From Haladaptatus paucihalophilus DX253 (GTDB lineage: Archaea; Halobacteriota; Halobacteria; Halobacteriales; Haladaptataceae): a stretch of DNA of 64,000 nt. How positions within the stretch are numbered: the stretch's first letter is position 1; each line of letters begins with the position of its first letter. Shown here one piece after another: positions 1 to 64,000 of this stretch. Position numbers and translations under genes: made by a program. The stretch is taken from assembly GCF_000376445.1 (NCBI RefSeq), contig NZ_AQXI01000001.1, positions 2,016,962-2,080,961 of the forward strand. Direction: 5' to 3'. Below the pieces are notes generated by a model. It was not told the DNA's origin, did no database searches, and saw nothing but the letters and a program-made list of their open reading frames with translations.

Positions 1-2
1 TA

Positions 3-140
3 CACTGTATTGCACTAAAAATTACAGAATACTACGGATTGTTCGGAAGACGAATCGACGAGGGGGAATATTTCGAGTGGAAACCGTACGGCGGATACGG
101 GACAGATGGGCAGTCGAAGGATTCCGACGTCGAACCGTAG
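3..140 (+). CDS. 3' end of an unidentified protein gene (cut by window start)
   Basis: An open frame enters from the left edge and stops at TAG 138-140, giving the last 45 residues of a protein. The tail is rich in Gly, Tyr, Asp and Glu (for example EGEYFEWKPYGGYG followed by an acidic end), which looks like a real halophilic C-terminus. The competing frame through the same DNA is Arg-rich and implausible. GC is lower than in neighbouring genes. The gene would converge on orc1, whose stop lies about 80 bases downstream. The family is not recognisable from the tail alone. Confidence 0.45.
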   Translation, partial: HCIALKITEYYGLFGRRIDEGEYFEWKPYGGYGTDGQSKDSDVEP

Positions 141-148
141 CTATTGTT

Positions 149-223
149 CAACTACCGAATCGTGTCCGATGGTCAACTACCGAATCGTGTCCGATGGTCA
201 ACTACCGAATCGTGTCCGATGGT
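149..223. repeat. Three perfect 25-bp tandem repeats at the end of orc1
   Basis: The unit CAACTACCGAATCGTG + TCCGATGGT occurs three times without mismatch (149-173, 174-198, 199-223). A degenerate fourth copy begins at 224 and is the orc1 3' coding end. The orc1 stop codon (223-225, minus strand) sits on the junction between the last perfect copy and the degenerate copy, so the array appears to have grown from the gene's own 3' end. Confidence 0.95.
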
Positions 224-1719
224 CAACTGTCGAACCGCGCCTGTTGCATGAACGGTTGAATATCGTCGATGTCGCCGAGCCGTGAGTCGGATTGGAGGAC
301 TGCCTCGGTCTCCTCGATGGGTACCGAGAGGCTGATCTCTTTCGTGCGCCCGTAGCGGCCCTTCGAGACGACGACGGCGTTGACGATGCCGAGCATGTCG
401 AGTTCGCTGATGAGGTCGGTGACGCGGCGTTGGGTAAGGATATCCGCGTCGATCTCCTCACAGAGGTGTTTGTAGACGTTGTACACCTCGCCCGTGTTGA
501 TGTTGTGGACGCCGTTTTTCTCAAGCGAGATGGTCGAAAACAGGACGAGTTTGGATTGCGTGGGGAGCGTGCGGACGACTTCGACCACGCGGTCGAGTTC
601 GATTTTGTCCTGTGCCTTTCGGACGTGGCCCTCCTCGACGCGTTCGGCTTGGTCGCGTTCGGCGAGTTCGCCCGCCGTCCGAAGCAAGTCGAGCGCCCGT
701 CGAGCGTCACCGTGTTCCTGTGCAGCGAAGGCGGCACACAGCGGAATCACGTCGTCGGAAAGGGCGTCCTCCTTGAACGCCACCTCGGCGCGGTGCTGAA
801 GGATGTCCCGGAGTTGGTTCGCGTCGTAGGGCGGGAAGACGATTTCCTCTTCTCCCAAACTGGACTTGACGCGGGGGTCGAGGAAATCGGTGAACTTCAG
901 GTCGTTGCTGATGCCCATGATAGACACGCGCGAGTTGTCGAGTTCGGAGTTCATCCGCGAGAGGTTATAGAGCGTGTCGTCGCCGGATTTCTCGACCAGT
1001 TTGTCGATTTCGTCCAGCATGATGACGACGACGCGTTCCTGATAATCGACGGCCTCGAAAAAGGTATTGTACACGCGGTCGGTCGGCCACCCGGTCATCG
1101 GAACCGGTTCTATCTCTTCCGAATCAGCTTCGAGTTCCTCGATTCGCTCGTCGATCTCCTGAACGGAGGCAAAATCGACGTTCGCCAACTGTTCGGATTC
1201 GGCAGTCACGCCCTCGCGGATGTCTTTCAGTTCCTCGATTCGATTTTCGATGTCGGACAAATTGTTCTCGATGAACTTGTTGGCGAGTTGCGCGAGCACG
1301 CGGTACTGCGTGTCCGTTATCTCGCAGTTGATGTACTCGACCTCGCACGGGACTTCGTACTTCAGCGAGGTTCGTTCGAGTTCCTGACTCACGAACTTGG
1401 CGCTCGCCGTCTTCCCGGTCCCCGTCTTCCCGTAAATGAGGATGTTCGACGGCGTTTCGCCGCGTAGTGCGGCGACGAGGATGGTCGCCATCCGGTTGAT
1501 CTGCTCCTTCCTGTGGGGGAGTTCGTGTGGCGTGTACGAGGGACGAAGCACTTCCTTGTTCTCGAAGATCGGCTCGCCGCTGAGCAGATCGTCGAACAAC
1601 CCGTGATTGCCCTCCTCGTCCGAGTCGTCCAAGACGACATCGTCCAAATCGATGCCCTCGAAGCCACGGTTCATGTGGCCGGTTCGTTCGTTCGGCGGGT
1701 CGGTATTTTCGTCTGACAT
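223..1719 (-). CDS. orc1: Orc1/Cdc6 family replication initiator
   Basis: This 498-residue AAA+ initiator should bind ORB repeats at the adjacent origin and load the MCM helicase. Visible motifs are Walker A GKTGTGKT (97-104), Walker B IMLDEID (233-239), a sensor I stretch near 267-275 (SIMGISNDLKF) and an ARRALDLL helix of sensor II near 340. A C-terminal winged-helix domain covers about the last 100 residues. Between Walker A and B there is a Glu-rich, probably helical insert (about 150-205). An acidic leader of about 50 residues precedes the ATPase core. The start used is the ATG at 1717-1719. The gene faces away from the 1.66-kb origin region, and an ORB site lies only about 14-36 bases upstream of its start codon, which suggests autoregulation (inference). 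Confidence 0.97.
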   Translation of the reverse strand: MSDENTDPPNERTGHMNRGFEGIDLDDVVLDDSDEEGNHGLFDDLLSGEPIFENKEVLRPSYTPHELPHRKEQINRMATILVAALRGETPSNILIYGKTGTGKTASAKFVSQELERTSLKYEVPCEVEYINCEITDTQYRVLAQLANKFIENNLSDIENRIEELKDIREGVTAESEQLANVDFASVQEIDERIEELEADSEEIEPVPMTGWPTDRVYNTFFEAVDYQERVVVIMLDEIDKLVEKSGDDTLYNLSRMNSELDNSRVSIMGISNDLKFTDFLDPRVKSSLGEEEIVFPPYDANQLRDILQHRAEVAFKEDALSDDVIPLCAAFAAQEHGDARRALDLLRTAGELAERDQAERVEEGHVRKAQDKIELDRVVEVVRTLPTQSKLVLFSTISLEKNGVHNINTGEVYNVYKHLCEEIDADILTQRRVTDLISELDMLGIVNAVVVSKGRYGRTKEISLSVPIEETEAVLQSDSRLGDIDDIQPFMQQARFDS

Positions 1720-1732
1720 ACGTCGGCTTGGT

Positions 1733-1755
1733 ACCCCTTCGTTTCGACTGGAGTT
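1733..1755 (-). repeat. ORB site in the orc1 promoter
   Basis: ACCCCTTCGTTTCGACTGG reads on the plus strand, so the canonical GAAACGAAGGGGT core is on the minus strand. It lies immediately upstream of the orc1 start codon at 1719. Confidence 0.85.
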
Positions 1756-1996
1756 GGCACGCCGTGCGGAGAGAGACGGGAGAAAACCGGGAATAACGTC
1801 ACGATTTTCGTCCCAAAGAAGCGACAGCGCGTCCAGTTGATGCAGATGAAAAAGAGGTACAGCACAGTACTAAAATCTTTCTCATCGGTCGAATGATGGA
1901 CGAAAAACGGTTTTTTCCCGGTTTCACGCTGAAAGAGCACCGTTTCGGGTCGAACGAAAGAAAAGAAGTTGTGAAAAATTGATGATTCAGTGGCGG

Positions 1997-2048
1997 TTTT
2001 GAACGCGAATTTTGAACGCGAATTTTGGACACGGATTTTGGGAGGGAT
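1997..2048. repeat. 13-bp direct repeats, AT-rich
   Basis: TTTTGAACGCGAA occurs at 1997-2009 and 2010-2022, then degenerates (TTTTGGACACGGA at 2023-2035, TTTTGGGAGGGAT at 2036-2048). It is part of the origin region. Confidence 0.8.
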
Positions 2049-2215
2049 CGATTTTCGAGAGATTTTCGAGCGGTTCCGTCGAGAGCCGTTGGAGAGCCGT
2101 CGTCAAAATTGTCGAAAGATGATTTTGAAAGCACGCGAGGGAATTCAAGACGGTGGTACCGGGAACGGAGGCCGACTGGTTCAACCGTCCGTTTCGTTCG
2201 AGTTTAAGCCGATTT

Positions 2216-2240
2216 AACCCGTGCATTTCGGGTGGAATCG
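2216..2240 (-). repeat. Degenerate ORB-like site
   Basis: AACCCGTGCATTTCGGGTGG keeps the ACCC start and the TTTCGGGTGGAA half of the origin ORBs but not the CCTTCG centre. Confidence 0.55.
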
Positions 2241-2270
2241 AAAAAGAGGGGCCGAGACGATATGATCCGA

Positions 2271-2295
2271 ACCCCCCAATTTCGGGTGGAACACG
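2271..2295 (-). repeat. ORB-like site
   Basis: ACCCCCCAATTTCGGGTGGA retains the C-string and the TTTCGGGTGGAAC half of the stronger copy at 2518. Confidence 0.65.
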
Positions 2296-2414
2296 TACAA
2301 ACTATCGCCATAGTTGGAATTGTCAGAGGGGAGAAAGGGAAGTTCATTTGGAACCATACCCGGAATGTTGTCTATCCGAGATGACGCCGTTCGGAATTGA
2401 CAAGTCGATGAGCA

Positions 2415-2474
2415 AGTCGGTGGGTGAGTCGGTGGGTGAGTCGGTGGGTGAGTCGGTGGGTGAGTCGGTGGCGG
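2415..2474. repeat. 12-bp tandem repeat, about five copies
   Basis: AGTCGGTGGGTG is repeated perfectly at 2415-2426, 2427-2438, 2439-2450 and 2451-2462. A fifth copy has two changes (2463-2474), and a degenerate copy precedes the array from 2403. It lies just left of the inverted ORB pair and the AT-rich stretch. Confidence 0.95.
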
Positions 2475-2517
2475 GGGACGCTATGTTGAATGTTACCACG
2501 TGTCTCTGAACCCCCCC

Positions 2518-2540
2518 ACCCCTTCGTTTCGGGTGGAACG
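2518..2540 (-). repeat. ORB site, left member of the inverted pair
   Basis: ACCCCTTCGTTTCGGGTGGA is a near-consensus haloarchaeal ORB. It is followed by a G-string (about 2549-2568) and then the AT-rich region. Confidence 0.9.
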
Positions 2541-2576
2541 CGGGAACAGTGTGGTGGGGGGAGGGGGCTAGTCTAG

Positions 2577-2650
2577 GACGGGAACCTTTATTACACAATC
2601 TAGCTAACAATATCTGCAAACTAGAGTCATTTCTTTTCTAGAGTGGGGTG
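2577..2650. other. AT-rich candidate DNA unwinding element
   Basis: A stretch of mostly A and T (including TTTATTACACAATC and TCATTTCTTTTCTAGAG) lies between two ORBs of opposite orientation in an otherwise GC-rich chromosome. This is the expected place for initial duplex opening. Confidence 0.7.
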
Positions 2651-2698
2651 TATCCTGTAAGTTACCTCCAACCGACACCCCACACCCCACCTTTCACC

Positions 2699-2721
2699 GT
2701 TTCCACCCGAAACGAAGGGGT
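2699..2721 (+). repeat. ORB site, right member of the inverted pair
   Basis: GTTTCCACCCGAAACGAAGG followed by GGT. It faces the copy at 2518-2540 across the AT-rich stretch and is flanked by C-rich and G-rich strings that are themselves partly complementary. Confidence 0.9.
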
Positions 2722-2956
2722 GGGGGTGTGTCACAACGAGTAAAAACAACAACACATCCACCCGTCTCCACCAACGAGTCATCTCAAGTCCAACGTTGGA
2801 GCAACACCTTCTCGTGTTATCTCTTCACGTGCTCACTGACACCGTAGAACACGGGGTGTCGGTAGTTCTCTACCGTTCTCTTTCCTTTCATTTACGTCTC
2901 TATTTTCCATCCGTTGCGTGAGAATCGTCCAGTCGTTTTCGCCCACGTAACCCGAT

Positions 2957-2980
2957 AACCCCTTCGTTTCCAGTGGAAGT
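2957..2980 (-). repeat. ORB site
   Basis: AACCCCTTCGTTTCCAGTGG is the copy closest to the usual haloarchaeal ORB. Its reverse complement shares 19 consecutive bases with the site at 11119-11137. Confidence 0.9.
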
Positions 2981-3110
2981 CGTTCCCCGAGCACGGCCGT
3001 TGAACAAAAATTCGATGCGGCGAGAAAAAGACGGACCAGGAGCAACGAAAGTACCTCCCAGTTCGACCATCGACCGGGGTCCGAACCGGTCCTTTTCGTG
3101 TTCCTTTCTT

Positions 3111-3208
3111 GAGGTCCGTCTCGTGTTTTCTTGGAGCCTGTCTCGTGTTCACTTTGAGTCCGGCTCGTGTTTTCTTCGAGTTCGTTCCTCGTTTTCTTCG
3201 AGTTAGTC
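3111..3208. repeat. Degenerate 22-bp tandem repeat
   Basis: Four units of 22-23 bp of the type GAGTCCGTCTCGTGTTTTCT start at 3111, 3133, 3156 and 3178, with a partial unit at 3200. The plus strand is pyrimidine-rich with regular TCGTGTTTTCTT blocks. It lies at the oapA-proximal end of the origin region. Confidence 0.85.
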
Positions 3209-3263
3209 TTACGCTATTTCTTTCCCACTGCCGCATGGGAATTGCGTCAAGAGTTGTCTGACA

Positions 3264-3295
3264 TAGGTTTAAGTGAATGGCGTAAATTTGTACGC
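3264..3295 (+). promoter_or_regulatory. Candidate oapA promoter with palindrome at the start site
   Basis: GGTTTAAG (about 3267-3274) resembles a TATA box. The predicted start of transcription falls in the interrupted palindrome GCGTAAATTTGTACGC (3280-3295), giving a leader of about 80 bases before oapA. A second weak TATA-like GATTAT lies near 3343. Confidence 0.4.
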
Positions 3296-3378
3296 GCAAC
3301 AGCCCCGCACGTCCGGCTCATCTCGACAACCGGTTGTCTAGAGTGATTATCCGACACTGGGGTCTGGGAGGAAAAAGG

Positions 3379-4020
3379 ATGGGATTGTTTACTGGTCTCA
3401 GGCAAAGTATTGCACGTGTGACCGACAAGCTCTTCTCGTCGGAAGAGCCGAAACGAATCGGCATCTATGGGCCCCCGAACGCTGGGAAGACGACGCTCGC
3501 CAATCGCATCGCTCGTGATTGGACGGGTGACGCCGTTGGTCCAGAGAGCCACGTTCCACACGAAACACGCCGCGCGCGTAGGAAGGAAAACGTCGAAATC
3601 GAACGCGACGGACGGAAAGTCACCATCGATATCGTTGACACGCCGGGTGTCACGACGAAAGTCGATTACGAGGAGTTCCTCGACCACGATATGGACAAGG
3701 AGGACGCCGTTCGCCGCTCCCGCGAGGCCACGGAGGGTGTCGCGGAAGCGATGCACTGGCTCCGTGAAGACGTCGATGGCGTCATCTACGTTCTCGATAG
3801 CTCGACCGACCCGTTCACGCAAGTGAACACCATGCTCATCGGCATCATCGAGAGTCAGGACCTACCGGTACTTATCCTCGCGAACAAAACCGATCTCGAC
3901 GATTCGAGCGTCCAGCGGATTCGTAACGCGTATCCGCAACACGAGACGATTCCACTCTCTGCGCTGGAGGGTGACAACATGGATGAAGTGTACACGAAAA
4001 TCGCGGAGTACTTCGGGTGA
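3379..4020 (+). CDS. oapA: Era-like GTPase, origin-associated protein OapA
   Basis: This 213-residue small GTPase carries the full set of G motifs: P-loop GPPNAGKT (31-38), DTPG (87-90), NKTD (169-172) and SAL (194-196). It is the first of three tightly packed genes (oapA-oapB-oapC) next to the origin, the arrangement for which haloarchaeal origin-associated proteins were named. The molecular role is not established, and a link to replication or the cell cycle rests on position. The ATG at 3379 was chosen because homologous sequence begins there and GGGAGGAAAAAGG lies just upstream. The open frame extends to 3334 but that segment looks non-coding. Its stop overlaps the possible GTG start of the next gene. 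Confidence 0.93.
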   Translation: MGLFTGLRQSIARVTDKLFSSEEPKRIGIYGPPNAGKTTLANRIARDWTGDAVGPESHVPHETRRARRKENVEIERDGRKVTIDIVDTPGVTTKVDYEEFLDHDMDKEDAVRRSREATEGVAEAMHWLREDVDGVIYVLDSSTDPFTQVNTMLIGIIESQDLPVLILANKTDLDDSSVQRIRNAYPQHETIPLSALEGDNMDEVYTKIAEYFG

Positions 4021-4025
4021 TTCCA

Positions 4026-4412
4026 ATGCCGGAAGTGAAAAATTCAGACGACGGCGTTCAAGTTGACCTCATCGGTGGTGAACGGATGGCTGGGAAGACC
4101 AGCATGGAAAAAATTCGGATGATACTCGATGGTGTCCGTGACGGCAACATTGTCATTCTCGAAGAAGGGTTGTCCCCCGACGAGGAGAGCAAGCTCATCG
4201 AGGTGACGATGACCGAAATCAGCCCCGACGAGTTCAGTGGTATCGAAATCGAAACGTATCCCCGTTCGAAGACGTCCGACAGCAGTCTCCTCGGTCGATT
4301 GATGGGTCGTGAGTCCACCGGTTCGAAACTTACCGTCATCGGTCCGGCGAACCAAATCGAGACGCTCCACAAGGACGAGAACCTCATCAGCGCCCTCATT
4401 TCCCACAAATAA
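4026..4412 (+). CDS. oapB: OapB, DUF2073 family protein
   Basis: This 128-residue protein is of the archaeal DUF2073 type, found downstream of the OapA GTPase. It has no membrane segment. The N-terminal half is predicted alpha/beta (VQVDLIGGERMAGKTSMEKI) and contains a GGERMAGKT stretch resembling, but not matching, a P-loop. An upstream GTG at 4017 overlaps the oapA stop and could add three residues; ATG 4026 is preferred. The stop TAA (4410-4412) overlaps the oapC ATG (4412), so translation is probably coupled. Its function is unknown, and a shared complex with OapA and OapC is inference from gene order. Confidence 0.88.
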   Translation: MPEVKNSDDGVQVDLIGGERMAGKTSMEKIRMILDGVRDGNIVILEEGLSPDEESKLIEVTMTEISPDEFSGIEIETYPRSKTSDSSLLGRLMGRESTGSKLTVIGPANQIETLHKDENLISALISHK

Positions 4413-5155
4413 TGCCCCACGAGTGTACGAACTGTGGACGGACGTTCGCGGACGGGTCGAAGGAGATGCTTTCGGGATGTCCCGACTGTGGCGGTAACAA
4501 GTTCCAATTCCGACCGTCCGGTTCATCTCAAGACGAAACGAAGGCCACCGAATCCGCGGGTGCGAGCGCGAACGCTGCACCGACCGCTGACAGTGCAGGC
4601 GGGTCCGGGACGGTAGGTCGAGCGGCGAATACGGTCAAAGGATGGGTCGGGTCGCGTGGTCGTTCGGAATCGGAATCCACGAACTCGGACCGTAACGAAC
4701 CCGCGCAGAAGCCTACCCAACCGACAAACCGCCGCGAACAACCACCAAAAGCGAGCGAGCGGGCAGAGGCGAACGAGTCGGCGGTGGCGAACGAAGCGGC
4801 TCAGTCGAAGCCGACTCGAAAACCGACGGCGGAACCCAGCATCGAATCGACTGAGGACCGCGCACAGGCGAGCGCTCGCTCGGAAATCGTCCCGGACGAC
4901 GAACTCCCGGAACGGCCGGACAACGAGGGAACAGGTACGGTTATCAAACCGCCCGAAGACAACCAGCCGAGTCTCGACGAACTCCGCGAGGAGCTCAACA
5001 GCCAGTTCGAGAGCATCAAGGTGGTCGAACCTGGGCAGTACGAACTCAACCTGATGGAGTTGTACGAACGCGACGAGTACATCATCGCCATGCGTGAGAA
5101 CGGTCGATACGTCATTCAGGTCCCCGATTCGTGGACTGGTGCGGCCGATAGCTGA
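4412..5155 (+). CDS. oapC: OapC, zinc-ribbon protein (DUF2072 type)
   Basis: This 247-residue protein starts with a zinc ribbon, Cys5-x2-Cys8 and Cys23-x2-Cys26. It is followed by a long low-complexity, Ala/Ser/Thr/Glu-rich linker (about 37-175) and a conserved C-terminal domain of about 65 residues that is rich in Glu, Leu and Tyr. The ends are family-like and the linker is of the freely diverging sort common in haloarchaea. Its ATG overlaps the stop of oapB by one base. It is the last gene of the oapABC unit, and an ORB-like site follows about 145 bases downstream. Confidence 0.9.
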   Translation: MPHECTNCGRTFADGSKEMLSGCPDCGGNKFQFRPSGSSQDETKATESAGASANAAPTADSAGGSGTVGRAANTVKGWVGSRGRSESESTNSDRNEPAQKPTQPTNRREQPPKASERAEANESAVANEAAQSKPTRKPTAEPSIESTEDRAQASARSEIVPDDELPERPDNEGTGTVIKPPEDNQPSLDELREELNSQFESIKVVEPGQYELNLMELYERDEYIIAMRENGRYVIQVPDSWTGAADS

Positions 5156-5298
5156 TTCCGTTTCGGTTCTTGCCGCTTTTGTTTCGGTTTCGCTACCTCT
5201 GTTCTGACTTCGCCCGTCTCGTCATCTCGACGTTCGATGCCGCCGGTGTCGGTACCTACCGGGTGGCCAAACGTGCCGACTGGTGAACAACGGTCAAT

Positions 5299-5320
5299 CT
5301 GGAGTGGAAACGAAGGGGTT
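5299..5320 (+). repeat. ORB site downstream of oapC
   Basis: CTGGAGTGGAAACGAAGGGG followed by TT matches the origin ORB core without change over GGAAACGAAGGGGTT. It lies in the 207-bp gap between oapC and the micro-gene at 5369. Confidence 0.85.
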
Positions 5321-5347
5321 TCGACCCGAGTAGGCAGATTTTAAGCA

Positions 5348-5369
5348 ATCGAGTGGGAACGAATGGGTA
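5348..5369 (+). repeat. Degenerate ORB-like site at a micro-gene start
   Basis: ATCGAGTGGGAACGAATGGG resembles the ORB core with substitutions. It ends at the start codon of the 30-residue gene, about 28 bases after the strong copy. Confidence 0.45.
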
Positions 5370-5461
5370 TGAACACTCCGACGAAAATCGTCATCGGGAC
5401 GGTCGTACTGACGATGGTGGCCGTACTTGCAGTCATCATGAACGCTTGGCTCATCGCCTGA
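5369..5461 (+). CDS. Single-span membrane micro-protein, 30 residues
   Basis: The open frame ATG 5369 to TGA 5461 encodes 30 residues: a short polar start (MNTPTK), then one hydrophobic helix (VIGTVVLTMVAVLAVIM) and a short tail ending NAWLIA. A second in-frame ATG at 5363 would add two residues. The last base of the TGA is the first base of the ATG of the next gene (TGATG), so translation looks coupled. The composition is typical of a membrane anchor or small membrane subunit. The role is unknown; co-transcription with the DUF7089-like gene suggests they act together (inference). Confidence 0.75.
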   Translation: MNTPTKIVIGTVVLTMVAVLAVIMNAWLIA

Positions 5462-6306
5462 TGTTTCGCCAACGGTCTGTGCCGGACGACGTGGCGGCGG
5501 TCCGAGACGACCACGCGCCGGACGCGCTCGTCTTGGATTGCGAACGCGATTTCGAGACGCTCCCGATTCCGGCGCGCGACGACCTCGCACTCCTGACGGA
5601 CGAACTCCGCCCGTTTTCGGCACCCGACGAGTGGCTACCTAGCGACGCTCCGGAACTCCTCCGACGCTTCGCCGGGACCGACCTCGTTGTCGGGATGCCG
5701 GGAGACGGTAGCGTGGCGTGGACTCACCAAACCGACCCACCCGTCCTCTTCGTGAAAGCGCGCGTCCAGGGGTCGCCCGAGTCGTTCATCGACTTTCTGG
5801 TCGCGGAAGCGCTCGTCGAGGTCGGACTCGACCTTCCCGAACACTTCCTCGAATTCTTCGAGGGTCGATACCGGGAGTTCGCCGAGGTCGTTCCGCTCGG
5901 ACCCGCGGCCACGTACCAACTCGCCGTCGCCCTGTGTGACGCGTACAAAGGGCTGTACACACGCGAGGTGTTCGCCGACTGGCAGGGAACGCATCCTCGG
6001 CTGTTCGAGGCGTGGCGGGACGCGGGTCAACGAATCGAACCGCGGGTGGACGGCATCACCCGGGAAGTCGTGACCGGAACTTCCGACTTCCCCGACGCCA
6101 CCGAGTTCGCCTGTAGCGCCATCAAACACGGTATCGAACCGCCAGCGCCGTTTTCTGCACTCGACACGCAGGCCTACCGCGACCACGGCGTCGGCTACGC
6201 CATCAAATGGGCCGAAAAGACGCTTGGTTCGCTCGATGTGGGTTCGGATTCGAATTCGAACTCGGATTCTGATTCGGCTACCAGTTCTGATTCGAATTCG
6301 GAATAA
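5461..6306 (+). CDS. Conserved haloarchaeal protein (DUF7089-like)
   Basis: This 281-residue acidic soluble protein has no signal peptide or membrane helix. It resembles a haloarchaeal-only conserved family and has no recognisable catalytic motif. The body is mixed alpha/beta with many Phe, Glu and Arg residues and ends around residue 260. The remaining tail is a low-complexity Ser/Asn/Asp run (about 262-281, GSDSNSNSDSDSATSSDSNS), probably disordered. The ATG at 5461 overlaps the stop of the 30-residue membrane micro-gene, so the pair forms one transcription unit beside the origin region. Function unknown. Confidence 0.85.
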   Translation: MFRQRSVPDDVAAVRDDHAPDALVLDCERDFETLPIPARDDLALLTDELRPFSAPDEWLPSDAPELLRRFAGTDLVVGMPGDGSVAWTHQTDPPVLFVKARVQGSPESFIDFLVAEALVEVGLDLPEHFLEFFEGRYREFAEVVPLGPAATYQLAVALCDAYKGLYTREVFADWQGTHPRLFEAWRDAGQRIEPRVDGITREVVTGTSDFPDATEFACSAIKHGIEPPAPFSALDTQAYRDHGVGYAIKWAEKTLGSLDVGSDSNSNSDSDSATSSDSNSE

Positions 6307-6404
6307 CACCGTCCGGCCCCGTTCTATCCCCACTCACTACACACGCTCCGTTCTATCCTCAGTCGCTACACACGCTCGTTCTATCCTCGCTCCGCTCTAT
6401 CTTC

Positions 6405-6500
6405 TCACTCGCCGTCTCCTTCTGTCGGGACGATCACGAGGTCGTCGGGTTGGCTGTCGAGGTATATCGAATAGTTGTCCGTGCCCGTATCTTGTGCCAT
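6405..6500 (-). CDS. Candidate leaderless acidic micro-protein, 31 residues
   Basis: The minus strand reads ATG (6498-6500) to TGA (6405-6407), encoding 31 residues that start MAQDTGTDNYSIYLD and end PTEGDGE. There is no membrane helix and no Cys. Support comes from a TATA-like TTATAT at about 6524-6529, which is 25-30 bases upstream of the ATG, the spacing expected for a leaderless haloarchaeal mRNA, and from an acidic, Asp/Glu-rich composition. No homology can be claimed by eye and the function is unknown. Confidence 0.55.
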   Translation of the reverse strand: MAQDTGTDNYSIYLDSQPDDLVIVPTEGDGE

Positions 6501-6520
6501 GGTAAACCAGAACAGTGCTG

Positions 6521-6530
6521 TCGCATATAA
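6521..6530 (-). promoter_or_regulatory. TATA box of the 31-residue micro-gene
   Basis: On the minus strand this reads TTATATGCGA, centred about 27 bases upstream of the ATG at 6500. Confidence 0.5.
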
Positions 6531-6787
6531 CCCTACCTGTCAATGTTTTTCATTTATTCGACTCACAACTGTATGAACATCCGATTTATTATCAGATACA
6601 ATCCGTTTAAGGTTGTAATGTGGGCGGAAAACCGCTCTTCAGTGACTCATCTCTGGACGAACGTTTCGTGACGCCTCGGCGTCCGCGACGTTCCCTGCTG
6701 ATTCGGCGCGCGTGAGAACGGCACGAGTTCGTCGATAGAGCCTTTCTTTTGCCGTCTCACGAATTTCTATCTCACGAAGTCGTCGGT

Positions 6788-7771
6788 TTACGCGAGGTCC
6801 TCGGCGATGTCTTCAGCGAAGTAGGTCAAGATCAGGTCCGCACCCGCCCGCTTGATGGACAGCAGGGATTCGAGCGCCGTCTCCCGCAGGTCGAGCCATC
6901 CCTTTTCGCTCGCGGCGTGCAACATCGCGTATTCGCCGGAGACGTTGTAGGCGGCAATCGGGTGGTCGTACTCCTCCCGGATGTCCCGCACGATGTCGAG
7001 GTACGGCAGTGCCGGTTTGACCATCAGTATGTCTGCACCCTGCTCAACGTCCAGTTCGACTTCGTGCATCGCTTCGCGCGCGTTGGCCGGGTCCATCTGG
7101 TAGTGTCGTCGGTCGCCGAAGGCGGGTGCGCCGTCCGCCGCGTCCCGGAACGGGCCGTAGAACGCCGATTCGTACTTCGCGGCGTAGCTCATGATGGGCA
7201 CGTCGGAATAGCCCGCTTCGTCCAGTCCGGTGCGAATCGCTTCTACCATGCCGTCCGTCATGCTGCTCGGCGCGACCATCTCCGCACCTGCCTCGGCGTG
7301 GGAGACGGCGATTTTCTGCAGCAGGTCGAGCGTTTCGTCGTTTTTCACCGTGAGTCGCGGGTCGTCCGCGGCCTCGTCCTCGACGATTCCGCAGTGGCCG
7401 TGCTCGGTGTACTCACAGAGACAGACGTCGGTGATGACCGTGGCGTCCGTCTCGGCCGTGATTCGACGCGTCGCTTCCTGTACTACGCCGTCTTCGGCCC
7501 ACGCCCGACTGCCTCGTTCGTCCTTCGATTCGGGGATGCCGAACAGCATCACGGCCCCGACGCCCGTTTCCAGCACTTCCCGCACACGTGCGACGCTCTC
7601 GTCTATCGGAACGCGCTCGTGTCCGGGCATCGATTCGATCTCGACCCGTTCGCCCGTCGTGGCATCGACGAACACGGGTGCGATGAGGTCGGTCGCATCG
7701 AGGGTCGTCTCGCTGACTAACTCTCTGATTCCGTCACGACGAAGCCGACGTGGACGCTCGGTGAAGTTCAT
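6788..7771 (-). CDS. hemB: Delta-aminolevulinic acid dehydratase (porphobilinogen synthase)
   Basis: This 327-residue cytoplasmic enzyme condenses two 5-aminolevulinate molecules to porphobilinogen in heme, siroheme and cobamide synthesis. Visible signatures are the zinc-type cysteine cluster in [14 protein letters not shown], the first active-site Lys in [14 protein letters not shown] and the Schiff-base Lys in [13 protein letters not shown]. Length is normal for the family. The frame is open 20 codons further upstream, but the ATG at 7769-7771 ([14 protein letters not shown]) matches the usual start. Neighbours are unrelated: a DedA gene diverges from it 89 bases away. The other heme genes seen here (hemL, hemC, hemD) are more than 50 kb distant. 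Confidence 0.97.
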
Positions 7772-7860
7772 ATCACTGCTACCCGCGGAATCCCCAAAAC
7801 CGCGTCGCTCCGGGGATGGGTCACAACGCATTTAGCCCGTCCCGTCAATATCCGTATCTG

Positions 7861-8583
7861 ATGCACATCGCCTCGCTCGTTGCGGTCGAGACGACCATAC
7901 CGACCCTCCTCACCTTCTCAGTTTTCGGGTTGGCGATTCTGTCGTTTGCCCCGAACTCTCGCTCGATTCGAACGTTCGTCGCGAACTACGGCGTTTTCGT
8001 GCTCGCGGGCAGCGTCGCGCTCGTGGCCGTCGCCGGTATTCTCCTCTTCCTGTTCGGCGACGAAACGCTCGCAAAACAGTGGCTCGACCAGTACGGCTTG
8101 TTCGCCCTGTTTTTCATCTTCATCCTCGAAGGCGCGATGATGCTGTACTTCGCGCCGAGCGAGACCGTCGTCCCGGTCGGCGTCACCGTCTTAGCGAAGT
8201 CGCCCAGCGATTATCGGACGATAGCAGTCATCGTCGTCGTCGCCGTCATCGCTTCGACGGCCGGACAGTACGCGCTGTTCCTGCTGGCGAAGCGCGGCGG
8301 GCGTGAGTACCTCCTCGAAAAACCGTGGTTCCGAATCGACGACTCGTCGCTGGACCGGTTCGACCACTGGCTCGAACGGTGGGGTCCGCTCGCCATTCCG
8401 CTTAGCAACACGCTCCCGTTCACTCGCGGGATGTTGACCGTCCCGGCCGGTTTCGGTGAGATGAAGGACAGAAACTTCATCATCCTCTCCGCGCTCGGTT
8501 CGCTCTCGTTCGAAACGCTCCTCGCAATTTTCGGCCCGAGAGCGTTCGCGATACTCTTGGATGCGATTTCGAAGTTCTTCTGA
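7861..8583 (+). CDS. DedA/VTT family membrane protein
   Basis: This 240-residue integral membrane protein has about five to six hydrophobic segments. The core is the DedA (VTT, SNARE-associated) domain: a re-entrant, proline-containing region near YFAPSETVVPVGV and a conserved stretch near PLSNTLPFTRGMLTVPAG. DedA proteins are linked to membrane lipid (polyprenyl or phospholipid) scrambling and proton-coupled homeostasis; the substrate in archaea is not established. Compared with the short DedA form there are two extra N-terminal helices (about residues 10-65). The start ATG 7861 lies 89 bases from the divergent hemB start. Confidence 0.88.
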   Translation: MHIASLVAVETTIPTLLTFSVFGLAILSFAPNSRSIRTFVANYGVFVLAGSVALVAVAGILLFLFGDETLAKQWLDQYGLFALFFIFILEGAMMLYFAPSETVVPVGVTVLAKSPSDYRTIAVIVVVAVIASTAGQYALFLLAKRGGREYLLEKPWFRIDDSSLDRFDHWLERWGPLAIPLSNTLPFTRGMLTVPAGFGEMKDRNFIILSALGSLSFETLLAIFGPRAFAILLDAISKFF

Positions 8584-8947
8584 ACGTAGGCGGGTCCCAG
8601 AATCGACCTCCGAAATTTATATTTTATTGCCACTTTCTCCCCACTGTTCGATTCTGACCACAAACCCGACAACTGTCGACCAATTTGAAACTCTCCGAGT
8701 GAGGCGGGGACCCGGTTGAAATCATCGTCATCCTACCATGGCGATAGACCTAACAGTGCTGAAAGCGTAGTTCTACTCGCGCCCGCGTACCGTTTGTCGC
8801 GTGCCATGCTACGAGCGCCACGTGGGCGCACTTTCATTCTAACACAGTGACAGGAGAGTGATGTCTCATCAGTAACTGTCGATAAATTGGTTCGATGGAA
8901 TATTTCGAATCGAAAGTATATTTGGCTCGCGTTTCGAGTGAAGGGAT
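8584..8947. other. Intergenic region, no gene seen
   Basis: This 364-bp gap lies between the DedA gene and the peptidase. An AT-rich patch (AAATTTATATTTTATTGCC, about 8616-8634) could be a promoter or terminator. The right end holds the peptidase promoter. No credible short gene or RNA fold was found. Confidence 0.5.
8915..8923 (+). promoter_or_regulatory. TATA box of the S9 peptidase gene
   Basis: AAGTATATTTGG lies about 29 bases upstream of the ATG at 8948, consistent with a leaderless or nearly leaderless mRNA. Confidence 0.65.
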
Positions 8948-10978
8948 ATGGAGACGATACGTGCCAACGAGTATCACGACCTCGTTAGCGTGACCGACCC
9001 GCAAGTCTCGCCGGACGGCGAGCGAGTGGCGTTCGTCCGCTCGGTTCCGAAGGACGACGAGAAGTACGAGGCGACGGTGTACGTCGTTCCGCTGGGTGGC
9101 GACGAACCGAAGCAGTTCACCATCAGCGAGGGCGTGGACAGCAGCCCGCGGTGGAGTCCGAGCGGGGACCGACTCGCGTTCGTGAGCACTCGAGGAGCGG
9201 ACGACGACCGACCGCAACTGTGGGTCATGCCCACGGCGGGCGGCGAGGCACGACAGGTGACGGACGTGGCCGGCGGCGTCTCACAGTTGGCGTGGTCTCC
9301 CGATGGGACGAAAATCGCGTTCGTCCAGTCGAGCACCGAGGACGACCGGGACGAGGAGCGGGACGTCTCCCTCGACGGCGAAGAGTACGAACCGGAAACG
9401 CCGGACCCGCGCGTTATCGACCGTAAAATCTACCGGGCGGGCACGAGCTATTTCGACGGGAAACGGAGCCACGTCTACCTCGCCGATTTGGACGACGATT
9501 CCGTCGAACGACTGACGGACGGCGATTTCGACTTCGCGGCACCCGACTGGGGTGATGAGACGACGCTCTACTTCGGTGCCGAACGCGAAGATGACCCGGA
9601 CGACAACATCATCGTCGATGTCGTCGCCTACGACATCGACGCGGACGAGGAGGAAACGCTCTTCCAGACGAGTGCGTGGGGCGCGTCGTTAGCGGCGACG
9701 GAGGACGGCCGAATCGCCTACATCTACTCACCCGAGGAGAACGCCACGCTCCGACAGGCCGACCTCAAGGTCTTCGACCGGGGCACGGGCGAGACGGTGA
9801 CGCTCACCGAAACGCTCGACAGAACGGTTGCAATCGCTCCGGAGTGGGACCCCGAGGAGGAGCGGGTGTACTTCGGCACACCCGACGAAGGCGACCAAGT
9901 GATTTGGCGCGCTCGGGGCGACGGGAGCGAGGAGCTACAGCGGGTCGTCGGCGACGGGCACATCACCGATTTCTCGGTCGGTGCCGATGCCGTCGCCTAC
10001 GTGAAATCCGAGTGGGACCATCCGGGCGATCTGTTCGTTTCGACGCCCGGGGGGGCCGAAACGCATCGACTCACCCGCGCTAACGCGGAGTACCTGAACG
10101 ACCGCGCGGTGGGACAACCGGAAGAACTCCGGTTCGAATCCGACGAGGGAGTCGAAATTCAGGGGTGGCTCCTCACGCCGCCGGACTTCGATGCGGACGA
10201 GCAGTATCCGCTCGTCGTCGAAATCCACGGCGGACCGCACGCGATGTGGTCCACGAGCGGCACGATGTGGCACGAGTTCCAGACGCTCGCCGCGGAAGGC
10301 TACGTCGTCTTCTGGTCCAACCCGCGCGGTTCGACCGGCTACGGCGAGGAACACATGGCCGCCATCGGACGCGATTGGGGCGATACGACCATGACCGACG
10401 TGATGGCGGGTGTGGACCTCGTTGCGGAGCGCGATTACATCGACGAAGACGACATGTTCGTCACCGGTGGGAGCTTCGGCGGCTACATGACCGCGTGGAT
10501 CGTCGGCCACACAGATCGGTTCAAGGGCGCGGTGAGCCAGCGCGGCGTGTACGAACTCAGCAGCTTTTACGGTTCGACGGACGCCTTCAAACTCATCGAG
10601 TGGGACTTCGATACGACGCCGTGGGAGGAACCGGAGTTCCTCTGGGAGCGCTCGCCGACCGCGTACGTCGAGGACGTGACGACGCCGACGCTGCTCATCC
10701 ACAGCGACAACGACTTCCGCGTCCCGGTGAACAACGCCGAGATGTTGTACCTCCTCCTCAAGAAAAACGACGTGGAGACGCGCCTCGTGCGCTATCCCCG
10801 CGAAGGCCACGAACTTTCCCGGAGCGGCGAACCGGGACACGTCGTGGACCGACTGGAGCGTATCGTCCGCTGGTTCGACGGCTACTCCGACCACCGCGAC
10901 GTGCCGAAGGCACTGGACCGCGGCGACGACGGATTGTCCGCGAACGAGGACGACGAGGACGACGAAACCGAGGAGTAG
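8948..10978 (+). CDS. S9 family peptidase (prolyl oligopeptidase / acylaminoacyl-peptidase type)
   Basis: This 676-residue enzyme has an N-terminal beta-propeller of PD40/TolB-like repeats (about 1-400; blocks such as SPDGERVAF, SPSGDRLAF and SPDGTKIAF) and a C-terminal alpha/beta hydrolase (about 410-650). The nucleophile is Ser509 in GGSFGGYMT, with Asp589 in HSDNDFRVP and His621 in EGHELSR as the likely triad. Family members cut short peptides after proline or remove acylated N-terminal residues. No signal peptide is present, so it should be cytoplasmic. The last 25 residues are an Asp/Glu-rich tail. The gene stands alone with its own promoter. Confidence 0.95.
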   Translation: METIRANEYHDLVSVTDPQVSPDGERVAFVRSVPKDDEKYEATVYVVPLGGDEPKQFTISEGVDSSPRWSPSGDRLAFVSTRGADDDRPQLWVMPTAGGEARQVTDVAGGVSQLAWSPDGTKIAFVQSSTEDDRDEERDVSLDGEEYEPETPDPRVIDRKIYRAGTSYFDGKRSHVYLADLDDDSVERLTDGDFDFAAPDWGDETTLYFGAEREDDPDDNIIVDVVAYDIDADEEETLFQTSAWGASLAATEDGRIAYIYSPEENATLRQADLKVFDRGTGETVTLTETLDRTVAIAPEWDPEEERVYFGTPDEGDQVIWRARGDGSEELQRVVGDGHITDFSVGADAVAYVKSEWDHPGDLFVSTPGGAETHRLTRANAEYLNDRAVGQPEELRFESDEGVEIQGWLLTPPDFDADEQYPLVVEIHGGPHAMWSTSGTMWHEFQTLAAEGYVVFWSNPRGSTGYGEEHMAAIGRDWGDTTMTDVMAGVDLVAERDYIDEDDMFVTGGSFGGYMTAWIVGHTDRFKGAVSQRGVYELSSFYGSTDAFKLIEWDFDTTPWEEPEFLWERSPTAYVEDVTTPTLLIHSDNDFRVPVNNAEMLYLLLKKNDVETRLVRYPREGHELSRSGEPGHVVDRLERIVRWFDGYSDHRDVPKALDRGDDGLSANEDDEDDETEE

Positions 10979-11316
10979 GACGCGAGAGATCGTCGCGGAC
11001 CACGAACGACGCGGTGGACCAGAATGCCACGGCCGGACAACGACAACTATTGTCGTGGGGAGGTACGTTTCGTCCGGGGTCGGTTCGTCCGAAATTCCGC
11101 CGCCTGTGGCCGATTTTTCACTGGAAACGAAGGGGTTGGTGAGCGGTTTCGTATCCGAACTATGTCACCTTGGGCCATCGAACGCGACCGAGTTTTGTCT
11201 GCCGTCTCGGTTCGGCTACTGACGGCTCCATACCGTTTCAGGGGACGGTTTCGGTAGCGGGTCGAGCGGCGGGTCTTCCGCTTCCGTGTCCCGTTTTCTA
11301 CTCGAAAGAAGGGGGT
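10979..11316. other. Intergenic region carrying ORB sites
   Basis: This 338-bp gap shows no credible gene on either strand. Its main content is a near-perfect ORB (11116-11139) and a weak ORB-like sequence close to the end (11294-11318). Confidence 0.6.
11116..11139 (+). repeat. ORB site 8 kb from the origin
   Basis: The 19-base run CACTGGAAACGAAGGGGTT (11119-11137) is identical to the reverse complement of origin ORB 2957-2975. It lies outside any gene, between the S9 peptidase and the zinc-ribbon gene. Confidence 0.9.
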
Positions 11317-11318
11317 TC
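11294..11318 (+). repeat. Degenerate ORB-like site
   Basis: TTTTCTACTCGAAAGAAGGG followed by GGTTC keeps the spacing of the ORB core with several substitutions. It overlaps the stop of the zinc-ribbon gene by two bases. Confidence 0.4.
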
Positions 11319-11532
11319 AATCGACGATGATTTCGGAACTCGTGCTCTCGGCGTCGGCGGTCGGTTTCATCTCGCTGTCGTATCGGTCTATCCAATCGGC
11401 GAAACACTCCGGGCAGAGTCGCTGGCTGTCTATCTGTGAGCGGTCCACGGTCAATCGAATCGTCCGGGCCAGCGCGTTCTGTACCGGTTCCTGACAGTCA
11501 TCACAAGGGTCGGGGTCGCTCTCGTCACTCAT
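11317..11532 (-). CDS. Small zinc-ribbon protein, haloarchaeal
   Basis: This 71-residue acidic protein has two CxxC knuckles, Cys10-x2-Cys13 and Cys40-x2-Cys43 (PCDDC and LCPEC), which should form one zinc ribbon. The C-terminal 20 residues are polar and probably disordered. It looks like one of the small haloarchaeal zinc-finger families (DUF7569-like; family name uncertain). Such proteins bind nucleic acid or protein partners, but nothing here shows which. It lies 42 bases downstream of sec11 in the same orientation and may share its transcript. Confidence 0.8.
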   Translation of the reverse strand: MSDESDPDPCDDCQEPVQNALARTIRLTVDRSQIDSQRLCPECFADWIDRYDSEMKPTADAESTSSEIIVD

Positions 11533-11574
11533 GAAGGCTCAATGTGACGCAAAATACATAAAACGACGCGGAAA

Positions 11575-12366
11575 TCAGACGGTGGCCGCGGATCGGGACG
11601 TGTCCGCTGTCGGGTGTGTCTGTTGTACCGGCGGGACGGCCGAATAGCTGGTTCCGTCCTGTTGCGTGACGGTCGGACCGATGACGGCCGCCTTGGAGAA
11701 GAACAGGCGGACGTGGCCAAGCCACGGTATCTTCAACTCGGCGGTGCCGCGAATCCACTCCGGTTTCACGGGGTCGCTGATACGGACCACTTGGTCGTAC
11801 TCGCCGTTGTTGTCGCCCTTGGTGATGAATCCGGCGTGCGGTGCGGGGCAGTTGGGTAGCTCCTGGCAGTTTTCCGCACCGAGGATGTAATCCTTGTTCG
11901 CTTTGTCGTACCAGTTCTCTCCCTCGTCTACCCAGAAGCGAGCACGGTGGATGACGGGCGTTTCGTCGCTCCTCCCGTAGCGCAGGTAGATTACCACGTC
12001 ACCGTAATCGTTGAACTTCTTGTAGCCGGTGTCCTTTCCCTCCTGATAGGTGACGACGCCGGTGTCGCCGTGGGCGGCGTCCGGCGGGAAGCGGTGCTGG
12101 TCCATGATGAAGATGAGGTCGCCTCGATACATCTGGGGTTGCATGCTCCCGCTCTCGACGGCCACCATCGGTGGCCACACGCCGCTGACGGCGAAGAGGA
12201 TGAGACCGATTGCGACGACGACGGCGGCGCTCTCCAGCATCTCACGGACGAACACGACTGTCCCGTTGTCGGTGTGTCGGAACCAACGAATCCACGCGAC
12301 CGGACCGGAGCCATCGGGTCCGGTGTCCCGTATACCGTCCGACGACGACTCGTCTGGGGGACTCAT
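11575..12366 (-). CDS. sec11: Signal peptidase I (S26, archaeal Sec11 type)
   Basis: This 263-residue membrane peptidase removes signal peptides from Sec-exported proteins at the outer face of the membrane. A short cytoplasmic acidic segment precedes one membrane helix (about 47-66). The nucleophile is Ser74 in ESGSMQPQM. His140 (PVIHRA) replaces the bacterial Lys, as in archaeal and eukaryotic Sec11, and Asp185 and/or Asp191 lie in KGDNNGEYD. The roughly 50 residues after the catalytic core end in a Thr/Gln/Pro-rich tail (about 235-263). It is divergent from polD1, 83 bases apart, a pairing also known next to haloarchaeal origins (from memory of Haloferax). Confidence 0.95.
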   Translation of the reverse strand: MSPPDESSSDGIRDTGPDGSGPVAWIRWFRHTDNGTVVFVREMLESAAVVVAIGLILFAVSGVWPPMVAVESGSMQPQMYRGDLIFIMDQHRFPPDAAHGDTGVVTYQEGKDTGYKKFNDYGDVVIYLRYGRSDETPVIHRARFWVDEGENWYDKANKDYILGAENCQELPNCPAPHAGFITKGDNNGEYDQVVRISDPVKPEWIRGTAELKIPWLGHVRLFFSKAAVIGPTVTQQDGTSYSAVPPVQQTHPTADTSRSAATV

Positions 12367-12449
12367 TACGGTTACGTAATCTTCCCCGCGTTGTCAACCT
12401 TCTGGGTTGGTTCGCTAGCCTTTTTGCCTATCCGCGTCTCTGAAGAGAT

Positions 12450-13961
12450 GTGCCACTCGAAACCCCGGCTCGAATCGTCAGAGAACTCACGAGTCGCGGG
12501 TACAACGCCGACCGCGAGGCCGTGACGCTCCTCGCGTCCGCCCCTGACCCCGGAACGGCGCTCGAACGTGCAGTCGAATCCGCCCCCGAGGACGCCCTGA
12601 AACTCTCCGTCGAACACGTGCGAACGGTTCTCAATGATTCCTCGGACGGGGCGCGTGACCCCTCCGCTTCAGGTGGAGTTTCTGCCGCGAAATCGACAGC
12701 AGACGCGACTTCATCTCCAGTTGAAACGAAGGGGTCTGTGTCACGAAGTCCCACCGAACAATCGGTGGACATCCTCAACGACATGACCGGCGCGAGCACT
12801 GGGACCGGCGAATACGACGATTTCGTCACGGTGTTCCGCGATCGGTTCCAGCGCCTTTCGGGCAAACTTCGTGGCCGGGTGAACACCCGTCCGACGAACG
12901 CCGTCGCCAGCATGCCCGGCGGAAGCGACGCCGCCATCGTCGGCATGATAAGCGACATTCGCTCCACGGCGAGCGGGCACTGGCTCGTCGAACTCGAAGA
13001 CACGAACGGGACCTTCCCGTGTCTCATTATGAAGGACCGAGAGTTCGCCAGCGTCGTTGACGAGCTCCTGTTGGACGAAACCATCGCCGTCGAGGGAACG
13101 CTCTCCGACGACGCAGGCATCCTGTTCGTGGACTCGCTTCACTTCCCCGACGTGCCACGGACCTACCGACCGTCGACCGCCGACCGCCACGTGCAGGCCG
13201 CGCTCATCAGCGACGTGCACGTCGGCAGTCAGGAGTTCATGGCCGACGCGTGGCATCGGTTCGCCAACTGGCTTCACACGGAGGAGGCCGAACACGTCGA
13301 ATACCTCCTCATCTGCGGCGATATGGTCGAGGGCGTCGGTATCTACCCGAATCAGGACGAGGAACTCGACATCATCGACATCTTCGAGCAGTACGAGGAG
13401 TTCTCGGAGTACCTGAAGGAGGTGCCGGGCGACTTGGAGATCGTCATGATTCCCGGCAACCACGACGCGGTTCGACTCGCCGAACCGCAACCGGGATTCG
13501 ACGACGAACTCCGCTCCATCATGGACGTCCACGACGCGAAGATCACGAGCAACCCCTCCACGGTGACGATTGAGGGGGTCTCGGTGCTGATGTACCACGG
13601 CGTTTCGCTGGACGAAGTTATCGCCGAACTGCCCGCGGAGAAGGCGAGTTACGAGGAACCGCACAAGGCGATGTATCAACTCCTCAAAAAACGCCACGTC
13701 GCGCCGCAGTACGGGGGCCACACCCGCGTCGCGCCGGAGGAGAAAGACTACCTCGTCATCGACGAGGTGCCCGACATCTTCCACACCGGCCACGTTCACA
13801 AACTCGGTTTCGGCAAGTACCACAACGTCCTCGCCATGAACTCCGGCTGTTGGCAGGCCCAGACGGATTTCCAGAAGAGCGTGAACATCGACCCCGACTC
13901 CGGATTCGCCCCCATCGTCGATTTGGACACGCTCGACGTGACCGTTCGAAAGTTCGTCTGA
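12450..13961 (+). CDS. polD1: DNA polymerase D small subunit (DP1), proofreading exonuclease
   Basis: This 503-residue small subunit of the archaeal replicative polymerase D carries the 3'-5' exonuclease. An N-terminal helical domain (about 1-65) is joined by a Ser/Ala/Thr-rich linker (about 66-115) to an OB-fold (about 140-230). The Mre11-like metallophosphoesterase follows, with motifs ISDVHVGS, CGDMVEG, PGNHDAVR, YHGVSLD and TGHVHKLGF and the end motif NSGCWQAQT. The start is GTG 12450; an ATG at 12448 is out of frame. Two ORB-like sequences of opposite orientation are embedded in the codons of the linker. The large subunit DP2 is not in the window. Confidence 0.97.
   Translation: MPLETPARIVRELTSRGYNADREAVTLLASAPDPGTALERAVESAPEDALKLSVEHVRTVLNDSSDGARDPSASGGVSAAKSTADATSSPVETKGSVSRSPTEQSVDILNDMTGASTGTGEYDDFVTVFRDRFQRLSGKLRGRVNTRPTNAVASMPGGSDAAIVGMISDIRSTASGHWLVELEDTNGTFPCLIMKDREFASVVDELLLDETIAVEGTLSDDAGILFVDSLHFPDVPRTYRPSTADRHVQAALISDVHVGSQEFMADAWHRFANWLHTEEAEHVEYLLICGDMVEGVGIYPNQDEELDIIDIFEQYEEFSEYLKEVPGDLEIVMIPGNHDAVRLAEPQPGFDDELRSIMDVHDAKITSNPSTVTIEGVSVLMYHGVSLDEVIAELPAEKASYEEPHKAMYQLLKKRHVAPQYGGHTRVAPEEKDYLVIDEVPDIFHTGHVHKLGFGKYHNVLAMNSGCWQAQTDFQKSVNIDPDSGFAPIVDLDTLDVTVRKFV
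12658..12678 (-). repeat. ORB-like site inside polD1 linker
   Basis: ACCCCTCCGCTTCAGGTGGA resembles the minus-oriented origin ORBs (C-string plus CAGGTGGA end). It encodes part of the linker (PSASGG). Confidence 0.6.
12713..12736 (+). repeat. ORB site inside polD1 linker
   Basis: TCTCCAGTTGAAACGAAGGG followed by GTCT contains the invariant GAAACGAAGGGGT core. It encodes SPVETKGS in the linker and faces the site at 12658-12678, about 35 bases away. Confidence 0.8.
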
Positions 13962-13985
13962 GTTGAAGTCGGCTCCTGCTATCCG

Positions 13986-14010
13986 TTTTCCAGTCGAAAT
14001 GGTGGGGTTG
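13986..14010 (+). repeat. Degenerate ORB-like site after polD1
   Basis: TTTTCCAGTCGAAATGGTGG followed by GGTTG keeps TTTTCCAGT, GAAA and GGGGTTG of the ORB with about four changes. Confidence 0.5.
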
Positions 14011-14223
14011 ATTTCCAGAGTACCTCGCCAAAAACTTCGAACCGAACGTGGCTCGTCGGTTGAAATTGCCGTGCCTCGAATTTCAAACACCGAAATCCGA
14101 TTCCGCACTTACAGATGCGTTCTCAAACTGCCATCGGTGGATTGGTAGAATATAGATGAATTTGGGTGAGATTTGCGAAAATGTACTTCCGTTCACATTC
14201 GGAAATAGCTATCGTCGGTTATC

Positions 14224-15147
14224 ATGACTGTACCAGACCTCTCGGACGATACGACCCAACCGGGCGATTCGAACTCGACTTCCCGTCGGCGGTTTCTCGC
14301 GGGTGCCGCTGTAACGGGATCGGCCCTCGCGCTCAGTAGCACCGCGATTGCGATGCAGTCGTCGGCGTCGGTCACGTTCGACGACCAGACCACGGGCGGC
14401 ACGTCGGTCAGCGTCGCGTCGGCGACGCTCCCGAAAGGCGGTTTTATCGCCATCCACGACGACCGCCTCCTCGACGGGAAGGCGCTGGAGAGCGTCATCG
14501 GCGTCTCCGACGCGCTCGATGCGGGCACACACGAAACCGTCGATGTCGAACTGTTCGACGTGAAGGGAACGGAGTTCGACTCGAAGATGCTCGAGGAGGA
14601 TGCCACGCTCATCGCCATGCCTCACGTGGACTCGAACGGCAACGAGGAGTACGAATTCGTCTCTTCCGACGGACAAACGGACGGCCCGTACACGGCGGAC
14701 GGGGAAGCCGTCGTGGACGACGCGATGGTCTCCATCGGGATGGACTCGAAACCGACCGCGGACGTCTGCTTCCGCGACCAGAAGTCCGACGGCGAGAGCG
14801 TCTGGGTCAACAGGGCGACCCTCTCGGACGGCGGCTTCGTCACCATCCACGACGCGAGCCTCCTCGACGGCAAAGTGTTCGACAGCGTTATCGGCGTCTC
14901 CGGCGCGCTCGACGCGGGAACCCACGAGGACATCGAGATTTCGCTGTACGAGGGCGTCTCCGGCGGCGACTACGAGATGTCGATGCTGGAGGGAGACGCC
15001 ACGCTCATCGCCATGCCGCACTTCGACAGCGACGACAACGGGTCCTACGACTTCCTCACGTCCGAGGGGGAGACGGACGGCCCGTACACGATGGACGGAA
15101 AGGCCGTCGTGGACGACGCGGAAATCACGCTTTCGGACGGCTGCTAA
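14224..15147 (+). CDS. Tat-exported protein with two DUF7282-like domains
   Basis: This 307-residue secreted protein starts with a twin-arginine signal (SRRRFLAGAAV, Arg pair at 21-22) ending near residue 45. The mature part is an internal duplication: two domains of about 120 residues (about 48-172 and 182-307). Each has GGFIAIHD or GGFVTIHD, LLDGK, SVIGVS, DAGTHE, DATLIAMPH and TDGPYT blocks at matching places. Domains of this kind (DUF7282-like) are common in extracytoplasmic haloarchaeal proteins. No catalytic residues are evident and the fold is presumably all-beta. No C-terminal anchor is seen, so it may be free or loosely bound outside the cell. Confidence 0.88.
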   Translation: MTVPDLSDDTTQPGDSNSTSRRRFLAGAAVTGSALALSSTAIAMQSSASVTFDDQTTGGTSVSVASATLPKGGFIAIHDDRLLDGKALESVIGVSDALDAGTHETVDVELFDVKGTEFDSKMLEEDATLIAMPHVDSNGNEEYEFVSSDGQTDGPYTADGEAVVDDAMVSIGMDSKPTADVCFRDQKSDGESVWVNRATLSDGGFVTIHDASLLDGKVFDSVIGVSGALDAGTHEDIEISLYEGVSGGDYEMSMLEGDATLIAMPHFDSDDNGSYDFLTSEGETDGPYTMDGKAVVDDAEITLSDGC

Positions 15148-15249
15148 CGTCGGCTCACGAATTCCTCATCGCAACCTTCCCCCGGAACCTATCCTCGTTT
15201 CCGAGCGCTTACGTGCCGATATCGACGAAAAAGTAGGACCTCGCTTACG

Positions 15250-16674
15250 TTACCGGTTCAGCGTGTGAATCGCGTGGCCGAGCGCGTTTTCAGCACACTC
15301 CATCACGGCCTCCGAGAGCGTCGGATGGGTGTGAACCGTGGCGGCCACGTCTTCCAGCGTCGCGCCCATCTCGATGGCCAGACCGAGTTCGGCGACGAGT
15401 TCCGAGGCCTCGGGGCCGACGATCTGTGCGCCGAGGACGAACCCGCTCGGTTCGTCGGCGACGATGCGGACGAAGCCCTCGGCGTGGCCCGTCGTGAGTG
15501 CACGGCCGCTCGCTTGGAACGGGAATCGACCCACGACGGGTTCGAAGCCCTGTTCTTCAGCTTCGTCCTCGGTCAGACCCACGGTGCCGATTTCGGGGTC
15601 GGTGAAGACCGCGGCGGGCATGGCCTGATAGTCGAGCGCCGAGGGTTCCCCGGCGATGACCTCCGCGGCGACCTGTCCTTCCTTGCTCGCCTTGTGGGCC
15701 AGCATCGGTTCGCCCGCGACGTCACCGATGGCGTAGATGTGGTCCTTCTCGGTCCGCGCACGGTCGTCCGTCTCGATGAAGCCCATCTCGTCGGTTTCGA
15801 TGCCTGCGTCTTCGAGGTTGAGCGTGTCCGTGACGGGTTGGCGACCGACCGCCACGAGGACTTTCTCGGCACCGAACTCCGAGACCTCGCCGTCCTCGTC
15901 CTCGGTCATGACGGTGATGCCGTCGCCGGACTCCTCCCACTCCTTCGCGGCCTGTCCGAAGTGGAAGTCGATGCCGAGTTCGTCGGCCTTCTTCTTGACC
16001 GGTCGCGCGAGGTCGTCCTCGTAGGCCGGGAGCACCGAATCGAGCATCTCGACGACGGTCACGTCGGAGCCGAGTTTGGCGAAGACGCCCGCCAACTCCA
16101 TGCCGATGTAGCCCGCACCGACGATGACGATGCTCTCCGGGACGTCCTCCATGGCGAGTGCCTGCCGCGAGTCGAGGACGTGTTCGCCGTCGAACTCGAA
16201 GCCGGGAATTTCGATGGGTCGGCTTCCGGTCGAGATGATGGCCTGTTCGAATTCGACCGTCTCCGAACCCTGTCCCTCGCCCTCGTGGACGACGCGAACC
16301 GAGTTCTCGTCCGCGAACTCCGCGCGGCCTTCCATCAGCGTGACGCCGTTGGCCTTACAGAGCTTTTCGACGCCGCCGGTCAGTTGCGACACCACGCCGT
16401 CCTTCCACTCGACCATCTCGCCGTAGTTCACGTCGAGTTTCGTGTAGATGCCCATGTCCTCGGCGTGACTGGCGTCGTAGGCCAAATCCGACGCCGTAAT
16501 CATCGCCTTCGACGGGATGCAGCCGTAGTTCAGGCAGGTGCCGCCGTAGGCGTCCTTTTCCACGAGCGTTACGTCGAGTCCAAGTTGCCCCGCGCGGATG
16601 GCGGCGACGTAACCGCCCGGTCCCGCGCCGATAACCAGCACCTCAGTTCCAGTCGAGATATCTCCGACGACCAT
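15250..16674 (-). CDS. lpdA: Dihydrolipoyl dehydrogenase (E3)
   Basis: This 474-residue flavoprotein reoxidises dihydrolipoamide on E2 with NAD. It has an N-terminal FAD site (GAGPGGYVAAIRAGQ), the redox disulfide in GGTCLNYGCIPSK, an NAD site (GAGYIGMELAG), a second FAD motif (YAIGDVAGEPMLAHKA) and the C-terminal dimer interface with the catalytic His-Glu pair in HTHPTLSE. The frame is open 29 codons upstream of the chosen ATG at 16672-16674, but that extension lacks family resemblance. It lies about 650 bases beyond the pdhABC genes on the same strand, with one small membrane protein gene on the opposite strand in between. Confidence 0.97.
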   Translation of the reverse strand: MVVGDISTGTEVLVIGAGPGGYVAAIRAGQLGLDVTLVEKDAYGGTCLNYGCIPSKAMITASDLAYDASHAEDMGIYTKLDVNYGEMVEWKDGVVSQLTGGVEKLCKANGVTLMEGRAEFADENSVRVVHEGEGQGSETVEFEQAIISTGSRPIEIPGFEFDGEHVLDSRQALAMEDVPESIVIVGAGYIGMELAGVFAKLGSDVTVVEMLDSVLPAYEDDLARPVKKKADELGIDFHFGQAAKEWEESGDGITVMTEDEDGEVSEFGAEKVLVAVGRQPVTDTLNLEDAGIETDEMGFIETDDRARTEKDHIYAIGDVAGEPMLAHKASKEGQVAAEVIAGEPSALDYQAMPAAVFTDPEIGTVGLTEDEAEEQGFEPVVGRFPFQASGRALTTGHAEGFVRIVADEPSGFVLGAQIVGPEASELVAELGLAIEMGATLEDVAATVHTHPTLSEAVMECAENALGHAIHTLNR

Positions 16675-16816
16675 TGGGCGACTAGAGTAGCTACCGGGTA
16701 AAAAATCAGGTGGATTACGCCCTGACAAGTAGACGATTGTCAACAACTGCCACGATTTCAAACTCAGTCTGACAGTGCGTGGAAACCATTATCCTTCGAC
16801 CACATCTGTTAGAACC

Positions 16817-17173
16817 ATGAACCGTCTTTCGCGGTACGCCACCGGCCTCCTCGTCGCGAGCGTCGTCACTGCTGGCATCGCGTTCTTCGAATCCCCGACC
16901 GGCGAATCCCTTCAGCTCCTTCTCGGAATCGCACTCGTGTACGGCGTCGGGACGGCGGTCGCACTTCGATATTGGCCGATTCTCCGGAGCAAAGACGGTC
17001 CGAAATGGGTCACCGGCGCGTTCGCCGGGGTTATGACGTTCGGGTGTCTGAGTCTGTTGAACGGCGTCGCTCCGTCGCCGAACTTCGGCGTGGCGGTGCT
17101 CGGGTACGGACTAGCAGGGTTCGGCTTCGTCTCCGGAATCGCGTTCGAACACGGCAGGGACCCCTCGTTGTAG
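16817..17173 (+). CDS. Small membrane protein, four helices
   Basis: This 118-residue hydrophobic protein has about four predicted membrane spans (near 8-25, 33-52, 66-84 and 89-110) separated by short loops, one containing the polar sequence RSKDGPK. The start is ATG 16817 (MNRLSRYATG). There is no known family motif. It sits on the plus strand between lpdA and pdhC, which are both on the minus strand, so it is not part of that transcription unit. Function unknown. Confidence 0.75.
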   Translation: MNRLSRYATGLLVASVVTAGIAFFESPTGESLQLLLGIALVYGVGTAVALRYWPILRSKDGPKWVTGAFAGVMTFGCLSLLNGVAPSPNFGVAVLGYGLAGFGFVSGIAFEHGRDPSL

Positions 17174-17324
17174 CCCGTCTCCGATGTGAACATCATCGGG
17201 TTCATCCGGTTTCTACTAGCCCTCATCGGTGCCGCGACGTGGCTTACCGACTGGTTGTGGGGAGAGACTCCTGTTCGAATTCGATAGTTTCGACGCGAAA
17301 AAAGTCACCCTGCGACGCGTCGGA

Positions 17325-18848
17325 CTACTCCAGCAGGAGCAGTCGCGGGTTGTGCAGGTATTCGAGCAGTTGGTTGGCGAACGACGCCACGACCGCACCG
17401 TCGATGATGCGGTGGTCGATGGACATCGAAATCGGGAGCGTGTAGCGCGCTTCCACTTCGTCGTCCACGACGACCGGCCGCTTCTTCAGCTCGCCCAGAC
17501 CGAGGATACCGACCTCGGGGTGGTTGATGATGGGCGTCGCGTACTCGCCGCCGATGGCACCGAAGTTCGTGATGGTGAACGTGCCGCCCTGCATCTCCTC
17601 GCGCGAGATGGTGCGGTCGCGGGCCTTCTCGACCAGTTCGTTCATCTCCGAGGATATCTGGAGCATGTCCTTCTTGTCCACGTCCTTCAGGACGGGAACC
17701 ATCAGGCCGTCGTCGGTCGCCACCGCGATGCCGATGTTGTAGTAGTTCTTGACGACGATTTCGTCGTTCTCCTCGTCCAGCGCGCTGTTGAGGTACGGGT
17801 AGTCCTTCAGCGCGGCCACGATGGCCTTCAGCACGAACGGCATGTAGGTCAGCTTGATGCCGCGCTCCTCGGCGATTTCCTTGAGTTCGGCGCGCGTCTC
17901 GACCAGTTCCGTCACGTCGATGGAATCGTGGTGGGTGACGTGGGGCGCGGTGAACTTCGACTTCTGCATCTGCTTGCCGATGGTGCGTCGAATGCCGCGA
18001 TACGGAATGCGCTCCTCGCGCGGGCCGGTTTCGCCGGTCGCAACCGCGGCGGCGTCGGCGGCCTGCGCCTGCTGCTGTGCCTCGGCGTACTCACGAACCG
18101 CTTCGGGCGTGACGAACGCCTGTCCGTCGCGCTCTTCGGTGGACGGCACGGCGTTGATGTCGATGCCCTGCTCGTCGGCGAGACGGCGCGTCGCGGGTGC
18201 GGCCAGCGTCCGCTCGCGGTCGGCCGATTCGACCTGTGCCGGGGCGGCCGCGGTGGTTGCGCCAGTCCCGCCCGCCGTTCCGGTTTCGGTCGCCGGTCCG
18301 GAGTCCGCGGGTTCGCTTTCGACGGCTTCGGATTCCTCCTCGGCTTCCGATTCCGTCGCGCTCTCGGCCGCCGCGCGAACGTCGTGTTCGCTCACGCGAC
18401 CGCTCGGGCCGGTGCCCTCGACGGACGCGATGTCCACGCCGAGTTCGCGCGCGAGTCGGCGAGCGCTCGGTGCCGCGAAGACGCGACCCTCGGGCGTCTC
18501 GGTTTCCTCCGCGTCCGCGGACGTGCTCGATTCCTCGGCGGCCGCTTCTTGCGAATCCGTCGAGGCTTCGGCGCTCTCGGTCGCCTCCTCCTCGGGTTCC
18601 GCTTCCTCACCTTCCACGTTGAACGTGAGGAGCACGTTGCCGACCGGGACGACTTCGCCCTCCTCGGCGAGTAGTTCGCGGACGGTTCCGTTGACCGGCG
18701 AGGGAATCTCGACGATTGCCTTGTCCGTCTCGACCTCCGCGACCGCCTGGTCTTCGGTGACGGTGTCGCCTTCCTCGACCTGCCAGCTGACGAGTTCACC
18801 CTCGGCGACGCCTTCGCCGACGTCGGGTAGCTTGAATTCGCGTACCAT
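17325..18848 (-). CDS. pdhC: 2-oxoacid dehydrogenase E2, dihydrolipoamide acyltransferase
   Basis: This 507-residue core subunit has an N-terminal lipoyl domain (1-80) with the lipoylated Lys43 in ETDKAIVE. There follow two separate E1/E3-binding domains (about 123-162 with APSARRLARELGVD and about 214-256 with APATRRLADEQGID), each flanked by Ala/Glu/Ser/Thr-rich flexible linkers. The acyltransferase catalytic domain ends with His479 and Asp483 in DHRIIDG. It moves acyl groups from E1 to CoA. The single-base gap to pdhB and 2-bp gap between pdhB and pdhA indicate one operon. The duplicated binding domain is noteworthy. The acyl substrate (pyruvate or a branched-chain oxoacid) cannot be told from sequence. 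Confidence 0.95.
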   Translation of the reverse strand: MVREFKLPDVGEGVAEGELVSWQVEEGDTVTEDQAVAEVETDKAIVEIPSPVNGTVRELLAEEGEVVPVGNVLLTFNVEGEEAEPEEEATESAEASTDSQEAAAEESSTSADAEETETPEGRVFAAPSARRLARELGVDIASVEGTGPSGRVSEHDVRAAAESATESEAEEESEAVESEPADSGPATETGTAGGTGATTAAAPAQVESADRERTLAAPATRRLADEQGIDINAVPSTEERDGQAFVTPEAVREYAEAQQQAQAADAAAVATGETGPREERIPYRGIRRTIGKQMQKSKFTAPHVTHHDSIDVTELVETRAELKEIAEERGIKLTYMPFVLKAIVAALKDYPYLNSALDEENDEIVVKNYYNIGIAVATDDGLMVPVLKDVDKKDMLQISSEMNELVEKARDRTISREEMQGGTFTITNFGAIGGEYATPIINHPEVGILGLGELKKRPVVVDDEVEARYTLPISMSIDHRIIDGAVVASFANQLLEYLHNPRLLLLE

Positions 18849-18849
18849 G

Positions 18850-19845
18850 TTAGAAGTTCACCGCGTCGCGGATGCCCTCTTTGATGCGGGTCGGCTCGGG
18901 CAGGTAGTAGTCTTCGAGGCTGTACAGCGGGAACGGCGTGTCGAATCCGGTGATTCGCTCGACGGGTGCCTCCTGGTAGAGGAGCGCCTCCTCCTGAATC
19001 GTCGCCGCGATTTCTCCGGCGAGGCCGCCCGTCTTGGGCGCCTCGTGGACGACCGCCGCGCGGCCGGTCTTCTTGAACGACTCGATGATGGTGTCCGTGT
19101 CGAGCGGCGAGACGGTGCGGAGGTCCACGACTTCCACGTCGATTTCGTCCGCCAGTTCCTCGGCGGCTTCCATCGTCGGTCGCGTCATCGCACCCCACGT
19201 GAACACGGAGATGTCCGTCCCCTCGCGGCGCACCGCGGCCTCGCCCAACGGAACCTCGTAGGATTCCGTCGGAACTTCGTCACGGAACGCGCGGTAGATG
19301 AGTTTCGGTTCGAGGAAGATGACCGGGTCCGGGTCGCGGATGGCCGAGGTGAGCAGGCCCTTCGTGTCGTAGGGCGTGCTCGGCATGACGACCTTCAGAC
19401 CGGGCTGGTGGGAGTAGAACGCCTCCATCGACTCGGAGTGGTGTTCCGGTGCTCGGATGCCGCCGCCGTACGGCGCACGGACGACCATCGGGCAGGTGAA
19501 ACGGCCGCGCGAGCGGGTTCGGAGACGCGCGGCGTGCGAGACGATTTGGTCGAACGCCGGGTACATGAACCCGGAGAACTGCATCTCGGGGACCGGCTTC
19601 AGTCCGTAGGCGGCCATCCCGATGGCAGTTCCGATGATGCCCGACTCCGCGAGTGGCGTGTCGATGACGCGGTCGTCGCCGAACTCCTCGTAGAGTCCTT
19701 CCGTGGCGCGGAACACGCCACCGTTCTTGCCGACGTCCTCGCCCATCACGACGACGTCCTCGTCCTGTTTCATTTCAGTGTACAGTCCGTCACGGACTGC
19801 CTGCACGAGCGTGAGATTTTCCGATTCGGTAGTTGCCTGACTCAT
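18850..19845 (-). CDS. pdhB: 2-oxoacid dehydrogenase E1 beta subunit
   Basis: This 331-residue beta subunit pairs with PdhA to form the thiamine-diphosphate-dependent E1. Family blocks are visible: VVVMGEDVGKNGGVFRAT near the start with the Glu that contacts the cofactor, DTPLAESGIIGTAIGMA, and the transketolase C-terminal region with EVVDLRTVSPLDTDTI and TGRAAVVHEAP. Length is normal. It is the middle gene of pdhA-pdhB-pdhC with almost no spacing. Confidence 0.96.
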   Translation of the reverse strand: MSQATTESENLTLVQAVRDGLYTEMKQDEDVVVMGEDVGKNGGVFRATEGLYEEFGDDRVIDTPLAESGIIGTAIGMAAYGLKPVPEMQFSGFMYPAFDQIVSHAARLRTRSRGRFTCPMVVRAPYGGGIRAPEHHSESMEAFYSHQPGLKVVMPSTPYDTKGLLTSAIRDPDPVIFLEPKLIYRAFRDEVPTESYEVPLGEAAVRREGTDISVFTWGAMTRPTMEAAEELADEIDVEVVDLRTVSPLDTDTIIESFKKTGRAAVVHEAPKTGGLAGEIAATIQEEALLYQEAPVERITGFDTPFPLYSLEDYYLPEPTRIKEGIRDAVNF

Positions 19846-19847
19846 AG

Positions 19848-20969
19848 TTACTCCTCTAGAAGCGTTTCGTCACCGTACTGCTCGCGGAGGTGCTCGAACG
19901 ATTCCATCTGTTCGCGGAGCCGTGACGGCATTTCCGCGTACACATTGTTGAATATTTCCTTGGCGTCTGGTCGTTCGACGGCCTCGGCGGCATCGATCGC
20001 GTCGGCGACGGCCTCTTTGACCTCTTCGCCGATTTCCTCCACGTCCTCTTCGTCCAGTCGGCCCGTATTCAGGAGGAACTTCTCCATCCGCGGGATGGGG
20101 TCCTTCTGTTTCCACTCTGCGACCTTGTCGTCGTCGCGGTAGACGGTCGGGTCGTCGGCGGTGGTGTGTGCACCGAAGCGGTACTGGACCGCCTCGATGA
20201 GCGTCGGACGCTGCTCGTCCTCCGCGGGGTCTTTCGCCTTCTCGACGGCTTCCTTCGTCACCTGATACACGGCGAGGGGGTCCATCCCATCGACCTGCAC
20301 GCCTTCGAAGCCGTAGGCCTGTGCCTTCTGGGCGATGGTGGCGCTGGCCGTCTGGCGCTCGCGCGGCACCGAAATAGCCCACTGGTTGTTGTTACAGAAG
20401 AAGACGGACGGCGTGTCGAAGACGCCCGCGAAGTTCAGCCCTTCGTGGAAGTCGCCCTCGCTCGTCGCACCGTCGCCGAAGTAGCAGAGGAACGCCTTGT
20501 CCTCGCCCTTGAGCTTCGACGCCCACGCCGCGCCGGTCGCGTGCGGAATCTGGGTCGCGATGGGGACCGCGACGGTGAAGATGTTCGAGTCGTCCGGGAT
20601 GTCGTTCCCTGCCTCGTGGCCCATCCAGTAGAGCATGGTCCGTTTGAGCGAGAGACCGCGGACGAGTGCCGCACCGTGTTCGCGGTAGCTCGGGAACATC
20701 CAATCGTCGTCGGAGAGCGCGTAGACGCTTCCGATTTGTGCGCCTTCCTGCCCGGAGAGCGGCGGGTAGGTCCCCATCCGTCCCTGCCGGTTGAGGCTCA
20801 CCGCTCGCTCGTCGAAGTGGCGGGCGAGACGCATCTGGCGGTACATGTCCACCAGTTCCTCGTCGGAGAGGTCCGGCACTTCCATTCCGTCCAGCACCGT
20901 CCCGTCTTCATCCAGTATCTGTACTCGGTCCTGGGGGTCTTGGTGTACGATGCTCACGATCGAACCCAT
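19848..20969 (-). CDS. pdhA: 2-oxoacid dehydrogenase E1 alpha subunit
   Basis: This 373-residue alpha subunit carries the thiamine diphosphate and magnesium motif that starts at [13 protein letters not shown] and ends at NNNQWAIS about 30 residues later. It decarboxylates a 2-oxoacid and passes the acyl group to lipoyl-E2. The regulatory loop region contains [16 protein letters not shown] as in other E1 alpha chains. The ATG at 20967-20969 was chosen; an upstream GTG at 20981 is less likely. A TATA-like CCTATAAT lies 31-38 bases upstream. First gene of the pdhABC operon. Confidence 0.96.
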
Positions 20970-21393
20970 CCTGACATACACGAAAAAACTCTCGCGCGCA
21001 TTATAGGGTTTTCGTAATTAACTTCCCATAGGAATTGTCTCTCACACGATTTTCACAGAATCGTCATCCAAAACCGAATATAACTTTCCAATGTAAAGTT
21101 ATTCGCCGAATAGCAGTTGAATGATGGACGTATCGGTTACTGTCGAAATTTACCGGTAATTCTATTGTATATATGTTCGGACAGAGTTGTACATCATTCA
21201 GCTCATTTCACCGTTCGTTCAAACAGAAAATCCGCCGAATTTCCCTTCTCGCGGCTCGTACCCCCTGTTTGCTATGACGAAGCGTGTCGCGCGCGACGCC
21301 TCACGGCTCGCGGGTCGCGGCTCGCGGGTCGTCCCTCCCTGATCACTATACGGAGACCCTCCGGGCCTCGTGGCTCACGGCTTCGCCGTTCGC
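20970..21393. other. Intergenic region between pdhA and lipA
   Basis: The left part is the AT-rich pdhA promoter region (minus strand). The right part (about 21280-21393) is very GC-rich, with the palindrome GTCGCGCGCGAC (21286-21297) and a tandem CGGCTCGCGGGTCG (21304-21317, 21318-21331). It lies just past the lipA stop and may terminate lipA. No gene is seen. Confidence 0.5.
21000..21007 (-). promoter_or_regulatory. TATA box of the pdhABC operon
   Basis: CCTATAAT on the minus strand, 31-38 bases upstream of the pdhA ATG. Confidence 0.6.
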
Positions 21394-22332
21394 TCAGACC
21401 GAGGCGCGTCGCGCCTCGCGTCTCGCTTGCTCGACCGTCTTCCCATCCCGGAGGATGGCATCGACGAACAGCTCGCCCGCCTTGTACGACGACCGAACCA
21501 TCGGCCCGCTCGCACAGTAGAGGAATCCCAGTTCCTCTTCGGCGACTTCCTGCCACGTTCGGTATTTCGCCGGGTGGACGTACTCCTCGACGTCGAGGTG
21601 CATCCGCGACGGCTGGAGATACTGGCCGAGCGTCACGATGTCCACGTCCGTCTCCCGGAGGTCCGAAAGCGCCTGATACACCTCGTGGTCGTACTCGCCG
21701 AGGCCCAACATCAGGCTCGTCTTCGTGTAGATGTCCGATTCGCGCGTGACCTGCTCGAGAACGCCGAGGCTCTGTTCGTAGCCCGCTCGCGGGTCGCGGA
21801 CGTGCCCTTGGAGGCGTTCGACCGTCTCGACGTTGTGCGCGATGACGTCCGGGTCCGCGTCGATTATCTTCCGAACGAGCGTTTCGTCGCCTTGGAAGTC
21901 GGGAATCAATACTTCCACGAGAATTCCGGGGTGGCGCTTCTTTATCTCCCGAATCGTCTGCGCGAAGTGTTCGGCACCCTGTCCTTCGAGGTCGTCGCGG
22001 TCAACCGACGTGAGCACCACGTAGTCGAGGCCGATTTCGGCGATGGCGCTGGCCACGTTCACCGGTTCGTCGGGGTCGAGCGGTTCGCCGCCGCCGGTAT
22101 CGACGTCGCAAAAGCCACAGCTTCGCGTACACTTGTGTCCCATCAGCATGAAGGTGGCCGTCCCGCCGCCGTCGTCACCTCTCCCGCTCCAGCACTCTCC
22201 GAGGTTCGGACAGTTGGCCTCCTCACAAACCGTATTGAGGTCGTGCTCTCGGAGCGTCTGCTTGATACCCGTAAACTCCTGTCCCGACGGGGGTCGCATC
22301 TTCAACCAGTCGGGTTTGCGCCGCCCACTCAT
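21394..22332 (-). CDS. lipA: Lipoyl synthase
   Basis: This 312-residue radical SAM enzyme inserts two sulfurs into octanoyl groups on lipoyl domains. Both iron-sulfur signatures are present: the auxiliary cluster CEEANCPNLGEC and the radical SAM CxxxCxxC in GHKCTRSCGFCDV. The C-terminal Ser of the auxiliary cluster is within GPMVRSSYKAGE. The ATG at 22330-22332 (MSGRRKPDW) was taken; the open frame continues upstream without family resemblance. Position beside pdhABC-lpdA indicates it lipoylates this E2. The start codon is about 30 bases from a TATA-like CCTTTTGTCG. The protein end is Arg/Ala-rich. Confidence 0.97.
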   Translation of the reverse strand: MSGRRKPDWLKMRPPSGQEFTGIKQTLREHDLNTVCEEANCPNLGECWSGRGDDGGGTATFMLMGHKCTRSCGFCDVDTGGGEPLDPDEPVNVASAIAEIGLDYVVLTSVDRDDLEGQGAEHFAQTIREIKKRHPGILVEVLIPDFQGDETLVRKIIDADPDVIAHNVETVERLQGHVRDPRAGYEQSLGVLEQVTRESDIYTKTSLMLGLGEYDHEVYQALSDLRETDVDIVTLGQYLQPSRMHLDVEEYVHPAKYRTWQEVAEEELGFLYCASGPMVRSSYKAGELFVDAILRDGKTVEQARREARRASV

Positions 22333-22509
22333 TACCGACGCTTTCGGCCCGCCACGACAAAAGGATAGGGTATTGTCCGAAGTGCTCCGTCCGGTTCCGC
22401 TCCACGTTCGTCCATAATTTCCGTTTCGGGATGGAAACGGTCGAATACTCGCGCCGGTCCGTGTACAACTGGCAAATAACAATACGGGTGGTTTCCCTAG
22501 TTCCGTCCC

Positions 22510-22836
22510 ATGGCTACGAATCGTAACACGGAGTCGTCCGACGGCATTCGGACGAACGGACTGGACTGGTTCAGCATGCTTCTCATCATCATCGGTGCGC
22601 TCAACTGGGGGATTCTCGGCATCACCGACCTGACCGGCGGGCGAGTCAACGTCGTCCGGCAGGTGGCGGGACTCCTGTTCCTCCCCAACGTCGCACAAGT
22701 AGTCACGGACCTCATCTACGTTCTCGTCGGTCTGGCGGGACTGTACTTCATCTACACCAGTTACAAAATCGGTCGTGCGAGCCGACAGACACGACAGCAG
22801 GCGGCACAACAGACGGAACCGCGACGGACCGAGTGA
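22510..22836 (+). CDS. DUF378 family small membrane protein
   Basis: This 108-residue protein has a polar N-terminus (about 1-20) and then the DUF378 pattern: a helix with LLIIIGALNWGILGI, a short loop with a conserved Asp, and a second helix with DLIYVLVGLAGLYFIY, ending in a Gln/Arg-rich tail (about 88-108). DUF378 proteins (YuzA-like) are small two- to three-helix membrane proteins of unknown function. The ATG at 22510 has a TATA-like AAATAACAA about 30 bases upstream. Confidence 0.9.
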   Translation: MATNRNTESSDGIRTNGLDWFSMLLIIIGALNWGILGITDLTGGRVNVVRQVAGLLFLPNVAQVVTDLIYVLVGLAGLYFIYTSYKIGRASRQTRQQAAQQTEPRRTE

Positions 22837-22902
22837 TTCCTTCTCATCTCCGTGTTCTTGTTTCTCACATCTTCATTGCCATATCTATAAATACTATCAC
22901 GA

Positions 22903-22909
22903 TTTTATA
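22903..22909 (+). promoter_or_regulatory. TATA box of the first MATE gene
   Basis: TTTTATA lies 22-28 bases before ATG 22931 in a strongly AT-rich stretch (22860-22915), consistent with a leaderless transcript. Confidence 0.6.
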
Positions 22910-22930
22910 ACGCATGTAACGGCAAAAACC

Positions 22931-24337
22931 ATGCTCGATGTCTCACGGGACGAAATCACTAACGGGTCGTTAGTGCGTGCTCTCGTCCTTCTCGCTGTAC
23001 CGCTCGTCGCCCAAAATCTCGTACAAGTCGCCCAACAAATCGTCGATATCTTCTGGCTCGGTCGACTCGGTGAAACCGCGGTTGCCGCAGTCGGTGTCAA
23101 TATCCCCCTAACGTCGCTCATCTTCTCGGTTTTCATGATTACCGTGACCGGAACACAAGTTCTCGTCTCTCAGCGCGTCGGCGCGGACGAGTTATCTCGT
23201 GCTCGACGAGCGGTGTTTCATGGGATGTCGCTCGCGTTCGCGCTCGGGATAACGATGACCGTTCTCGTCTTTGTTTTCGGGCGGGATATCATCGCGCTGT
23301 TCGGTGCCGAATCCGCCGTCGCGTCTGCCGCCGTCACCTATCTGGTTACCTACTCACTCGGCTTTCCCATCTTGGGAATGGGCGATGCAATCGAGATGGG
23401 ATTCGTTGGTTGGGGTGACTCGCGTGCCGCCCTCTACATCAACGTCGTGGCGGTCGGTATCAACATCGTTCTCGACCCGATTCTCATCTTCGGACTTGGT
23501 ATCCCCGGATTCGAAGGGTTCGGCATCGCGGGTGCCGCCCTCGCTACGATACTCGGGTACGGTTGTTCGTCCCTGTTCGGCCTCGGAATGATGATTCGCG
23601 GTCGGGACGGCTTTACCCTCACGCGGGAGGCGATGACGTTCCGGCTGAGCGATTTCCGTGAACTGTTCGACATCGGCTTTCCGATGTTCGGCCAGCGCGC
23701 TGCTGCACAATCCGTCCGCGTCCTCATTATCGCCGTCGTGACGGCCGCTGGCGGCCCTGCTGCCGTCTCCGCGTACACCATCGGTGCGAGCGTCGCCAGC
23801 ATCGCTTTCATTCCCGCGAGCGGCCTTCAAAGCGCCGCACAGAGCGTCATCGGGCAGAACATCGGTGCCGAAAATCCGATGCGAGCGAGTAGGACGACGT
23901 GGGTCGGCGTCGCCATCGCGGCAGTCGGTCTCTCGGTCATCGGCGTCATTCAGTGGTTTATTCCCGGCATGTTGACGAACCTATTCGTTCCTAATGTTTC
24001 GCAGGCTACGTACGACCTCACGGTCGATTATCTCCGCATCCTCGCCTACGGTTACTGGGGAATCGGAGTGATGTACCTCCTCGGTGCCGGGTTCAACGGT
24101 GCAAGCCGGACCAAGACGACGATGGTCGCGGATATGGTGAAATATTGGGGAATTCGACTCCCAATCGCAGCTGTCGGTGTGTTGTGGCTCGGATACGACG
24201 TTCACGCCGTCTTCTGGGCTGTTACCCTTTCGAACTGCGTGGCTGCCGTCGGTTTCGGTATCTACTACTACTTCCAAGTGAGCGACGGAATGACCCGGCG
24301 CGCGTCGCGGAGCGCCAACAGTTCCGTTGACGACTGA
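22931..24337 (+). CDS. MATE family efflux transporter
   Basis: This 468-residue integral membrane protein has about 12 hydrophobic helices in two related halves (each with an SLVRALVLLAVPLVAQ-like or ELFDIGFPMFGQ-like start). MATE proteins export cationic or amphipathic compounds against sodium or protons. The NorM/DinF-type signature LGRLGETAVAAVGV is present near helix 1-2. Start ATG 22931. It is transcribed alone from its own promoter. Another MATE gene of a more distant subtype lies at 25009. Confidence 0.95.
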   Translation: MLDVSRDEITNGSLVRALVLLAVPLVAQNLVQVAQQIVDIFWLGRLGETAVAAVGVNIPLTSLIFSVFMITVTGTQVLVSQRVGADELSRARRAVFHGMSLAFALGITMTVLVFVFGRDIIALFGAESAVASAAVTYLVTYSLGFPILGMGDAIEMGFVGWGDSRAALYINVVAVGINIVLDPILIFGLGIPGFEGFGIAGAALATILGYGCSSLFGLGMMIRGRDGFTLTREAMTFRLSDFRELFDIGFPMFGQRAAAQSVRVLIIAVVTAAGGPAAVSAYTIGASVASIAFIPASGLQSAAQSVIGQNIGAENPMRASRTTWVGVAIAAVGLSVIGVIQWFIPGMLTNLFVPNVSQATYDLTVDYLRILAYGYWGIGVMYLLGAGFNGASRTKTTMVADMVKYWGIRLPIAAVGVLWLGYDVHAVFWAVTLSNCVAAVGFGIYYYFQVSDGMTRRASRSANSSVDD

Positions 24338-24572
24338 TCCGTTCCGGTACTCGTTTCGATACTCGTTCGACTACCCTCTATTGTTATCACTCATATTGCA
24401 AAAGGGGGAAAGAATGGGAGCGCGGAGCGTGTGACCGCGTTTTGAACCAGCGCGCCGTACTACTTAAGCGCACGGGGGGCGGAGTGAAAGTAAAATCGAT
24501 AGCAAGCGGGAGGGTAGAACCGGTGTCAGACGGAAGGCAGACGTTCGAGGTCAGACGGATGTCATACATAAA
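24338..24572. other. Short intergenic region, no clear gene
   Basis: It contains AT-rich stretches and a TTAAG about 24 bases before a possible 30-codon GTG frame (about 24485-24577). That frame has a basic composition unlike its neighbours, so it is not called as a gene. Confidence 0.4.
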
Positions 24573-24968
24573 TTAATCGTTCGTTCTAACCCGAACCATG
24601 CCATTTTCAATATATTGGTATATTCGACTTTCGAGCGGTCCGTCTCCGGGCCACGAAATCGATTCCGTCGCGTCGAGTTTGGTCGGGTCGCCGACGTACA
24701 CTGCGATTTCGTCCTCGGAGGTGCCGTCCCCGGGAATCGGGACTCTGCTGTAGAGCCCCCGTTCGACGCCTTCGTACGAGTCGAGTGCGCCCATATCGGG
24801 TGTTTCGAGCAACCTGCCTTCGGTGTGGCCGCCCGGTGCGAGCGTCGGATAGCGGCCATCGACGCGATGCAATCCGACGAGCGTCGCGTCGCCGACGAAT
24901 TCGAACGTCTCGACGACGGACGCGACGCGCTCAGGGTCGGTCAGGGTACCGTAGACGAACACCAGCAT
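24573..24968 (-). CDS. Gamma-glutamylcyclotransferase-like (AIG2/GGCT) protein
   Basis: This 131-residue protein has the GGCT fold signature at the N-terminus (LVFVYGTLTDPERV) with the YGTL loop, and a conserved acidic Glu in the GALDSYEGVERGLY region that serves as the catalytic acid in the family. Such proteins release 5-oxoproline from gamma-glutamyl compounds or act on gamma-glutamylamines; haloarchaea use gamma-glutamylcysteine as a main thiol, a plausible but unproven substrate. The start is ATG 24968; a GTG at 24980 would add four residues. It diverges from the second MATE gene with about 40 bases between starts. Confidence 0.88.
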   Translation of the reverse strand: MLVFVYGTLTDPERVASVVETFEFVGDATLVGLHRVDGRYPTLAPGGHTEGRLLETPDMGALDSYEGVERGLYSRVPIPGDGTSEDEIAVYVGDPTKLDATESISWPGDGPLESRIYQYIENGMVRVRTND

Positions 24969-25008
24969 GTGACCTGCCACACGAACGACGGCCAGTTAGC
25001 CCTACCGG

Positions 25009-26451
25009 GTGGGGACGTCCGGCGCGTCGGTTGCCCGTTCCGATACAGCCAAACCCCGTCGGAAACGATTCCGTCGCGTGACAGGACGTTCGCGGTTCGT
25101 CGCCGTTTGGCGGCGGGTCCTCGGGCTTTCGTGGCCCGTCATGGCCGAGCAGGTGCTCCGAACGATGATGCGGACGACCGACATCATCGTCACCGGGCTG
25201 TTTTCGCCCGCCGCCGTCGCGGCGATCGGTCTCGCGGACCTCTACGCGCGGTTGCCGCTCCGAATCGGACTCGGACTCGGCGGCGGCGCGATTGCCCTCT
25301 CCAGTCAGGACACGGGCGGCGGTGCGACGGCCAACCGCGACGAGGCGGTGACGCAAGCCATCCTCGTCGGTGCGGTTTCCGGCGTTCCGTTCGTCCTCTT
25401 CGGTCTGCTGGTCGCCGAACCCGCAATCGCGCTGCTCGGCGCACCCGAAAACGTCGCGCGGATGGGCGGCTCGTATCTCACCGTCATCTTTCTCACCGCG
25501 CCCGCTCGCCACGTCTCGCTGGTGGCCGCTCGCTCCTTGCAGGGGACGGGGGACACGCGAACGCCGATGTACGTCAACGTGGTCTCCAACGTGCTCAACA
25601 TCGGCGGGACGGTCGGATTGGGGCTCGGTCTCGGCCCGTTCCCGGAGTTGCGAATCGTCGGCGTCGGCGTGGCCACCGCGGTCGGAAACCTGTTCACCGC
25701 GGTCGTGCTCGTGCTGGCTATCGCGTTCGGCGTGACGCGAACGTCGTTCACGCGGCCCCGGAATCGAACCATCACGAAGCAGTTGCTCGCCGTCAGCGCC
25801 CCGCGAATCGGCGAGGGATTCGCGGCGACCGCCGCGGAGTTCCCGTTCAACGCGATTCTGCTCTCCTTCGGCACCGACGTGAACGCGGCGTTCCAGATCG
25901 GCCGACGGGTGTACCAACAGGTGACGGGTCCGCTCTCGCGGGGGTACAGCGTCGCCTCCAGCGTCGTCGTCGGGCAGGCGCTCGGTGACGGCGACCCGGA
26001 CCGCGCCCGGTTCGAGGGGTGGGCAACGACTGCGCTCGGTCTCCTGACAGTCGGCGGCATCGGCGTCGTCCTCTTTCTCGCCGCCGAACCCTTGGCGCGC
26101 ATCTTCACCTCGGACCCGGCGACGCTCCGTTACGCCGCAGATTTCGCCCGGGTGTACGGGCTCGCCGCGCCGTTCCTCGTCTCCTTCGTCGTTCTCGCCG
26201 GTGCGCTGCAGGGCGGAAGCGACACCAAGACGCCCTTCATCGCCCGAACGTCGGGAATGTTCGTGTTCATGGTCGGCTTTTCGTGGGTTGTCGGCGTTCA
26301 CTTCCAGTACGGCATCGTCGGCGTGTACGCCGGAATCATCCTCTACTACGTGTGGGCGCTGGCCGTCGTCGGCATGGGATTCTATCGCGGCAACTGGGCG
26401 ACCCGCGCCGCGGCGATGATGGAGGAGCGGGGGAGTTCGGACGGCACCTAG
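25009..26451 (+). CDS. MATE family efflux transporter (second)
   Basis: This 480-residue protein has about 12 membrane helices and a positively charged N-terminal segment of about 30 residues. The MATE halves begin VLGLSWPVMAEQVLRTMM and QLLAVSAPRIGEGFAATA. Multi-Gly loops such as GLGLGGGAIALSS are characteristic. The start is GTG 25009. Codon use is more GC-rich than in the first MATE gene and the two share little sequence beyond the family pattern, so they are not a recent duplication. Substrate unknown. Confidence 0.93.
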   Translation: MGTSGASVARSDTAKPRRKRFRRVTGRSRFVAVWRRVLGLSWPVMAEQVLRTMMRTTDIIVTGLFSPAAVAAIGLADLYARLPLRIGLGLGGGAIALSSQDTGGGATANRDEAVTQAILVGAVSGVPFVLFGLLVAEPAIALLGAPENVARMGGSYLTVIFLTAPARHVSLVAARSLQGTGDTRTPMYVNVVSNVLNIGGTVGLGLGLGPFPELRIVGVGVATAVGNLFTAVVLVLAIAFGVTRTSFTRPRNRTITKQLLAVSAPRIGEGFAATAAEFPFNAILLSFGTDVNAAFQIGRRVYQQVTGPLSRGYSVASSVVVGQALGDGDPDRARFEGWATTALGLLTVGGIGVVLFLAAEPLARIFTSDPATLRYAADFARVYGLAAPFLVSFVVLAGALQGGSDTKTPFIARTSGMFVFMVGFSWVVGVHFQYGIVGVYAGIILYYVWALAVVGMGFYRGNWATRAAAMMEERGSSDGT

Positions 26452-26538
26452 CTATTTCGGGATTTCCTCCCGCGCCGAAAGCCGGAGAGTTCCCCCGCGA
26501 GAGAAAGTGGTAGGCAACACGGGACCCATTCCTCGGTT

Positions 26539-27210
26539 ATGACCGACTCGAACTTCGAGACGAGCGACATCGACGGCCCGCACGCGGGACAACCCATCGT
26601 CACGTCCGGCGCGTCGCCGGACGAGGCGTCGGCGGCCATGGTGTTGGTGCACGGCCGCGGTGCGACCGCACAGAGCATCCTCGACCTCGCCGACGAGTTT
26701 CGACGCGAGGAAGTCGCCTTCCTCGCGCCACAGGCGGCGCGAAACACGTGGTACCCGCAGTCGTTTCTCGCGCCGCTCGATGCGAACCAACCGTACCTCT
26801 CGTCCGCGCTCTCGCTCCTCGAAACGCTCGTCTCCGACCTCGAATCGGTCGGTATCCCGCCGGAACGCGTTTTCCTGCTCGGCTTCTCACAGGGTGCGTG
26901 TCTGACGACCGAATTCGTCGCGCGGAACGCCCAAAAATACGGCGGCGTCGCGGCGTTCAGCGGCGGTCTCATCGGTCCCGAGGGAACGCCGCGCGAGTAC
27001 GAGGGGTCGCTCGACGGAACGCCGGTGTACCTCGGGTGTGGCAACCGCGACCCGCACATCCCCGTCGAACGCGTCCACGAGACGGAGGCGGTCCTGACGG
27101 AACTGGACGGCTCGGTCACCGAACGGATATTCGAGGGGATGGCCCACGGGGTCGTGCAGGAAGAAATCGCACACGTCGATGGAATGGTGGACGACCTCCT
27201 GTCGGAGTAA
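26539..27210 (+). CDS. Phospholipase/carboxylesterase family alpha/beta hydrolase
   Basis: This 223-residue hydrolase has an oxyanion-hole loop LVHGRGATAQ (36-45), the nucleophile Ser117 in GFSQGAC, Asp171 in GNRDPHIP and His203 in GMAHGV. The length and motifs fit the carboxylesterase/acyl-protein-thioesterase-like group (COG0400). There is no signal peptide, so it is cytoplasmic. The substrate is not evident. It is convergent with citrate synthase, 53 bases apart. Confidence 0.92.
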   Translation: MTDSNFETSDIDGPHAGQPIVTSGASPDEASAAMVLVHGRGATAQSILDLADEFRREEVAFLAPQAARNTWYPQSFLAPLDANQPYLSSALSLLETLVSDLESVGIPPERVFLLGFSQGACLTTEFVARNAQKYGGVAAFSGGLIGPEGTPREYEGSLDGTPVYLGCGNRDPHIPVERVHETEAVLTELDGSVTERIFEGMAHGVVQEEIAHVDGMVDDLLSE

Positions 27211-27263
27211 TCGCTTGAAAACGAAAATCGAAGATTGGAATCGAAAATCGAACGCGAATCCTC

Positions 27264-28403
27264 TTATCGCTCGTCGATGGGGACGAACTCGACGTCCTCG
27301 TCGCCGATGTACTTGGCGCGCGGGCGGATGAGGCGGTTGTCGTCGTACTGTTCGAGCACGTGCGCTATCCAACCGCCGACGCGCGAGAGCGCGAAGATGG
27401 GCGTGTAGATGTCGATGGGGATTCCCATCTGGTAGTAGGTCGAGGCGGAGTAGAAGTCCACGTTGGGTGCGAGACCCTTCTCCTCTTTCATGTAGTTCTC
27501 GATGGAGACGGACATCTCGTACCACTTCGTGTCGCCCGCGGCCTCGCCGAGTTCCTCGCTCTGTTCGCTGAGGATTTTCGCCCGCGGGTCCTTCACGTTG
27601 TAGACGCGGTGGCCGAAGCCAGCGACGCGTCGCCCCTCGTCGAGCGCGTTCTGCACCCACTCCACGGGGTCCTGGTCGCTGTCGTCCACTTCTTTCAGCA
27701 TCCGCATGACGTTGGCGTTCGCGCCGCCGTGCAGCGACCCGGAGAGCGTGCCGATAGCACTCGTCACTGCGCCGTGCAGGTCGGCGAGGGTGCTCGACGT
27801 GACCATCGCCGAGAACGTCGAGGCGTTCAGGCCGTGGTCCGCGTGGAGCACGAGCGCTTGGTCGAACACGTCCGCGAGCACGTCGTCCGGTTCCTCGTCG
27901 TTGAGCATGTAGAGGAAGTTGGCGGCGTGACCGAGGTCAGCTCGCGGTTCGACGGGTTCGTCGCCGTTCCGAATGCGTGTGAACGCCGCGAGGATGGTCG
28001 GAATCTTCGCGGTGATGCGGCGACCCTTTCGGAGGTTCGCCTCGCGGTCCGAGGGGTCGGTGTCGGAGTCGTCGGGGTCGTACGTCGCCAGCATGGAGAC
28101 GGCGGTGCGGAGCGCCGCCATCGGTTCGGAATCGGATTCGGCGAGTTCGCGCACGGTGTCCATGACGCCATCGTCCACCTCGCGCTCCTCCGTCATGGAG
28201 TCGCTGAAGGCCTCGAGTTCGTCACGATTCGGCAGCTCACCGTGCCAGAGGAGGTACAACACTTCCTCGTAACTCGCGCCACGAGCGAGGTCTTCTATCG
28301 TGTATCCGCGATAGATGAGTTTTCCCTCGTCGCCATCGATGTGGCTCAGTGCCGACTCCGCGACTACAACGCCCTCTAAGCCTTTTTTAACCTCGTCTGC
28401 CAT
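27264..28403 (-). CDS. gltA: Citrate synthase
   Basis: This 379-residue enzyme condenses acetyl-CoA and oxaloacetate at the entry to the citric acid cycle. Family motifs are visible: the catalytic His in GSLHGGAN, a second His in GFGHRVYNVKDPRA, Asp in the EEKGLAPNVDFYSA region and the RxxR end near RLIRPRAKYIG. Length fits the short archaeal/Bacillus type. The ATG at 28401-28403 (MADEVKKG) is preferred over an upstream start five codons earlier. The promoter on the minus strand has an AATCCTTTTGC element about 28 bases before the start. Confidence 0.97.
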   Translation of the reverse strand: MADEVKKGLEGVVVAESALSHIDGDEGKLIYRGYTIEDLARGASYEEVLYLLWHGELPNRDELEAFSDSMTEEREVDDGVMDTVRELAESDSEPMAALRTAVSMLATYDPDDSDTDPSDREANLRKGRRITAKIPTILAAFTRIRNGDEPVEPRADLGHAANFLYMLNDEEPDDVLADVFDQALVLHADHGLNASTFSAMVTSSTLADLHGAVTSAIGTLSGSLHGGANANVMRMLKEVDDSDQDPVEWVQNALDEGRRVAGFGHRVYNVKDPRAKILSEQSEELGEAAGDTKWYEMSVSIENYMKEEKGLAPNVDFYSASTYYQMGIPIDIYTPIFALSRVGGWIAHVLEQYDDNRLIRPRAKYIGDEDVEFVPIDER

Positions 28404-28428
28404 GTTCGGACGATTCACGGGGTAGCCG

Positions 28429-28440
28429 CAAAAGGATTAT
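28429..28440 (-). promoter_or_regulatory. Promoter element of citrate synthase
   Basis: ATAATCCTTTTG on the minus strand, about 26-37 bases upstream of the ATG at 28403. Confidence 0.45.
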
Positions 28441-28472
28441 CTTTCGTGGTCGTTCCCCAACGACCCGCGAAC

Positions 28473-28481
28473 GTTTTTACG
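28473..28481 (+). promoter_or_regulatory. TATA box of the PhoU/TrkA-C gene
   Basis: GTTTTTACG lies 23-31 bases before ATG 28504; leaderless spacing. Confidence 0.55.
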
Positions 28482-28503
28482 CGAGAGTGACCAACGTCGG
28501 CGT

Positions 28504-29709
28504 ATGGAACCCGCGAGCGGCGACGTCGAGTACGAACCTCGGAGCGTGAAGGAGGTCTTGGCGGAGATGAAAGACACCGCGGAACTGCTCATCGACCTCT
28601 CGTACTCGGCCGTCCTCCACGGCAGCGACGACATCGCCGAGGAGGTAATCGCCCTCGAAGGGAAGATGGACGTGCTCCAGATGCAGGCCAGAATGAGCCT
28701 GCTCATGGCCGCCAGAAGCCCGGAGGATGCGGAAGAACTCGCGCCCGTCCTCGGCGTCGTCGGCGCGGCCGAGAAAATCGCCGACGCGGCGGGCGACATC
28801 GCCAAGGTCGTCTTGGAGGACATCGGCCTTCCGCAGGCGATGCGCGCGACGCTTCCCGAGGCGATAGAGACGCTCGTCCACGCCACGATAGCGGAGTCGT
28901 CGCCGCTCGCCGGGGGGACGCTCGGCGCGTTGAATCTCGAAACCGAGACCGGAGTTCGCGTCATCGCCATCCATCGCGGCGGCGACTGGATTCTGAACCC
29001 CCACCGCGACACCGACCTCCGGGTGGACGACCGACTCCTGTTGCGCGGGCCGGAGGAGGGCATCGCCGACGTGTACGAGGAGGCGACCGGTCGGGAGTAC
29101 CGACCACCCGAACCCCCGGAGGCGGACGACACCGACCTCGAACGCGCGGTCGATTCCATCGTTCTGATGAAGAACATGAGCGAACTCGCGGTCGATTTGG
29201 CCTACGGGAGCGTCCTGTTCGACAGCACGGACGTGGCCGAAGAGGTGGTGGAACTCGAAGCCGAAGTGGACGCGCTTCAGTCGCGCTTCGAGGCGTGGAC
29301 GTTGCAGGCGGCGGCGCACGCGGACGACCCCGTTTCCTTGCGCGGACTCGTCCACCTCGCCAACAGCACGGAGGTCATCAGCGACGCCGCCGTCGAAATC
29401 AGTGAGGGCGTTCTCCGCGGACTCGGAACCCATCCGGTGGTCGAACACGCGGTACAGGAGAGCGACGAGGTCATCGTTCGCGTCACCGTCGCGCACGGGA
29501 GCGCGTTCGACGACACGACGCTCGGCGAGGAACAGGTCGAAACCGAGACGGGAATGCGCGTCATCGCGGTTCGGCGGCCGCCGGACGACTGGGTGATTTC
29601 GCCCGGCCCGGAAACCGAGGTTCACGCGGGCGACGTGCTGTTGGCGAAGGGAACGCGATTGGGTGCAGAACGGCTCACCGAACTGTCCGGTGGGGAACGG
29701 ATAGAGTGA
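28504..29709 (+). CDS. Duplicated PhoU-TrkA_C protein, potassium transport regulator-like
   Basis: This 401-residue cytoplasmic protein is an internal duplication. Each half has a helical PhoU-like segment (about 14-105 and 215-310; aligned starts SVKEVLAEMKDTAELLIDLS and SIVLMKNMSELAVDLAYG) followed by a TrkA_C/RCK-C segment (about 118-195 and 318-395; ETETGVRVIAIHRGGDWILN and ETETGMRVIAVRRPPDDWVI). TrkA_C domains sense ligands for potassium channels and transporters. The protein lacks an RCK nucleotide-binding Rossmann domain and has no membrane helices, so it probably regulates a separate transporter. No such transporter lies beside it. Confidence 0.9.
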   Translation: MEPASGDVEYEPRSVKEVLAEMKDTAELLIDLSYSAVLHGSDDIAEEVIALEGKMDVLQMQARMSLLMAARSPEDAEELAPVLGVVGAAEKIADAAGDIAKVVLEDIGLPQAMRATLPEAIETLVHATIAESSPLAGGTLGALNLETETGVRVIAIHRGGDWILNPHRDTDLRVDDRLLLRGPEEGIADVYEEATGREYRPPEPPEADDTDLERAVDSIVLMKNMSELAVDLAYGSVLFDSTDVAEEVVELEAEVDALQSRFEAWTLQAAAHADDPVSLRGLVHLANSTEVISDAAVEISEGVLRGLGTHPVVEHAVQESDEVIVRVTVAHGSAFDDTTLGEEQVETETGMRVIAVRRPPDDWVISPGPETEVHAGDVLLAKGTRLGAERLTELSGGERIE

Positions 29710-29803
29710 GGCGCGCGGCGTGGTGCGGATGGCGCGGCGCGGATAGCGTGACGTGGGTGGTGTGGCGCGCGGCGTGTGAGGTGGGTCAGCGGGCCGAAGT
29801 CGG

Positions 29804-30079
29804 TCAGTCGAGGTCGCGCGCGAGCCGCCGCGCCGAAACGAGCGTCAACGCCGCCGTCAACAGCGCGCCGAGCGTGAACGCCAGCACGAATCCGAGCGCG
29901 AGATACGCGGTCGGCGTTCCCGCCTGTCCCCTGACGTGCCCGACGAGGACGACTCGATAGACGTAGACGAGCGCGGTGAACACGATGCTCATCGTGAAGC
30001 CGAACGCGGCGTTTCGGCGGACGTTCAGCGCCTCGATGAGGTTCGATGTCGGCGGGCGTTCGGGAATCTCTTCTTGCAC
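29804..30079 (-). CDS. Small two-helix membrane protein (haloarchaeal DUF7536-like)
   Basis: This 91-residue protein has an acidic, Pro-containing N-terminus (about 1-25) and two long membrane helices (about 26-48 and 58-83) separated by a short Gly-containing loop with GHVRGQAGTP. It ends with a basic SARRLARDLD tail. The start is GTG 30077-30079, which begins 38 bases after the end of the ridA gene on the same strand, so the two probably share a transcript. The family name is a tentative match to a haloarchaeal domain of unknown function. Confidence 0.75.
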   Translation of the reverse strand: MQEEIPERPPTSNLIEALNVRRNAAFGFTMSIVFTALVYVYRVVLVGHVRGQAGTPTAYLALGFVLAFTLGALLTAALTLVSARRLARDLD

Positions 30080-30117
30080 GCTCGGTGGTTGGAACGGCCG
30101 AATAAAAGGTGCGTCGG

Positions 30118-30507
30118 TCACGCCGTGACGATGGCGTCGGCTTCGATTTCGACCAGCATCTCGGAGTCGATGAGCCTGCTGACCTCCACCATGCTGGTGG
30201 CGGGTCGCACGTCGCCGAAGAATTCGGCGTGCGCCTCGCCGACCGGTTCCCAGTTCTCGATGTCGGTGACGTACATGCGCGTTCGAACCACGTCGTCGAG
30301 GCTCGCCCCCGCTTCGTCGAGCGCGGATTCGACGTTTTCGAGCGTCCGTTTCGTCTGGCGATACGCGTCTCCCTCGCCGACGATGGTCCCATCGTCGTCG
30401 GTGGCGGTGGTCCCGGAGACCCGGACTTCGTTTCCAACGCGAACCGCACGCGAGTAGCCGACGCGTCCTTCCCACTCGGTTCCGCGCGATATCTTTTCTC
30501 GGTTCAT
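30118..30507 (-). CDS. RidA family protein (reactive imine deaminase-like)
   Basis: This 129-residue protein is of the RidA/YjgF/YER057c fold. RidA enzymes hydrolyse reactive enamines and imines formed by pyridoxal-phosphate enzymes. The family pattern includes [18 protein letters not shown] near the start, [17 protein letters not shown] and a C-terminal [20 protein letters not shown], with the Arg in VRTRMYVTD at the usual active-site position. The ATG at 30505-30507 was used. Nearby threonine synthase is a PLP enzyme, but it is on the other strand and not clearly linked. Confidence 0.93.
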
Positions 30508-30645
30508 GGAGAGGACAGCCGTCCTCCAATCAAAAATCGTCCGTTCGCATCGCCGACCGATTTTCACCCGGAAACGACGTGCTGTGCCGAACCTGGCAAC
30601 AGGAATACCGAACTGCTAAGGGTTTTCGGCGACGGTGTTTCGGTA

Positions 30646-31602
30646 ATGACAACGCTCGGAACGGCGAGCGCGGCCCCTGGGGAGATGGACACGGGCCGCC
30701 TCCCGGTCGGTGAAACTCGCGACGGGAGCCAGTTCGGCCTCCCGGTTGCCGTTATCAACGGCGCGGACGACGGAAAGACGCTCTATATCCAGGCCGTCAG
30801 CGACGGCGACGAACTCAACGGACTCGGTGTCGTCAACCGAGTCGTCCCGCAACTCGACCCCGAGGAACTCTCGGGAACGATTCTCATCACCGGTCTCGTC
30901 AACTACCACGGTTTTCAGGTGGCGGAACACAGGAATCCCATCGACGACACGAAGATGAACCGGACGTACCCCGGCAACGAGTCGGGAACGTCGAGCGAGC
31001 GAATCGCGGCGGCGACCTTCGAGGCCGCGATGCGCGCCGACCTCGTGCTCGACCTGCACCAGGGTTCGACCAGCCGGATGATAAACGAGGCTCGCGTCCG
31101 CTGTGGCCCGCGCCACCGACTGCACGACGAGTGTCTCGAACTCGCCAAGGTGTTCGACTGCGGCTACGTCCTCGACCAGAAGGGACCGGACGGACAACTC
31201 GCCCGCGCCGCGCCGGACGAGGGGGTCCCGACCATCGACCCGGAACTCGGCGGCTGTGTCGGCTGGGACGAAGAGAGCATCCAGTACGGCGTCGACGGCG
31301 TGTTCAACGTCCTGCGCTACTACGGCTTCCTCGACGAGGACGTGACGGTGAACACCCAGACGCGAGCGACCGGGTTCGACCGTTACGGTGCGCCGAGCGG
31401 CGGTCTCGTCACCTTCCAGAAGGACCTCGGCGACGACGTGTCGCCGGGCGAGACGCTGTTCACCATCACCGACGTGTTCGGCAGACTGAAAGCCGAAGTC
31501 ACCGCCGACCGCAACGGCATCTTCTGGCGCTCGCGTCGCCTGCCGCAAGTCGCTACTGGCGAATACGTCTGTTCGGTGGGCATCGACGTCAGCCGCTACT
31601 GA
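30646..31602 (+). CDS. Succinylglutamate desuccinylase/aspartoacylase family protein
   Basis: This 318-residue protein is of the AstE/AspA zinc carboxypeptidase-like family (M14-related). Recognisable blocks are AVSDGDELNGLGVV (where many relatives have HGdE), NYHGFQVAEHRNPID, the DLVLDLHQGS zinc-ligand motif, and a C-terminal beta-barrel with VSPGETLFTITDVFG. The change of the first usual His ligand to Asp is unusual, although Asp can bind zinc. Substrates in the family include N-acyl amino acids. The start is ATG 30646. The next gene, thrC, begins seven bases after its stop, so they likely form an operon. Confidence 0.85.
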   Translation: MTTLGTASAAPGEMDTGRLPVGETRDGSQFGLPVAVINGADDGKTLYIQAVSDGDELNGLGVVNRVVPQLDPEELSGTILITGLVNYHGFQVAEHRNPIDDTKMNRTYPGNESGTSSERIAAATFEAAMRADLVLDLHQGSTSRMINEARVRCGPRHRLHDECLELAKVFDCGYVLDQKGPDGQLARAAPDEGVPTIDPELGGCVGWDEESIQYGVDGVFNVLRYYGFLDEDVTVNTQTRATGFDRYGAPSGGLVTFQKDLGDDVSPGETLFTITDVFGRLKAEVTADRNGIFWRSRRLPQVATGEYVCSVGIDVSRY

Positions 31603-31609
31603 CCAACAC

Positions 31610-32704
31610 ATGGTTACTACCCTCTCCTGTTCGGCTTGCGGGAACGAATACGCCGCCGGGGCGGACGAGCCGTGGCGCTGTGAGTGCGGCCATCCGTTGG
31701 ATTTCTCCGAGCAACCGCTTCCCGACGGTCCCGCGCCCGAGTTCACCGACATCGACACGCGGGACGGCCTGTGGGCCTTCGAGGAGTTTCTCCCCGTCCG
31801 GCGCGTGGCGACCCTCGGCGAGGGGTTCACGCCGCTCGTCGATGCCGACGACTGGAACGCCCAGTTCAAGCTGGATTGCGTCTTCCCATCGGGCAGTTTC
31901 AAGGACCGCGGCGCGACGACGACCCTCTCGCGCGCCGCCGAACTCGGCGTCGAGACGGTGCTCGAAGACTCCTCGGGCAACGCGGGCGCGGCCATCGCCC
32001 AGTACGCCGCTCGGGCGGGTATCGACGCCGAAATCTACGTCCCGGCGGACGCGAAGGCTTCGAAACTAAAGGCCATCGAGTGTGCCGGTGCGACCCCGGT
32101 CCGAATCGAGGGGAGCAGGCAGGACGTGACCGACGCGTGCATCGAAGCCGTCGAGAACGGCGACGGGTGGTACGCCAGCCACGCCTGGAACCCGGCCTTC
32201 TTCGCGGGGACGATGACGTTCGCGCTGGAACTCGCCGCCCAACGCGACTGGAACGTCCCGGATGCCGTCGTGACGCCGCTCGGGCACGGAACGCTCTTCC
32301 TCGGCGCGTACCGCGGCTTCCGCGCCCTGCTCGACGCGGGGTGGACCGACTCGATGCCGCGACTCCTCGGCGTGCAGGCCGCGGGCGTCTCCCCCATCGC
32401 AGACGGCATCCACGCCGACGGCCACGCCGACGCGCGCAACGACGTCGCGGACGGGATTCAGATAACGCATCCCGCCCGCCGCGACCAGATCGTGAGGGCC
32501 ATCGACGCGACGGACGGCGACGCCATCGCGCTGGACGCGGGTTCCACGGAAGCGGCCCTGGAGAAACTCCATCGAACCGGCTTCTACGTCGAACCGACCA
32601 GCGCCGTCGCCGCGGCCGGTCTGACGGCGTACCGCGACCGGGGGAGTTTGGCGGACGACGCCGACGTGGTGGTCCCGCTCACGGGCAGCGGACTGAAAGC
32701 GTAA
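31610..32704 (+). CDS. thrC: Threonine synthase
   Basis: This 364-residue PLP enzyme converts O-phosphohomoserine to threonine. An N-terminal zinc-ribbon-like region (Cys7, Cys10, Cys24, Cys26) precedes the fold-type II core, as in archaeal threonine synthases. The PLP Lys is Lys98 in SGSFKDRG; the phosphate loop and glycine stretch follow (EDSSGNAGAAIAQYAA), and the C-terminal LTGSGLK Ser contacts the PLP ring nitrogen. A related diaminopropionate or cysteate synthase cannot be fully excluded, but the motifs and length favour ThrC. It overlaps no gene and follows the AstE/AspA gene closely. Confidence 0.9.
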   Translation: MVTTLSCSACGNEYAAGADEPWRCECGHPLDFSEQPLPDGPAPEFTDIDTRDGLWAFEEFLPVRRVATLGEGFTPLVDADDWNAQFKLDCVFPSGSFKDRGATTTLSRAAELGVETVLEDSSGNAGAAIAQYAARAGIDAEIYVPADAKASKLKAIECAGATPVRIEGSRQDVTDACIEAVENGDGWYASHAWNPAFFAGTMTFALELAAQRDWNVPDAVVTPLGHGTLFLGAYRGFRALLDAGWTDSMPRLLGVQAAGVSPIADGIHADGHADARNDVADGIQITHPARRDQIVRAIDATDGDAIALDAGSTEAALEKLHRTGFYVEPTSAVAAAGLTAYRDRGSLADDADVVVPLTGSGLKA

Positions 32705-32866
32705 CTGGCGACCGGATAGCGGTTTTCGTGATGTCGTACTGTCGATTTGGTGACGTCGAAATGTGACTTCGGTGACGTCGTAACCGCTGGCGTACTGTTT
32801 TCGAATTCTCCTGTTACGAGCGGGTTCTGGTTTTGGTGTGATTGCACTCGCTACGAGGCAGTCCCC

Positions 32867-33458
32867 GAAAGCCCCCGCCACGCTCGCTACGAGGTGATGC
32901 TGGTTTTGCTGTGACTGCAACACGAGTTGTTGGTTTTTCTGTGATTGCTATTACAGACGTCAATGAAACCGCACCCGCACCGTATCAGCCACACCCTCCC
33001 CAACCGATTGCGTTTCTCGGCCTTCGGCCTCCGGTACCTGCGGGCCGCGGCCGCAGGTCAGCGAGACGTGACGCGTCTCGCAAGCCTCATCCTTCGCACG
33101 TTTTTCCGAGACGACGCGGCCGAGCATGGCCGCGTCGCCTCGCCAGCGCGCGCCACGATGGAAATTCAGTAGCGTGAAGCTGAATCGACTCTCCCGGCGC
33201 GTGCACCAACAACCCCGAGGACGCCCCGTCCGAGGGGTTGATTGGTTATCACGCGAGGGATGAGTACCGCAACGAAGTGAGGAACGGAATCGGTTGGGGA
33301 GGGAGTGGTGCGGTGCTGTGCGGGTGCGGTTTCATTGACGTCTGTAGTTGTAGTCACAGAAGCACCATCAACTCGTGTAGCAGTCACAGGAGTACCACCA
33401 ACTCATGTTGCAGTCACAGAAAAACCACCAACTCGTAGCGAACAGGCGGGGGCTTTTG
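32867..33458. repeat. Large imperfect inverted repeat with hairpin core (possible non-autonomous element)
   Basis: Left arm (32867 to about 33020) and right arm (about 33230-33458) are reverse complements over long stretches. The ends AAAGCCCCCGCC (left) and GGCGGGGGCTTT (right) match. The inner segments share CAGACGTCAATGAAACCGCA and CTCCCCAACCGATT. The core folds into several perfect stems: CCTGCGGGCCGCGGCCGCAG around 33037-33057, GCGAGAC/GTCTCGC (33061-33081), GACGCGGCC/GGCCGCGTC (33113-33136) and ATTCAG/CTGAAT (33164-33185). No transposase frame or target-site duplication could be confirmed by eye. Confidence 0.75.
33352..33441. repeat. 30-bp tandem repeat, three copies
   Basis: Units at 33352-33381, 33382-33411 and 33412-33441 all begin AGTCACAG and contain CCACCAACTCGT or a close variant. 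They form the inner side of the right arm; related single units occur inverted in the left arm near 32830-32950. Confidence 0.85.
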
Positions 33459-33552
33459 AGGTCCACGTCGCAGCAGTTACGATTCAGTCGTTCACAACGA
33501 CACCACGCCGTATCGAATCTGCTCGAAAAAATTCCCGAATCACCCTATCCAG

Positions 33553-33741
33553 CTAACAGATGTAGCCGGTGCGCCAGCGTTCGACCGAAACGCTGTGCAT
33601 GGGAATGTTGTGGTCCTCGAACAGGTCGTGAATATCGACCAATAGCTCCTGATTCACGTCTTCGGGGGAAACCCCGCCGAGTCGGAGGAGCGTCTGTTCG
33701 GTGGCGATACGCTTTTCCGAAGAAGGTTCGTTGTTCGACAT
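33553..33741 (-). CDS. Small hypothetical protein, 62 residues
   Basis: This short acidic protein starts MSNNEPSSEKRIATEQTLLR and ends with SVERWRTGYIC. The composition is typical haloarchaeal coding sequence and no membrane helix is present. It may be a small haloarchaeal family member, but no family can be named. The frame is open to 33825, yet the ATG at 33739-33741 gives the only halophile-like N-terminus. It lies alone between the repeat region and tiaS on the same strand as tiaS. Confidence 0.65.
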   Translation of the reverse strand: MSNNEPSSEKRIATEQTLLRLGGVSPEDVNQELLVDIHDLFEDHNIPMHSVSVERWRTGYIC

Positions 33742-33916
33742 GCTTCGATATCCTCGAAGCAAGCAGGGTAGGTGGCCTATCACCTGCCTTTCGGCGAAAC
33801 CCTGTTGCTTCGCTCGACATATCAAACGCTGGTGAGTTAATTCTATTGGTTTGAGAGGTTGCGGCGGTCGAACGACCCGCCAGAAAAAGTCGCGGAAATC
33901 CCCCGCCTCGAACCGG

Positions 33917-35182
33917 TCACTGCTCCGGATGCGTCGGGGCGTCGAAACCGCCCCGGACGAGGGGTTTTGCGATGTGGCGGCGCGCTTCCGGCGGGACTTC
34001 GTACCACCCGATTTCGAGGTTGCGGTCGAGTTCGCGCTCGACTTTGCCCGCCGCGTCGGTTCCGCACCGCCGACAGCGGTAGCCCTGTCCGGCCCCCGCG
34101 CTCTTCATCGAGCGGCCGCAGTCGGGGCAGTTCGGCGTCACGAGTTCCGTCACGTCGAGCGACCGCACCGCGAATTTCTCCAGTTTCAGGGTTCCCTTCG
34201 TCACCTCGCCGCAGACCGTGATTCGGTCGCCGGGGCGGAGGTTTCGAACGTGGTCGCGGAAGCGCTTCGTGGGTTCGAAGGCGGCACACGGGAGTTCGGT
34301 CTCGCCGTCTGTCACGGCGAAGAAGACGTGGCCGCCGCGCCGCGTCTCCGGGTCCGAGGCGACGGTCCCCGTCACCCGGTAGGCGCTGTCGTCTTCGACC
34401 TCGTGCAGGGCGGCGTCCTGCAGGTGGGCGTCGGTTCCCTGATTCGTCACGAACAGCGCGGTTCGGGCGACGGGTTCGCCGTCGATGCCCTTCGAGACGC
34501 GCCGGACGGCCTCCGGATCGTCGCCGCGAATCCCGTGGAGGATAGGGCAGGGCGTGTGGGGGACGCAGACCGCCTCGCCGGTGCCGCGGTCAACGGTGTC
34601 CCACACGTCCGGGTAGCCCGAATCGGCGGCGGCGAAGGCCGAGTCGAAGTTCACCTCGCGGGGGGTGCCCCACCGCTCGGGTTCGCGGTAGGAGATGTGT
34701 TCGTAGGTCCACTCGGAGAAGGCGGCGTGCGCGCCGACGGCCGCCACCGCGCCGATTTTCCCGCGGCCGTTCTTCCATCCCGCGTGGCGATAGCCCGCGG
34801 CCTCGATTCGCCGTTCGGCCTCCTCGCGGGAGAGCAGTTCCCGAACGGCGCGCCGCGCGAAGTCGGCGATTTCGTCGGGTGCCTCGTCGGGGACGTGGGG
34901 AGCGACGACGAGGCCGGGATTCGTCCTCGGGTCGTCGGTCTCGGCGGCGGACAACTCTTCGCGGGCGAGTTCGAACGCCCGGTCGGCGTCGAAATCGGTG
35001 TGAATCGCCAGCGCGGCGTTGCCCCGCGTCTTGTGTTTCACGGCGGGGTTGAGTCGGACGAGGAGCAGTCGCTCCACGGTCCCCCCGGCGTCTCGAATCC
35101 GTTCAGCGAGTCGCGCCGCGAGGTAGGTCGTACACATGCCCCGGTTTCGGGAGTCGGTGTCGTCGAGACCGATAACCGTCAC
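33917..35182 (-). CDS. tiaS: tRNA(Ile2) 2-agmatinylcytidine synthetase
   Basis: This 421-residue enzyme attaches agmatine to C34 of tRNA-Ile(CAU) so that it reads AUA codons in archaea. The N-terminus MTVIGLDDTDSRNRGMCTTY is the TiaS signature with its Asp cluster. The central region includes GRGKIGAVAAVGA and an OB-fold (about 280-350). A C-terminal zinc ribbon has CPDCGRS and YRCRRCG. Length is normal. The start codon is 145 bases from the divergent HTH regulator gene. Confidence 0.95.
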   Translation of the reverse strand: MTVIGLDDTDSRNRGMCTTYLAARLAERIRDAGGTVERLLLVRLNPAVKHKTRGNAALAIHTDFDADRAFELAREELSAAETDDPRTNPGLVVAPHVPDEAPDEIADFARRAVRELLSREEAERRIEAAGYRHAGWKNGRGKIGAVAAVGAHAAFSEWTYEHISYREPERWGTPREVNFDSAFAAADSGYPDVWDTVDRGTGEAVCVPHTPCPILHGIRGDDPEAVRRVSKGIDGEPVARTALFVTNQGTDAHLQDAALHEVEDDSAYRVTGTVASDPETRRGGHVFFAVTDGETELPCAAFEPTKRFRDHVRNLRPGDRITVCGEVTKGTLKLEKFAVRSLDVTELVTPNCPDCGRSMKSAGAGQGYRCRRCGTDAAGKVERELDRNLEIGWYEVPPEARRHIAKPLVRGGFDAPTHPEQ

Positions 35183-35298
35183 GTCCGGTGGTTACGGCGT
35201 GGCGAACTAACCGCTTTCGAAGAAATCTAACGTATATGAATCTATCGCCGGCAATTTTGACAATCGCAAGACAGCGCCGATGTGGCGCGCCAAAACGC

Positions 35299-35306
35299 CT
35301 TTATAC
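35299..35306 (+). promoter_or_regulatory. TATA box of the HTH regulator gene
   Basis: CTTTATAC is centred about 26 bases before ATG 35328, matching a leaderless start. Confidence 0.65.
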
Positions 35307-35327
35307 TGGAATCACTTACCTGCCACC

Positions 35328-36275
35328 ATGTCCCGGTCTGCACTGGTCGGAAACGTGACTGCGATGTTAGAGGACGCTGGATTCGTAGTCAGCGACCGGT
35401 GTGCTATCCGACCAAAGAGTTTCGACGTGGCAGCGCGACGAGGACCAGACCTCCTGCTGTTGAAGATCCTCGGCAATATCGACGCGTTCGACGCCCAGAC
35501 TGGTGTCGAGATGCGGCGTCTCGGCACGTATCTCGACGCGACGCCGTTGGTGCTCGGCCTCCGGACGCGAAATCAGGACCTCGAAACCGGCGTGGTGTAC
35601 TTCCGCCACGGCGTCCCCGTGTTCAGCCCGGATACGGCGGTCGATCTGTTCGTGGAGGGCGTTCCGCCGCTCGTGTACGCCGCGCCCGGCGGCCTGTACG
35701 TCAACATCGACGGCGACATCCTCCGCGACGAGCGCCAAGACCGAGGCTGGAGTCTCGGGCAGTTGGCGTCCGAACTCGGCGTCTCCCGCCGCACCGTCTC
35801 GAAGTACGAGGGCGGCATGAACGCCAGCGTCGAGGTGGCGGTCGAACTCGAAGCGCTCTTCGACCGCGAGCTGACGAGTCCGGTCGAGGTGTTCGACGGT
35901 GCCGAGGAGTTGACGGACGCCGACGAACCGGACGAACCGGAAGCCGAACCCGACGACAAGGACATGTTCTCCGCGCTCACCCGCGTCGGGTTCACCGTCC
36001 ATCCGACGAACCGCGCCCCGTTCAGGACGGTCAGCGAGGACGACCGCGAGGACCGCGTCCTGACGAGTCACTCGGCGTTCACCCGAACCGCCGAGAAGCG
36101 CGCTCGAATCATGAGTTCCATCAGCCGCGTCGCTCGCACCCGCTCCGTGTACTTCGTGGACGAAGCGCGGCGCGAAACGGTTGACGGAACCGCGCTGGTC
36201 GAACGCGAAGAAATCGAAGGAATCGACGACGCGGACGAACTGCAAAAGCTGATTCGGGAACGCGCCGAGGCCTGA
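35328..36275 (+). CDS. XRE-type HTH transcriptional regulator (COG1395 type)
   Basis: This 315-residue archaeal regulator has an N-terminal nuclease-like alpha/beta domain (about 1-125, with [20 protein letters not shown]) and a helix-turn-helix of the XRE kind (about 130-190) with [21 protein letters not shown] Glu/Asp-rich linker (about 195-225) leads to a C-terminal domain with [11 protein letters not shown] and [20 protein letters not shown]. This architecture fits the archaeal family of putative HTH regulatory proteins conserved across Euryarchaeota. Its regulon is not known. The start ATG is supported by the TATA position; the open frame begins 16 codons upstream. Confidence 0.9.
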
Positions 36276-36380
36276 AATCGTCGCCCCGGTTTTCCCGTCA
36301 GCCCGGTTTTCCGTTCATTTTCGCCACGAGGACGAAACCGAACGTCGGAATTCCGCACCGAACGCTTCGACTCGGCATCG

Positions 36381-36629
36381 TTACTCGCCGTACGTTGTCT
36401 CCAGATACTCGTTGATGTCGTCGCTCTCGGGCATCCCTTCGATGCCGTGTTCCGTATCGACCAGCACCGGCACGCCGGTTTGCCCGCTGATTTCTTTCAC
36501 TTCGGTTCGCTGCGAGTGCCTTCGGGGAACGGAGTGCGTCTCGTAGTCCAGCCCGAGTTCGTCCAACTTGGACGTCACCTTCGAACAGAACGGGCACCCT
36601 CTGAGTTCGTACAGTTCGATGTTCGACAT
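36381..36629 (-). CDS. Glutaredoxin family protein
   Basis: This 82-residue thioredoxin-fold protein has the redox motif CPFC (Cys12, Cys15), the cis-Pro loop in TGVPVLVD and the C-terminal helix with EGMPESDDINEYLE. The size and motifs match glutaredoxin or the N-terminal glutathione-transferase-like fold. In haloarchaea the partner thiol is likely gamma-glutamylcysteine rather than glutathione (known for the group). It is a single gene with its own start ATG at 36627-36629. Confidence 0.93.
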   Translation of the reverse strand: MSNIELYELRGCPFCSKVTSKLDELGLDYETHSVPRRHSQRTEVKEISGQTGVPVLVDTEHGIEGMPESDDINEYLETTYGE

Positions 36630-36766
36630 ACGAGCGCATAGGGAAGTGAGAAATAAGAGTGTGCTGTTCGCGAGGAATTCCGCCGGATTTCGAGTGACGA
36701 AAGGAATCCGTCCGGCGATGAGAAACCCCGCTGGTTTTCGAACAGCGGAGCGGAGTGGGGTGGCGT

Positions 36767-38230
36767 TCAGACGTTCCCTTGCAGGACGCCGCTCGTGCGG
36801 ACGAAGAAGTAGAGGACGAACGCCGCGGCGAGCGCCCAGTGACCGAGGCGGATATCATCGCGCTTTCCGGCGGCGAGTTTGACGATGGGGTAGGAGACGA
36901 TGCCCGCGGCGATGCCGTAGGCGATGGAGTAGGTGAAGGGCATGACGAGGATGGTCATTCCGGCAGGGACGGTGTTGGTGATGTCGTCCCACGCGATGTC
37001 AACGACGTTGCCCAGCATGACGACGCCGATGACGACCAGCGCGATGTGCGAGGCGTACTGGGGCACCGCGGCCGCCAAGGGAACGAACACGAGCGAGAGC
37101 AGGAACAGGACGCCGATGACGAGCGCCGTCATCCCGGTTCGGCCTCCTTCCTCGACGCCCGAGGCGGATTCGATGTACGTCGTCACCGTCGAGGTGCCGA
37201 GCATACCGCCGACCGTGGTACCGATGGCGTCGGCCATCAGCGGTTTCTCGACTTCGGGGAGGTTCCCCTCGTCGTTGAGGAAGCCGCCGACCTGTCCGAC
37301 GCCGACGAGCGTTCCGGCGGTGTCGAAGAAGTCCACGAAGAAGAACGTGAACACGATGAGGCCGAACGAGAACAGTCCGTCGAGCGTGGTCAGTCCGTGG
37401 GCTCCGAGGCCGCTCACGAACGCACCGGCGACGGGAGAGATGTCGTAAGTCGCACCCGTCATCGCCGGGGTGAGGGTTCCCGCGCCGACGAGACCGAAGA
37501 ACTCGGCGGCGTAACCGGCGATGGTGGTCGCGGCGATGCCGATGATGATGGAACCCGGAATTCCGCGGGAGTAGAGTGCGAACGTGAGGAAGAGACCGAG
37601 AACGGAGAGGATCGCTGTGGGGTCGGAGGCGACCGGGCCGAGCGTGACGAGGGTCGCCGAGTCGGCGACGACGACGTTCATCGCTTCGAGTCCGATGATG
37701 GCGAGGAACAGTCCGATACCCGTTCCGACCGCGAACTTCACGGGTTCGGGGAACAGGCGAATGATGTATTTTCGTGCGCCGATAGCGGTCAGGAGGATGA
37801 ACAGCACACCTTCCACGACGACGGCGGCGAGCGCCGTCTGCCACGAGACGCCGAGCGTTCCGACGACGGTGAACGCGAAGAAGGCGTTCAGGCCCAGACC
37901 CGGTGCCTGTGCGAACGGTCTGTTCGCGTAGAACGCCATCGTCAACGTCGCAACCGCGGCGGCGATGATGGTCACGACCGCGAGCATCGCCACCGTCTGG
38001 TTGTACGAGTAGCCCGCGAGGTTGATACCGTCCTGAATCGGTATCTGCGGGTTGTCCGCGAGGATGGACGGGTTCACGACGACGATGTAACTCATCGTCA
38101 GGAACGTTGTTATCCCTGCCATGATCTCCGTCCCGAGGGTCGTGTCGTGCTCCTCGAAACCGAAGTAGTCAGCTAGCATGCCGGATACGCCCGATTCCTG
38201 CCGATTACCGTTGATGTCTTTTAGCCCCAT
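36767..38230 (-). CDS. NCS2 family purine-type permease (AzgA-like)
   Basis: This 487-residue membrane protein has about 13-14 helices. The AzgA-type adenine/guanine/hypoxanthine permease pattern is visible: EIMAGITTFLTMSYIVVVNP near residue 40, FAQAPGLGLNAFFAFTVV near 105-125, FFFVDFFDTAGTLVGVG around 310 and GTSTVTTYIESASGVEEGGR around 365. It should import purine bases using the proton gradient. The next gene upstream on the same strand encodes a phosphoribosyltransferase-like regulator, which fits a purine salvage link. Confidence 0.93.
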   Translation of the reverse strand: MGLKDINGNRQESGVSGMLADYFGFEEHDTTLGTEIMAGITTFLTMSYIVVVNPSILADNPQIPIQDGINLAGYSYNQTVAMLAVVTIIAAAVATLTMAFYANRPFAQAPGLGLNAFFAFTVVGTLGVSWQTALAAVVVEGVLFILLTAIGARKYIIRLFPEPVKFAVGTGIGLFLAIIGLEAMNVVVADSATLVTLGPVASDPTAILSVLGLFLTFALYSRGIPGSIIIGIAATTIAGYAAEFFGLVGAGTLTPAMTGATYDISPVAGAFVSGLGAHGLTTLDGLFSFGLIVFTFFFVDFFDTAGTLVGVGQVGGFLNDEGNLPEVEKPLMADAIGTTVGGMLGTSTVTTYIESASGVEEGGRTGMTALVIGVLFLLSLVFVPLAAAVPQYASHIALVVIGVVMLGNVVDIAWDDITNTVPAGMTILVMPFTYSIAYGIAAGIVSYPIVKLAAGKRDDIRLGHWALAAAFVLYFFVRTSGVLQGNV

Positions 38231-38293
38231 GATTCACGAGTGAGCATAAACGCGAATACCTACTTAACAGTTCTCATCGAATCTAGGCACCAA

Positions 38294-38307
38294 TACGTAA
38301 TTATGTA
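38294..38307. promoter_or_regulatory. AT-rich palindrome upstream of the permease
   Basis: TACGTAATTATGTA is a near-perfect 14-bp palindrome 64-77 bases upstream of the permease start and downstream of the GfcR-like gene. It could be an operator for the neighbouring regulator. Confidence 0.35.
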
Positions 38308-38382
38308 TATGTCGGGGAATCCTTCGCCCACATTCGAGCAAAATTTACATGACGATGCTCATTACCGCGTGCTACCGAGACG

Positions 38383-39096
38383 TTATTCGAACGACGCAAG
38401 CGCGCCGACGGGGGCGTCCGTCCGTCCTTTCGCTCGTTCGATTCCCTCCGTTCCGGCCGCGATGAGGGCGAAGACGCCGCCGACGTTCGCGTCCGCGTCC
38501 TCGGCGATGTCCAAGAGGAGTTCCTGCGTCTCGCCCGAACGGATGAGGTCGTCCACGACCAGCACTGTTTCGCCGGGCGCGATGGCCGAGGCGGGCAGGT
38601 AGTAGGTGAGTTCGATACCCGAGGCGAGTCGCTGGCGGGCCTCGATAAACTCCTCGACGGCGGTTTCCTTCGACTTCTTGGCGTAGGCACAGCGCGCGCC
38701 GAAGTAACTCGCCATCGCGGCGGCGAGCGTGATGCCGTCCGTCGCGGCAGTCAGCACGACGTCGGGGAGGTCGAAGTCGAACGTCTCGACGGCGACGGGG
38801 GCAACGAGGTCGAGGAACGACTGGTCGAAGACGACCCCGGAGTTGTCCACGTACCCTTCCGGGTCGAGGCGGGTCCGGGCCTGCAGTTCTTCCGCGAGTT
38901 GCTCGCGTCCGACCCCTTCCACGACCGCTTCCGCGCGGTCGGGACTGGGGAGGACGTGTCCGTTCACGTAACGATTCAGGTCGCCCGCCGGGAGGTCGGT
39001 CACCTCGGCGAGTTCGTCGTAGGTTCGAGTCTCCTTGAGCATTCGAAGGACGGAGACGGCCTGTAGTTGGAGATTGGCCTTCTCTGCTCGGTTCAT
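38383..39096 (-). CDS. gfcR: GfcR-like regulator: HTH plus phosphoribosyltransferase domain
   Basis: This 237-residue protein has an N-terminal helix-turn-helix (about 1-60, including YDELAEVTDLPAGDLNRY) and a type I phosphoribosyltransferase domain (about 80-225) with the PRPP-binding loop VLVVDDLIRSGET (178-190). This two-domain form was earlier annotated as orotate phosphoribosyltransferase-like (PyrE2). In Haloferax the homologous GfcR acts as an activator of glucose catabolism genes (established for that species). Next to a purine permease it could instead, or also, respond to purine or PRPP levels, as bacterial PurR does (inference). Confidence 0.85.
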   Translation of the reverse strand: MNRAEKANLQLQAVSVLRMLKETRTYDELAEVTDLPAGDLNRYVNGHVLPSPDRAEAVVEGVGREQLAEELQARTRLDPEGYVDNSGVVFDQSFLDLVAPVAVETFDFDLPDVVLTAATDGITLAAAMASYFGARCAYAKKSKETAVEEFIEARQRLASGIELTYYLPASAIAPGETVLVVDDLIRSGETQELLLDIAEDADANVGGVFALIAAGTEGIERAKGRTDAPVGALASFE

Positions 39097-39189
39097 ACCC
39101 CGCTACTCATCATCGTGCAACCTTGAACACTTCGATGCTGGATTCGGTTCGTCTAGTCACAACTATGTGGATTCGGTTCGTGACGCGGG

Positions 39190-41127
39190 TCAGTCGAGGA
39201 AGTCCGGGTGGAGGCGCTTTTCGCCGTACTCGGCCTCCAGATGGCGTCGGAAGTCGTCGCGTTCGACGCCGCCCTCCTGTCTCTCCTCACGGTCGCGCAC
39301 CGAAATCGTTCCCGATTCGGCTTCGTCGCTACCGACGATTATCATGTACGGTACGCGGTCGTCGTGGCCCGCGCGGATTTTCTTCCCGAGCGTCCAGTCC
39401 CGGTCGTCCACCTCGACGCGGAACGACCCGAGTTCGTCCGCGATTTCCTCGGCGTAGCCCGATTCGTCGTCCGTGATGGGGAGGATTCGGACCTGCTCCG
39501 GTGCCAGCCAGAACGGGAACTTCCCCGCGACGTGCTCGATGAACACGCCCATGAAGCGCTCCATCGACCCGAGCAGGGCGCGGTGAATCATCACAGGCCG
39601 GTGTTCCTCGTTGTCCTCGCCGACGTAGCTGATGTCGAGGCGCTCGGGTTGCACGAAGTCCAACTGCACCGTTCCGATGGTCCACTCGCGCCCGATGGCG
39701 TCCTCGACGTTGATGGCGATTTTCGGCCCGTAAAACGCGCCTTCGCCCTCGGCCACGTCGTACTCCAACCCCTCGTCCTCCAGCGCGTTCCGGAGCGCCT
39801 CGTGTGCTCTTTCCCAGAGTTCGTCGTCGCCGATGGCGTCGTCGGGTTTCGTCTCCAGTACGAGGTGGGCGTCCAAGCCGAAGGCCTCGTACATGCCGTC
39901 GATGACCGACAGCGTGCGGGCGATTTCCTCCCGAATCCCTTCGGGACGGACGAAGGCGTGGCCGTCGTCCTGCGTGAATCCGCGCACCCGCAACATCCCC
40001 GAGAGTTCGCCGGACTGCTCGTTTCGATAGCACATGCCGAACTCCGAGAACCGAAGCGGCAGGTCACGATAGGACCGACGCTGGTCGTCGTAGATGTGAG
40101 CGTGGTTTGCACAGTTCATGGGTTTTAGGCCGTACTCGTGTCCGTTTTGCTCCCACGCGAACATCTCGCCTTCCTCCTTGAAGTGGTCGTAGTGGCCCGA
40201 CTTCTTCCAGAGTTCCGTGTGGTTGAGTTCGGGCGTCTTCACCTCCTCGTAACCCAGTTCGGCGTTCTTCTCGCGGACGTACTCCTCCAGTTCGCGCCGA
40301 ATCGCCATTCCGTTCGGGTGGAAGTTGACGCATCCCGGCGAGTGGTCGGGCACCGAGAACAGGTCCATCTCGCGCCCGATTTTGCGGTGGTCGCGCTTCG
40401 CGGCTTCCTCCCGCCGTTCGAGGAACGATTCCAGTTCGGATTCGCGCTCGAACGCCGTGCCGTACATCCGCGTGAGCATCGCCTCGTCCTCGTCGCCGCG
40501 CCAGTAGGCCCCCGCTATTTCGAGGAGCGAGAGAGCACCGACCTCGCCCGTCGATGCGACGTGCGGCCCGGCACAGAGGTCTTCGAACTCCCCTTGTCGG
40601 TAGAACGTGACCGGTTCGTCCGCCGCGATGTCGTCGAGCAGTTCGAGTTTGTACGGTTGGTCGGCGAGGCGCTCGCGCGCCTCCTCGGGGGATACCTCCT
40701 CGCGCACGATGTCGTAGTCCGCCGACACGATGTCCCGCATCTCTGCTTCGATGTCCGCGAGGTCGTCTTCGTCGATGTCGAGGCCGTCGAAGTCGTAGTA
40801 GAACCCCTCGTCCGTCGGCGGGCCGATGGCGAGTTTCGCGTCCGGGAACAGCCGCGAGACGGCCTGTGCGAGGACGTGCGCGGCGGAATGGCGGAGGACG
40901 CGCACGGCGTCCTCGCTGCCCGGCGTGACGATTCGGAGGTCGGAGTTCGACCCGATTCGATACTCCGGGGCGACGAGGTTGCCGTCCACGATTCCGGCGA
41001 GACAATCCTCGCCGAGTCCCGGCCCGATGTCGTAGGCGACGTCCGAGACCGAAACGGGGCCGTCGAACTCGCGTTTCGACCCGTCGGGAAGCGATACGAT
41101 TACTCCGTTCTGAGATTGCTGGCTCAT
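39190..41127 (-). CDS. thrS: Threonyl-tRNA synthetase
   Basis: This 645-residue class II synthetase has an N-terminal TGS domain (about 1-65), a second-domain editing region with HSAAHVLAQAV (about 80) and a second His/Cys cluster near DLCAGPHVA. The catalytic core has KTPELNHTELWKKSGHYDHF, MNCANHAHIY and the class II motifs FSEFGMCYRNEQSG and HRALLGSMERF. The anticodon-binding domain begins near APEQVRILPI. The presence of the TGS and this editing domain marks it as the bacterial-type ThrRS usual in haloarchaea. The ATG at 41125-41127 is preceded by a strong inverted repeat (41193-41218). Confidence 0.97.
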   Translation of the reverse strand: MSQQSQNGVIVSLPDGSKREFDGPVSVSDVAYDIGPGLGEDCLAGIVDGNLVAPEYRIGSNSDLRIVTPGSEDAVRVLRHSAAHVLAQAVSRLFPDAKLAIGPPTDEGFYYDFDGLDIDEDDLADIEAEMRDIVSADYDIVREEVSPEEARERLADQPYKLELLDDIAADEPVTFYRQGEFEDLCAGPHVASTGEVGALSLLEIAGAYWRGDEDEAMLTRMYGTAFERESELESFLERREEAAKRDHRKIGREMDLFSVPDHSPGCVNFHPNGMAIRRELEEYVREKNAELGYEEVKTPELNHTELWKKSGHYDHFKEEGEMFAWEQNGHEYGLKPMNCANHAHIYDDQRRSYRDLPLRFSEFGMCYRNEQSGELSGMLRVRGFTQDDGHAFVRPEGIREEIARTLSVIDGMYEAFGLDAHLVLETKPDDAIGDDELWERAHEALRNALEDEGLEYDVAEGEGAFYGPKIAINVEDAIGREWTIGTVQLDFVQPERLDISYVGEDNEEHRPVMIHRALLGSMERFMGVFIEHVAGKFPFWLAPEQVRILPITDDESGYAEEIADELGSFRVEVDDRDWTLGKKIRAGHDDRVPYMIIVGSDEAESGTISVRDREERQEGGVERDDFRRHLEAEYGEKRLHPDFLD

Positions 41128-41517
41128 GGTTGTGACTGGTGATTTCTGATTTCGATGGAGCGCTCTCCCGCTTCGACCGGATGCCGTCGCGCGCGGCGCG
41201 AACGCCCGTTCGCGCCGCTGCTATCCCTTCGATACGCGTGGCTCTCCGTGTCGGAAGCGGGCGGGAAAACGACGATGGTGGTGACTAGATTAGCGGGCGA
41301 GAACCCGGCGTGTAAAGCAGTCACCTAGCATCGTGTTGCTCATCCAACCGTACTCGCGGGACGATATATATATCTTGTGCGGGTGTGGTTTGTGGACATG
41401 GTGTGCGGGTGCGGGACGTCGCTTCGACGGGTTCCCGCCGGGTACCCGTAATCCAACTCCTCTCGGAACTGTACCAATGAGCTACAGGTAAGCCGCTCCC
41501 CGTTGTCACGGTTCTCG
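41128..41517. other. Intergenic region between thrS and a deacetylase gene
   Basis: This 390-bp divergent gap contains a 12-bp inverted repeat in the thrS leader (41193-41218) and the palindrome GATATATATATC (41363-41374), a likely promoter of the deacetylase gene. No gene was found. A stretch near 41475-41500 resembles part of a tRNA D-arm on the minus strand, but no matching acceptor stem or T-arm exists. Confidence 0.5.
41193..41218. promoter_or_regulatory. Strong inverted repeat in the thrS leader
   Basis: GCGGCGCGAACG and CGTTCGCGCCGC are perfect 12-bp complements separated by two bases, 66-91 bases upstream of thrS. It could act as an operator, a leader hairpin or a terminator of upstream transcription. 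Confidence 0.5.
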
Positions 41518-42384
41518 ATGAGTGACGCGACCGTCTGTTTAACCTACGACTTCGACGCGGTGTCGGTGTGGATTCACACCTTCGAGGTCGGGAACGCACC
41601 GACGCAACTGTCCCGGGGGGTGTACGGCGCGTGGGTCGGCGCACCCCGACTCCTCGACCTGCACGACAGACACGGGATTCCGGCGACGTGGTTCGTCCCC
41701 GGCCACACCATCGAGAGCTTCCCCGAGCGCGTCGGCGAGGTCCACGACCGCGGCTACGACATCCAGTGTCACGGCTGGCGGCACGTCAACCCGAGCACGT
41801 TCGACAGCAAAGAGGACGAAAAGGCCGAGTACGAACGCGCGATGACGAACATCGAGGACATCACCGGTAGTCCCCCGGTCGGCTTTCGGTCCCCCGCGTG
41901 GGAGTTCTCGACGCACACGCTCGACATCCTCGACGAACTGGGCTTCGAGTGGGATTCGAGCCAGATGGGCAACGACTTCCGGCCGTACTACCTCCGGAAG
42001 AACTGGAGCGCACCGCAGGACAAGCCCTACGAAATCGGTGAGAAGAGCGACATCGTGGAGGTGCCGATATCGTGGAAACGGGCGGACTTCCCGGCGCTGA
42101 TGTTCGTCTGGGAGCAGTCGATTCTGTGGGGTTTCGCCGACGAGCGGTCGGTGTTCGACCTCTGGCGGGCGCAGTTCGATTGGATGTACGAACACGTGGA
42201 AAACGGAATTTTCACGCTGGCGATGCACCCGCAAGTCATCGGGCAACCACCGCGAACGACCCGGTTGGAGGAGTTGATAGGGCACATGCGGGCGAAACCG
42301 GGCGTCGAGTTCGCGGACGTGAGCACGGTCGCGGCGGAGGTCCGGAGCGGCGACCGTGAGCCGATGGCGATGCTCGGCGACTGA
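41518..42384 (+). CDS. Polysaccharide deacetylase family protein
   Basis: This 288-residue protein has the NodB-type deacetylase fold: an early Asp motif VCLTYDFDAVS, a metal-binding HGWRH at about residue 86, and a GFRSPAWEFSTHTLDILDEL block with the conserved Arg and Trp. A TLAMHPQVIG His motif lies near the C-terminus. The subgroup resembles the PuuE/allantoinase-like and haloarchaeal polysaccharide deacetylases. There is no signal peptide, so it is probably intracellular; the substrate (N-acetylated sugar or ureide) is not evident. ATG 41518 was used instead of an upstream TTG. Confidence 0.9.
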   Translation: MSDATVCLTYDFDAVSVWIHTFEVGNAPTQLSRGVYGAWVGAPRLLDLHDRHGIPATWFVPGHTIESFPERVGEVHDRGYDIQCHGWRHVNPSTFDSKEDEKAEYERAMTNIEDITGSPPVGFRSPAWEFSTHTLDILDELGFEWDSSQMGNDFRPYYLRKNWSAPQDKPYEIGEKSDIVEVPISWKRADFPALMFVWEQSILWGFADERSVFDLWRAQFDWMYEHVENGIFTLAMHPQVIGQPPRTTRLEELIGHMRAKPGVEFADVSTVAAEVRSGDREPMAMLGD

Positions 42385-42460
42385 CCCGTCCGCCGTCGCG
42401 GACGACTGTTTTAAGAAGGTGGCTACAACCGTTTTCCCGTTGCGTCTCGATTCGTTATTC

Positions 42461-42742
42461 ATGGCGAAGTACGTTGCACTCGTAGACATTCGAACGAGCG
42501 TTCAGAACGCCCAAGACCTCGTTTCGACGTGGGGCGACATCCGCCTCGAATTCGAGGAGTTCGGCGTCGAACTGGATGGAAGCTTTGCCGTGCTCGGCGA
42601 GTACGATTTCCTGCTCATCTTCGAAGCGCCGGACCGCGACACCGCGTTCAAGGCCGGTATCGCGGTCGAACGCCACGGGATGGACATGCAGACGATGGAA
42701 ATCATCCCGATGGCCGATTTCGCGGGACTGGTCGAGGACTGA
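42461..42742 (+). CDS. GYD domain protein
   Basis: This 93-residue ferredoxin-like fold protein has the GYD pattern: MAKYVALVDIRTSVQ at the start, then FAVLGEYDFLLIFEAPD with the G-x-YD segment, and a C-terminal TMEIIPMADFAGLVE. GYD proteins are small homo-oligomeric proteins with no known enzyme activity. It follows the deacetylase gene after 76 bases. A TTTTAAG element about 50 bases upstream may be its promoter. Confidence 0.9.
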   Translation: MAKYVALVDIRTSVQNAQDLVSTWGDIRLEFEEFGVELDGSFAVLGEYDFLLIFEAPDRDTAFKAGIAVERHGMDMQTMEIIPMADFAGLVED

Positions 42743-42794
42743 CCTCTCCTCCGAAAATGATGGATAAAAACCATTTCTTCCCCGAGCGGAAAAG

Positions 42795-42800
42795 CATATT
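42795..42800 (+). promoter_or_regulatory. TATA-like element of hisI
   Basis: CATATT lies 25-30 bases before ATG 42825. Confidence 0.5.
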
Positions 42801-42824
42801 CTTCACCGATTCGTTCGTTCATTC

Positions 42825-43262
42825 ATGAACGAGTCGTCCGAAGTCGCCCTCGCGTTCGATGACACCGAATTACTCCCCGCAATCGCACAGGATACCGACA
42901 CCGGCGACGTGCTGATGCTGGCGTACGTCACCCCCGAAGCAATCGAGAAGACACTCGAAACCGGGTTCGCTCACTACTACTCCCGGAGTCGGGACGAACT
43001 CTGGAAGAAGGGCGGCACAAGCGGTCACGTCCAACGCGTCGCGGACGTTCGCGTCGATTGCGACGGCGACACGTTCCTCTACCGCGTCGAGCAGGAGGGC
43101 GGTGCCTGCCACACGGGCTACGAGTCCTGTTTCTACCAAACCCTCGACTCCGTGAATCGGGACGAGAAAGAATCGACCGACCCCACCGACGCGTCCGCCG
43201 TAACCGCCGAAACGACGGTCGTCGGTGAACGGGTGTTCGACCCCGACGAGGCCTATGAGTGA
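42825..43262 (+). CDS. hisI: Phosphoribosyl-AMP cyclohydrolase
   Basis: This 145-residue zinc enzyme opens the purine ring of phosphoribosyl-AMP at the third step of histidine synthesis. Motifs visible are [13 protein letters not shown], the [18 protein letters not shown] block, the magnesium and zinc cysteines in [14 protein letters not shown], and [12 protein letters not shown]. It lacks the HisE domain, as is usual in archaea. Its stop overlaps the ATG of the following coiled-coil gene by eight bases, so they are co-transcribed. No other his genes are in the window. Confidence 0.96.
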
Positions 43263-44367
43263 CCCGTTGACCCGACTCCGCGACGCGGACGAGGCGTGCC
43301 GAGAAGCCAACGCCGCCGTCGCGGAGTACGGCGAGGAGTCCATCCGCGCCGTCGCCGACGCCTACGACCGCGCCACGCACCTCCTCGACCGCTACGAGGG
43401 GAAGGCGACCGGAACCGGCGACTTCCAGGCGTTCGTCCAGTTCCAAGGGCAGTTCGCCGACTTCGTGGAGAACCTTCCCGACGACTTGCCCGCGCGCGAG
43501 GCGTTCGAACGGGCTGAAAACGCCATCGACAAACGTCGGCTGAGCGAGCGCGATTTCGAAAACGGACGGAGCGCCCTTTCGCCCGCCGAAGATATCGTCG
43601 CCCTCTCGGACGAGCGAAACGAGGCCCGCAAGCGCTACCGGGACGTCCGGCACACCGTCTCACAACGGGTAACGGAACTTGAGGAGCGAATCGCGGACCT
43701 CGAACGACTCCGAGAACTCGGCGACGCCGACTTGGACGCCCCGACGGAACTGCTTCGGGAACCCATCGACGCCGCCAACGACGCCATCACCGAGGCGTTC
43801 GAATCGTTCACTCACGACGAGAACGTCCGCGAACTGATAGAATTCCTCGCCGCGACCGAACACTATCCTCTCATCGAGTTCCAACCGCCGCCGGACGAAC
43901 TCCGCGCGTACCTCCTCGACAGCGACGCCGGGGACCTCACCCTCCCCGAACTGCTCGAATACGCGCACTACTCCCGGTCGAAACTCGAACACTACGTCGC
44001 CGACCCCGCGGCGCTGAAGCGTGCCGTCGCCACGAACGAGACGTACCTCGACCGTCTCGGTCCCGAACCGCTCACCATCGACTGGCCGCCCGCCGCCGCG
44101 AACGAACTCCGCTGGTGGTGCGACGAGGCGATTCGCGTCGCGGACCGCTTCGCACCGCCGGAGGCCATCACGCGGCTCCGCGAGGTGGAACGACTCACCC
44201 GCGACGACGACTTCGAACGCCTCCGCACCGCCGCACGAGCGCGCTCGGAACTCTCCAACGAGGAGCGTGACCGACTCGCCCGTGGCGACGTGACAGACGA
44301 ACTCGAACGGGCGCGGGAGCGAAAAGACACGCTCTCCGACGCGCTCGACGAGTATCCCTCGCGGTAG
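43255..44367 (+). CDS. Conserved haloarchaeal coiled-coil protein (DUF7118-like)
   Basis: This 370-residue, highly charged soluble protein has long heptad-like helical stretches (about 10-60, 130-165 and 280-365; many Arg/Asp/Glu/Leu). The central part (about 195-290) contains [20 protein letters not shown] and a Trp-rich [19 protein letters not shown] motif. There is no catalytic signature, membrane helix or signal peptide. It matches the idea of a haloarchaeal-only family (DUF7118 tentatively). The eight-base overlap with hisI implies coupled translation, though a functional tie to histidine synthesis is not evident. Confidence 0.8.
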
Positions 44368-44397
44368 GGTCGTTCGGGTCGAAAAAACGAACCGCGC

Positions 44398-45762
44398 TCA
44401 GACGTTCGCTTTGGCCGCGCGGAGCGCTGTTTCCATCTCTTCTGCGAGTTCTTCGGAGCGGTGGCGTTCGCGCGCCTCGGCGTAGATTCGAACCATCGGC
44501 TCCGTCCCGCTCGGGCGGGCGAGGACCCACGCGTCGCCGAAGTCCAGTCGGTACCCGTCGCGGGTGTTGAGTTCCGCGTTCGACTTCTCGGCCTCCCGCT
44601 CGGCGGCGGCGAGGAGCGCGTCCTGTTCCGCGTCCGTCGTGTAGGAGATGTTCGTCCGAACGTTGTGATAGCCGTTGTACGGTTCGACGATGGCGCTCGC
44701 GCGCTCGTCGGCCAGCAGTTCGAGGAACTTCGCGGCGGTGTACGCGCCGTCGCGGCTCAATCGGTAGGTCGGGAAGAAGACGCCGCCGTTGCCCTCCCCC
44801 GCGACGGGGACGGACACGCCTTGGTCCTCCAATTCTCTGATTCGCGTGATGATGTTGGTGCTTCCGATGGGCGTCAGTTCGAGCCTCGCGCCCGTCTCGT
44901 GTGCGACATCGACGAGGCGCTGTGAGACGTTGACGGCGGAGACGACGGCGTCGTCGGGTTCGAGTTGTGCGGCGGCGAGCGCGGCGAGCGTGGCGTCTCC
45001 CTCGATGTACTGGCCGTTCTCGTCGTAGAAGATGGCGCGGTCGGCGTCGCCGTCGTGTGCGATGCCGACGTCCGCGCCGCTTGCTTCGACCAACCGGCCG
45101 AGGTCGGCGAGATTTCCGGGGACGGGTTCGGGGTCACGACCCGGGAAGTGGCCGTCGGGTTGGCTGTTCGTCGTGACGACGGTACAGCCGAGTTTGCGGA
45201 AGAATTCGGGTGAGGTGAGCGACCCTGCACCGTGTCCGGGGTCGAGTGCGACGGTGAGGTTCGCGTCGGCGATTCGGTCCCTGTCGATGGATTCGAGCAG
45301 TTGGGAGACGTACCGCTCGCGGGAGTCCTCGATGAGGTGGCTGTGACCCGTCTCGCTCCAGCGAACCTCCTCGAACTTCTCGGTGAGGAACTTCTCTTCG
45401 ACTCGTTCGAGGCTGCCGACGGCGAGTTCGATACCGTCGTCGCCGATGAGTTTCACGCCGTTGTACTCCGGCGGGTTGTGCGAGGCGGTTATCATCAACG
45501 CGGGAACGCCCTCGCTTTCGGCGTACGCCTGTGCGCCGGGCGTCGGAACGACGCCGAGTCGGTCCACGTCCGACCCAACGCTCGCCAACCCGCTCGCGGC
45601 GGCGTCCGCGAGCATGTCTCCCGTAGCCCGTGTATCCCGTGCCAGCGCAACTCGGTCGGTGCGCCAGACCGTCCCCGCCGCCTTCGCGATTTTGAGCACG
45701 AACTCGGGGGTTAGTTCGTCGTTGGCGACCCCTCTCGTCCCGCTCGACCCGAACACCTTCAT
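44398..45762 (-). CDS. glmM: Phosphoglucosamine mutase / phosphomannomutase family
   Basis: This 454-residue alpha-D-phosphohexomutase has an N-terminal FGSSGTRG, the phosphoserine Ser94 in TASHNPPEYNG, the magnesium loop DGDADRAIF, the sugar-binding GEGNGGVFFP and the phosphate-binding RPSGTEPMVRIYAEA at the C-terminus. The archaeal enzymes in this family interconvert glucosamine phosphates or mannose/glucose phosphates, and the sugar cannot be fixed by eye; GlmM is the closer match in length and in the GEGNGG motif. The start is ATG 45760-45762 (MKVFGSSG). Confidence 0.88.
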   Translation of the reverse strand: MKVFGSSGTRGVANDELTPEFVLKIAKAAGTVWRTDRVALARDTRATGDMLADAAASGLASVGSDVDRLGVVPTPGAQAYAESEGVPALMITASHNPPEYNGVKLIGDDGIELAVGSLERVEEKFLTEKFEEVRWSETGHSHLIEDSRERYVSQLLESIDRDRIADANLTVALDPGHGAGSLTSPEFFRKLGCTVVTTNSQPDGHFPGRDPEPVPGNLADLGRLVEASGADVGIAHDGDADRAIFYDENGQYIEGDATLAALAAAQLEPDDAVVSAVNVSQRLVDVAHETGARLELTPIGSTNIITRIRELEDQGVSVPVAGEGNGGVFFPTYRLSRDGAYTAAKFLELLADERASAIVEPYNGYHNVRTNISYTTDAEQDALLAAAEREAEKSNAELNTRDGYRLDFGDAWVLARPSGTEPMVRIYAEARERHRSEELAEEMETALRAAKANV

Positions 45763-45809
45763 GTGGGGGCGTGGGGTTTCTGCCTTCAAAGAGATTCCGA
45801 ATACGGGTG

Positions 45810-47033
45810 CTACTCCGCCTCAGCGCGCTGTCCGGTGGCTGATTTCACCGGCGACTCCCAGCCGAGGACGGCGAGCGACCCGACGACGAGAACGCCGCCC
45901 GCGACCGCCAGCGCCGTGAGCGGGGAGGCGGCGTCCGAGAGCAGTCCGCTCCCGAGTTGGAAGGGGATGACGGTCAGCGAACTCACCATCGCCAGCGCGG
46001 ACAGCACCGTCGCCCGTCCGAGCGTCTCGATGCGGTCGTTGACGTATTGGGACGCCAGCGAGCGGGTCGTCTCCGCGATACCGCGTGCGAACAGGAACGC
46101 CGGAATCGCCAGTACCGGGACGAAACGAAGCGTGACGAGGCCGAGGCCGACGACGAACGGAATCACGAGGAACCACGTTCGAATGCCGATTCGCTCCCGA
46201 ATCGCGCCGGTGTAGTAGCTCAGTCCCGCCGAGAGGAGACTGATTGCGGCGTAGAACCAGCCGAGAATGGGTTCGACGCTTCCCTTCGGAACGCCGACCT
46301 GCGGCAGGACGGTCTCCAACACCGGTTGGACGTACATGAACACGAGGTAGGACACCGCCGAGAAGAGGACGAAGTAGTAGACGACGAAGGCCCGAAGCCG
46401 CGGATTCGAAAGCGTCTCCCGAATCACGCCGACGGCCTCCCGGACGCCGAGTTCGTCGGATTCGCTCTCCTCGTAACTCGTGGGTTCGTCCATTGCGAGC
46501 AGGACGGGGACGCCGATTCCAGTCACCCCGGCGGCGACCAGAAACGGGTAGGCGAGGTCGATGTTCCCGAGATAGCCGCCGAGTACGGACCCGACGACGC
46601 CGACCAGCAGGGCGACCGCCTGCCCGCGTCCGCGCACGTGGGCGAACCTGTCCTCCGACAAGTCGTCGGTGAGCGTATCGTAGAGCCACGCGTCGCTGCT
46701 CCCCGACCGGAAGGTGTAGCCGAACGACCAGCAGGCGTACAGCACCGCGAGTTGTGCGAAGTTCCCCGCGAAACCGATGCCCACGAGCGTCAGCGTGATG
46801 ATGGTCGTCCCGATGAGGAGACTGTTCCGTCGGCCGACCCGGTCGCCGACGTATCCCGTCGGAATCTCCGAGACGAGGGTCGTGACGTTGTAAATTCCTT
46901 CGAGGATGGCGATTCCGGTGTAATCCAACCCGAGCGAGAGGAAGTAGAGATACATTATCGGCCGGTAGAACTCCACCGCCTTCGTGGACTTGTAGGCGTA
47001 GTAGAGGCCGATGTTCCGATTCGACTGCCACAT
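45810..47033 (-). CDS. MFS transporter
   Basis: This 407-residue membrane protein has about 12 helices. The loop 2-3 motif GYVGDRVGRRNSLLIG near residue 65 is the major facilitator signature, and the second half starts after a charged central loop around MDEPTSYEESESDELG. The substrate is unknown; the general pattern is that of drug or solute efflux proteins. ATG 47031-47033 was chosen because the 18 codons upstream are Arg-rich and lack family resemblance. It diverges from the regulator gene at 47142, which could control it (inference). Confidence 0.92.
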   Translation of the reverse strand: MWQSNRNIGLYYAYKSTKAVEFYRPIMYLYFLSLGLDYTGIAILEGIYNVTTLVSEIPTGYVGDRVGRRNSLLIGTTIITLTLVGIGFAGNFAQLAVLYACWSFGYTFRSGSSDAWLYDTLTDDLSEDRFAHVRGRGQAVALLVGVVGSVLGGYLGNIDLAYPFLVAAGVTGIGVPVLLAMDEPTSYEESESDELGVREAVGVIRETLSNPRLRAFVVYYFVLFSAVSYLVFMYVQPVLETVLPQVGVPKGSVEPILGWFYAAISLLSAGLSYYTGAIRERIGIRTWFLVIPFVVGLGLVTLRFVPVLAIPAFLFARGIAETTRSLASQYVNDRIETLGRATVLSALAMVSSLTVIPFQLGSGLLSDAASPLTALAVAGGVLVVGSLAVLGWESPVKSATGQRAEAE

Positions 47034-47141
47034 ACCTACTCGACCGTGCGACAGCACCGAGTTCCTTCTGCGCACTCGATTGCACATAGAACGCTGACAT
47101 TTTTCACGGGGGTTTTATTCGCCCTCGCCGAACGACCGAAC

Positions 47142-48014
47142 ATGGAGGACGAGCGACCCGACCCGGCCGACGCGCTCGCCGCTATCGGCAACGAACGCCG
47201 CGTCTCGATTCTCTACGAACTCCAGCAGGCGTTCCGCGAGGGTCACTCCTCGCTCCCCTACGCCGACCTCAAACGACGGGTCGGCCTCCGCGACAGCGGT
47301 AACTTCAACTATCACCTCCAGCGCCTCGTCGGGCAGTTCGTCAGAAAATCGTCCGACGGCTACGCGCTCACCTACGCGGGCCGCAAGGTGGCGAGCGCGC
47401 TGACTGCGGGCGTGTTCACCGAGCAGGCCGACGGGACGACGCTCGACGCACCCGGAACGTGTTACGAGTGCGGGGACGCGGCGCTGTTCGCCCGTTACGA
47501 GGAGGAACGCGTCCACATCGCTTGTGAATCCTGCGGCGAGGAACTCCTGCACAACCCCTTTCCGCCAGCGCCGACGACCCGCCGCGACGACCTCCTCGAC
47601 GCTTTCGAGGTGTGGACCCGCCGCTGGAACGCCCTCGCGGCCGCCGGTACCTGTCCCGAATGCGGTTCCCGGATGTCCGGCACCCTCACCGACTACCGAC
47701 CCGAACTCGGTACCGGAAACGTGCCGTACCGACTCCGCGTCTCCTGTTCCGCGTGCTGGGCGATGGCGAACCTCCCCGTCGGGTGTCTCGTCCGCGACGA
47801 CCCCCGAGTCGTTGGTTTTCACGCCGAACGCGGCGTCTCACTCGACGAGCGGTATCTTTGGGACCTCGACTGGGCGCTCCACCGTGACTATCTGACCGTC
47901 CTCGACGACGACCCACCCCGCCTCCGTCTCCGCATCCCTCTCGATTCCGAGGCGCTTCGATTGACCGTCGATAACGAAGGGACCGTCGTTTCGACGACCG
48001 TTAGCGAACGATGA
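47142..48014 (+). CDS. Winged-helix regulator with zinc-ribbon C-terminus (DUF7351-like)
   Basis: This 290-residue protein has an ArsR-like winged helix (about 5-85) with ALAAIGNERRVSILYEL and GLRDSGNFNYHLQRLVGQFV. Two zinc-ribbon-like pairs (CYECGDA with a following CESCGE, and TCPECGSR with SCSACW) and an acidic C-terminal domain follow. The pattern is common in haloarchaeal regulators with a DUF7351-like region. It likely binds DNA and could sense metal, redox or a small molecule. The 108-bp divergent gap to the MFS transporter gene suggests local regulation. The start is ATG 47142. Confidence 0.85.
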   Translation: MEDERPDPADALAAIGNERRVSILYELQQAFREGHSSLPYADLKRRVGLRDSGNFNYHLQRLVGQFVRKSSDGYALTYAGRKVASALTAGVFTEQADGTTLDAPGTCYECGDAALFARYEEERVHIACESCGEELLHNPFPPAPTTRRDDLLDAFEVWTRRWNALAAAGTCPECGSRMSGTLTDYRPELGTGNVPYRLRVSCSACWAMANLPVGCLVRDDPRVVGFHAERGVSLDERYLWDLDWALHRDYLTVLDDDPPRLRLRIPLDSEALRLTVDNEGTVVSTTVSER

Positions 48015-48042
48015 CGGTTCGTCTATCGCCCGTTCCCGACTG

Positions 48043-48140
48043 GTCGAGTAGCGTTCAGTAGTCGAGAAACGAGTTCAGTAGTATTCGATGCCATTTAGTA
48101 TTTTTCAGTGTAAAATAGTATTTTCCAGTAGATTTTAGTA
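48043..48140. promoter_or_regulatory. 10-bp-phased YAGTA array upstream of treT
   Basis: GAGTA, CAGTA or TAGTA ends exactly at 48050, 48060, 48080, 48100, 48120, 48130 and 48140, with CAGTG at 48110. All copies point the same way and lie on one face of the helix. The array lies 108-205 bases upstream of treT and 28-126 bases past the preceding regulator gene. Confidence 0.6.
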
Positions 48141-48247
48141 CCTACGACTGACCCGAATTCGTCCGCCGCTCTCCGTTCGTTTGCCAGTTTTCGAACACAA
48201 TCTGTTTACGGTGTGCTGTCATCCCACATAGCATCGCGGCGGTACCA

Positions 48248-49756
48248 ATGATACGACTCATCGACATCGAGGTCGAACACACTATCGAGGAGTACGCGAC
48301 CGATACCGTCCTTCGGGATTCGGTCCGAACGATGCAAAACGCCGTCACCGACGACGTGGCAGCGCTGGACGGGCGCACCGTCTGGATGGTGAACTCGACG
48401 GCGAGCGGCGGTGGCGTCGCCGAGATGATGCCGAAACTCGTCGGCCTCTTCCGCGCGCTCGGTATCGATGCGGAATGGGCGGTCATCGACGTGGACGAAC
48501 CGGTGTTCTTCGAATTCACGAAGGGGATTCACAACCTCCTGCACGGTGCGGGCGACCCCGACCTCGTGGACCACGAGCGGTCGATCTACGAAGCGACGAG
48601 TCGCTCGGTCGCCGACGAACTCGAAGACCACATCGCACCCGAAGACGTGCTCGTCGTCCACGACCCGCAACCGCTCGCGGCGGGTTCGATGGTCGCCGAC
48701 GCGCTGAACGTTCCCGCCGTCTGGCGGTGTCACATCGGTTCCGAGGAGCACTCGGAAAAATCCCGAACCGCGTGGGAGTTCCTCCGCCCGTGGATAGCCG
48801 ACTACGACCGGACGGTGTTCACGCTCCCCGCGTACGTTCCCGCGTTTCTGGAAACCGAGGCCGACATCATCCCGCCCGCAATCGACCCGTTCAGCGCGAA
48901 GAACCGCCGTCTCAAGCCGCAGGAGGCCGCCACCGTTCTGGCGCGGGCGGACCTCATCGACACCGACCACCCGGTCGAGCGGTTCGACCAACCGGCGCGG
49001 CGATTACAGGCCGACGGCACGTTCGCGCCCGCGACGGACCCGGACGACATCGGCCTGCTCTTCCGTCCGACGATTTGTCAGATCTCCCGCTGGGACGGTC
49101 TCAAGGGATTCGTTCCCCTGTTGCGCGGGTTCGCCGAACTCAAACGCGACGTTCGTGAAGACGTGGACGCCTCCGTGAAGACGGCCGCGAACGGCGGCGA
49201 CGATTCGACCGATTCGGAGCGCTCCGCCGCTCACCGTCAGCGAATCGAGGACGCCCGTCTCCTCCTCGTCGGTCCCGACCCTTCCTCGGTGGCGGACGAC
49301 CCGGAGGGACGCCAGGCGCTCGAAAATCTGGAGGAGGAATGGCTGGCGCTCGACCCCGAGGTACGGTCCGACGTCGCCGTCGTCGTCATGCCGCCGGACC
49401 AGCACGACAGCGCGCTCGTCATCAACGCCCTCCAGCGGTGTTCCTCGGTCGTCGCCCAGAACTCGCTTCAGGAGGGATTCGGTCTCACGGTGACGGAGGC
49501 GATGTGGAAACGGGCCGTCCTGATGGGCGCGGACACCGGCGGCATCAGCGCCCAAATCCGCGACGGCGAGGACGGACGGTTGGTCCCGGACTCGGGCGAC
49601 CCGGCATCGGTCGCCCGCACGCTGGACGACGTGCTCGGGTCGCCCGAGCGGTGGGACGACTGGTCCTACAGCGCCCAGCGCCACGTCACGGACACCTACC
49701 TGGTCTTCGAGCAGGTGACGCGGTGGCTCGACACGCTCGGCGAGTTGGTCGATTAG
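48248..49756 (+). CDS. treT: Trehalose synthase, TreT-type glycosyltransferase (GT4)
   Basis: This 502-residue enzyme of the trehalose glycosyltransferring synthase group makes trehalose from NDP-glucose and glucose. It has a GT-B fold: an N-terminal Gly-rich loop NSTASGGGVAEMMPKL, HDPQPLA and WRCHIG blocks, and a C-terminal Rossmann part with QISRWDGLKGF, the ALQRCSSVVAQNSLQEGFG segment and EAMWKR. An unusual acidic insert (about 295-345, EDVDASVKTAANGGDDSTDS) is likely a halophile loop. Trehalose is a known osmolyte in some haloarchaea such as Haladaptatus. A phased motif array lies upstream. Confidence 0.92.
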   Translation: MIRLIDIEVEHTIEEYATDTVLRDSVRTMQNAVTDDVAALDGRTVWMVNSTASGGGVAEMMPKLVGLFRALGIDAEWAVIDVDEPVFFEFTKGIHNLLHGAGDPDLVDHERSIYEATSRSVADELEDHIAPEDVLVVHDPQPLAAGSMVADALNVPAVWRCHIGSEEHSEKSRTAWEFLRPWIADYDRTVFTLPAYVPAFLETEADIIPPAIDPFSAKNRRLKPQEAATVLARADLIDTDHPVERFDQPARRLQADGTFAPATDPDDIGLLFRPTICQISRWDGLKGFVPLLRGFAELKRDVREDVDASVKTAANGGDDSTDSERSAAHRQRIEDARLLLVGPDPSSVADDPEGRQALENLEEEWLALDPEVRSDVAVVVMPPDQHDSALVINALQRCSSVVAQNSLQEGFGLTVTEAMWKRAVLMGADTGGISAQIRDGEDGRLVPDSGDPASVARTLDDVLGSPERWDDWSYSAQRHVTDTYLVFEQVTRWLDTLGELVD

Positions 49757-49878
49757 AGGAGGAACACCAGCGGGACGAACGCCACGAATCCGACGAGGAC
49801 ACCGGCGGACGGGTGCCACTTCGTACTCGACAGGTTTTCGCCCGCAAAACCGACGCCGACGGAAACATAGCGTACCAC
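49753..49878 (-). CDS. Candidate membrane micro-protein, 41 residues
   Basis: The minus strand has an open frame from GTG (49876-49878) to TAA (49753-49755) giving 41 residues. The first half is VVRYVSVGVGFAGENLSS-like; a hydrophobic helix (GVLVGFVAFVPLVFLL) ends the protein. GGAGG precedes the start directly. The end overlaps the treT stop by four bases in a convergent arrangement. The composition is that of a small anchor protein, but no homology can be shown, and an upstream ATG would make a longer, Arg-rich product. Confidence 0.35.
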   Translation of the reverse strand: MVRYVSVGVGFAGENLSSTKWHPSAGVLVGFVAFVPLVFLL

Positions 49879-49983
49879 CCTCCGTACCGGTCGATTTCGC
49901 CCGGCCGAACCTTCCGTTCGCGGGTTTCGTCCGAACATCGTGCCCACAACAGCTATTTTCCAGTGTGAAGTACGCCTTCGTCC

Positions 49984-50223
49984 ATGTCCGAAAAGACGCT
50001 TCACGAAGCACAAGTAACGCGCGACGAAGCGGCGGACCTCCTCGAAGATATCGCGGCCCAACTCCGCGGGAAAGGTTCCGCCGATATCGACGTCGGTAAC
50101 AAGACGGTCACGCTCTCGCCGCGGAAGAAGATCGGCTACGAAATCGGCATCCGCGAGTCGTCCTCCGTGCTCCGCGGGGACCGGGAGACCGTCTCGATAA
50201 AACTCGACTGGAAACCGAAGTAG
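49984..50223 (+). CDS. Amphi-Trp domain protein
   Basis: This 79-residue acidic protein matches the amphi-Trp domain: helix with VTRDEAADLLEDIAAQLRGKG, two beta strands (DIDVGNKTVTLSP and KIGYEIGIRESSS), and a C-terminal strand ending TVSIKLDWKPK with the characteristic Trp. The family is small, widespread in haloarchaea and of unknown function. The start is ATG 49984. Confidence 0.92.
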   Translation: MSEKTLHEAQVTRDEAADLLEDIAAQLRGKGSADIDVGNKTVTLSPRKKIGYEIGIRESSSVLRGDRETVSIKLDWKPK

Positions 50224-50297
50224 TCCGTTTCGGGAACGTCGCGCGTGAGTCGCTCGCGGATGGTTCCGAGAACTACCCGCTCACGAAGCAATGTTCG

Positions 50298-50302
50298 AAA
50301 AA
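50298..50302 (-). terminator. T-tract after tRNA-His
   Basis: The minus strand reads TTTTT directly after the tRNA 3' end, the usual archaeal termination signal. Confidence 0.7.
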
Positions 50303-50303
50303 G

Positions 50304-50377
50304 GTCCAGGTGCGAGAATCGAACCCGCGTCCCAGCCTCCACAAGGCTGGAGGATAGTCCACTACCCCAACCCGGAC
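50304..50377 (-). tRNA. tRNA-His (anticodon GTG)
   Basis: The minus strand folds as a tRNA. The acceptor stem is TCCGGGT with ACCTGGA. The anticodon stem CAGCC/GGCTG encloses loop TTGTGGA with anticodon GTG. The T-arm GCGGG-TTCGATT-CTCGC follows. A G at position -1 (50377) faces the discriminator C73 (50304), which is the identity feature of tRNA-His. CCA is not encoded and no intron is present. A run of five T follows on the minus strand (50298-50302). Confidence 0.95.
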
Positions 50378-50462
50378 ACGCATGTCGTGGTAATCGGGAG
50401 AGATTAAAATACGTTTCGGAAAGGAACGTCGCGTATGGTGGTTTCTGCCGTGTTACTCGCAC

Positions 50463-50864
50463 TCATTCCGTCTCGGTCGTCGGATTCTCCAGTCGAAATC
50501 GACGGGTTCGGTGGCCGTCGAACCACGGACCGGGGTCGGACTCTTCGAATCCGACGTTCTCGGCGACGGCGACGATATCGGTCTCGGGTTCGGGCAGCAG
50601 TATTTCGACGGGCATCGCCTCCCGTTCCGCGAATCGAATCGGTTCGTCGAGGAGGTGTTCGCAGGCCGCCTCCGCGCCGAAGAGGTGCGTGACGTGCACC
50701 GTCTCCTCGTCGGCTTCGAACCCGACGAAGGCGTCGATTTCTCCATCCGATTCCGCCACGCGAACCGTCCGGTCGTGAACCACGTCGGCCATCACCTCGG
50801 TCGGTACGTCGGCGAGTGCCGCGAGGCGTCCCCCGTCTGCCTCTACCGCGTCTCGGACGCGCAT
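50463..50864 (-). CDS. GNAT-like protein, haloarchaeal
   Basis: This 133-residue protein starts MRVRDAVEADGGRLAALADV, the typical N-terminal strand-helix of GNAT acetyltransferases, and has FVGFEADEETVHVTHLFG as the central strands. The later acetyl-CoA P-loop (RxxGxG/A) is not obvious, so it may be a degenerate or inactive GNAT. The end (PGPWFDGHRTRRFRLENP) is conserved-looking. It is transcribed on the minus strand from an ATG at 50862-50864. Confidence 0.75.
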   Translation of the reverse strand: MRVRDAVEADGGRLAALADVPTEVMADVVHDRTVRVAESDGEIDAFVGFEADEETVHVTHLFGAEAACEHLLDEPIRFAEREAMPVEILLPEPETDIVAVAENVGFEESDPGPWFDGHRTRRFRLENPTTETE

Positions 50865-50987
50865 GAGTGGCTATTCTCGCTCCCTCGCATTAACTCTTCA
50901 GCCCAGCCCAATCGTTCCCGACATACCGATTACCGATGGTTTGCGGCCGGGAGTAGCTTCATTCCCTTCGGATGCTAACGTGTGACT

Positions 50988-52082
50988 ATGAGTGACGACC
51001 CCCGGAACGCCGACCGAACACGGTGTGATTTCTGTCGTCTGCCGTGTCCCGAGATTCCGGTATCGCTGGAGTACGGCGATACCACCTACGATTTCTGCTC
51101 GCGGACCTGCCGGGACGAGATGCGCCGAAGCGACCGCGTGTTCACGACCTACCACGGCTTTCGACAGATAAACACGGGTGTCTCGGCGCTCGACGACCAC
51201 CTGCCGGAGGGATTGCCGCGGAACTCGTTCGTCCTCCTTTCCGGTGAGGGTGGAACCCGCGACAACGCCATCCAGTCGGAACTCGTCTGGCGGACGCTTC
51301 GGCGCGGCGAACCCGCCATCGTCGTCAGCTTCACCGAACCTCCGATTTCCGTCATCGAGCAGTTCCTCTCGTTGGAGTGGAACGTCCTCCCGTACCTCGA
51401 ATCCGGTCTCCTACACATCCTCGATTGTTTCACGTATCGCGTCAGCGACCGCGACCGGATGTTCACTCGGATGGACGAGTGGAACCAGTTTCTCCACCGC
51501 ATCGTCGCGGACGCGACGACGACGGTCCGCGACCCGAGCGACACGAGCGAACTCCAGAACAAACTCGACAACTGCCTCGAATCGCTGTCTATGAGCGACA
51601 CCGGCGTCGTCGCCATCGACTCGCTGACCGAATTCGGATCCCTCGTCCAACCCGTTCGAGCGTACGATTTCGTCAAGGACATCCGAGCGGACATCTGCAA
51701 AGGCCGGTTCGTCATCGTCTTCGCGGGCGCGACGTTCACCGGGGAAGAGGACGCCTTTCCCCACGACATGGCCTACGTCATCGACGGAATCATCGACTTG
51801 CAGTTGGACGGATCGATAATCGAGGACGTGCTCATCAAACGGGTTCGCATCCGGAAGATGAACGGCGTCCTCACGATTCCCGAGTGGGTCGCCTACGAGT
51901 ACACCGGGGGTAACGGACTCGTCGCGTTCGACCCGATGGATGAACTCGAAAAGGCGGGTAACTTCGTGGGCGAATCCCCGGAGATAGCGTCGGAAAATCG
52001 GTCCTCCGCCGATTCCGGCGGAGGGTCGGCCGACGAAACCGACGTCCCCGGGGAGTCCGGCGAATCAAATCTGGACGAGTGA
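50988..52082 (+). CDS. KaiC/RAD55-like protein with zinc-finger start and degenerate Walker A
   Basis: This 364-residue protein combines a Cys-rich N-terminus (Cys13, 16, 20, 37 and 41; TRCDFCRLPC and DFCSRTC, TRASH-like) with a RecA/KaiC-type domain (about 55-315). The fold is clear: TGVSALDDHLPEGLPRNSFV leads into the nucleotide loop, and DTGVVAIDSLTEFGS is a good Walker B. The Walker A position reads SGEGGTRDN (85-93), missing the Lys and Ser/Thr, so ATP binding is doubtful. Haloarchaea have several such proteins (HTR-like/KaiC-like). The C-terminus is Ser/Gly/Glu-rich. Likely a regulatory or scaffold protein. Start ATG 50988. Confidence 0.85.
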   Translation: MSDDPRNADRTRCDFCRLPCPEIPVSLEYGDTTYDFCSRTCRDEMRRSDRVFTTYHGFRQINTGVSALDDHLPEGLPRNSFVLLSGEGGTRDNAIQSELVWRTLRRGEPAIVVSFTEPPISVIEQFLSLEWNVLPYLESGLLHILDCFTYRVSDRDRMFTRMDEWNQFLHRIVADATTTVRDPSDTSELQNKLDNCLESLSMSDTGVVAIDSLTEFGSLVQPVRAYDFVKDIRADICKGRFVIVFAGATFTGEEDAFPHDMAYVIDGIIDLQLDGSIIEDVLIKRVRIRKMNGVLTIPEWVAYEYTGGNGLVAFDPMDELEKAGNFVGESPEIASENRSSADSGGGSADETDVPGESGESNLDE

Positions 52083-52122
52083 CCCCGGTCGGGAATCCTC
52101 TCCCTTCAGCGCGGGGAGAGCA

Positions 52123-54450
52123 TCAATTGGCTCCTTCGAAGACTGCGTACCCGACTGCTTCCGTGGCGTGACTCGTCTCCTCGTCACCACTCTGTTCTTC
52201 TTCGACTTTGACTTCGACGCCGGTCCCCGTCAGGTTCCGGTAGCGAAGTTCCGCCGTATCCAACCCGTGGAACGTCTGCATGTCCGCGATGAACTGCGGC
52301 GAGTCGTACTGTTGCTGGAAGTCGATACGATACCACTCGTCCGTCACGGACATCCCGGTCCGCCCCACTTCGAACGGCTCACCGTCGAGCCGCCCCGTCG
52401 CTTGTTCCAGTGCGATGTATCCGACCGTTTCGGTCACGTGTCCGTTGAGGCCGCTCTCCTCCTGTACTCGCACGTCGAACGACCCCTGTGATACCTCCCT
52501 CACTCGCGTGACTATCGGGTTGGACCCGTTGAACGTCTGTGATTTCGTGAGCACGACCGGTTGCGCGTCGAAGAAATCGCCCAGCGAAACGGTACTGAAG
52601 CTATCGTTCACTGTCACGGTTCCGGCTGTCACCGAATACGTGCTCCCGTCGCCCAACGGTACCTCTCGTTCGGTCGGTTGCACCGCGAGCATGTGGGCCG
52701 TTTCGGTCGTGTGTGTTCCGCCCAAGTACTCCCACTCTTCGAGTTTGTACTGGAAGCTTCCGTCCCCGACGTTCCGCAGACGGGTGTGACACGGTTCACC
52801 CCCGTTGTACGAGAGCGGTTTCATGACCACGACCCGCGTCTCCGGAACGCCCGTCTCGGCATTCCACCACGTGTCCTCCTCCGGTTGGTTCGTGGTGAAC
52901 GACTTCGTTGCGAGGGTCGTTCCCGGTGTGAACGGTTCCCCGTCCACCGTCCACGTCGCCGGACCGCTCCCTTGCGTCGACTCGATACCGCCCGTCACGT
53001 AAAACGCGTACACTTCACCGGGCGGTATTGTTCCCTTGGCCTGCGTCGAGTTCGGGACCCGTCGCGCCGACAGCGGCCGTGCCCATCCCATGTTCACCGT
53101 CGCGCCGTCATCCCCGCTCGGGAGAACGAGATCGCCTCCCTCGATTTCGAAGGTCGATTCCGAACTGTTACCCGTGTTATCGATGCGAACGACTTTCGCC
53201 GACTGCATCGGGACCTCCCCGAGCGGCGGCGGACTCGGCAGTGCGGGTTCCGTAACCGGTGGGTCGGGGTCCCCATCGATGGTCATCCGGTTTTGCACGT
53301 ACGACGAGTTGGTCGCCGCTCCGGTGCCGCCGAGGACACCGGAAACCGTTCCCCACGTGTCCGGCTCTTCGCCGATGAACACCGCGTACTCCGAATCGTG
53401 GTCGTTGCGCACGTGGACGTTCTGGAGTCGGAGGGACTCGAGGTTCACCGGACTCCCGTCGTTCATCTGCCCCTCGTAGGTGTAGATGGCGTCGTGGTTC
53501 TTGGTCGAATCGTAGCTGATGCGGACTCTCGATACGATGATATTCTGACACGGGTGCGGTGCCGTGATCGCTCCGCCGCAACTCGACGAGGGGTATCGGT
53601 GATAGAAGTCGCTGTTGACGACGACGAGCGTCCCGTTGTAGCTGTCGATTCCCTCCGAGAGGTCGGTCGGAACGGTCGCCTCGCTGTTCACGCCGCGCTG
53701 TAGCGACCCGTTCGACCACGCTTGTCGCGCGTGCTGTGCGTCCTTTATCGAGACGGTGTTGTTCACCTCGGAGTTTCCGCCGAGACGCATGCCGTTTTGC
53801 GTGTTGCGGAAAAAGCAGTTGTACACCTTCACCGCTCCCGCGGGTTTCTTCGCGTATATCGTGTTCTCGGCCCACTGCTCGAACCAACAGCGGTTGAACA
53901 GCAGTTTCCCGCTCCCGGACTCGATCAGCACCGCCCGTCGGTTGCTCGCTTCGTCGGGTTCACACGCCCCTTCGTGGAAGTAACAATCCTGTACGAGTCC
54001 GCGGGTTCCGGCGTCCGCCGACAACCGGAAGTATGTGCGCGCATCGCTCGAATCGTTCGACCCGACGTTCGTGTCGGTGGCGGCGCGAACCTTTCCGCGG
54101 GTCACGAGCCGTTTGAGTTCCCAGTTCCCCGAGTTGGAGTTCATCCGAACGAACGGTGGGACCTCCGTGTTCCGCATGTCGAGTTCGAATCCGTCCAAGA
54201 CGAACCCCCTCGAAGACACCTCCAACCACCGCACGTCGTCGCCGGACCGTCCGGGAACGAGTCGCGCGCCGTTCGGCGCGACGAGTTCGAGATCGTCCAT
54301 GCCGGAGGGGACGACGAGTTCGTTGAGGCGGTAGGTTCCCGACGGGAAGATGATGGTCGTATCGCTACCCACGAGGTCGTCGAGAACCGAATCGATCGCC
54401 GTGTCCCCGGTATTATCGGCACCCTCCTCCACGATATCGTAGGTCGGCAT
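52123..54450 (-). CDS. Right-handed beta-helix protein with three C-terminal repeats
   Basis: This 775-residue protein has an N-terminal pectate-lyase-like right-handed parallel beta-helix (about 1-400). It starts MPTYDIVEEGADNTGDTAID, has the glycan-depolymerase/phage-spike-like entry motif IIFPSGTYRL, and then many short strands with NxxF/VxN patterns. A Pro-rich hinge (DPDPPVTEPALPSPPP) follows, then a beta domain and three related repeats of about 80 residues (roughly 510-775), each ending in TETAHML, TETVGYIALE or TEAVGYAVFE. There is no Sec or Tat signal at the chosen start, so cellular location is uncertain. Sugar binding or glycan cleavage is possible but unproven. Confidence 0.85.
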   Translation of the reverse strand: MPTYDIVEEGADNTGDTAIDSVLDDLVGSDTTIIFPSGTYRLNELVVPSGMDDLELVAPNGARLVPGRSGDDVRWLEVSSRGFVLDGFELDMRNTEVPPFVRMNSNSGNWELKRLVTRGKVRAATDTNVGSNDSSDARTYFRLSADAGTRGLVQDCYFHEGACEPDEASNRRAVLIESGSGKLLFNRCWFEQWAENTIYAKKPAGAVKVYNCFFRNTQNGMRLGGNSEVNNTVSIKDAQHARQAWSNGSLQRGVNSEATVPTDLSEGIDSYNGTLVVVNSDFYHRYPSSSCGGAITAPHPCQNIIVSRVRISYDSTKNHDAIYTYEGQMNDGSPVNLESLRLQNVHVRNDHDSEYAVFIGEEPDTWGTVSGVLGGTGAATNSSYVQNRMTIDGDPDPPVTEPALPSPPPLGEVPMQSAKVVRIDNTGNSSESTFEIEGGDLVLPSGDDGATVNMGWARPLSARRVPNSTQAKGTIPPGEVYAFYVTGGIESTQGSGPATWTVDGEPFTPGTTLATKSFTTNQPEEDTWWNAETGVPETRVVVMKPLSYNGGEPCHTRLRNVGDGSFQYKLEEWEYLGGTHTTETAHMLAVQPTEREVPLGDGSTYSVTAGTVTVNDSFSTVSLGDFFDAQPVVLTKSQTFNGSNPIVTRVREVSQGSFDVRVQEESGLNGHVTETVGYIALEQATGRLDGEPFEVGRTGMSVTDEWYRIDFQQQYDSPQFIADMQTFHGLDTAELRYRNLTGTGVEVKVEEEQSGDEETSHATEAVGYAVFEGAN

Positions 54451-54673
54451 TCAGCGCCCCTCCTTCGACCGCCGCCCGATGAAATGTTCTCGCGTTGCAA
54501 CGAGGGTTCGGTCCACGATATCGGATGCTTGTGTGCTTCCGTTACTGATTTCTCCGTGGCGCATGCTTCGTACAAAAACTGGATTCACTATTGTTATGGA
54601 TTACCTGAAGATTGAATATTGGATTCAGGAACGTCATAACAATACTAAAAACGGTTGTTTTTATACTCGAATA

Positions 54674-56332
54674 ATGTCTGGAGAATCACCACCGCGAACG
54701 GGCACTGACCGACGAACGTTCCTGAAAACCGTCGGTATTACGATAGGTGTCGCAAGCTACGGGAGTACCGTCTCCGTCGCTGGCGATGGCACGGGTGGAC
54801 GGGAAAACGGCTGGAACGGACCTCGGTCCGGCCCGGGTAGGGCGGGAGCGACCGGCGATAGCGGTCCCGCCCCGTTTCCCACACTCGACTGGAAGATGGA
54901 CTTGGACGGCGGTATGTACCACGTCGAACCCGTCGTCGCCGATGATGTCGTGTACCTCGCCGCGACGACGAACAACACCCCCGGGGAACGGTCCGGCTAT
55001 CTCGGCGCGTACGATATCGAAACCGGCGACAGACGGTGGAAGCGCACCGATGTCTTCAGTCCGAAGACCCCCGCGACCGACGGCGAACGGCTCTATTTTT
55101 CCACACACACCTCGGAGGAAGCCGACGGGGACGGGTTATATGCGCTGGACGCCGAGTCGGGGGCGACGACGTGGAAGCGGACGGACCACGACGTGTGGTC
55201 CCCGCCCGTCGTCGCGGGCGACCGGCTATTCACGTCGAACCGCGATGGTACGTACGCCTTCGACCGCGAAAACGGCGAAATCGTGTGGAAGACCAATGGT
55301 GTCAGCGGACTCGCGAAGGACGTCGGCGATGCCCTGAGTTACGCTGACGAAACGGTCTTCGTGAGCGACGGAAACGCGCTCGACGCGACGGACGGGTCGG
55401 TGAAGTGGCGTACGCCCCAGGACGACGCGACCCTCGGCACGCCCGCGACGAACGGCGAGATGGTGTACTACACTCAAACCGATTACATCGCCGCCGATGA
55501 CACGACCGTCAAGATAGAAGCTCGGTCGTCCGACACCGGGGAGGTCGAGTGGACGTACGAATCCAAAGGTGACAACAGGTGGGACGGCCGTCCTGCCATC
55601 ACCGACAGTCACGTCTTTTTGGTCGATTTGGACGCCGAATCGACTCTTCGAGCGCTCGATGCGGATTCCGGCGAAACGGCATGGGAGACGGAACTACAGG
55701 GACGGTTCCTCAGCAGTCCTGTCGTGGGTGACGAGACGGTATATTTGGGCTCCCGGTACGCGCCGAAGTTGAACCCGGCGGCCGGTAGCGGACTCGTTCA
55801 CGCCGTCGATAGCGCGACCGGCGACCTGCGGTGGTCGTGTCTGCTCGACAACGACGGCTTGGAAACGTCGCCGGAAGACGCTCCGGCCGCAGGGGAACCC
55901 GTCGTTACCGATGGCAAACTGTACGCCGTGACGTATCCAGCCAACGCGACGCTCGATTACAAGTACACCTACTACTCGAACTTCTTCGTCCTCGGGCCGT
56001 GCGACCGGCGACCGGACGGCGACGAGCGACTTCCGTCCGATGGCCCCGACGGAGGGGACGACTTCCCGCCGCTCGACGTGTGTATCGATGTCGTATCGAA
56101 TCTCGATTTAGATTCCTTGGATGTCGGGGATATCGTTCGACTCGCCGCTTCCTGTTCGACCGGGCGAGAACTGGAGTTCGCGTGGGACATCGACGGTGAC
56201 GGTCAGTACGAGGAGTCCGGTTCGGTAGTCTCGGCTACCATCCCGACGTGCGGGTCGCTGACGGTGGAACTGAAAGTCACGGATGCGAACGGTGCCACCG
56301 ACACGGCGACCGTTCGACTCTCTACGAACTGA
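54674..56332 (+). CDS. Tat-exported PQQ-like beta-propeller protein with PKD domain
   Basis: This 552-residue protein has a twin-arginine signal (TDRRTFLKTVGITIGVASYG) ending near residue 38. A propeller follows (about 70-440) of repeated YALDAESGATTWK / YAFDRENGEIVWK blocks, as in PQQ-binding/BamB-like repeats. A Pro/Asp-rich linker (about 445-465) leads to a PKD-like immunoglobulin domain (about 468-552) with FAWDIDGDGQYEESG and DANGATDTATV. No PQQ-binding residues are assured and no membrane anchor is seen. It should act outside the cell as a binding or scaffold protein. Start ATG 54674. It diverges from the beta-helix gene across 223 bp. Confidence 0.9.
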   Translation: MSGESPPRTGTDRRTFLKTVGITIGVASYGSTVSVAGDGTGGRENGWNGPRSGPGRAGATGDSGPAPFPTLDWKMDLDGGMYHVEPVVADDVVYLAATTNNTPGERSGYLGAYDIETGDRRWKRTDVFSPKTPATDGERLYFSTHTSEEADGDGLYALDAESGATTWKRTDHDVWSPPVVAGDRLFTSNRDGTYAFDRENGEIVWKTNGVSGLAKDVGDALSYADETVFVSDGNALDATDGSVKWRTPQDDATLGTPATNGEMVYYTQTDYIAADDTTVKIEARSSDTGEVEWTYESKGDNRWDGRPAITDSHVFLVDLDAESTLRALDADSGETAWETELQGRFLSSPVVGDETVYLGSRYAPKLNPAAGSGLVHAVDSATGDLRWSCLLDNDGLETSPEDAPAAGEPVVTDGKLYAVTYPANATLDYKYTYYSNFFVLGPCDRRPDGDERLPSDGPDGGDDFPPLDVCIDVVSNLDLDSLDVGDIVRLAASCSTGRELEFAWDIDGDGQYEESGSVVSATIPTCGSLTVELKVTDANGATDTATVRLSTN

Positions 56333-56392
56333 GTCTTCGTCACCGACCGTTCGACTCTCTACGAACTGAGTCTTCGTCACCGACCGTTCGAC
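56307..56392. repeat. 37-bp tandem repeat across the propeller stop codon
   Basis: CGACCGTTCGACTCTCTACG followed by AACTGAGTCTTCGTCAC occurs at 56307-56343 and again at 56344-56380, with a 12-bp start of a third copy (56381-56392). The stop codon TGA (56330-56332) lies inside the first unit, so the second copy is untranslated. Confidence 0.95.
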
Positions 56393-56494
56393 CTGCCGAG
56401 GTTGGCGTCGGGGTCTCCGAACCGCCCCGATACTGTCAGCGGAATAACTGGCAGAAATTCTTGACATGCAAGCAGTTATCTGGCCGCCGTTGCA

Positions 56495-57718
56495 ATGCCA
56501 CCCCATGAATTACCGACCACGGACGGTGGTTCGGTGCGCGTAGTCGCCAAGTTCGGAGGCACCAGCCTCGGGAGCGGTGACCGCATCAACCGTGCCGCAG
56601 ATTCAGTAGCAGCAGCCGTCGAAGCAGGACACGAAATCGCCGTCGTCGCCAGCGCGATGGGCAACACGACCGACGAACTCCTCGACGAAATCCACTTCGA
56701 CGCGGACGAACCCGACCGCGCCGAAATCGTCAGCATGGGCGAGCGCACGAGCGTCCGCATGCTCAAGGCCGCCCTGTCCGCGCGCGGCGTGGACGCGATG
56801 TTTCTCGAACCCGGCAGCGAGCAGTGGCCCGTCATCACCGACAAGCGCGGGGAAGTCAACGTCGAGGCGACGAAGGAACGCGCCGCCGAACTCGCGTCGG
56901 AGTTGGACGGCATCGTTCCCGTCATCACCGGATTCCTCGCCGAGAATGAGGAGGGCGGCGTGACGACGCTCGGCCGCGGCGGCAGCGACACGACGGCCGT
57001 GATGCTCGGCACCTACATGGACGCCGACGAAGTGGTCATCGTCACCGACGTGGAGGGCGTCATGACCGGCGACCCGAGCGTCGTGGAAGGCGCGCGGAAC
57101 GTCGGCGAAATCACGGTGGACGAACTCCGAAACCTCTCGTTCCGCGGAGCGGAGGTCGTCGCGCCGTCGGCGCTCTCGTACAAGGACGACAACCTACACG
57201 TTCGCGTCGTCCACTACCAGCACGGCGACCTGCTGGCCGGCGGGACGAACGTCACGGGACAGTTCGAGAACCTCATCGACATGCGCGAGTCGCCGCTTTC
57301 CTGCATGACCTTGGCGGGACGTGCGATTCGAAACCGCCCCGGCATCCTCGCCGACCTCTCCACCGCGCTCGGAACGGGCAACATCAACATCGACGCGGTG
57401 GCGAGCGGCATGGACAGCATCACGTTCTACGTGGACACGGAGGAGGCCGAACGCGCCGAGAACATCCTTCATCAGGAAGTCATCGACGAGGAATCGCTCT
57501 CCAGCGTGACGGTGGACGACCCCATCGCCGTGATTCGGGTGACGGGCGGCGAACTCCCGAACGAACCGGGAATCATCCACGAACTCGTGGACCCCATCGC
57601 GGAAGCGCACATCAACATCCACGACCTCATCACCAGCGCGACCAGCGTCGCCCTGTTCGTGGACTGGGACGACAGGGAACAGACCCTCGAAATCCTTCAG
57701 AACCACTTCCAGCAGTAG
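56495..57718 (+). CDS. lysC: Aspartate kinase
   Basis: This 407-residue kinase phosphorylates aspartate, the first step toward threonine, methionine and lysine. The amino-acid-kinase domain shows [14 protein letters not shown] (16-30), a catalytic region with [12 protein letters not shown] and a [11 protein letters not shown] loop, followed by two ACT domains for allosteric control (about 265-335 with [22 protein letters not shown] and about 345-407). The ATG at 56495 was used; a GTG near 56535 that would start closer to the usual first residues is an alternative. Threonine synthase (thrC) is 24 kb away. Confidence 0.96.
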
Positions 57719-57914
57719 GGACGATCACCATCGGACGGTCGGTGTTGTGTTTCCGTCCGTGACGTTCGTTCACCGCTCGCGTCGTTTTTCCGCCGATTCG
57801 ATACTCACATGTCGCATGGAAACGTACAGCATGGGTCCGGACCGGACCGACTTGCTTCTACCCCACTCGCTCCCACCCGACCTCTCCCCCGTTCCCGCGC
57901 ACCTCTCGACACAA

Positions 57915-57921
57915 ACTTTAC
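57915..57921 (+). promoter_or_regulatory. TATA-like element of hemL
   Basis: ACTTTAC lies 24-30 bases before ATG 57945, consistent with a leaderless mRNA. Confidence 0.55.
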
Positions 57922-57944
57922 GCGGGAGTCCGAACCGGCCGAAC

Positions 57945-59285
57945 ATGAACCGCGAGCGCTCACGAAACCTGTACGACCGCGCGCTGTCAGTGACGCCGGG
58001 CGGCGTCAACTCGCCCGTTCGGGCCGTCCGACCGTATCCCTTCTTCGTCGAACGCGGCGACGGTGCACACGTCATCGACGCGGACGGGAACAAGTACATC
58101 GACTACGTGATGGGCTACGGGCCGCTCCTGTTGGGCCACGACCTGCCACAACCGGTGCAGTCGGCCGTCCAATCTCAACTCGCCGACGGGCCGATGTACG
58201 GCGCGCCGACGGAAGTCGAGGTGGAACTCGCCGAATTCGTCACCCGCCACGTCCCGAGCGTCGAGATGATTCGGTTCGTCAACAGCGGGACGGAGGCGAC
58301 CTCTTCCGCCGTGCGCCTCGCCCGCGGCTACACCGGGCGCGACAAAATCGTCGTCATGCAGGGCAGCTATCACGGCGCACAGGAATCGACGCTCGTGCAG
58401 GGCACCGCCGGGATGGCTTCGGAGCCGAGCTCGAACGGAATTCCGCCCGCGTTCGCCGAGGAGACCATCACGCTCCCGTTCAACGACGCCGACGCGGCCC
58501 GCGAACTCTTCGAGGAGCGCGGCGACGAAATCGCCTGCGTCCTCACCGAGCCGATTCTGGGCAACTGCGCCAGCGTGCCGCCGGTCGATGGGTATCTGGA
58601 GACCCTCCGCGAGCTGACGGAGGACCACGGCTCCCTGCTCATCTTCGACGAGGTGATGACCGGGTTCCGCATCGGCGGGTTGCAGTGTGCACAGGGCAAG
58701 TTCGGCATCACGCCCGACCTGACGACGCTCGCCAAGGTCATCGGCGGCGGGTTCCCGGTCGGTGCCATCGGCGGCCGCGCGGATATCATCGAGCAGTTCG
58801 CGCCGACCGGCGACGTGTTTCAGGCGGGCACCTACTCCGGCCATCCGCTCTCGCTGACCGCCGGACTGGAAACGCTCCGCTACGCCGCGAAAAACGACGT
58901 GTACGACCACGTTCGGTCGCTCGGCGACCAACTCCGCGCGGGGCTGACCGACATCCTCGAAGACCGCGCGCCGGAGTACACCGTCGTCGGCACGGACAGC
59001 ATGTTCAAAGTCATCTTCACGCGCGACGGCCCCCGCGACTTGGAGGGCCAGTGTGCGGCCGGATGCAGTCAGGACCCCGACTGTCCTCGCTTCGAGTACT
59101 GTCCGAAGGACAAGGGCGACGTGAACCGCGCCGAAACCGAACGCTGGGAGCGACTGTTCTGGCCCGCGATGCTCGACCAAGGGGTCTTCCTCACGGCCAA
59201 TCAGTTCGAATCGCAGTTCATCAGCTACGCTCACACCGAGGAGGACATCGAGCAGACGCTGGAGGCGTACAAGGACGCGCTGTAA
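57945..59285 (+). CDS. hemL: Glutamate-1-semialdehyde 2,1-aminomutase
   Basis: This 446-residue PLP enzyme makes 5-aminolevulinate from glutamate-1-semialdehyde. Features are [11 protein letters not shown] near the start, [17 protein letters not shown] for PLP contact, FDEVMTGFR with the Asp, and the Schiff-base Lys264 in [13 protein letters not shown]. An insert near 368-390 contains four cysteines (Cys370, 374, 380, 386; spacing C-x3-C-x5-C-x5-C) that is absent from the usual bacterial enzyme. It might bind a metal or an iron-sulfur cluster, or stabilise the fold. The ATG at 57945 is supported by a TATA-like element at leaderless distance; the open frame upstream has no family likeness. Confidence 0.96.
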
Positions 59286-59448
59286 CGGCCGCCGAACCGG
59301 ACGAGACCCCCTCTACTCGACGGACTCGCTGCCTGACGAGACTCCCGACCTAACAGACAACCCTCGACGACTCCGACGATTCTTTCTCCGGACGGGGACG
59401 TTTGAGAGACGACATTCGTTTTATCCCTCCGTCCCAAGTGACGAACAG

Positions 59449-59907
59449 ATGCAACGCCCAAAACTCTCCGGCGACCGGGTACAGTCGCGCTGGTGGTACT
59501 GGATTGCGGCGGTGCCGGTGGTGTTCGTCTTCTGGGTCGTGACGGTCGCGTGGGTCGCGTTCGCCATCTCGCTGGAACCGAACATCCTCCCCTCGACGTA
59601 CGACTCGCCCATCGTCCACGCCGCTCTCGTCTCGTTGGTCGCGGTCGGCATCCCCTTCGCCGTCCTCATCGCCGTGTTTCCGTTCGCGGTGTTTCAAGAC
59701 ACGCAGGCGATACACCGCGCCGAACAGGGCTGGAAACCGCCGAGCGGAAACTACGCGCTCACCGGCCTCCTCGGACTGGCCGCCGCGGTCGTCGTCTGGC
59801 TGTTGACGAGCGATATCTCGTCCGCGGTCATCGCCGGATTCGTCCTGAGCGTCCCCTTCGCGCTGTACTACCTCCGCGAACGCCACGACAACCTCGGCGT
59901 TCCGTGA
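59449..59907 (+). CDS. Membrane protein, four helices
   Basis: This 152-residue hydrophobic protein has a Trp-rich first helix (YWIAAVPVVFVFWVVTVAWV), a second helix after a short outside loop, and a central cytoplasmic loop FQDTQAIHRAEQGWKPPSG. Two further helices end with a LRERHDNLGVP tail. No family is recognised. It lies between hemL and the convergent Nudix gene (13 bases apart at the ends). Function unknown. Confidence 0.78.
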   Translation: MQRPKLSGDRVQSRWWYWIAAVPVVFVFWVVTVAWVAFAISLEPNILPSTYDSPIVHAALVSLVAVGIPFAVLIAVFPFAVFQDTQAIHRAEQGWKPPSGNYALTGLLGLAAAVVVWLLTSDISSAVIAGFVLSVPFALYYLRERHDNLGVP

Positions 59908-59920
59908 CCGGGAACGGCGC

Positions 59921-60460
59921 TCAGATATCGCCCGTCTCGAGCGGGTCCGCGGCACGCGCGGCGGCGAGCTCCGCCAACACTTCTTCCGTCGTCATCTCCG
60001 TGTCCGCGTAAGGGTCGGTCACTGCCGCGAACGGCTCCGCGTCGTCGAGAGTTGCGGCGCGCTCGACGGCGCGCGCCATTCGTCCGCCGAAGATGGCTTT
60101 CAGCCGCTCCGCCGCCGTTTCGGGCGAAACCCACTCGTAGCCGTCGTGCTCATCGTTCAGGACTATCTCCGTCTCGTCCGTTTCGCATCGGTAGACGAGC
60201 GTCACGACCGGATTTCCGGTTTCGGCGTCCACCCATCCGCCGTACGCCGCATCGACTGGTGGTCCGATTCTGGCGTCCACGTCGAGTTCCTCCCGTAGTT
60301 CGCGCCGAAGTCCGCCGACGAGCGTTTCGCCGTACTCGAATCGGCCTCCCGGGGGTTCCCAGTGGTCCGCTACTTTCGTCACCAGCACGTTCCCGTTCGG
60401 GCCGAAGAGGACGGCTTTCTGCGTGATTTGACCGACGTACTGTTCGCGTTCGTTCGTCAT
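59921..60460 (-). CDS. Nudix hydrolase
   Basis: This 179-residue hydrolase of nucleoside diphosphates linked to other moieties has a full Nudix box starting GGRFEYGETLVGGLRRELRE and continuing ELDVD, which fits Gx5Ex7REUxEExGU except for the last Gly. The preceding ADHWEPPGG gives substrate contacts. The C-terminal third (about 125-179) is Ala/Glu-rich and helical, beyond the normal domain. Substrate not evident. The ATG lies at 60458-60460. Confidence 0.93.
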   Translation of the reverse strand: MTNEREQYVGQITQKAVLFGPNGNVLVTKVADHWEPPGGRFEYGETLVGGLRRELREELDVDARIGPPVDAAYGGWVDAETGNPVVTLVYRCETDETEIVLNDEHDGYEWVSPETAAERLKAIFGGRMARAVERAATLDDAEPFAAVTDPYADTEMTTEEVLAELAAARAADPLETGDI

Positions 60461-60947
60461 ACGATACGTCAGTTACAAACAACTATCACTCTGCTGTTCG
60501 ACGAATCGTTGCCTCAACCGCGGTTATCGCCAGCGAAACGGGAAAGAGGGTGGTACGGAGACAGTTGGTTGGGACCCTGTCGAACTCCGTACCGAGTATC
60601 GTTTCGAACTACCTCGGTATAACCTTACTGTGATTATTCGGGTGAATGATGGAATGAATTACCATTTCAAAATACCGTTTTCGTCGAATGAAGTCCTTCC
60701 AGTGTGCCGGTTTTTCGCCTCACAGCTCCGACCTGACGCTTCTTTCTCGAAGTGAAGAATCTCCATACGGTAAGGGACCGAATTATATGTTATTTTACTA
60801 GTGACATTCATACGCACGAAGGGTCTAAACGAATAGGTGAAACAAACCTGTCAAACGAATCAAATGGACAGGAAAGGAACTGACTTATGAGCGGCGTCAA
60901 AACATCGCAGACGGCACCGGCGGCGACCGGTAGCATGGTTGGGACCC
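60461..60947. other. Intergenic region with hairpins and an AT-rich promoter
   Basis: This 487-bp divergent gap holds two overlapping inverted repeats (60552-60619), an AT-rich stretch with TTATATGTTATTTTAC (about 60783-60798) likely to be the promoter of the TrmB-like gene, and a 25-codon upstream frame that overlaps its start. No larger gene is seen. Confidence 0.55.
60552..60619. repeat. Two overlapping, mutually exclusive hairpins
   Basis: GGTACGGAG (60552-60560) pairs with CTCCGTACC (60585-60593), with an inner ACAG/CTGT. TACCGAG (60590-60596) pairs with CTCGGTA (60613-60619). The stems share bases 60590-60593, so only one can form at a time, as in attenuators. Confidence 0.6.
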
Positions 60948-61784
60948 ATGAAGGACGTATCTAATCACCAGCAGGCAGTCGAATTGCTCCAGCAACTCGG
61001 ATTGAAAGAGTACGAGGCGAAATGTTTGGTCGCGTTGACACGCATTCCGCAGGGAACGGCGAAGGAGATAAGCGAAATTTCGGAGGTTCCTCGGACGCGC
61101 GTCTACGACGCGATTCGTGCGCTCGAAACCCAAGGACTCGTCGAGGTTCAACACTCGAATCCACAGCAGTTTCGATCTGTTTCGGTAGAGGAGGCGGCCG
61201 AGACGCTCCGCCAAGAGTACGAATCGCGGACCGAAACCCTCGTCGAGACGATGAGCGATATCGAGCCAGTGGAACCGGGCGCCGAGGAGGACGCGACGCA
61301 CGAAGTCTGGGCTCTGGCCGGGACCGAGCCGATTCGAACGCGGACGCAGGAACTCATCGAGGAGGCCACGGACGAGATTCTCCTCATCGTCGGTCACGAA
61401 AAGTCCATCACCGACGACCTCATCGAACGATTACGGGTGGCTCACACGTCCGGAATCGACGTTCTCATCGGCACATCGAACGAGACGTTACGCGAGTTCA
61501 TCCAGGAGCAACTCCCCGACGCAACCGTCTTCGTCTCCGGATTGGAGTGGCTGGACACGTCGCCGGTCGACCCCGACGACGATGCGGTAATCAGTCGGCT
61601 CCTGCTCGTCGACGGACGCACGATTCTGATCAGTTCCGAACGGGGAATCACGATCGACGAAACCGATAGCGAAAAAGCGGTCTTCGGGCGCGGGTTCGAC
61701 AACGGTATCGTGATCATCGCCCGCCGATTGATGGCGACGGGATTAGGGACAGCCGGTAGTCTACCGATGGCCGACGAACGGTGA
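60948..61784 (+). CDS. TrmB family sugar-type transcriptional regulator
   Basis: This 278-residue regulator has an N-terminal TrmB winged helix (about 8-75) with LQQLGLKEYEAKCLVALTRI and ISEVPRTRVYDAIRALETQG. A short coiled region (about 85-108) leads to a C-terminal sensor domain (about 118-265) with VWALAGTEPIRTRTQELIEE and a TILISSERGITID end. Archaeal TrmB proteins repress or activate sugar transport and metabolism genes depending on sugar ligands; the ligand here is not known. ATG 60948 was used. A 25-codon upstream frame overlaps this start. Confidence 0.9.
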   Translation: MKDVSNHQQAVELLQQLGLKEYEAKCLVALTRIPQGTAKEISEISEVPRTRVYDAIRALETQGLVEVQHSNPQQFRSVSVEEAAETLRQEYESRTETLVETMSDIEPVEPGAEEDATHEVWALAGTEPIRTRTQELIEEATDEILLIVGHEKSITDDLIERLRVAHTSGIDVLIGTSNETLREFIQEQLPDATVFVSGLEWLDTSPVDPDDDAVISRLLLVDGRTILISSERGITIDETDSEKAVFGRGFDNGIVIIARRLMATGLGTAGSLPMADER

Positions 61785-61834
61785 CGGCGCTCGGGGGGAT
61801 AGTTCCGCTACCGCCGTCGATATTCTTCGATATT

Positions 61835-62155
61835 TCATTCGTCCCCCGGCGACCCGTCCCATCGGGCGGTCACTTCCCCGTTACTCCGGACAGTGACCCG
61901 ACAGTCGTCGTACGTGAACGAAACCCTATTGAGGGTGTCGAACCGGCTCGCTATCTCCGGGTCGATGATTTGGTCTATTGCTTCCGGGTCTATGTGCTCG
62001 TACAGCGGGGCGAGTTCGTTTGCATCGCTGTTCTTTACGTCGCTGATTACCTCGGCGACGGCGATGCTCGGTGCCACGGAGGTCCAATCGTACCGTCTCA
62101 CCTCGACGATTTCTTCGGTATCATCGGTATCGGCCGATGATTCCTCTCCACTCAT
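61835..62155 (-). CDS. HalOD1 output domain protein
   Basis: This 106-residue protein matches the HalOD1 haloarchaeal output domain: an acidic leader (about 1-15), then helix with SVAPSIAVAEVISDVKNSD, PLYEHIDPEAIDQIID, and a beta end with VSFTYDDCRVTVRSNGEVTA. The domain is abundant in haloarchaea, alone or fused to sensor proteins, and its molecular action is unknown. A minus-strand TTTATAA lies 28-34 bases upstream of its start. Confidence 0.92.
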   Translation of the reverse strand: MSGEESSADTDDTEEIVEVRRYDWTSVAPSIAVAEVISDVKNSDANELAPLYEHIDPEAIDQIIDPEIASRFDTLNRVSFTYDDCRVTVRSNGEVTARWDGSPGDE

Positions 62156-62182
62156 TACTATGTGCCACTACACGGTTCCTTG

Positions 62183-62189
62183 TTATAAA
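62183..62189 (-). promoter_or_regulatory. TATA box of the HalOD1 gene
   Basis: TTTATAA on the minus strand, 28-34 bases upstream of the ATG at 62155. Confidence 0.65.
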
Positions 62190-62300
62190 CATAGTGTGAT
62201 GATGTGAGTAAACGATGCTTCGTTTCCGAGCGCGACCACTCTCTAATCCGCCTGAACGGGTTGCGAAGGTGGTTTCAATGTCGGGTTCTCAGTGTCGAAT

Positions 62301-63401
62301 ATGAGCAATCGCGGAACGGAACTTCGTCTCGCCACGCGAGGGTCCGACCTCGCAATCCGACAGTCTGGGGAGGTAAAGGCGGCACTGGAAGACCGCCGGT
62401 TCTCGGTCGAACTGGTCGAAGTGGAGACGACGGGTGATCAACTGGACGACGCACTCATAACGGAACTCGGGAAAACGGGCGCGTTCGTCCGTAATCTGGA
62501 CCAAGAGGTGCTTGACGAGGAGGTGGACGGCGCGATTCACTCCATGAAGGACATGCCGACCGACCACCCGGACGAACTGGTCGTCGCGGCCGTCCCCGAG
62601 CGTGCGAGCGCGAACGACGTGCTCGTGACGCCGGACGGAAAGCCCATCGACGCGCTCCCGGATGGTGCCGTCGTCGGCACGTCCAGCCTTCGACGGAAGG
62701 CCCAACTGCTGAACTTCCGCCCCGACCTCACCGTCAAACCGCTCCGCGGCAACGTCGATACGCGAATCGAGAAACTGCTTGCCCCGGTCCTTCAGGCCGA
62801 ACACGAGGAGCGAACCGAGGAGGAAAAGGAGCGAAAGGGCCACGTCGGGAAGAAAGACAGCTACGAGTTCCCGTACGACAAGACCATCGACGAGTGGTTC
62901 AACGACCTCTCGGAGGTCGAGCGTCGCGCGCTCGAACGCGACATCGAAACCGAATACGACGGCATCGTCCTCGCCGAAGCGGGCCTCCAACGGAGCGGCC
63001 TCGCCCATCACGTCGAGTACGACCGACTGCCGCCCAAGCAGTTCGTCCCCGCGCCGGGACAGGGCGCGCTGGCGGTCATGACGTTGGACGGCGAACTCGC
63101 ACAGGACCTGCACACGGTTCTCGACCACCCGCGAACGCGGGTCGAAACGACCGTCGAGCGGACGATTCTCCGCGAACTGAACGGCGGCTGTATCGCCCCC
63201 ATCGGCGTTCACAGCATCATTCAGGGCGAAAACGTCCACGTCGAGGCGCAGGTGTTCAGTCAGGACGGCTCCGAGGTCATCTCGATAAAGCGCGACGTGC
63301 CGGTCGAAACGCACGTCACCGGCGCGAAGAAGGTGGCAGAAGAGCTCGCGGACCGCGGTGCCCGCGACCTCATCGCGGCGGCGCGCGAGGGGAGCGAATG
63401 A
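62301..63401 (+). CDS. hemC: Hydroxymethylbilane synthase (porphobilinogen deaminase)
   Basis: This 366-residue enzyme joins four porphobilinogens into hydroxymethylbilane. Motifs are LRLATRGSDLAIRQS near the start, SMKDMPTDHPD, GTSSLRRKAQL, GNVDTRIEKL and Cys297 in GGCIAPIG, which holds the dipyrromethane cofactor. A charged insert (about residues 165-200, EERTEEEKERKGHVGKKDS) makes it longer than bacterial enzymes, as seen in haloarchaea. ATG 62301 was used. The stop overlaps the hemD ATG (63398) by four bases. Confidence 0.97.
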   Translation: MSNRGTELRLATRGSDLAIRQSGEVKAALEDRRFSVELVEVETTGDQLDDALITELGKTGAFVRNLDQEVLDEEVDGAIHSMKDMPTDHPDELVVAAVPERASANDVLVTPDGKPIDALPDGAVVGTSSLRRKAQLLNFRPDLTVKPLRGNVDTRIEKLLAPVLQAEHEERTEEEKERKGHVGKKDSYEFPYDKTIDEWFNDLSEVERRALERDIETEYDGIVLAEAGLQRSGLAHHVEYDRLPPKQFVPAPGQGALAVMTLDGELAQDLHTVLDHPRTRVETTVERTILRELNGGCIAPIGVHSIIQGENVHVEAQVFSQDGSEVISIKRDVPVETHVTGAKKVAEELADRGARDLIAAAREGSE

Positions 63402-64000
63402 AGGTCGCCGTCTTCCGCCCGGACGACGAACGCCTCGACGAGGCGGTGGACCTGCTCGAATCGCTCGGTGCCGACCCCGTTCCCGACCCGATGCTCGCGG
63501 TCCGCCCGACCGATAACGCCCCGCAACACGCGGAGTACGTCGTCCTGACGAGCAAGACCGGCGTCGAACTCGCCCACGAGGCCGGGTGGAGTCCGGACGG
63601 TGCGACCGTCTGTGCCATCGGCGAGCGCACCGCCGCGACGCTCCGCGAGTACGGCTACGACGTGGATATCGTCCCCGATGAGTTCTCTTCGCGGGGATTG
63701 GTCGCAACCCTCGCCGACCGCGTGGACGGCAAATCGGTCGAGGTCGCACGGAGCGACCACGGGAGCGAGGTGCTGACCGACGGTCTCGCGGACGCCGGTG
63801 CGGACGTTCACGAAACGGTGCTGTACGAACTCGTCCGTCCCGGGGGGTCGGGTCGCTCGGCGGAACTCGCCGCGGACGGCGACCTCGACGCCGCGCTGTT
63901 CACGTCCTCGCTCACCGTGTACCACTTCCTCGACGCCGCCGAGGAACGCGGAATCCGAGCGGAGGCCGTGGACGGTCTCGAAGACGCGACCGTCGGTGCC
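63398..64000 (+). CDS. hemD: Uroporphyrinogen-III synthase (cut by window end)
   Basis: The first 201 codons run to the right edge without a stop. The N-terminus MKVAVFRPDDERLDEAVDLL and the later blocks VVLTSKTGVELA, CAIGERTAATLREYGYDVD and FTSSLTVYHFLDAAEERG are typical of HemD, which closes hydroxymethylbilane with inversion of ring D to make uroporphyrinogen III. It begins four bases before the hemC stop, so hemC-hemD are translationally coupled. Most of the protein (usual length about 240-250) is visible. Confidence 0.92.
   Translation, partial: MKVAVFRPDDERLDEAVDLLESLGADPVPDPMLAVRPTDNAPQHAEYVVLTSKTGVELAHEAGWSPDGATVCAIGERTAATLREYGYDVDIVPDEFSSRGLVATLADRVDGKSVEVARSDHGSEVLTDGLADAGADVHETVLYELVRPGGSGRSAELAADGDLDAALFTSSLTVYHFLDAAEERGIRAEAVDGLEDATVGA

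Follow-up and report, generated by a model that had tools for sequence, protein, structure and literature searches.

The window analyzed here is a 64,000-nucleotide stretch of the Haladaptatus paucihalophilus DX253 genome in which orc1 is followed by the adjacent oriC1, by homologues of oapB and oapC, and then by polD1. The polD1 gene, which shares 96% identity with polD1 of Haladaptatus sp. DYF46, lies about 11 kb from orc1 and carries an inverted pair of ORB sequences within its coding region rather than in the intergenic DNA beside orc/cdc6. The genes and sites that concern the pair are the following.

223-1719, minus strand: orc1/cdc6 initiator gene of oriC1 (Pfam Cdc6_C, Cdc6_lid, AAA)
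1734-1753, minus strand: ORB immediately upstream of the orc1 start codon, kept in nearly all relatives (consensus scan)
2519-2538, minus strand: left member of the oriC1 inverted ORB pair (consensus scan)
2701-2720, plus strand: right member of the oriC1 inverted ORB pair, about 182 bp from its partner (consensus scan)
2959-2978, minus strand: further ORB in the oriC1 region (consensus scan)
5299-5318, plus strand: ORB-like site between oriC1 and polD1 (consensus scan)
11116-11135, plus strand: intergenic ORB upstream of polD1 (consensus scan)
12450-13961, plus strand: polD1, DNA polymerase D small subunit, DP1 (Pfam DNA_pol_E_B and Metallophos)
12659-12678, minus strand: left ORB of the intragenic pair, in the PSASGG codons of polD1 (consensus scan, 3 mismatches; PWM score 20.7)
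12679-12714, no strand: spacer between the two polD1 ORBs, its length but not its sequence kept across haloarchaea
12715-12734, plus strand: right ORB of the intragenic pair, in the SPVETKG codons of polD1 (consensus scan, 0 mismatches; PWM score 33.4)
13988-14007, plus strand: weaker intergenic ORB-like site immediately downstream of polD1 (consensus scan)

The nine ORB sites in the 64-kb window all lie before position 14100, and shuffled sequences contained on average 0.12 such sites and never more than 2. The 12-base ORB core GAAACGAAGGGG occurs nine times in the 4.3 Mb genome, and seven of these copies, the polD1 site among them, are located between 1.7 and 12.8 kb of the window, the part that spans oriC1 and polD1. 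Only two copies were found outside this region (G000:C1:1560781-1560792 and 1950100-1950111; L001 and L002). The polD1 pair carries the oriC1-type core TCCANNNGAAACGAAGGGG, as does oriC1 of the same genomes. By eye, tandem GAGTCGGTGGGT-type units adjoin the left oriC1 ORB at approximately 2405-2470.

The preliminary description had placed two ORB-like sequences of opposite orientation in polD1, and the consensus scan bore this out. The right ORB (12715-12734, plus strand) reads CTCCAGTTGAAACGAAGGGG and matches the consensus YTCCANTNGAAACGAAGGGG at every position; the left ORB (12659-12678, minus strand) reads CTCCACCTGAAGCGGAGGGG and is the weaker of the two because it has three mismatches to that consensus; the synonymous-recoding p for this site was 0.0005. 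The gap between paired polD1 ORBs is about 36-38 bp, with 36 nt between the 20-mers in the window. The pair encodes the peptides PSASGG and SPVETKG at PolD1 residues 70-76 and 89-95, in what had been described as a disordered linker. The AlphaFold model of PolD1 had low confidence overall (mean pLDDT 52); the lowest values fell within residues 65-129 (27-31 across 71-110), and residues 66 to 120 were without secondary structure. The model thus agrees with a disordered linker around the ORB peptides, but falls short of proving one.

The geometry of the pair was compared among haloarchaeal polD1 genes by scanning 80 polD1 loci and then further loci from other genomes. Only ORBs outside polD1 (233 sites upstream of polD1) entered the scoring matrix, and the best left-minus/right-plus pair was sought at any spacing from 19 to 200 bp. 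Measured between the ORB starts, the spacing of the best pair was 57 bp in 119 of 154 distinct polD1 genes and 54 bp in 10 of the 154, and a few further genes had spacings of 69 or 75 bp. With column-permuted matrices the count at the modal spacing averaged 12 and reached at most 61, compared with the 119 observed. The distance from the polD1 start to the pair ranged widely, from about 200 to over 400 nt, so the spacing, rather than the position in the gene, is the rigid quantity. Spacings of 54, 57, 69, 72, 75, and 78 bp were seen in the polD1 linkers of L042, L053, L054, L178, L180, L186, and L198. Spacings of 60, 63, and 66 bp were never seen among polD1 pairs, the strong pairs being spaced 54, 57, 69, or 75 bp; this may reflect helical phasing, the independent events being too few to claim a rule.

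Not every lineage keeps both sites. Halorubrum-like genomes retained the right ORB alone in polD1 (L084, L087, L153, L158, L163, L164, and L181), and in several of these genes it was near-perfect. The PWM scan found neither ORB in polD1 of L160, L173, L189, L202, and L205. Among early-branching families, L176 and L177 had no polD1 ORB site in the scan and L251 had one left-type site only. The Haloferax pair is degenerate, and Haloarcula hispanica counts among the species with a strong pair.

Synonymous recoding and codon choice both showed that selection acts on the DNA of the pair. For each polD1 gene, 500 synonymous recodings of the N-terminal part were generated from the codon usage of that gene, and the whole N-terminal region was searched for the best pair at any spacing from 20 to 100. 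None of the 500 recodings reached the observed pair score in 144 of 154 polD1 genes; counts across genomes are not independent because the genomes share ancestry, while the recoding test compares each genome only with itself, and the flanking sequence is essentially randomized. For the codon test, the sites were located through the peptide alone and not through a DNA score. At the ORB peptides, proline was encoded by CCA in 100 of 101 cases (6% in the rest of the gene), glutamate by GAA in 101 of 101 (26%), and glycine by GGG in 99 of 101 (17%). Valine was GTT in 52 of 52 (7%), threonine ACT in 52 of 52 (5%), and a further glycine GGA in 38 of 39 (5%). The codon over the degenerate ORB bases varied freely and encoded V, P, A, G, H, or D. 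Mean consensus frequency reached 0.88 in each of the two ORBs, compared with 0.47-0.51 for the spacer (0.51) and flanks. As in a dual-coded element, the DNA is conserved beyond what the protein requires. The earlier proposal that the DNA site fixes the linker codons is therefore upheld by the recoding and peptide-anchored codon tests: among relatives the motif is conserved beyond synonymous expectation while the spacer and flanks diverge, and the core codons, instead of changing freely among synonyms, are nearly invariant.

The distribution of the element was determined by searching 292 haloarchaeal genomes for the 57-bp pair pattern with one mismatch allowed. The pattern was detected in 162 of the 292, usually once per genome, and a control pattern had no match in the same genomes. 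It was confined to haloarchaea: none of the 101 non-haloarchaeal genomes among 120 drawn from the phylum contained it. Shuffles, the control pattern, and the column-permuted matrices rule out a chance origin of the polD1 pair. The hosts were almost all replication genes, with 37 of 41 retrieved matches in polD1, three in orc1, and one in a ribbon-helix-helix/zinc-ribbon gene. This last match belongs to a divergent haloarchaeon (G286), in which the gene (L206:1308-1949, minus strand) holds the pair instead of polD1 and encodes PISSTG and APVETKG.

The three orc1 matches were second copies in their genomes. They fall in the long, disordered insertion that follows Walker A and characterizes one family (Natrialbaceae-type); there the full 57-bp inverted pair occupies L234:1468-1543, L210:1501-1574, and L212:1501-1574. 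An intragenic ORB-like site that beat synonymous recoding (p 0.005 or less) was present in 26 of 31 orc1 genes with the long insert and in 5 of 67 without it. In addition, nearly all relatives scanned had an ORB immediately upstream of orc1, and the conservation of this site before the start codon suggests Orc1 autoregulation.

In nearly all of 98 judgeable loci polD1 lay 10 kb or less from orc1, mostly 1-4 kb. By a hand count in a non-random sample, 12 of the 22 genomes whose polD1 was separated from orc1 by more than 10 kb had the strict pattern, as did 83 of the 146 linked ones. These similar proportions indicate that retention does not need linkage to the origin, and a strict dependence of the pair on nearness to oriC1 was rejected on the same counts. 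The pair was kept where polD1 was about 193 kb (G045, a strong pair) or about 42 kb (G175) from orc1; it was lost or degraded in two lineages (G174/G124 and G183) with polD1 more than 100 kb away or on another contig.

We interpret the polD1 pair as a dual-coded, non-origin Orc1-binding element that most likely acts on its host gene, a reading to which we assign a probability of about 0.45. In the family, one Orc1 molecule is bound per ORB, in a polar manner (PMC12141716, PMC7776575), and the sequence of the polD1 pair predicts that it, too, is bound by Orc1. Two oriC1-type Orc1 molecules would occupy the pair jointly, with the G-strings pointing outward and the linker tolerating the peptides that the DNA dictates. 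The bound pair could act as an Orc1-dependent roadblock within polD1, for example by reducing transcription of polD1 at high levels of free Orc1. Such feedback would parallel the ORB before orc1 and the ORBs within the orc1 genes of one family, and no initiation would be expected at the pair itself. Regulation of polD1 by Orc1, which had been raised as a possibility from the window, is the function we prefer because the pair follows relocated polD1 genes and, of all other genes, only orc1 recurrently hosts it. Regulation of the promoter type is not suggested, since the distance between the pair and the polD1 start ranges so widely. The Halorubrum-like genomes that keep one ORB, the few lineages that lost both, and the two lineages in which a distant polD1 lost or degraded the pair count against feedback on the host gene. 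Because polD1 and orc1 mostly lie near oriC1, regulation of the host gene and a role near the origin are hard to separate. Slightly more tentatively, a rigid, codon-embedded Orc1 dimer site may couple the initiator to the synthesis of the replication machinery in haloarchaea and so form a feedback circuit.

The main rival reading, which we consider rather unlikely, is that the pair titrates or inactivates the initiator as a high-affinity Orc1 sink, in the manner of datA for DnaA or oriC2D for Cdc6E. Such a sink would double soon after oriC1 fires and limit re-initiation, and its fixed geometry could let two Orc1 molecules lock together or hydrolyze ATP. By their ORB sequence the sites are of the initiator type and lie outside the origin proper, many ORBs surround oriC1 and polD1 in the window, and the usual closeness of polD1 to orc1 would suit a sink; the 38-bp spacer could also hold Orc1 without leaving room for helicase loading. 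The E. coli datA locus and the DnaA boxes of the dnaA promoter are likewise initiator sites outside an origin, although the system is bacterial and its initiator is unrelated to Orc1. To our knowledge, those sites do not lie in the codons of a replicative polymerase. They serve titration and autoregulation (cited in PMC3936714). In Haloarcula hispanica, oriC2 is restrained by an ORB-rich region located downstream of cdc6E, an effect that the authors attributed to titration of Cdc6E (PMC3936714). This region, oriC2D, resembles the polD1 element in having non-origin ORBs and a proposed binding of the initiator, but it is intergenic, contains 11 ORBs, and serves Cdc6E and oriC2, whereas the polD1 element is one rigid oriC1-type pair in codons found throughout the class (PMC3936714). 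A sink would work at any location and intergenic DNA would be cheaper, yet the pair stays in polD1 and is found elsewhere mainly in orc1. The pattern was also about as frequent in unlinked as in linked genomes of the hand-counted sample, and two sites would add little capacity next to the ORBs of the origin itself.

It is improbable that the ORB core is recognized by a different protein, such as an Orc/Cdc6 paralogue or a nucleoid protein, with the pair serving as a mark of chromosome structure instead of influencing expression. Haloarchaea have many Orc paralogues, and in Sulfolobus an essential origin motif is bound by a nucleoid protein that has more than 300 sites on the chromosome (PMC12141716). 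However, the core of the polD1 sites matches the ORBs of the neighboring oriC1, and ORB types are specific to their initiators (PMC3528665).

We regard a secondary or dormant replication origin, at which the pair would recruit Orc1 and MCM and could initiate replication, as very improbable. The polD1 pair shares with the haloarchaeal oriC1 inverted pair a good ORB core, the relative orientation, and outward-pointing G-strings, and to this extent the preliminary description was right that it imitates the origin pair. The polD1 pair, however, lies inside a coding gene, and origin-like pairs in the same loci were spaced 179-386 bp instead of 57 bp, which leaves a spacer of roughly 160-370 bp compared with 38 bp in polD1. 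GC between the ORBs was 0.51 in the origin-like pairs; the polD1 spacer had a mean GC of 0.646, equal to that of polD1, and lacks the AT-rich unwinding element. The G fraction in the 12 nt 3' of the core was 0.35-0.36 in the polD1 pair and 0.58-0.59 at origins, and the halophile-specific extended G-string was absent after the polD1-pair core. In H. hispanica, removal of one ORB impaired oriC1, and alteration of the extended G-string of either ORB abolished the function of minimal oriC1 (PMC3936714). The short GC-rich spacer and the missing extended G-string thus set the pair apart from the origin pair and speak against the secondary initiation site that had been proposed. Finally, the peptides (PSVSTG and SPVETKG) recur among polD1 genes and SPVETxG is found also in Orc1 inserts, as would be expected if they were functional PolD1 linker motifs with the DNA likeness as a by-product, but the recoding and codon tests rule out a protein motif as the main cause: for a given peptide the codons hardly vary and are unlike those in the rest of the gene, the amino acids vary exactly at the degenerate ORB bases, and the left-site peptide differs because the same DNA is translated there in reverse-complement orientation.

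Selection on the DNA of the pair across haloarchaea suggests that the initiator acts outside the origin in a manner not yet described. Studies of haloarchaeal origins do not mention polD1 (PMC3528665, PMC3936714), and a Haloferax review remarked only on the closeness of the DP1 gene to oriC1 (PMC7776575). The survey of haloarchaeal origins covered only intergenic regions beside orc/cdc6 genes (PMC3528665) and would therefore miss ORB elements embedded in codons. No earlier report of the polD1 element was found in the open full-text literature; priority is not certain because subscription journals were outside the search. The pair bears on how archaeal replication initiation is limited and timed, a largely open question. 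If the preferred reading is correct, 57-bp inverted ORBs in the polymerase gene, and in the initiator gene of some lineages, would constitute an archaeal replication feedback circuit in coding DNA that escapes intergenic origin searches. As a class-wide, essentially single-copy element of fixed geometry, the pair is a precise target for synonymous mutagenesis, which can separate the feedback, titration, and dormant-origin models.

The element also clearly exemplifies how the protein sequence of a disordered linker can be dictated by a DNA-binding site, here a putative one. At the position of GAA in origin ORBs, the left polD1 ORB of relatives mostly reads GGA or AGA. In the polD1 frame this yields serine (TCC or TCT) instead of phenylalanine (TTC), which looks like a compromise between the DNA site and the composition of the linker.
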